From contig JACYXH010000826.1 in the NCBI GenBank assembly GCA_026745465.1, positions 8,047,224-8,111,223 on the forward strand: a DNA stretch of 64,000 nucleotides, in the 5' to 3' direction. Source of the DNA: Lota lota. Lineage: Eukaryota > Chordata > Actinopteri > Gadiformes > Lotidae. Of the stretch, positions 1-64,000 are shown one piece after another; position 1 is the stretch's first letter; each line of letters begins with the position of its first letter. A program made the position numbers and the translations under genes. The notes below the pieces were generated by a model. The model was not told the DNA's origin and made no database searches. It saw nothing but the letters and a program-made list of their open reading frames with translations.

Positions 1-25
1 GGGTCAGGGAATCCATCTTGGATGT

Positions 26-104
26 CAATCAAAGGTGCATGAATAGAACACTTATTTTCAAAATCTTGCTCTCTTCTACTCTCAAATCTTGCCTACAGCA
101 CCTT
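26..104. repeat. Possible interspersed repeat fragment (family C, copy 1)
   Basis: This stretch in the leftmost mtdh intron resembles part of 28200-28325. Both contain a core like AGGTGCATGAAT followed by a CACTTAT block, a TTTTCCAAAATC or TTTTCCAAATC block and CTACTCTCAAATC-type text in the same order. The match is imperfect and I saw no terminal repeats or target duplication, so family and class stay unknown. Confidence 0.35.
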
Positions 105-207
105 CAACTTGACTAGTCCATTAAATAACTTGGCATTTGGAGTCATCGTAGTTGGCTGAACTGTAACATAGAAAGTCAAAGTGCATGAAGAACGGATGAC
201 ATCTTAC

Positions 208-3200
208 TTTGTTGAGCGGGAGCAGGAAGGTGGTTCTGCTTGGCGGTGGGCTCCGCTTCGCTTGGCTTCTGTGGCACTTGTGTGACAGGGGTCTTCTGGG
301 ATACGGTCTCCTTCATGGGTCGCTCCACTCTCGCCTGCATGCGATTACAGGGTGATGCAGCATACGTAACTTTTCACCACATTCGCCACTCAATACTGAC
401 CTGAGCATTCGTTGTAGATCCATTGCTTCCAGCTTTTCTCCTTACATATAATCACCTAAAATCAATATTTATCCATCCTTCTATATATACAAAATATGAC
501 ATCCATCAATATTCCAAACCTTGATTGAAAGATGTAATGAGGTTTTAAACCGTTAAAATGTTCCTTTCTGATTAACCAGCCACATTTCATTACCACCTCT
601 ATACCAAAAAGCCTCATTATTTTTTTTAATCTATCTTTCTGCAGTGCTTACAAGCACAGGACATTTTGTGGTTACTAGCACAGGACAGGATGTGCTAAAC
701 GTTAGCAGCTAGCAACCAGAGCTCCGTGGAACACCCACCTCAGCAGCAGCAGCAGCAGCTGTCTTCGCCGGCTGGACAGCAGGAGCCTTCTCCTGCGTAG
801 GCTGCTGCTTCTTCACTGGGGCTTCATGGACCACCTCCTTCTCTGGCTCCTCTGAGTCCTTCAGGAAGACATGGGACAGACGTGTGGAAATAAGACAGCC
901 AAGTTCAGAGCTCCACGCCTTCAACTAGCAACAGAAAGGAGGGGAACAGACGAGTGGCTTTACCTGGCTACCCTGGCCTCCTTCCTCCGCCACCTTCCTC
1001 TTCTTTTTCTTCCTCTTCTTAGTTTTGCCGCCAGCATCGGCCTTGTCCTTATCATCGTCTTCATCGTCCTAGTAGAAGAAGAAGCGCAAGGTAATGTTAG
1101 CCCACGTCAGGCAGAGATCTGAGTAGCATCTGGGAAGATGGACCGCTTTAGTCAGGAAACTAAAATTGTAAAATGAGTGACACTCATCTTAGCAAGGGTA
1201 TGTGACTCAAAGGCTGATGTGTAAAAACAACAAAAATATATATTTTTTTAAATTATAAACTATTGTTACAATATTTGAAAAATGTCATAATTTTTCTATG
1301 GGCCTATTCCACATTCACTTCCACCATCCAGTTAGCGCCAAGAACCAAGATGGCCAAGGTGAATAATGCACCACTGAAGGGCTACAAGCAGGAAAGATTT
1401 TGTTCTATGTATCGCAAGTCGAGGCCCCTAGCGCAGAAAGTGGGAGAACACTTACAGCGGCCTCCATCAGAAGATGGATCTTAGCAGGCTCAGGTGGGGC
1501 CACCTTCTCGGCTACGGGGGGGCTAGGGGCCGGCTCCTCGTAGTTCCCCCAGGCCTCAGCAGGGGCGTTCCAGTCGGAGCTGGTGTCCACTGTGCCGCCG
1601 TCTGAAGGAAACATTAAATGTATGATTACCTTTTGTTGTAAATGGCGAAGGAGAAATACTGTTAACCTCTTAGCTAACACGGCAGGGTAACATATTTTGT
1701 GATCATTATTGAAAAGTGGCAGGCATATGGATTTATTAGAATATCCACATAATCAACAAGGTTTAACATTCCTAATGATACCACTGTCAATAAAATGCTA
1801 CAATGTGGTCATCACATATATTGAGACATGTCATTTAGGCAGACATTCTCAAAAAGGGCGTGGTAGTTAAAAGATTGAACAAAAAGAGAGAGTTTGGTTC
1901 TTACTCTGGCCTGACCACTCGTCTTCTACCTTGGGCTTGCCGGACCAGGGCAGGTCAGGTAGAGGTTCTACGGAGAATGCCAAATAATGGAATATTAAAG
2001 CACTGCTTGGGAAACTATACCCTCTGCTTAAAATTGCAATGTGTAAGATTGAACCCCTCCCAGTTAGTAGACGGGAGAGATTCAGAATTAACTCAACAGT
2101 GTTCTGTCCACTCTAACTGGCTGTGCAACTGTGTGACGCGAACTAGCGTAGCTCCGGTGGCTGGGTAGCGTGAGTTGGAGGGGTTTTGGGAGTGTCGATA
2201 GTAAGATCCTTGTGAACAAAGGCACGGGCTGGCCAGCAATTTTAAGCTGCAAGCTAGTTGAAATGTGACACATTGTGACTATAAAGGGGCAGTTGTCTCA
2301 TTCCACACTTTGCACCTTACCTGCAGCGCCTAGCCCAGAGAAAGAAGACACTTGAATTTGGTCCGACGTCTTCATACCACTTTCAATCACAGTCCATGAC
2401 CCTGAAATGGGCAGATTTGAGAGTCGCTTTGAAAAAAAAACCCGTTATCTTAATGTATTAACACTGATGAAATCTACCATATTAGCCACATCAAATAAAA
2501 CATTGGAGAACCGTTAATATTGAAACTAGGAATCAAATAATAGTTTGTAGTCATCCTACGCCAACATATGACTCCAGAATAGCATGCATACGAAACGTAA
2601 TGTAGTGGCAGCTCAGGCCTGGCCAAATGTGTGGAGTGTTTACCATCTATCTCCGATCCCCAGAGAGTGGCAGACTCTCGCTTGGCGGCCCAGCGGCCAG
2701 GGGCCTGAGCAGCTGTGTGGGCTGGAGCCTTGACAGCCGCCTTGGTGGAGCTGGATGCCGGCTCGCTGCTTCTCACTAATACACAGATGGGGAGAGACAC
2801 AAACAGAGAACCAGAGAGAGAGACAGAGATGGAGACGGGATGAGGACACAGATCTGATTGGTGGAGCACTAGAAATACAAGAACCCTGCTCAAAGCTGAG
2901 CACCAATAATCACCTAAAAACGGGCATAAAACCTAAAACTACGCCACCTAAAGGGCCTCTCTGGTGTAAATGGTGCCTTAACCATCGATTTTTCTGGTGG
3001 TTTGGAACACGGTCATGTCATCATCACCATAGCATTGAACCAGATTAATTGTATCAGATTTAGTGCAACGTGCATTACGTTTTTATGTTTTGAAAAAGGA
3101 AGCACAGATACTGGTTTAATTGAATATTGTCATGCTATTAAGCTAAAATAACATTAAAGAAATTAACTTAGCTCCATTATATCAAGTTTCTAAGCAAACA

Positions 3201-5653
3201 GGACCAATATAAAAAGCAGGGAGCCCTAGCAGTGAGTATAGAATAATTTCGTAGCATTCAGAACACAAATAATTCTGGTGGTTGACTTGCATAGTTACCT
3301 TGAGCCGCAACAGCCTCAACTTTCTCTACTTTAACTTTGGTTGATTCACCTAAAAGGGAGGGAATAAAGATAAAGGCTTTATTCTGAGGTATTGATACGG
3401 AGCATGACTAGAACATCTCACATTAGACAATACGCAAAGCAGCCACAGTAACGTACAATAACACACCCCTCAGGTGCCACACAGAATACTCCCAAGTGTG
3501 GAACAAATTCCCCAGTGTCTATTTATAAGTCATATTGTCCACACGAGACCGGCAGAACTCAACAACAGCTCCTCAGGAGTTTAAGACAGGATTACATCTA
3601 GACACCAAATTAGACTTTAGTTAAATCTAAGCTTACATGTGAAGCATACATGATGATTCACATGTAAGCTGTTAGTGTGTAAAGGAGCACATTTAGACTA
3701 AAGCCATGTCTCATTCCTGCTTGATGTGAATTGACAGGGTTGGCCTAAGAACTAGTTACGTTACCTTTCTTCTTCTTCTGGGCTGCGGGGGCCTGGACTG
3801 GGGCGGGCTTGGGCAGCTCCTGAGGGGCACTGTTGGACGCGTTGCCTCCTCCAGGACTGGCGGAGCCGTCGCTGGGGGTCTTTTCCTTCTTGCGCTGCTC
3901 ACGCTTCTCCTTGTTGCTGACCTTCGTCTCCCACGTGCCTGAGGAAATATCCCACATGCACGGTGCAGAATTAGGATGGAAGTAGCCCAGAGGGTAGAGT
4001 AGCTGGGATTACCTTCCAAATATGCCATGGATTAGGAGATAATGGAATAGATTGAGAACCTGTGGTTTCCTTCTTTTTTTTAAAGCTGAAAACCGTGTTA
4101 CAATTTTAATTAAGTCTGTGGGCCATTTATTAAAATGGTGCAGCAACCTACTTTCTGAAAATAGTTTCAAATTTAAAGAAACTAATTTAACAGGGAACCA
4201 CACTGTAATAAAGGAAGCAGTAAATGGCCACAAAAGACATGGAATAAAAGTAAGAAAATCACAAGTAACCCTGATTCATGACACCTCACCTTCCTCTGGC
4301 TCTTTGCCGTCAGCAGTCGCCGTCTTGGTCTCTTTGACCACCAGCTTGGCCTTCTTCTTTGACTTCTTTACCTGGAAAAACAATTATAGATGACCTCCAG
4401 AAACTATACAAAACTACAGAAGAGTTGAAGAGAGCAGCACCTTGTGTCGAAACCAGCCATAACGGAACATGAGACCTCAAGATGAGCCATAGTAGCCAAT
4501 CAAATCAGGGGGTTTAACTCCCGTCTATATATAAGTGAAATTGCATATGACATCCACAACCCCTTTCTAAACCTGAACTGCGGTTCATTCTTGTAATCAG
4601 TTCTGGCGTTACAACTGAAACCGTGTTGTTATAAATTGGTAAAAAATAAATGTCCACTGTGATTGTACATTCCTGCTGGCAGCATGTGATGAATTGATCA
4701 CACCTGACAGTGTCCCAAGTTAGGAATGAGCCTCCAAGATTATGCTGCATCTGCAAGTTAGGATGGTAACCAAATACTGCCAGCTGGCCTGGCCACATCA
4801 CTACAACACGACAGTGACCAGTGGTGGGCGGGCGGCCGGGAGAGATGTGTGGGGGGGGGGGGGGGGGGGGGGGGGGAAGCAACTTATGCTTTTTGGGAGG
4901 AATTTGTTAATGCTGCATATATTAAAAAATTATATATGGATATAAAAAGAGTACAGTCCCTCAGCTTAATGAAGCAGATTTTTTTTTTTTTATTGCTACC
5001 GTAAATTCTTACCTCTGTTGCGTTTTCAGTCTTGCCTTGCGGTGGAGGTGACTGGTGATGTGGCACAATCTCTTCTGACACTGTGGCCTCCTCTAGGGCT
5101 TCAGGAACAGCTCTCCCGTTTGGCTGAGCCTCCTGGGCTTTCTATATGCGAATAAGTGCACAAAATAAGGTAGAGATCAACAAATGTCCACGTCGTATTG
5201 CAAATGATGCACACTTATCATGTTTAGCATCAGGTCAAGTAAGGCCTGGCGCCAGCCTGCTTGAGCTAACGTTACTCCTGCTAATGGCAGCTAGCGCCAG
5301 AGACTGCACATTCAGAGAGGAGTTACCTTCTCAGTCTTCTTCTTCTTCTTCTTCTGATCCTCGGGTTTGACGGCGGGCTTGATGCCGTCAGGTTTGACTC
5401 CAAAGCCACCGTCCACTGCGGCTGGTCGTCTCTTGAAGAGAAAGCGGCAGGCCGAGGCCCACAGAGCCACCAGGAGCACTAGACCGATGCACGATGCTAA
5501 GAGGATCACCCATGGCGGAATCAGCTCCGGCTTCAGACCCAGATCCACGCCGAGCTCCGAGTGGAGGAGCTCTAGGCCGCTGGACAACGCCTCTTTCAGG
5601 CGGTTTGTGAGGAGCTTGACCTGCCTTGAGGTGGCTTCCTGGAAATTCTCCAT
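208..5653 (-). CDS. mtdh: Metadherin (LYRIC/AEG-1), 3' end beyond the left window edge
   Basis: Metadherin is a single-pass membrane and nuclear scaffold that binds the nuclease SND1. Coding exons read 5653-5327, 5141-5013, 4371-4290, 3938-3765, 3349-3299, 2775-2644, 2401-2321, 1601-1456, 1068-964, 858-739 and 334-208; phases agree and give about 491 codons. Human metadherin has 582, and the last Lys-rich exon is not in the window. Residues about 46-70 form a hydrophobic membrane segment starting PPWVILLASCIG, followed by basic KRR and poly-Lys tracts. Exon 4 carries the family motif TWETKVSNKEKREQR. Exon 8 carries DWNAPAEAWGNY, equivalent to the SND1-binding peptide whose two tryptophans insert into SND1; both are present. 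The start ATG at 5653 opens MENFQEATSRQ, in place of the human MAARSWQDELAQ. Exon 9 has two possible donors; CAG|GTAAAG at 964 keeps the phase. Paralog a or b cannot be decided. Confidence 0.93.
4851..4876. repeat. Poly-G run in an mtdh intron
   Basis: An unbroken run of 26 G on the plus strand lies in mtdh intron 2, with a G/C-rich lead-in. On the transcript it is poly-C. Its length in an assembly is likely to be unreliable. Confidence 0.9.
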
Positions 5654-6201
5654 CTGAATCCTGTCTTTTTTTAATTTTTAACCCCGATCGAGAAGTAGGC
5701 GAACGCTTCTTCGGTGCTTCTGCTGAGCTAGCTTAGTGCTAGCTAAAAATAACGGGTCGCTTTCGACATGGTTGCTAACAATAAAGTCATCCCCTGCTGG
5801 CCACCAATGCTTTACTAACTAAACAGCTAAACTACATTACCTAATATACAATACCTCTTCTGTATTTTCAGTCAGTTAACATCCTAATATATCACAATGC
5901 GTCCATAGAGAAGCTTGGTCAGAGGTTAACCAATTCACCTATGGCTCTCTGTCGACCAGAACTACTGGCATTGACAGCTACAATGACATGGGCGGGGCTT
6001 AGCATCACTCCTCAGGATTGGTCAGACGTCACCATTCAAAAAGATGTCGTGTCAAAGCAGACGTGTCAAAAGTGGAAATTTAAGACAGATTAAATAGTAT
6101 TGGTTGGAACTCAATTATATGTGTAAGACTCAAATATATACATAATAAATGGGACAAATATATACTTTCATAAAAAAAAATCTTCACTGTTAAGTAAAAT
6201 C
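5654..6201 (-). promoter_or_regulatory. mtdh 5' UTR and promoter interval, downstream of ubr5
   Basis: Only about 550 bases separate the likely ubr5 polyadenylation site from the mtdh start codon, with both genes on the minus strand. The mtdh leader and core promoter must therefore fall here unless there is a further upstream exon inside ubr5. No TATA box is evident. The transcription start is not visible. Confidence 0.5.
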
Positions 6202-6809
6202 TTTATTGCTGCAAGCTTTTTTTTTACGCTTTTAAACACCAAATAACATTTTCTGAAAATAAAGACAAAGCATTTTGCATCCAAGTTTATTTTGAAATTC
6301 CCTACTCCCCCTATACAAGAAAAATGACTTTCCACAAAGGCAGAAGTGAACCGTCATTAATAACAAGTATTATTTTCAGGGCAGGAAAAAAAATTATAAA
6401 TCACAGTGTGTCTTATTTTATTTTTTTAAATACTACTGCTGTCATCTTTGGCTGGGTTTTGGCCGTCTGTTTACTGTTCAGCCAAATTCCTGGGAAGTAA
6501 AGGTCTAAGCCAATAGAGCAGGGCTGAGGGCTTTACATCTTTACAATGCCAATACAGGAATGTTCCAGACTGTATACCTCTTTATAAACACAAAGGAAAA
6601 AATAAAAAGAACAAGGGGTCTGTGTTCACAACACAGACTACTATTACCGCCAGGGAAGATTGCAACAGTTTCGTCGAATTTCATAAAATTGTATAGACAA
6701 AAAAAAAAGAAAAAAATCTACAAAAATGGAGCTAGGTAAATATTACACAACGGTAAACATGTTTTTTTTTTTCTTTAAATCGTTTTACACTTTCTCCTGT
6801 GGAAACACT
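6202..6809 (-). other. ubr5: ubr5 3' UTR with two candidate poly(A) signals
   Basis: This A/T-rich stretch follows the ubr5 stop codon at 6812-6810. On the minus strand AATAAA occurs at 6291-6286 and again at 6207-6202, the second followed by a T/A-rich region. The transcript most likely ends about 10-30 bases beyond one of them, giving a 3' UTR of roughly 0.5-0.6 kb. No other gene is seen in it. Confidence 0.6.
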
Positions 6810-39635
<32,826 letters not shown>

Positions 39636-39777
39636 GAGGTCAATCCAAAATCACACGCAAATGCATGAATTGTATGGGAATTGTTATGTTCTCTTTTTCG
39701 GTATAGATGCGGATTCATATGACTTTTTTTTAATGGCGAAAGACACGAGTTTAGATCCACAGCCTCCTCACCCACAT

Positions 39778-39788
39778 GCCGCCATCTT
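39778..39788 (-). promoter_or_regulatory. ubr5: YY1-type motif marking the likely ubr5 transcription start
   Basis: The minus strand reads AAGATGGCGGC, the full YY1 consensus. In housekeeping promoters this motif usually sits within about 30 bases downstream of the transcription start. It is about 145 bases upstream of the ubr5 ATG at 39635. It suggests a start near 39790-39810 and a leader of about 160 bases. The ATG inside the motif is a possible upstream start. Confidence 0.5.
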
Positions 39789-41156
39789 AACTCTAGCAGG
39801 CTTCTTCTTTCTGTGTTGATGAGCGCACATGTAACAGTGCTGCTGGTTGGTTGGACCCGGAGCAGACACAGGAACTGTGTTACAGGACATTGGATTGGCT
39901 TGATGGTAGGGAACGGCTATGCCACTGTAACCAAAATATCCACGTTCAAATTCCAAATTCTTTGTTCTCATAGTTTGACATAACACTGTTTGTAATGATT
40001 AGTAACACGCCCCAGTTAAGGTTATTTTAGTTTAAAACTTTACTTAGACGAATTATGGTGGCAAAATCCTTTAGTACTTTATTCATTTAATTATTGTCAA
40101 TAGTAATTAACAGTACAAAGCCTATAGCCTCTAGGGCGATTTGCAAAATCAATCGTCATCATGTAACGTTAAACTGTATTTTCATTGTTTCCTTTCTTGC
40201 TTTGCTTTCACCTGGTAATATATGGCATAGGTAAGGCTGATGTCAATAGAAGGACTATCTTTCAGGCCCAACTATACTAGATTTAGATCAAACTGCAGTC
40301 ATAAAACTTAAAAAAGACCTCATCTTTGCTATGCATCAACAGCTAAGGTGCGCAACAAAATTAGGTCAGAGGAAACAAACTACCAGTATTCTAGCTAGGG
40401 CAGTATTTCAGAGGCAGTAGATTCAGTTTATGACATTTAACTGCCTCCATAGTAGAAGCCTACTGAGTTTGTAGCCAACGGCTACACAGCGAAATCCTGC
40501 AGGATAAAACCATAGTAAGATTGCCTTGAGCAAATTACAGTACGCCACCTTCAGCAGTAATATATTTCAAGGCCCGATAAGTCTCATTCAGTCTTTTATG
40601 ATTGTAAAACATTTACATCAGATTTCATATTAAATAATATAATACACTAAATTATTTCACATAAATCAAAATGTTGCATCTTATAATGGAATATCCACAT
40701 TTTTGTTTTTGAAGTACTGAGATTGCTAAAGACCCACCTTTGTTAATATATTTCTTTGTCTAAGGAAAATATTGAAATAAACTTAAATGAAATACTTTTT
40801 AATAGGAGAATAAATTATTTAAATGAACTCTTAAAGAAAATTATTCAAACAATCTCTTTATGGAACACCAAATAATCGTTCTTCTTGATTCTGCATCATT
40901 CTTTCTTTTGATCAGTGTTGTATAATTATGACCGCATGACAATCCAATAATAATCTTTTTTTATGTGCCAGCAGATGGCAGGATTTACCTCATTTACCGC
41001 ACATCTAATTTATTAATGAGATGTGCGATCATGACTGAATGAGAGGTAAGCACACTGATGGATACACTGTCAAACATATATGCGACCAACCAACATAACA
41101 GGCAGGTCATGGTATCTTCAATTTTTAAACACACATTTTAAAATTAGGCCAAATAC

Positions 41157-41349
41157 TTAAGCCTGCACTATGTAACTTTTCTACTGCAGCAAATTACTCC
41201 ATTTAAAATGATCTGAAATAGAAAGTTTCTCAAGAATAAAATGTGCCCATCCATGAGTCCATTTTTCTCCATGAATTGTTTTATTATTTACGTTTGCCCA
41301 CTCGTCTGAAAATGGTATAGCTATATCTGTAGCAACAACTCAAGCCACT
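41157..41349. repeat. Interspersed repeat, family B, copy 2
   Basis: It begins TTAAGCCTGCACTATGTAAC and follows the order of blocks in 15987-16149, ending in CAACTCAAGCCAC. It lies in intergenic DNA in the same orientation as the other copy. No matching far end was found. Confidence 0.55.
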
Positions 41350-43109
41350 AGAGATTGCTAATGGGAAATCTTAGCCATTAGTCGGTCCCTGGGCCCTGCA
41401 CTGTGGCTGCCCACTGCTCCTGGTTATTTTGTTATACAGTACGTGTACTTGTGCAATGACAAAGAACTTCTCTTCAAACATAACTTCACTTGTTTAAGCT
41501 AATGAATTTCAAATGTTCTCTACGAATGAGGTTTAGGTACTCTGGGTCTAATAAAACTATTAGCAATTTCTAACCTTGGAATAAGTTGAACTTGTTTCCA
41601 AAGATGTTAATCAGAGACAAAAGTCCTCATCAGGGTATTAAGAACCTCTGTTGGCCTGAATATCAGCAAATGAGGTTGTTGACACTAGTTCTCTTGAAGT
41701 ATAACCTCACTCGGACTGAACACAAACGAAACCTCTGATATGTGTGAGCTAACTTTAGAAAGTTGGGCGGTGGGTTATCAAATGACCTTGGTCATTGTTA
41801 GGCCATCAAAGAGTTACTGGCTGGAAACGGCAATGCCATTTTGTCAGGGTCACCGAGAGTTTGACTCAATGTGTTCAGACAATAATGGTTGAATAATAAA
41901 TAATGGAATAATTAATAGTGTTGACAATACGGTTCAATCATTATTTCAGGCTAATTAGACCAGCACCAGGTCTTGTCACTCAGGCCTCTAAAGTAGAGGT
42001 TATTCCCAGGGAGGTAACACGATCACAAGCTAAGGACTAGGGCTTTTAAATAACCCCTCTTACGGTTGCCTGGGACACAGACATATATTTAAGGACCAAG
42101 CGGAGGGACTGATGTGTCCATTGCCAATTGCTCATGTGAAGCTTTGGGCCCAAAACTGCTAATCTGCTGCCTAGCTACTCATATTTCCTTTGAGTTTAAT
42201 AGGATTATGGCTCCATGAGCATAAAGGAACTGGAGGATGAAAAGCCTCTTGGTTATCTCCAGGGAGGAAATAGAGTTATGGAATGTAAGGGAACATTTTA
42301 AGGAGATACATTAATTAATTACAAGTCAGTTTCATTGAGAGAGTTTTGGGAACAGAATGATTAGGCATGACAATCATCTTGGTTAAAGTATTGCCTGCAG
42401 TATTGTTTCAACACTAGGGCAAAACAGGATTCACCTGTTAATTGCACACACACTACTTAGATGTTTAATTTACTCATGCAATTAGAATGACATCTTATAT
42501 TGGCACACATTTGGGTACAGTCAACATGGCTCCAAATCAAGGTGGCTCTTTCGTCTAGTTCTGGAAATGTAGGACATGCTGTTTTCTTGGATGTATGAGT
42601 TAACCAGGGTTTGACCAGCAATTGTGGGTCTTTTTTCAAATGCAGTGTTAGAGCATTAATAGGAGTTTTATATAAAAGAAAGAGACATCATTTTAATAAA
42701 ATCAGCATAATTCATAGTTTTTTAAATGCTATATACATACATGGTGTGGTGGTTAACAGCAAAGCAATGTAAAGATAACTTGCATCAAACAGAACAAAAA
42801 GTTTTGTGACAGTTAACAAAAAAGTAAACACCCAAAATAAGCAGACAAAAGACAGACACAATATTTTCTATATATAAAAGGCCATAGTTAATTATAGTCT
42901 GCGTTGTCTAGATTTAGTGTTAAAATGTATTATTGTGTTAGTTTGGTTTTCTGAAATACATATTTTAGCATATTACATTTGTATTTACTGATATTTAAGT
43001 ATTTAGTGGTAATATTTGAAATATTAGTAATAGTGAATCAATGATATTGTATTTAATAATTGTAAAAGTAAACGTTTGTTCTTCTATATAATTGAGATTT
43101 TAAACACTG

Positions 43110-43425
43110 TTTGGATCCTAGCCTGGGAACCAGACGAATCTCACGAGCTCATGTTTAATTTGCTCTGCAGATAAGGTCTGGCTCCCCTCCCATAAAAAAG
43201 ATTTCTCCCCGGTACGACTGTACTTTTTTGAGAATAAATGTTTTTTTTATCACTCAGTGCTGCGTCACCCGTTTCGTTGCTTTGACTGGTTGTAGGCCTA
43301 TTCAATATCATCCAGAGGCATTTTGGTCTGCGCCCGTTGGTCACGCCCTTTGGAAATCGAAAATGAACAATTGCAGACTAATTGCAGTTTGCAATTCGTC
43401 TGGCGATGCCAGGCTATTTGGATCC
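43110..43425. mobile_element. hAT-like MITE with perfect target-site duplication
   Basis: The element spans 43119-43416 (298 bases). It begins TAGCCTGGGAACCAGACGAA and ends TTCGTCTGGCGATGCCAGGC followed by TA, giving imperfect inverted ends. TTTGGATCC stands directly outside both ends (43110-43118 and 43417-43425), an 8-9 base duplication as made by hAT transposases. It has no transposase frame. A shortened relative lies at 21661-21791. Confidence 0.8.
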
Positions 43426-43698
43426 AGCTCTCTCAATGTAAACCTTTTTCTGATAAATGTAAGTTTCTGGGTTTTCTTTGTACCACCACAGAATGGCGTA
43501 CCATCCAGACTGGCCACTGCCACCCCCTTTTGCCTGTGTGTACATGAATCCATATTGTGTATACAACCTCCCCTTTGTTCTCTGAGTCTTTGCAGGGAGA
43601 TCCAGACCACTGACATTTAACGAAGCCACATGGCTGTCTGGGACCCCAGCAAGATATCCTGACACTGCTCCATCGAACCCAAACCTCCTAGCCTCTGA

Positions 43699-43749
43699 TC
43701 CTATGATCAGTTGATAAAAGTCATTTTTTTTAATCAACTGATCATAGGA
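43699..43749. repeat. Perfect inverted repeat with 17-base arms
   Basis: TCCTATGATCAGTTGAT at 43699-43715 is mirrored exactly at 43733-43749 across a 17-base, T-rich spacer. The DNA is intergenic. It could be a small foldback element or the tip of a decayed one. Confidence 0.85.
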
Positions 43750-45375
43750 AAATGTAACTACAAGGGCTTAAAGGTGTACTAAAGCCACCTTTTGACCACA
43801 GGAAAGACTGTTTGGTATGAAAGCAGGAACACTGTGTTCATGTGGCTGTTCTGGTTGGGGTTTAAAGTCCATCTAAACACAGGTTCATAATATAAGTGAA
43901 TTAGTTTTTGGTTCTCTTTATCTGTCTGTGTTATCTTCAAGGGCATCTTCTTTCACCTCTTAATCACTCACATCAGATTCCTCTGATTTAATGTCAGGTT
44001 CACTCTCCATTTTGTAGGCAATGGCATACTGTGCATAAAGAGCATAGGGAGAGTCTGAGCGGCCATCTACCTAGTTGGGCCCTTGGCCGCCTGACACCTC
44101 AGGTAAGGTAGGTAGGCTCTCCCTACGTTTTGTTCAGTCATCAGCGGTGACCCCTGGTGGCGGCAAGTTGCCACCCATCGCACCTTTGCCACCACCCATT
44201 GTGCCTGTGACGGGACATTCACCTTCTGCTCAGAGTCATTGCGCCCAGAGAGGGGTAGTCTTGAGTACACGCAGTCATGTTTGTCCCGTGGAGGACTGCG
44301 GAAAGATAGTCTCCACAAAGTCTGACAATGCACATGCTTCACACAGGTAAGCCTATGTGTGGATCACACTCTCAATTCTCTGGTCATTTTTTCACCTGCA
44401 ATTTCAGGTGAATTAAACCTAATTAAAATGAATCCACATCCTCATCATAATCCTAATTTCTGATATACTTAAGTTGAATGTACTTTGTTGTTTGGCAGTA
44501 CATCGTCTGTGGATTGATCATCCAGGACAGTGGTTCTCAAACTATTTTAACTAATATACCCATCTAAGGTATTGTTTTCCCCTTTCATCAGCACAAAATA
44601 GAAGAAAATTTAATTAAAAAACATATACGTGCAAGGTATTTAGTGTAAACGTGAACAATACATGGGTGGTGAAAATACTTATTGTGAGAAACATCGACTG
44701 TTGCTTCACTCAGGATCTTTGTCATTCATTGGACAAATTAACAGTAGTTAAGCAGGGCTGCGAGAAGCTATCACCCGCGCTAGTGGGCTGACCGTTCACA
44801 CACAGGCGTAGAGCGGTCTGTCCCATTAGCCACTGCCTGTTCATGCGGAACGAAAAACTGGCCCGGCATGTATGGCGACATGTAGAGAGTCGAGCATGGT
44901 GATTAAAGTGATCCATTTGGGTGGAATCACTCCCAAATCTTAAGCGTGAGTGATCTTTTAAAAAGGGCACAATGCTAAGCAGACCATGGGGTCAAATTTA
45001 CAAGACTGCATGCTTCAGTGAGTAAAGCCCAGATCGCAAGACCAATTCCAGGCTAACGTTACCGTAGTCTTGAGGTATATACTCACGGCATGTCATGTAC
45101 TGTATTTTACGATTTGGATTGGGGTTATTCCGTTTCTCTGTAAGGACACAGCCGACGTTGCAGATCATTGTTGCAGATCATTGTTGCCATCTTAACTCGA
45201 CATCAAATATTTATTTTCTTTTGTTTGTTTTCTTTAATGTTTAAATTTGTGTTCATTACACTGCATACAAGTGTAATGTTTCCACTGTAGCCCATCTACA
45301 TGTATCTATATAATACTTTTATAAAACAACTTTTGTACAAAGCACTAGAATTTTTGACTAATTATTGCAACATGT

Positions 45376-46570
45376 TTTATTGCAATATTTGCACAAACAA
45401 TGCATCCATATAGAAAGACATGACAACATTAATAAAACACAAGACGATGTCATTGATAATCAACCCAGTGATGTTTAATAATAATAATGATCTGATAACT
45501 TCGACACACACAGCTACAGGTTAACAACGCGTTTTGTCCTTTGGGTTGTCAACCCGTTGACAAAAGATAAACATGTTTAGTTAACACTAGGTATACTGGT
45601 ATAGCCAAGGGCTCATTGAAAAAGGGAAGAATGCTCAACCAGCAGCACGTTATAAATATTAAACATGACACACAGCTTGTAAGAGTTATAGGAAGATAAA
45701 AGCTTCCTTCTACAAAGCGTCCCGTTCCTTTAATAATGAGCTTTTTTTTTTTAGGCCTCTTTACACATCCTCTGTGCCACCTTTAGCACATTCTTTCGTC
45801 TTAAAAAAACCCATTGTTTTCCCAGGTCGAGGTACAGCAATTACCAGCCCGGTCCTCCGATAGTCTGGTAGCTCGCCAAGACAGCACGCCGCACTCCTCA
45901 CTGGGGCGGGTTACCACGCTGAAACACACCAGTGGATTGGTGTACACCTAGCAGTGAGCCTTCTCGCTTCTAGCCCAGAAATGAGCAGCAAGCAGTATAT
46001 AGCCATGACGTCCCCTAGAGACAGGTCTCATGCTGGATAACGCGCTCATTCTTCACATTGTTTCACCATTAAATCACAATTGGGTACAGCTTACTGCAAC
46101 CAAGAGTGGGAAGAAAGAAATGCACTTTGATCTCTGCAGCCGTGTCATGCCGTAAGCCCTGAACTGAAATTACTGAGTGCTGAAAACAAAGCAAAGATGC
46201 AATACTGGAATCAGGCCTTTAGACAAAAGAAACAAATATACAACCCCTTAAATTATAAATTCACATAATAAATACGGAATTGAATGCATTGTGGCACTCT
46301 GCAGAAAGACATTACCTCACTGGGCTGGCACTAGTACAATCACTGGAAATAAATCTTGCAAACATGACCTACTCAAATCAATTGTACATACTAATACAAC
46401 GGGATACGCTACGTTTTCAGGTAACTTTTTGACTCGTCCATTTTCTTGCATAATTATCAGACAGATACTGTAGTGCACATTTGGGTTTGCTTACTATAAC
46501 AAGCCTGGTTCCAGCTACACTGTCCGTCCACGTCCTTCCAAATGTATACCAGAATAATCACAGACGATCT
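45376..46570 (-). other. azin1: azin1 3' UTR
   Basis: The stop codon at 46573-46571 is followed on the minus strand by about 1.2 kb of non-coding sequence up to AATAAA at 45381-45376. A further AATAAA at 45215-45210 is possible. The exact cleavage site is not visible. No repeats were recognised in it. Confidence 0.5.
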
Positions 46571-49500
46571 CTAAGCTGGGACAGAGAAAGCAGCCCCTGA
46601 TTGGCAGGATTTGAAGAAATAAGGGACCAGAGAGAAGTTCTTGAGGTTGATCTCCTGCGTGACGCCGGTATCCTGCATCTCAAACCTGAGAAGGAAACAA
46701 AACAATGCCAGGTTACAATTGAATACAGTGCTACAACAAAAAAGGAATAACCGCATGCTCATTTTTCTATATAACGAAACACCCTGTTTGAGCCCACTTA
46801 AAAACATTTATAAAGCCTTCTGGCTCACTCCTGGTAGATACTTATTTTTCCATTTAAGAGTGGGGCTAGTTGCCATTCTGCTTTCTCCACTCGCAACAAT
46901 CAGAAAACTGATCTGCATGTATTTCGATGTCTTTCACTTTTCATCTAAAATAAGTTGTTTTAGTGTTTGGTTGTCCTTTAAATGTTGGAACTCTTACCAG
47001 TCGCTGGTGGAGATGACATAGTAGACTGGGGGAGAGGGTGTGTCGGCCCCACAGCCCCCCATCGGCTGGCCCAGATTGAAGCTCCCGGCGTTGGCAAACA
47101 CCAGCCAGTCTCCCGTGTGGAGCTCAGGCAGCACACAATGCTCCACTACCTGGTCCATGTCATCTCCGGATGGACCCCACAGGCTGCAGCTGAACACCGG
47201 CTCGTCTGGGGTCGTGTTCTGGGAAGACCGAAAATATAAGGTACTTTGATTGCTATGGCAAGGACAATGGCACCACACATGGACGCACAGAGAGACAGGT
47301 CGAATGACGGCTCGGTGGTGGTGCTGCAGGGTGGAAAATGTAGTATTTGCTGATCCCACCAAGTTTGCTGGTGATTACTTTCAAGTCTCCATTTGTGCTA
47401 CTTTCACTGCTGCCATTTGTGTTCCGTTTTAATCTTTTGTGTACATAAGTTTGCTTTGTCCTCATTATTATTCATACTTTGTTCATCATCTAATCCAAAA
47501 CTAGGATATGTTGGATATGTTATCTAGGCGTCAGATCTCTGAACACTACTAGTGCTGTTTGCACAACCTCTTCTCGGTAATCAATTAAGTACTATAATAT
47601 TAATGACTGTGGTATTTTTACAGGATATATACCGCTTGCGTAGTTGCGTTGCAAACATTCTGTACCTTCAGGCGACGCAGTGACCTATCCCTGCTGAAAT
47701 GACCACCACCCAGATGCCTAGAACTTGAACAGTTACATCTTCCCCCAGTAGGGAGGCCGTTTCCTCCATTCACCTTGTGAACCGATGGCACGGGGATCAC
47801 GGTGTCAGTGAGTTTGCAGGAGAAGGATCCGTATACCCCCTCATTGATGTAGTACTGAAACTCTGGCTCATCATTGGCAGACGGCGCGTCTGTGGTGAGA
47901 GGGTAGAAGAAAAAGACAGGAGGTTAAAGCTAGTGGGGGCAATATGGAGAAACCAGCCAGAGTAAGCTTTATTTTGAAAGTATCGAAACGTAAAGATCAC
48001 ACCCCTCCATTCAGGCAAAGCCACTCCTCCAAAACACGTGACTTGCTCGCTAGCTTTAGCAATAGGTCTGCCTAGCCTTGTGGAAGAGTCCTGTTTTGTG
48101 CATGGTTAGAGTACATGCAGACATCCAGGTAGGTAGTCAGACAGGTAGGCTATCCAATCAATTAATTTGGGCCAAATGAAATGATTAGACAGGCTTATTA
48201 CAGGCCTGTGACAGCCACAGATACAGTATTTTCTTTATTGATTGCTGTAGGGATGTTAAGAGAATTTGAACAAATATGACAAAAATGTTTCTAAAATCAA
48301 TTGCCTACCCTAGCTTTAATAGAAAGTAAAAACGTTTATATTGGGTCGGATATATCCATAAGCCATATACGTATGTTTAACTGGTTTTCTTTGACTTGAC
48401 ACAAGCAGAATTTGGTTGCCTTTAAATTGCTTAGTATTGGATTCATTCTGGGGGCTTCAATTGAGTTTTAGGGTTTCATTCTTGAAGAATCTGAGCAGAA
48501 CAAGTCATGACTCTGACCTCGTTGGTGTTCCTGCAGATCGCGTGCTACCACCCTCTTGGAGATGATGTTGACGGCCAACGTGAAGGCAGGGGCCACCAGG
48601 TAGCTGCCGGGCTCGGCCACGATGGAAACCCCCGTGGAGGGAGGAAAGTACAGGTCAACCACGGACATGACAGCCCTGTTGATCTGAAGCAGAGAGAAAT
48701 ACATGAATACAAATGCAGCATATGATTCAGGTAAACAGTGATTGATGCATTACAAGTCTGTCATGTAATTATATTTGTATGCATCCAATACTAATTATTT
48801 ACACACAATAGATACCTTTTACGTATTATGATTTTTTTTCTAACCATACCATTTTAGTTTAGCTCTCTCCTAAGTTACTTGATGTGTAATCATCCTCATT
48901 TAAATCCTACCTCTCAAATGCATCTCGTGTTCTGCACTTCGTACTGCTATTTTGCATGAAAAACACCCCAATAAATAGTTTGATTTGATAGCTTTTTTCA
49001 TTAGAGCTACTTTGCTTTTACATCGTTTAGATGTCAACACCACACAGACACACTGCCACAGACCACAGATATTTAAAGATAGGCCCTGACGTAAGAATAA
49101 GGGGAAGGAAAGCCTCACTGACCTGTTTGAGCTGGGTCTCTGAGCCACTGATCCCGTCTCCAATGTCCACGATGTTCATAGTGAACCCCATATCCTCCTG
49201 GGAGAATGGGATGAACACCATGAATAAAAGAAAGGCATCTATTGGCATATGACCGTAGGAAAATATGAATAAATATAAAATCTAAGAAATACATAATAAT
49301 ATTAATACAAATAAGTACCGATTTTTACATATTAATATAAATATGTTTAACATTACATAAAAAATTAATAAACAAACCAAATACAAAAACTGTCTTTGAA
49401 AACTCACCGCCATGTCAAACACACAACGGGCATCAGAGATGGCGTTAGCGTACGCCTGCTCATTATCACAGCCGGAGATGTTGAACCTGGTAAGAGGGCA

Positions 49501-51604
49501 GGGATAATAGAGGTTAGTAACAGTACTTTCATCGGCATAGTACATAGTCCAAACAAACTGAGGCGCATTAAAAAGCAGTGGCAAGCAAAAATAACAAACA
49601 CAGCTTTTACTTAAAGAAAAGTTCAAGAGTGCTACTCTCTTGATATCTCTACAAAAAAGACAGAGACTGAGGAGAACCATGGAGGACATGTCAGGGGCCA
49701 GGTTCTACTTCCTTGAGGTACTGGGGTTTCTATGTGTCCAGTTCCATGTCCATGTGTCCTGAGCAGGTCTTACCTGACTCCCACCACCTGGATGCCCAGC
49801 TCCTTGGCCCTCTCCAGCAGGCGTCTGCAATCCTTTAGGGAACAGCCTAACCTCACGCTCATCTCCTCCCGTCTTCCGGACGCCTCCGTCCACACCTGCA
49901 GCAGCAGTCTTGGAAAAAAAGAATACTAAATCAATATACCAAAAAGATGACTTTAGGAAGGTTTTAAAAAAAAGAAAATGGTTATGGACATTAAAGAAAA
50001 GATGGTAAGCCATACAGCTGAGTAAACTTGTATTTAATGGGCTAATCTTTTTAGCTCTTTACCAGGAAAAATGCACCATGAAAAAACAGTTCTCAGAACA
50101 TCCGCAGCAGCAGACATTGTTCTGGTTTATATCCGGTGAGCATAATCAACCGCACAGATGGACAAATTATTAACGGATGCCAGCATTTACGTCTCAGAAT
50201 CTCAGTGGGTGTTAGTTTAGGAAGAAAATAAGGGTTTTCATTATGTACACCGGATTTTGTAAATCCTCAAAGTATACTGGTGTTTTCATATTGCTAATAG
50301 AATTGTACTTAAATCAACATTCAGGTAGCAAAACAGACAATAATGATATGTAACGGATTGAGTAGAGGAGTGAGGTTTATCATAGTGGACATGTCAACTC
50401 TGTAACCCATACATGATGGGTGTTGGTCATTACCAACAGATCTTTCTGGTCTTTTAGAAGGCACTTACTTGGCACCCGGATGACAGCGGGCGATCTTGCG
50501 TAGCTCCGCCTCGTTATCACACACGAGGAGGTCCACGCTGCTTTTGGCGGCGTACTTAATGTGGGAGAGCTGTTTGCAACCACCGCTGTAGATGATGTCT
50601 TCCGAGGGAACACCGTGGCTCTGCACCATCTCCAGCTCGGACTGAAACAAACCCCCAGAGGTAGACAAACACGACGGGACGTACACGTTACTATGGCAAC
50701 CTAAAAGGGAGACCTGGCAGGAACCCGGGAGAGCACAGGCGGGCGCTCCATTGCGTACCATGATCGCAGTAAGATACAAAGATAAAACACAAGGAAAATG
50801 TTGTGTATTTGGAAGTGTTGCCAAAAATGCTGTGCCATTTTGCATCAATAGATGTTGCTTCGTTACCATATTGCAAAACCACAAGAACCACAACCTTGCC
50901 CATCCTTTGACCCAACAATCAACACGTAAAATATATAAATGTTATTCGCTTACAAACCCTGACTGCTCTGGTATGACTCATTTATAAATCTTATACCGAT
51001 TCTCTTAAGTGACATTTCAACCCTTTGTAGTACCCTTGTAAAGATCTTACGACACAACAAACAGCCAAACACAGACCGGATAGAACATGAGTAAGATGAG
51101 CACTCTCAGAACTAGGTTACCTTGTTTGTGCACATGAATCCTGTTCCAAGGGCGGCAAGAACTTCAATGACCGCTGGGCTGCTGTTGCATCGGACAGTGT
51201 AGTAGGGCCGAATCTGGGGCACACAGGTTCGCCAGCGAACATGCTGCCGCATTACGACTCCCAGATCGGCCACAAAAAATGCATTCTTCTCTGCCTAAGG
51301 GAGCAATGAAAAAGAAATGTAGTATTAGTCATTTCTAGTCAGTGATATATTTCAAAGAAATATACTTAAACGACGGTTGACTTATTATACGTGAAAGTTA
51401 CTACATTCATCACGAATCACGTTTCTGAAATATGTTGCCGTGTCGACGCAGTAAGAAATACATTTTAAGTACAAGCGCTCCACATTGTTCCAAGTGCATT
51501 ACCAGGGTCTGTTCAGAGATATGGTGGTCGACAACATGGTGGAGGAGCGTGCCTCCGTCCAGCAGGTCGATGGAGTACTGCGGTTCATCATTCAGTCCTT
51601 TCAT
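46571..51604 (-). CDS. azin1: Antizyme inhibitor 1, complete
   Basis: A catalytically inactive ornithine-decarboxylase homologue that binds antizyme more tightly than ODC does, freeing ODC and raising polyamines. Coding exons: 51604-51503, 51294-51121, 50641-50469, 49908-49774, 49486-49408, 49197-49123, 48683-48518, 47889-47774, 47218-46998, 46685-46571; phases agree, 451 residues (human 448). It begins [19 protein letters not shown], like human MKGFIDDANYSVGLLDEGT. ODC active-site residues are altered: the PLP lysine motif reads YYTVRCNS (Lys69 to Arg), the phosphate loop reads DIGDGISG instead of DIGGGFPG, and FHVGSG has become FNISG. R277 is Ser in AEPGSYLV, and the catalytic Cys360 is Gly in [11 protein letters not shown]. 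This excludes an active ODC. An upstream in-frame ATG at 52761 would add 15 residues, but its context is weak (T at -3), while the chosen ATG has A at -3. Paralog a or b is undecided. Confidence 0.95.
47924..48319. mobile_element. TTAA-flanked MITE (family A, copy 2)
   Basis: A 396-base non-coding element in an azin1 intron. It begins TTAAAGCTAGTGGGGGCAAT and ends TTGCCTACCCTAGCTTTAA, with TTAA at both edges. The internal GCTCGCTAGCTTTAGCAATA block matches the copy at 15023. Same orientation as that copy. Confidence 0.75.
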
Positions 51605-52623
51605 CTTCTCAAATGACCTCCGCTAGTCCAACAAACATGTGGGATACGGATAGGCCCAAGTATTTCTGGTTTGCCCCCTGGGGTCCTAGACTAGATGCAA
51701 ACAACTGTGTAAAAAAGTAAGACCACTTTCAATGTCAATAACAAGATAAATATTTCCAAGATCAGGATGGTTAATATCTGCATGGGTGTTTTAAACTTTT
51801 ATTTAAATCGTTTCTTTGGTGGACAAGAATGTGAGTGAGACAAGCCATTTTTCAGCGAGTAACCAATCGGGAGCACAGAATGGACATAGCGGTATTAGCG
51901 CTTGTACTGTGTGGAGGAGGCTCATTCATCCGAATGGCCACCAGGAAAACACAGAGTCTGGGGCACAGGGTTCGTTTACTTTACCACCAATTACCCCACA
52001 CAATCACCCATAATCCCTGTGGTGGTGACCCGTAAAAGGCTGCTTTTGATGGCATTAACCAAGGTACAATAGAGGCGGCATCAGCGTCAGATGGCAGCGT
52101 CGATAATGTTACACAGTGCGTCAGCAGGACAGAGCTGTCCACTCAGGAACAGATGTGAAGTGACTGTGTAGATTTCTAGGGATCTGTATGTGGCTGTAGG
52201 TATAATGCGAAGAAACTAGTTGTCTGACCAATTGAATGTATTCAAGTGAACCAAGAGGTGAACCAAACTATTGAATCAAAGTGTAAAAAAAAAAATGGTT
52301 CACTGTGTGAACCATGGCACAGAACATAACTGATCATTTACAAAAGTAACATAAATGTCTGACTAAATCTATAAGGAAATACCCACAAGCATGTTAAATG
52401 AAAGCCATGACTGTGACAGTCCTCCAAAAAGGCATAAAAAGTTAAATCAAGTATTAAATTAGTTAGAAGAAGTAGCTGAGACAAAATACTATTTTATAGT
52501 TGAAATATGACAGAAAGGACAGAATCTTCAACCGAAAATATAATTGTTTGGTCGAAAATGCACGTATAATTAATCACATACATTTGATATTACCTCATTC
52601 CTCCTCCAATATTTGAACATGAA

Positions 52624-52651
52624 ATATATGGTTTCACATGAAACCATATAT
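52624..52651. repeat. Near-perfect palindrome in an azin1 5' intron
   Basis: ATATATGGTTTCA and its exact reverse complement are separated by two bases. It lies in the intron between leader exon 2 and the first coding exon. It is not evidently part of a transposon. Confidence 0.8.
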
Positions 52652-52767
52652 CCACACATTAGAACATACCAACACATTTTCAAGAGTTTTGTAAGAAGAG
52701 GACGCATTATCGTTACATAATATGAGATACCTACATGGAGGAGTCCGGTGATGGGGCTCATCCACCA

Positions 52768-53461
52768 TCAGCTGGGATCCCAAGGAGGCTCGGCGTTGAA
52801 GTCAAACGGCTCTCGGTAGAGAGCCTTCCCTAAGCCTTCTGGGTAGTTGTAAGCCTGCAAACAAACCCAGAGTTTAGGGCTATAAGAAGCACACGTATTT
52901 TGAAAGATGATATATGCAAATGTTGATGGAAAACGATGATCTAATGACTGGACCGAGAGTTATACCGAATATGTTTGACGAATATAATAGGTTAACATGC
53001 CCTACGGGGTGAATAAAAGTTGCCCAGATTCACCTGTTATTTTAACACATCCATACAACACGTATGCCAATTGTGTAATGCAATAGATATCTACAGCAAT
53101 TTCATTTTAAACTGTGTGGCGAGTGAGTCATACATTTGATTTCTGCCCATTAGGATGAGGTTCACATTATAAGCCGTGAAATTACAACTATGCAGCCTGC
53201 CAAGACGGCCTTTCTATTTCTACACATCACATCGGACCACGAGAGTATGGTTTTCAGCATCGATAAGTATGTATATTTATTGAATATATATAACAATGTC
53301 CGCATGTTGGATGCCAGGCACCCTTCTGGCCAGAAAACCAGCCGAAGCCAGTTTCATATCAACAACATGCTAATGGAGGACAACTGGAGCTAACAGCGTC
53401 TACTTACGTGTGCAGAAAGCCCAAAGTTGGGGGTGGATCGCCTTTTCTTTTTGGGCGGAAT
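52768..53461 (-). CDS. azin1: azin1 upstream conserved coding region (uCC), AUU-initiated regulatory peptide
   Basis: The azin1 leader holds a spliced reading frame of 46 sense codons: ATT at 53461-53459 to the donor CAC|GTAAGTA at 53408, then TTTGCAG|GCTTAC at 52854 to TGA at 52770-52768. The peptide starts (I/M)PPKKKRRSTPNFGL and ends YREPFDFNAEPPWDPS. An in-frame TAA lies seven codons before the ATT, and no AUG or other good near-cognate codon lies between. Established work on vertebrate AZIN1 (Ivanov, Loughran, Atkins and colleagues) describes an upstream conserved coding region that starts at AUU and stalls ribosomes at Pro-Pro-Trp when polyamines are high. Queued ribosomes then favour the poor start and repress the main frame. 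The PPW here is at 52788-52780, four codons before the stop. The stop is 51 spliced bases before the main ATG. The assignment to this family is firm; function in this species is inferred. Confidence 0.85.
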
Positions 53462-53960
53462 TTTTAAAGAGTAGTGGGGTTTTTAAAGAATGAAATAATT
53501 AATGCCATGCACGTTGGGTATCGCGGCGAAAATGGGCTACTTCGATTGCTTTTCAAACCAGCTATGGACCGTCACCATGGATGTATGAAAGTACCGGAGG
53601 CGTTGGCGTCATACCCAGGCGTTCTCGTCTCGCGGCGGAACGCCTTGAACGGGATGCTCCCGATAAGCGTTTTTGGCGAGAGAGAGAGGGCGGGACATTC
53701 AGTTACTTGGGTTAAGCGGCGAGAATCGGGAGAGAGGGCGGGATTTCCAATAGAGATAGATATCCGTTTCTGTAACATGTTTCGGACATTGCTTTATCGA
53801 ATTATTCGTCACTTCTCCATATGTATTCCCCTTGTCGTTGTTGTGGTTGGTGTTGTTGTTATTCTTTTCATATTCTTATTCTTCTCAATCCAGGGACCGT
53901 TAATTGACGTCATTGGAAGTAAGAGACCGGCAATAGCGTTACGGTAGACCGGGATTTGGC
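53408..53960 (-). promoter_or_regulatory. azin1: azin1 leader exon 1 and CpG-richer promoter region
   Basis: Leader exon 1 ends at 53408. Upstream, to about 53.96 kb, CpG dinucleotides are clearly commoner than in the flanks, with GGCGGGA-like motifs and inverted CCAAT boxes near 53746 and 53911. The transcription start was not located. If it lies beyond 53508, a 14-codon AUG frame (53508 to TAA at 53466-53464) would also precede the AUU. The 157-codon plus-strand frame across this region is not supported as a gene. Confidence 0.5.
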
Positions 53961-56850
53961 TACAATTCTGGATCCTCTATCAAATATGCGTTAGAGGTCG
54001 AGGGAAGCTCGGTGGGTGGGGCTTAACGCTGTCAGAGCTGTCAAGCCTTTTACTTGCCTTTCCTTTTATTAACCATAACACAAATACTAAACAAATCATA
54101 ACATCAACAAACATAACACCAAATATAATCACACAAATTATTATATTAATACAAATAAAAACGTGTAATTCATTATTTATAATGATAAATAATAATATAG
54201 TGAAATGTATGCAAATCTTCGTACATATTTCTGTTGGTCTGTGACTAGGTGTTCGAAAAGGTTATGAACAATAGCATACACGGATAAAAGAGGACGTCAG
54301 ATAACCCAACACATGTCTTTTTCTTCTTCTAAATGGTATTATTGTTAGATCACGTTAAATATGCCTACTTGCTTATCAATCTTGAAAATGTATCATGAAG
54401 AGGAAAGAAATTAACTTTTTGAATATCAATATTAAAAGAATAATTCCATGAGGTTCATTTTCTGTATTCATTCATGTTATTTAATTAAATGCATTTACTA
54501 GTTCAGTATAATGTTCAACAAAATACCTGAATTGTCTCCTCATTTCATTTCCTCTGGCTATTTAACAATGGCAGAACATGGTCCAGTAGTTTCCAGATAA
54601 TGAATTTTCTGCGTCTGCATTCAGCATCTTCACAGTGTTCCTCACTAGAGAGTAAGCAGTATACATTTGTCTTCAGATTCAAGCTCAACTGGATTCTTCC
54701 ATCCTTTGCCCTTGTTTTGAAATTGTGAAGATATTTGTCGGCCCCTAAAGGCGGCAACACCACAGACGTTTTTTCTCTCTCTCCTTTGACAACACAGCGC
54801 GTGACGGTGGCGGGCAGGGTTGAGCTACTGTTTAAACAGACAGAAAGTATTCAGGCAAGTCTAAGCTGGATCTGTTATGAAATGGAATATCTTTAGCTAG
54901 GCTTCTTCATTGGATAATGAATAGCCTACATGCCCTTTACAAAGTCAAGACCTAATCCAAAATATTATGTGTCTACTTTTACAGAAACCACAACACAGGT
55001 CGTTTGGAAATGGCAACCAAATACAATGACTTGAACACGTTACAATACCAATTAATTAACCAAAAATGATCCAGATTTGTTATTTTAATAGTTACTCGTT
55101 AATTCAGACAACTAATTACACTTTTCATTTTACACGTAAGTACATTTTCAGACACTACTAACATTCTGTAAATATAAATGTAGTGCAATTCCACACATTC
55201 AATGGAATTCAATATGTTTGATACACATAACGTTAGACTATGGATAACATGACACTGGTGATATCACTATTATTATAACAATCACAGTCATAAAACAAAT
55301 GTGTATCTAGCAACCTTTGAAGACAGCAAGCAAAAGCTGAGAAATGTTGGTGACCTTTTTAAACACACAAAAGTTGTTTTGCCGCAAACATTTAAACATA
55401 ATGTTTTTGAATATGTGATGTATTTTTATAGGTACGGTTAAAGTCTGGGACCATCCATTTTACAAACTATACACATAAATACAATATTCTGTTGGTTTGT
55501 GAGTGCTGTGCATTTTTAAGGCATACCAATTGTATATTTCTGTTGATATCAGTAAAGGAGGGTTCAAATCTGAAGCAACTCCACAATGCAAGGCACAAAA
55601 TAGTCCTACACAATAGCGATGTTTGCCTCACTCATACAAGTGCTGCATATGGTGCTTTGTAAACTCCTTAGATGGGAATTCTTTGTAGACCACAACACAA
55701 AAGCTGTTCCGTGTTTTGTCCCTCTGCATTCTGACAGTAAATGTTACGTATATGCTAGTCTAATCTTACATAACATCTGAACTGGCGTGCCGGCAAACCC
55801 CAATGTTTAATTTTCATTGTTTAGATCATAATAACAACTCCAGCAGCCACCGGGTACGGGCGGCCCAGACGTGTGTGCGGCCCACTGGGAGGAAAAAGGG
55901 CTCAGTGGCTGCATTGAATTCTCATCTGCAAGAATTGCCAAGAGATTACATCAACACTCTGCCTCAGCGAGGTCTACAGATACAGTTTGTATGACCAAAG
56001 ACCATGGACAGTGGTACTTACAAGCGTACAAAAAATCGACACACTCAGAATAATGTCATACAAAGATAACACCAGGCACAAAACATAATTTGTTCCTGTT
56101 TTACTTGGCTAGATATGAGAAAATAACCTCAACCCTAACTCCCTAAATGATAAATCAGATGTGATTAATTGATTTGCTCTATGCTAACTCTCAGCATTAT
56201 GTAACAGGGCTTAGTATTGTGCTTGTTGTAATGCAGTGTGCGTTTAAAAAACTGGTTCTTGTACCTCTTTTGTAAGAGAATGTTGCTAAGTAGAAAGAAG
56301 TCCAAACACATCTTTCCTGAGTCTGAGGTGAATGCTAAGCAGGGTTAGAGAAAGCCATTGGCCGTCTAAGTTCAATGATTGTGCAAATGTAAATTCTTTT
56401 AAAGGTTAACCTCCGGGGTCTTAAAAGATATTTAAGAAAAAAAACGTATTTTGTAATTTTTTGCTGCCAAATATATTATACTAGCAAATAATAAAGGAAG
56501 GAACTTGAGGGTCAAATAATGCGATAAGCCAGATAATGTATTAAAAATATGTTTCTATGTTACCTGAATTATCTTTCTCTTTTGAGTAGGTCTTCTCAGT
56601 ACATGTCATTGGAACAATAGTATCAAAGGGGTCAAGAGATATGAAGACTATCCATGTCACTCAAACAATAACACAATGTTAAATGTCCCACCTCTCACCC
56701 CTCTTTCCCTTTCTGCCACAAATAATCATGGCCCAATTAATTTCATTTTGCTCATAGCATCACTCAGTGCCAGCAGGTTTCATACATAATTAGTATTATT
56801 AGAGCTGATAAAGTTTCCTGTGTGTGTGTGTGTCTGTTTGTGTGTGTGTG

Positions 56851-56945
56851 TTCAAGTTCAAGTTCAAGTTCTTTAATAAGTCAAATGTACAACAAAACAT
56901 GCAGTAGCAGTTATTGCTGGCAATGAAATTAAAGTGTTCCAAGCT
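56851..56945 (-). mobile_element. 3' tail of a LINE (L2/Rex-like)
   Basis: On the minus strand this reads AATTTCATTGCCAGCAATAA, then GTACATTTGACTTATTAAAG, and finishes with three tandem AACTTG units. That is the form of L2/Rex-type LINE 3' ends, which finish in a short tandem repeat instead of poly(A). Only the extreme 3' end is present. Confidence 0.5.

Positions 56946-56948
<3 letters not shown>

Positions 56949-57027
<79 letters not shown>
56949..57027. repeat. (TG)n microsatellite, intergenic
   Basis: About 79 bases of perfect TG/GT beside the LINE tail. A shorter interrupted (TG)n lies just before the tail at about 56820-56850. Confidence 0.95.
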
Positions 57028-57032
<5 letters not shown>

Positions 57033-58423
57033 GAGTCGAGGAATTTAAAGGGGACAGTAAAGTGTTTTTGAGTGTTGCTGGATACTGTGTACATTTGTAA
57101 AGTTGTAAACATTCTACAGAGCTGGTCTTCAAACTTCTTTTTGTCCTATAAATACGATGGATATTTATAGTTTTTAGTTTAAACGTAACATACAACATTT
57201 TAATAAAATACATAAAAACACAAGTTCAATATTTTGTTAACCTTCAAATTGACAACTGATTAGTTGCATGGACAAGCGTCTTCCTCTGCAAAGTGGCTGA
57301 TTAAGACCTATGGCAGGCGGTGATAACATCATGCAGACTGGCCTATGGCCAGCCATAGGGGTAAAAATCAATCCTGCTGTTTGATCTCCAGGGTTGGCTC
57401 CACTCAGACCAAGCATTGTGTTGGAAACAATGAACCCCAGACCCACTGAACTGTAAACATATCCCATCGGCAGCATTTTTCCAAGACTTCCATGAAGGAG
57501 ACACCCAAGTTCAGGAAGCCCGAGTCCACCTTATCCAATTTTGGAAAGTCAAATGTGTCTTGTGTCTGACTGGGAACTCAACGCTGACTGTAGCCTTCGG
57601 TGTCCAGTACAGTTATAGCTGCTGTCAGAGAAATCTACACACTCACTAAATTCCAGACAGCAGTTCTAATTGTGTACCTTCTTGGAAGGGAAAGGTAATA
57701 TGTTCAGCCTACCAACAATTACTTTTACAGATGTTCAATAGTTACATTTATTGGTGGAGCTGGAGCCTTATCTGATTGCAGTATGCATCCCAACCAGAGG
57801 TGGACGCTAGTGAGATTAGTGGGTGACGAGAGCGCATGCTTGAGTGCGCAGAGAGGCCTTCCTGTTTTACGGAATAATCAGGTGACCTAAAGCTGCTATG
57901 ACAAGACCTCAAGAATTGGACTAATGGCAAATATGAATACTTGCAAGCTTTAAAAAAAACCCGATATATTTTCCTGACAATATCCTATTGGTTTCTTATC
58001 CAGGTAAGCACAAATAGTGAACCAACAACGAACACACTGTTTGTCGCTAGTACATTGGGTCAATTTACTGCAGCTAATCCTTCCGTGTAGTTACTGACCA
58101 GCGGGTTTCTGACAGCTTCACGTTGCACCCCGCAGTGTATGGTTGTTTATCAAACTCAATATTAACAGCAAATGGTAAACACGACCTACAATCACTTCAT
58201 ACACGCTCTACTGTTAATGCTGTTGTCAATATGTCATCCAGAAACGGGGCTAATCATGTTTTGTGTCCCTTGACAGCTTTTGAGGCTTCTGTGCTTTGCA
58301 AAACATCTAGGAATACAGTGGTTGCTCTATTACATGATCAATGACACAAAGGCTGATTAAAATGGACTTCGTCTCACATGCTGTTAGTTCAACAAGCCCA
58401 CTGGTCGGAGGAGCGCTGTAAAC

Positions 58424-61400
58424 ATGACAGAGTTCTGGTTGATCTCGGCGCCTGGAGAGAAGACATGCCAGCAGACCTGGGACCACATGATGGTGGCCAC
58501 CACCCGCACCAACAACCTGTCCACCAACCACAAGTTCAACATCCCCGATCTCAAGGTTAGCAATACCCATTTTATACAGTTACAACTATTCATTTAGATT
58601 TAAAACATTCAACACCATTATCATAACACACCATGATGGATGAGCTGCTCTAAAGCATTCTAGTATATAATAAATACTTTGTCGTCATGGTAACGTTACA
58701 TGTTGCTTTGATAAAGCCTTCCTCTCTCTACAGTACCTTGGTTGGTTGCTGCTTTGGTCATTCATTGCTTTGCATTGCAAGGTCCAGATGACCCCACCTT
58801 TTTTTACACATGAGGCCTTAATATTGTCCTGGAACTGTTCCCAACGCATGAAGGGCTTCTGACAAAAGAGGCGCCGTCCTAAGCACATAGGGCCCCCTGG
58901 TTGTCACCGCTGGCTGATTAAACCTCAGATACCGCTGTTCAAATGCAACACCTCCTTGTTTCAAAATGACCCAACATTACTGGACCAGAGATTTTCTTCA
59001 AAGCATTTTTGGTGCTGATGGGCTCTTTTCCTTTTGTTGCAGGTGGGGACTCTGGATGTCTTGGTTGGGCTGTCGGATGAGCTGGCCAAACTAGACAGCT
59101 TTGTTGAAAGGTACACTGCCCCGCCACCCTCTGTCTGAGTTTGTCTCCTTTTTGTGATTCCATCCCATGTAATATGTTAACCCTAACCCTGTATATGGGT
59201 AGTTTGAACTGTCGATACAGTCCATGTTTTAGCACTAAATTCTCTGACGTAAAGCTTGGACCTACTCTTATTATTTTCCACTTACCTTCCCCTATAACCG
59301 TGAGGAATTTCACACTGGTCTAAAGCTAAGAAGGCACGCAGGCTAAAGTTAGCAATTTACAGTTGGGTGACATGGCGGCGTCTTTCTCAGTTTGGAAAAA
59401 AATATATATTTTAGGCTCATGACTAATGGGCCTCTGGGATGTTTGACACAGAGTTATGTATAGTCTGCTGGAAAAGTTGAGAAATCTCTCTCATAGTTAT
59501 TTACTGACGGCACCGCTGAATGTTTTTACTTTGGATATTACAGAGACAGAAAGTCAAAAATTACATCATGGTTTCACTTTTAAAGGGGATTTTCAATTTA
59601 CAACACTTCTTGGGTCATTTTCTCACCCACCAAGGCTTTTTTGAGCACCCCAGACAGTTTTTAGGTTGCTTGCTTCAATATTCAGATATTTGATAACCGA
59701 GTAAACAACCTACTCTGTCTGTTAAACCTGTAGTTAAACAAACCAGTCTTGTAGCACAATGTTTATTTGCTCTTATTCCAATGATGTGTGCTATGGTGAT
59801 TTATGAAAAGGTTTGTCGCTATGCCATGGCGGTGAAACATACTATTTCTGGAGCACAATGTGTGTCTGCCTATAAATCTACTTTTGATTTTAGGGCTGGG
59901 GATACGTTGTTATAGCAGGATTCCGTGAACTCTTTTGATGTGTGCGCCGCATGTGTGTGTGCTGTTGCCGAGGGGTTTTGACGTCTCCCTCGGCTGTTCA
60001 CAGTGTGGTGAAGAAGGTGGCTCAGTACATGGCCGACGTGCTGGAGGACAGCCGAGACAAAGTCCAAGAGAACCTGCTGGCCAATGGAGGTAGTCCAACC
60101 CCTGCACATATAACGCCATTTAGAGTATATGGAATCTCTATACTTACAATCATTAAGGATTTGTTTTTATGTAATATATCAACTTTAGCTGATCTATGGT
60201 GTGCTACCCAGTTGAAAAAAGATAAGCCAAAAAGTGAACCATTCAAAGATTATTAAACGTTTGCTGTACATAAAGAGACTGTTTACTTCATTCTGACCTG
60301 AAAGCCTTCCGTCCACCTCTTTGCGCCTCCTTCGTGTTTCTTTCAGTGGACCTCGTCACCTACATCACACGGTTTCAGTGGGACATGGCCAAATATCCCA
60401 TCAAACAGTCACTGAAAAACATCTCAGAGATCATCTCCAAGGTAGCGCTCCCACTCAACACAAAATGAACTTTTGAGACCTGGTAGTGTTTAAACGGATG
60501 GCCCCTCCATGGTCAATGTGTGATTCATGCTACTAGGTTGCCATGCTTTGTACCTGTGCTTTGGATACATCATGATGTGTCTGTGGGAGAGCAGGGTTGA
60601 AAGGATGCCTTGTATCCCATTCCTCCTTTCAATGTTCCCCCCCCAGCAAGTGACTCAGATTGACAATGACCTGAAGGCCAGGGCTTCAGCCTACAACAAC
60701 CTGAAGGGAAACCTGCAGAACCTCGAAAGGAAGAATGCGTAAGTGTTTTCTTCTTTGTGTGTGTGTGTGTGTTCTCAAGGGCAATTTTCATAGCATGTGA
60801 GGGTTGTTGAGGATTGATTAGTGTTTACAGTTTCGGTGATGACCAATGCTGTCCTGTACCACTAGGGGGAGCCTGCTGACTAGAAGCCTGGCAGACATCG
60901 TTAAAAAGGAAGACTTTGTACTTGACTCAGAGTACCTCATCACTATGCTGGTGGTTGTGCCAAAGTAAGGAACTTAGCTGTAAAAATAAAAGAGGCATAA
61001 ATATGGCTCTGTTGAATGTATGATTAGTTGATGTAAGGCTGAGCTCTGTTTTAATGGGTCTTCTGTCTTGGTAGGACTGGATATGCTGACTGGCAGAAAA
61101 CGTATGAAACACTTGCTGAGATGGTCGTGCCGCGGTCCACAAAGTAAGTTACACGTGGGTGCAGTTTTGCTGGCGCCTTGATGAGATTTTTTTTATGCTT
61201 GTAACCCATTTATTATTTAGAACCAGACGTGAGAAAATGGGTGATGAAACAAAAATGGCACTATCCTGATCCTGACTTCTAAAGTACATCCTTTTGGAGA
61301 AATGCTTCAGAAAGATTGTTGTTCATGTAACAGCGTTCATAACTCTTACATAACAAGAGAGTTATGTAAGAGAGTTACCTTAAACCAGAAAACCCACATT

Positions 61401-63858
61401 TTGATTCCATTTCTTTGTCAACACAAAGAAGAATGTGCACGCAAACCTCATTACCATGTCAGGCCCCACACTGAAAATGGTGTGACTGACGTGATCACTG
61501 GGCAGCCGTCAAACCCTTGCTCTTTCACTTAGATCCTCCATCCTTACTCGTGATGTTGCCTAGCAACACCTTCACTATGCAGATGTTCATTAGCAGTTGC
61601 TCATTAAATTTGTTTTGGGGACCTCCTCTTCTGGCATCACAACGGTGGAACAGGATCTTTGGACTGTCGGAGTGGCAGAACCATTATCCATCTGCTCAGG
61701 GGCTTGTTTGTTCACTTTCTCTGTGTTGGTATTGCTGAACAAACTAGTGCTATAGTCATGCTATAGTTAATCGTAAGTGAAGGGTTATTTGTATAGTGCA
61801 GATATACGTTTGCATAAGTGTTATTGACGTGACATCTGTGCTTCTCCCAGTCTGCTGTTTGAGGACCACGATAGCGGTCTGTTCAGTGTGACTCTCTTTA
61901 GGAAGGCCCTCGATGACTTCAGACACAAGGCCAGGGAAAACAAGTAAGAGCCATGACTCACTGCACCGACAACACACTTATCACCACACTGGATCACTCG
62001 AGTCCTCATCGCCGTTGTCTGAGACCTACATAAATAAATGTTAAAGGAAAAACCCTGCTGTTTTAACCCTGTTGATGTTGTTACTTTTTCGAAAATGTTA
62101 CATGTTTTTTGATGTACAGTCTAATGCGATTGTGAAGGTAGACAACGGGAATGATCAAGATGACCTCTGACCTTTCCTTGTACCTTGTTGTCTCTAGGTT
62201 CACCATGAGGGACTTCCAGTACAACGAAGAAGAGCTGAAGGCTGACAAAGAGGAGATGACGCGTCTCTCCACAGACAAGAAGAAGCAGTTTGTACGTGCC
62301 ATTTGTGTGTAATTATTTTATAGGATGGCTGATGACTGATTACATCATGAATGTTTCCGTCGTATTTGATATGAGAAATGGATCAGACTGAAATTATCAA
62401 ACGCAGATTGGTGTGTGTGTATATATATAGTTTTTTACATACAAACAACAACATAGAAACCCACTGAATTTAGTTAATTTACTTTCTGTGATTCCACAAT
62501 TTGGAGTCAATTCCACAGCCCGGAGTCGACTCCCAATTCATTTTACCTTCTGCTTTGATTTTGGCCTTGACCACACACTAGGAATAACCCCAAATCTTGA
62601 ATATGGATCCTCCGCCTCTGTAGGGCCCTCTAGTGCGCTGGCTGAAGGTGAACTTCAGTGAAGCCTTCATCGCATGGGTCCACATCAAAGCACTACGGGT
62701 CTTCGTCGAGTCCGTCTTGAGGTACCGTTATTAGTTTAGAATTTATCTATATGGATTATATCATTTTCATATATGTACTTATAGTGAGGGATGATATAGT
62801 CCATGCTGTATAGCAGGTGTGAGAAATATTGTATTAATGTATTCCTGCATACAAAGCCAAAAAGCTAGGGTAATTTCCAGATCAAATTCAGCAACATCCA
62901 TACCATATACCATACCATAAATAAAATAAGGAATTGCCAGAAAAAGGAATTTGACAAAGCATAATTATTTCCAGCCGTTTAAGGTCATGTCTAATTTGCA
63001 GTAAAAATGTTGATTATGTACAATTATGTAAACTCTTATTTTTAAAGTAAATGATTTGGCTCTTCAAAGAACAATTTAAAGTCATTCAACACTTCACGGC
63101 TCTGCCAACTGAAAGGTCCACTGCTGTGTATGGTTCAAAGTTAAAACAAATATAGTATATCCTTTGATACAGCAACAAGGAAGCCCCTCCAACTGGCCTG
63201 CAGACGTGTTAATGGTAGTTCTAGCTAAGCTGCATCACGCTGCTATGCCTCTCCAGATACGGCCTGCCGGTCAACTTCCAGGCCATGCTTCTCCAGCCCA
63301 CTAAGAAGACCATGAAGAAGCTGAGAGAGGTTCTGAATGAGCTCTACAAACACCTGGACAGCAGTGCCGCCGGCATCATCGATGTGAGTTGGCCTGCTTT
63401 TTTTTATTGTATTAATATTTTGGGTCCTATTTTCTTTATGCATTTGTATTTCCTGGTTATGTTTTATTGTACGGTTATTATCATACAGTAAAACTATTTG
63501 AATATAGTTTTGGTCAGGAACAGCGTTTAGCAGTAAAAGGCCTTTTCCTTTCCAAAACAGATCACATTTCTGCTCATTGAAAATTCTCACTAGATGCATG
63601 TGTTAAATATTTCACAAACCTTGTTTGTGCAACTGATTCCCCTAAATGAGGAACTGTTGCTGTCAACTGAGAAGCTGAAATCATGTATTCCATCATGTTG
63701 AAATGCTCCCTTCATTCACTGGTGAATGACATCACGTGTCGTCTGTGTCTGTTCCGCAGTCGGCGATGGACATTCCTGGGTTAAACCTGAGCCAGCAGGA
63801 GTACTACCCCTATGTTTACTACAAGATCGACTGCAACCTATTGGACTTCAAACTGTAA
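58424..63858 (+). CDS. atp6v1c1: V-type H+-ATPase subunit C1, complete
   Basis: Subunit C links the peripheral stator stalks of the V1 sector to the membrane V0 sector, and its release controls reversible assembly of the proton pump. Coding exons: 58424-58555, 59043-59110, 60004-60089, 60347-60441, 60647-60738, 60866-60964, 61075-61143, 61851-61943, 62198-62291, 62624-62721, 63257-63383, 63760-63858. All phases agree; 1,152 bases give 383 residues (human 382). The start [20 protein letters not shown] is as in human. The foot and head regions follow with [60 protein letters not shown], and the end [19 protein letters not shown]. The last residue is an extra Leu relative to human. All introns are GT-AG. 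The 5' leader exon is not located; TGTTAG|TTC at 58387 may be the acceptor of the exon holding the ATG. Paralog a or b is undecided. Confidence 0.96.
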
Positions 63859-64000
63859 CACAGTCTATGTATTATGTAGTCGGTACATTGAGTGCACATC
63901 TTAAATCTGTTTACCAATCCCATTTTTAAAAATCCATATAAATATATCTTCCAACAGCCCCCCCTTCCACCTTGTCATCATGCTTTCTGTGTGCTGTCAG
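63859..64000 (+). other. atp6v1c1: Start of the atp6v1c1 3' UTR
   Basis: Non-coding sequence follows the TAA at 63856-63858 to the window edge. No AATAAA is seen in these 142 bases, so the poly(A) site lies to the right of the window. Confidence 0.7.

Follow-up and report, generated by a model that had tools for sequence, protein, structure and literature searches.

The upstream conserved coding region (uCC) of mammalian AZIN1 was reportedly described by Ivanov, Loughran and Atkins in 2008 and by Ivanov et al. in 2018. How the element works in mammals is outlined in passages of three papers: polyamines hinder eIF5A at a Pro-Pro-Trp (PPW) motif, the queue of ribosomes reaches back to an AUU codon, initiation there rises, and AZIN1 falls (PMC9082881, PMC11550727, PMC11058473). 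The review among them calls a G at +4 critical for non-AUG starts and gives the distance from AUU to PPW as about 30 codons (PMC9082881). The HOL1 uORF of yeast works alike but belongs to another family, with a different gene, organism, and motif; as a passage of one paper presents it, polyamines block progress at the motif of that uORF (PS-stop) and the queue represses the main frame (PMC11550727). In a literature search of titles, abstract starts, and passages, we recognised no description of an intron inside the uCC or of a fish uCC, and absence in print is not claimed.

Here, we describe a spliced leader frame on the minus strand of a 64,000-nucleotide stretch of Lota lota DNA (the window). 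Comparison of its sequence with human and paralogous counterparts makes it very probable that the frame is the uCC of an azin1 gene, that is, the known sensor in which AUU, PPW, and eIF5A act by ribosome queuing. The joined frame, IPPKKKRRSTPNFGLSAH|AYNYPEGLGKALYREPFDFNAEPPWDPS-stop, has 46 codons (18 + 28) and runs from AUU to PPWDPS-stop. Its exon 1 part (53408..53461) consists of 18 codons, begins with the AUU (53461-53459; A at -3 and C at +4) followed by a basic segment, and ends CAC|GTAAGT. Intron 1 is predicted to occupy 52855..53407, from the GTAAGT donor, the position of which is common to a second azin1 gene (the paralog), to a TTTGTTTGCAG acceptor. Exon 2 then follows the acceptor (TTTGTTTGCAG|GCT), opens GCT TAC AAC, and stays in frame through 28 codons to a TGA stop (52770-52768), so that its uCC part spans 52768..52854. 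The PPW motif, which is also present in the paralog and in the human peptide, lies at 52780..52788, with Trp as the fourth codon ahead of the stop and three residues after it. Upstream, an in-frame TAA (53483..53485) bounds the frame seven codons ahead of the AUU. There is no in-frame AUG, and a start at another near-cognate codon was rejected because only AAG, AGG, and AAG occur in frame besides the AUU.

The original prediction had set out a 46-codon spliced frame without AUG, an in-frame stop seven codons upstream of an AUU, and PPW four codons ahead of the stop, and all of these are in the sequence with coordinates and counts right. It had also assigned a basic start (PPKKKRR) to exon 1 and the stalling end to exon 2, and both are present. 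Its further claim that an intron crosses the frame at a codon boundary (CAC|GCT) finds support in both gene copies and in the human peptide, which runs unbroken over the join. From splice signals and homology, exon 1 and exon 2 of the window leader are predicted to be spliced together as proposed.

Downstream of the uCC, the remainder of exon 2 (52735..52767) extends to a likely donor, CCAT|GTAGGT, and CCAT|GTAAGT stands at the same position in the paralog. Exon 2 has an alternative candidate donor at 52731 (GTATCT), four bases beyond 52735 (GTAGGT) on the minus strand. The leader part of exon 3 (51605..51704) starts at 51704 with an acceptor that the paralog has at the same position. The AUU is 274 or 278 nt from the main AUG at 51604, depending on which exon 2 donor is used.

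The gene that bears the uCC is most likely an antizyme inhibitor gene, azin1. Its main coding region (46571..51604, minus strand) comprises 451 codons in several exons. The deduced 451-residue protein has a Pfam match to Orn_Arg_deC_N, and its best structural matches are labelled antizyme inhibitor 1, namely 4zgz (E 4.8e-159), which we take to be the human protein, and 3btn (1.6e-157), presumably the mouse protein; ornithine decarboxylase structures rank after them at 2.9e-121 and weaker. Moreover, Arg replaces the Lys of VKCN, a Lys that is kept in ornithine decarboxylase and in 4zgz, and Gly replaces the Cys of GP(S/T)CD. We take these two residues to be catalytic in ornithine decarboxylase, and neither is kept in the main protein.

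Besides the window gene, the genome (575 Mb in 867 contigs) has a second azin1 gene, located on contig C378, and, on C496, a third locus of the ornithine decarboxylase family. A search of the whole genome with the exon 2 peptide of 28 residues (E <= 10) found two places, the query itself and the second azin1 gene (E 1.9e-10, 88% over 26 residues), and gave no uCC match at the C496 locus. In the window, the first coding exon of a V-ATPase subunit C gene (58424-58552, plus strand; Pfam E 4.2e-08) lies head to head with azin1. A near-identical translation is found on the opposite strand in the C378 block, again head to head. Fish genome duplication leaves duplicated blocks, and the two azin1 and V-ATPase blocks fit that kind. 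The window also contains long (TG)n or (AC)n repeats at about 34310-34460, 38420-38630, and 56920-57040.

The human reference used here is the AZIN1 uORF peptide as printed in a supporting figure legend of PMC9648851. Pairwise alignment found 35 of 46 aligned residues identical between the window uCC and the human peptide (34/46 with gaps set at the splice point), and the score of 180 compares with 0.0 +- 8.2 in 2000 shuffles (z 22.1; best shuffle 36.5). Split by exon, the alignment with splice-point gaps has 11 of 18 residues in agreement for exon 1 and 23 of 28 for exon 2, and exon 1 of the paralog is closer to the human sequence, at 14/18. The uCC of the second azin1 gene reads IPPKKRRRFSKSFWPLSH|VYNRYPEGLGAALYREHFDFNAEPPWDPS (positions 4135-4188 and 4948-5037 of the paralog locus, L003) and has the same AUU and CAC| donor. 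Three lines of evidence therefore uphold the identity given in the original prediction, an AZIN1 uCC: the human peptide match, the agreement of the second azin1 gene in AUU, splice point, and PPWDPS end, and constraint that is specific to the frame. The base of comparison is one genome, with its pair of paralogs, and one printed human peptide.

How the window leader would respond to polyamines can be proposed by analogy with the mammalian system. Once intron 1 is removed, most scanning ribosomes would pass the poor AUU and reach the antizyme inhibitor start. High polyamines would hinder eIF5A, and the few ribosomes initiated at the AUU would stall at PPW. A queue behind PPW would then reach the AUU, raise initiation there, and shut off AZIN1 synthesis, and with less inhibitor, both ornithine decarboxylase and the uptake of polyamines would be lowered by free antizyme. 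For this leader, initiation at the AUU, the stall, the queue, and the response to polyamines are each carried over from studies in mammals. Certain observations count against this explanation. The AUU of the window is followed by C at +4 and not by the G called critical, although the human +4 base must also be C, because the second residue of the human peptide is Pro. The spacing from AUU to PPW is 40 codons in the window copy, compared with 46 in the printed human peptide, about 30 in the review, and 41 or 48 in the paralog. Finally, the three AUGs that follow the uCC could themselves repress the main frame.

The first of those AUGs overlaps the uCC stop as UGAUG (52766..52768) and is absent from the paralog. 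The second (52759..52761) opens, with donor 52735, a 40-codon frame that ends just ahead of the main AUG, and use of donor 52731 would shorten that frame from 40 to 14 codons. The third, in exon 3 (51636..51638), opens the short frame MFVGLAEVI. The window thus has three AUGs between the uCC and the main start (52768, 52761, and 51638), while the paralog has one (MIVC), with one additional AUG inside the uCC in its long splice form. A putative AUG frame, MALIISFFKNPTTL, also lies upstream of the uCC (53464..53508, minus strand), and its UAA ends two bases ahead of the AUU. The paralog has a counterpart, MAKLGLFLSFIVAPTTV (L003 4079 to 4132), and in each copy the UAA occupies -5 to -3. This stop and the PTT ahead of it fall within a conserved block, but the AUGs fall outside it, so the upstream frame may be due to chance; alternatively, it may be a feeder uORF. 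In the paralog, the 85 codons that precede the AUU (L003 4135) in the uCC frame contain no stop but do contain an in-frame ATG. This open stretch is probably promoter DNA.

The surplus of AUGs in the window bears on the rival that survives best, in which the frame is conserved but the sensor of this copy is weak or bypassed, either because the main first exon lies elsewhere or because the extra AUGs dominate, and most of the sensing is left to the other azin1 copy. That the window has three AUGs after the uCC, as opposed to one in the short form of the paralog, speaks for such a state, as do the greater distance of its exon 1 from the human sequence (11/18 against 14/18) and the alternative starts and splicing reported for mouse Azin1 in passages of PMC6313458. 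Nonetheless, nothing disrupts the AUU, the PPW, or the frame, and the two copies agree at 25 of 28 residues in exon 2. We consider a weakened or bypassed sensor improbable.

Whether the frame is maintained as coding sequence was addressed by comparing the two copies. Across the 3 kb around each, matches with E < 0.01 were confined to the main start and two leader blocks, one of 43 bp at the AUU (88% identical) and one of 118 bp that runs from exon 2 past its donor site (82%). Four other matches had E >= 1.1. Within exon 2, the copies differ by 12 substitutions, of which 2, 3, and 7 fall at codon positions 1, 2, and 3, and 26 of 29 codons keep the residue or the stop (the shared stop is counted among the 29). 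Twelve substitutions placed at random would change 8.6 residues on average, and three or fewer changes arose with a frequency of 0.0001, or 0.0009 with transition bias. The resulting dN of 0.069 and dS of 0.591 give a dN/dS of about 0.12. Exon 1 is looser, with 9 of 18 residues kept, dN 0.379, and dS 1.227, although the copies agree at 7 of the first 8 positions. These comparisons omit the extra Arg codon found in the paralog, and the dS values are rough, as they come from 13-31 synonymous sites. Purifying selection on the frame is thus indicated between the two paralogs, clearly for exon 2 and weakly for exon 1 apart from the first 8 codons. The original prediction had proposed codon-level constraint as its test, and the constraint is indeed frame specific and strongest in exon 2, over one pair of paralogs and one human peptide as opposed to many fishes. 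Two results count against the uCC explanation. Exon 1 is held loosely, and the dN/dS ratio of the whole uCC (dN 0.170, dS 0.793) shows no stronger constraint than that of the main coding region (dN 0.287, dS 1.299), the ratios being about equal, where the main value covers six ungapped stretches with 253 of 451 codons and leans to conserved parts.

Conservation between the copies is not confined to the frame but spans 18 bases upstream of the AUU and continues past the stop to the donor, as might be expected if the blocks were kept as DNA or RNA elements (a promoter core with TTTAAAA, splicing enhancers, or a G2-quadruplex) and not as a translated frame. A polyamine-responsive G2 motif has been described in human AZIN1, according to passages of PMC6067879. 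The simple G2 pattern that we used, however, has no match in the window leader and one in the paralog, and a G2-quadruplex was rejected as a conserved feature. Moreover, the exon 2 differences favor third positions, and both copies have stops in each of the other two exon 2 frames. Within the frame, 70 of 79 bases are identical, compared with 27 of 39 past the stop, and a DNA function would not account for a peptide match to human that extends over the splice join. The frame and the synonymous changes rule against a DNA element, and we regard this reading as very unlikely.

The PPW motif near a stop was rejected as stand-alone proof. Across the six frames of the window, PPW occurs 19 times and is followed by a stop within four codons in 5 cases, the uCC and four others, whereas 20 first-order Markov sequences gave means of 7.6 and 1.3. 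These other cases are what could be said for a frame that is open, and has a PPW close to its stop, by chance alone. The matches to the human peptide and the paralog refute this reading, which has almost no credibility left.

How the uCC is divided by its intron may matter for regulation. Intron 1 falls between codons in both copies. In the acceptor region of the window, two of seven AG sites keep the frame with PPW, 52854 and 52947; with the former, the frame is the one consistent with the human peptide, and the latter would add 31 codons. Three of six AG sites in the paralog do so (4861, 4927, and 4948), and use of 4927 yields GSPVYVQ where the human peptide has GELSDQ. We note that acceptors 4927 and 4948 are 21 nt apart and that the longer form restores a segment resembling the human GELSDQ. 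As computed for the window, retention of the intron ends the frame at VSRRC-stop with loss of PPW, and skipping of exon 2 gives a frame without PPW that ends just ahead of the main AUG. Because the computed frames lose PPW, such forms would lack the sensor. The suggestion in the original prediction that alternative first exons or exon 2 skipping could switch the sensor off is accordingly a possibility only. For mouse Azin1, passages of PMC6313458 report alternative starts and splicing, with splicing affected by polyamines. The discussion of another paper describes a splice form with an early stop that is raised by polyamines (PMC4458265).

What is of moderate interest here is the intron, together with the ways in which the two copies differ. 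Perhaps the two azin1 sensors were retuned after duplication, a speculation that we put forward as doubtful. The window copy would have lost the acceptor that adds the segment resembling GELSDQ, shortening its track from 46-48 to 40 codons, and gained the UGAUG overlap and two AUGs, and the upstream AUG frame could feed or pace the AUU in both copies. If so, ribosomes that finish or leak past the window uCC would meet new decoys, the choice of the paralog among its in-frame acceptors would set the spacing of its sensor, and each of the two azin1 genes would respond at its own polyamine threshold. The differences in AUGs and spacing permit, but do not demonstrate, different tuning of the two genes. 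The differing spacing and neighboring AUG frames of the copies nevertheless amount to a natural experiment on queue length and decoy starts. Moreover, the AZIN1 polyamine sensor appears to be kept in both azin1 copies, start codon and stall motif included, and the exon 2 peptide is nearer to its human counterpart (23/28 residues) than is the protein under its control (230/432, compared with 4zgz). Searches based on AUG miss the uCC, and one large survey took its uORFs from ATG codons only (PMC7530721).

Relative to its paralog, the window uCC has in common the AUU, the CAC| donor, the PPWDPS end, and the head-to-head V-ATPase subunit C neighbor. The paralog differs in its pair of in-frame acceptors, which are separated by 21 nt and would give 54 or 47 codons, and in its additional Arg codon. 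It also lacks the UGAUG overlap, and its frame is open 85 codons upstream of the AUU. Relative to the mammalian AZIN1 uCC, the window copy occurs in the same gene with the same AUU, an IPPKK-RR start, a YPEGLG-LYRE-FDFNAEPPW ending, and three residues past Trp. It differs in length, with 46 residues against 52 in the human peptide, in its lack of a segment of 6-7 codons, GELSDQ before VYN in the human peptide, and in the three AUGs that follow it. The uCC of the window is a known element in kind and mechanism, a well-conserved example and not a new type.
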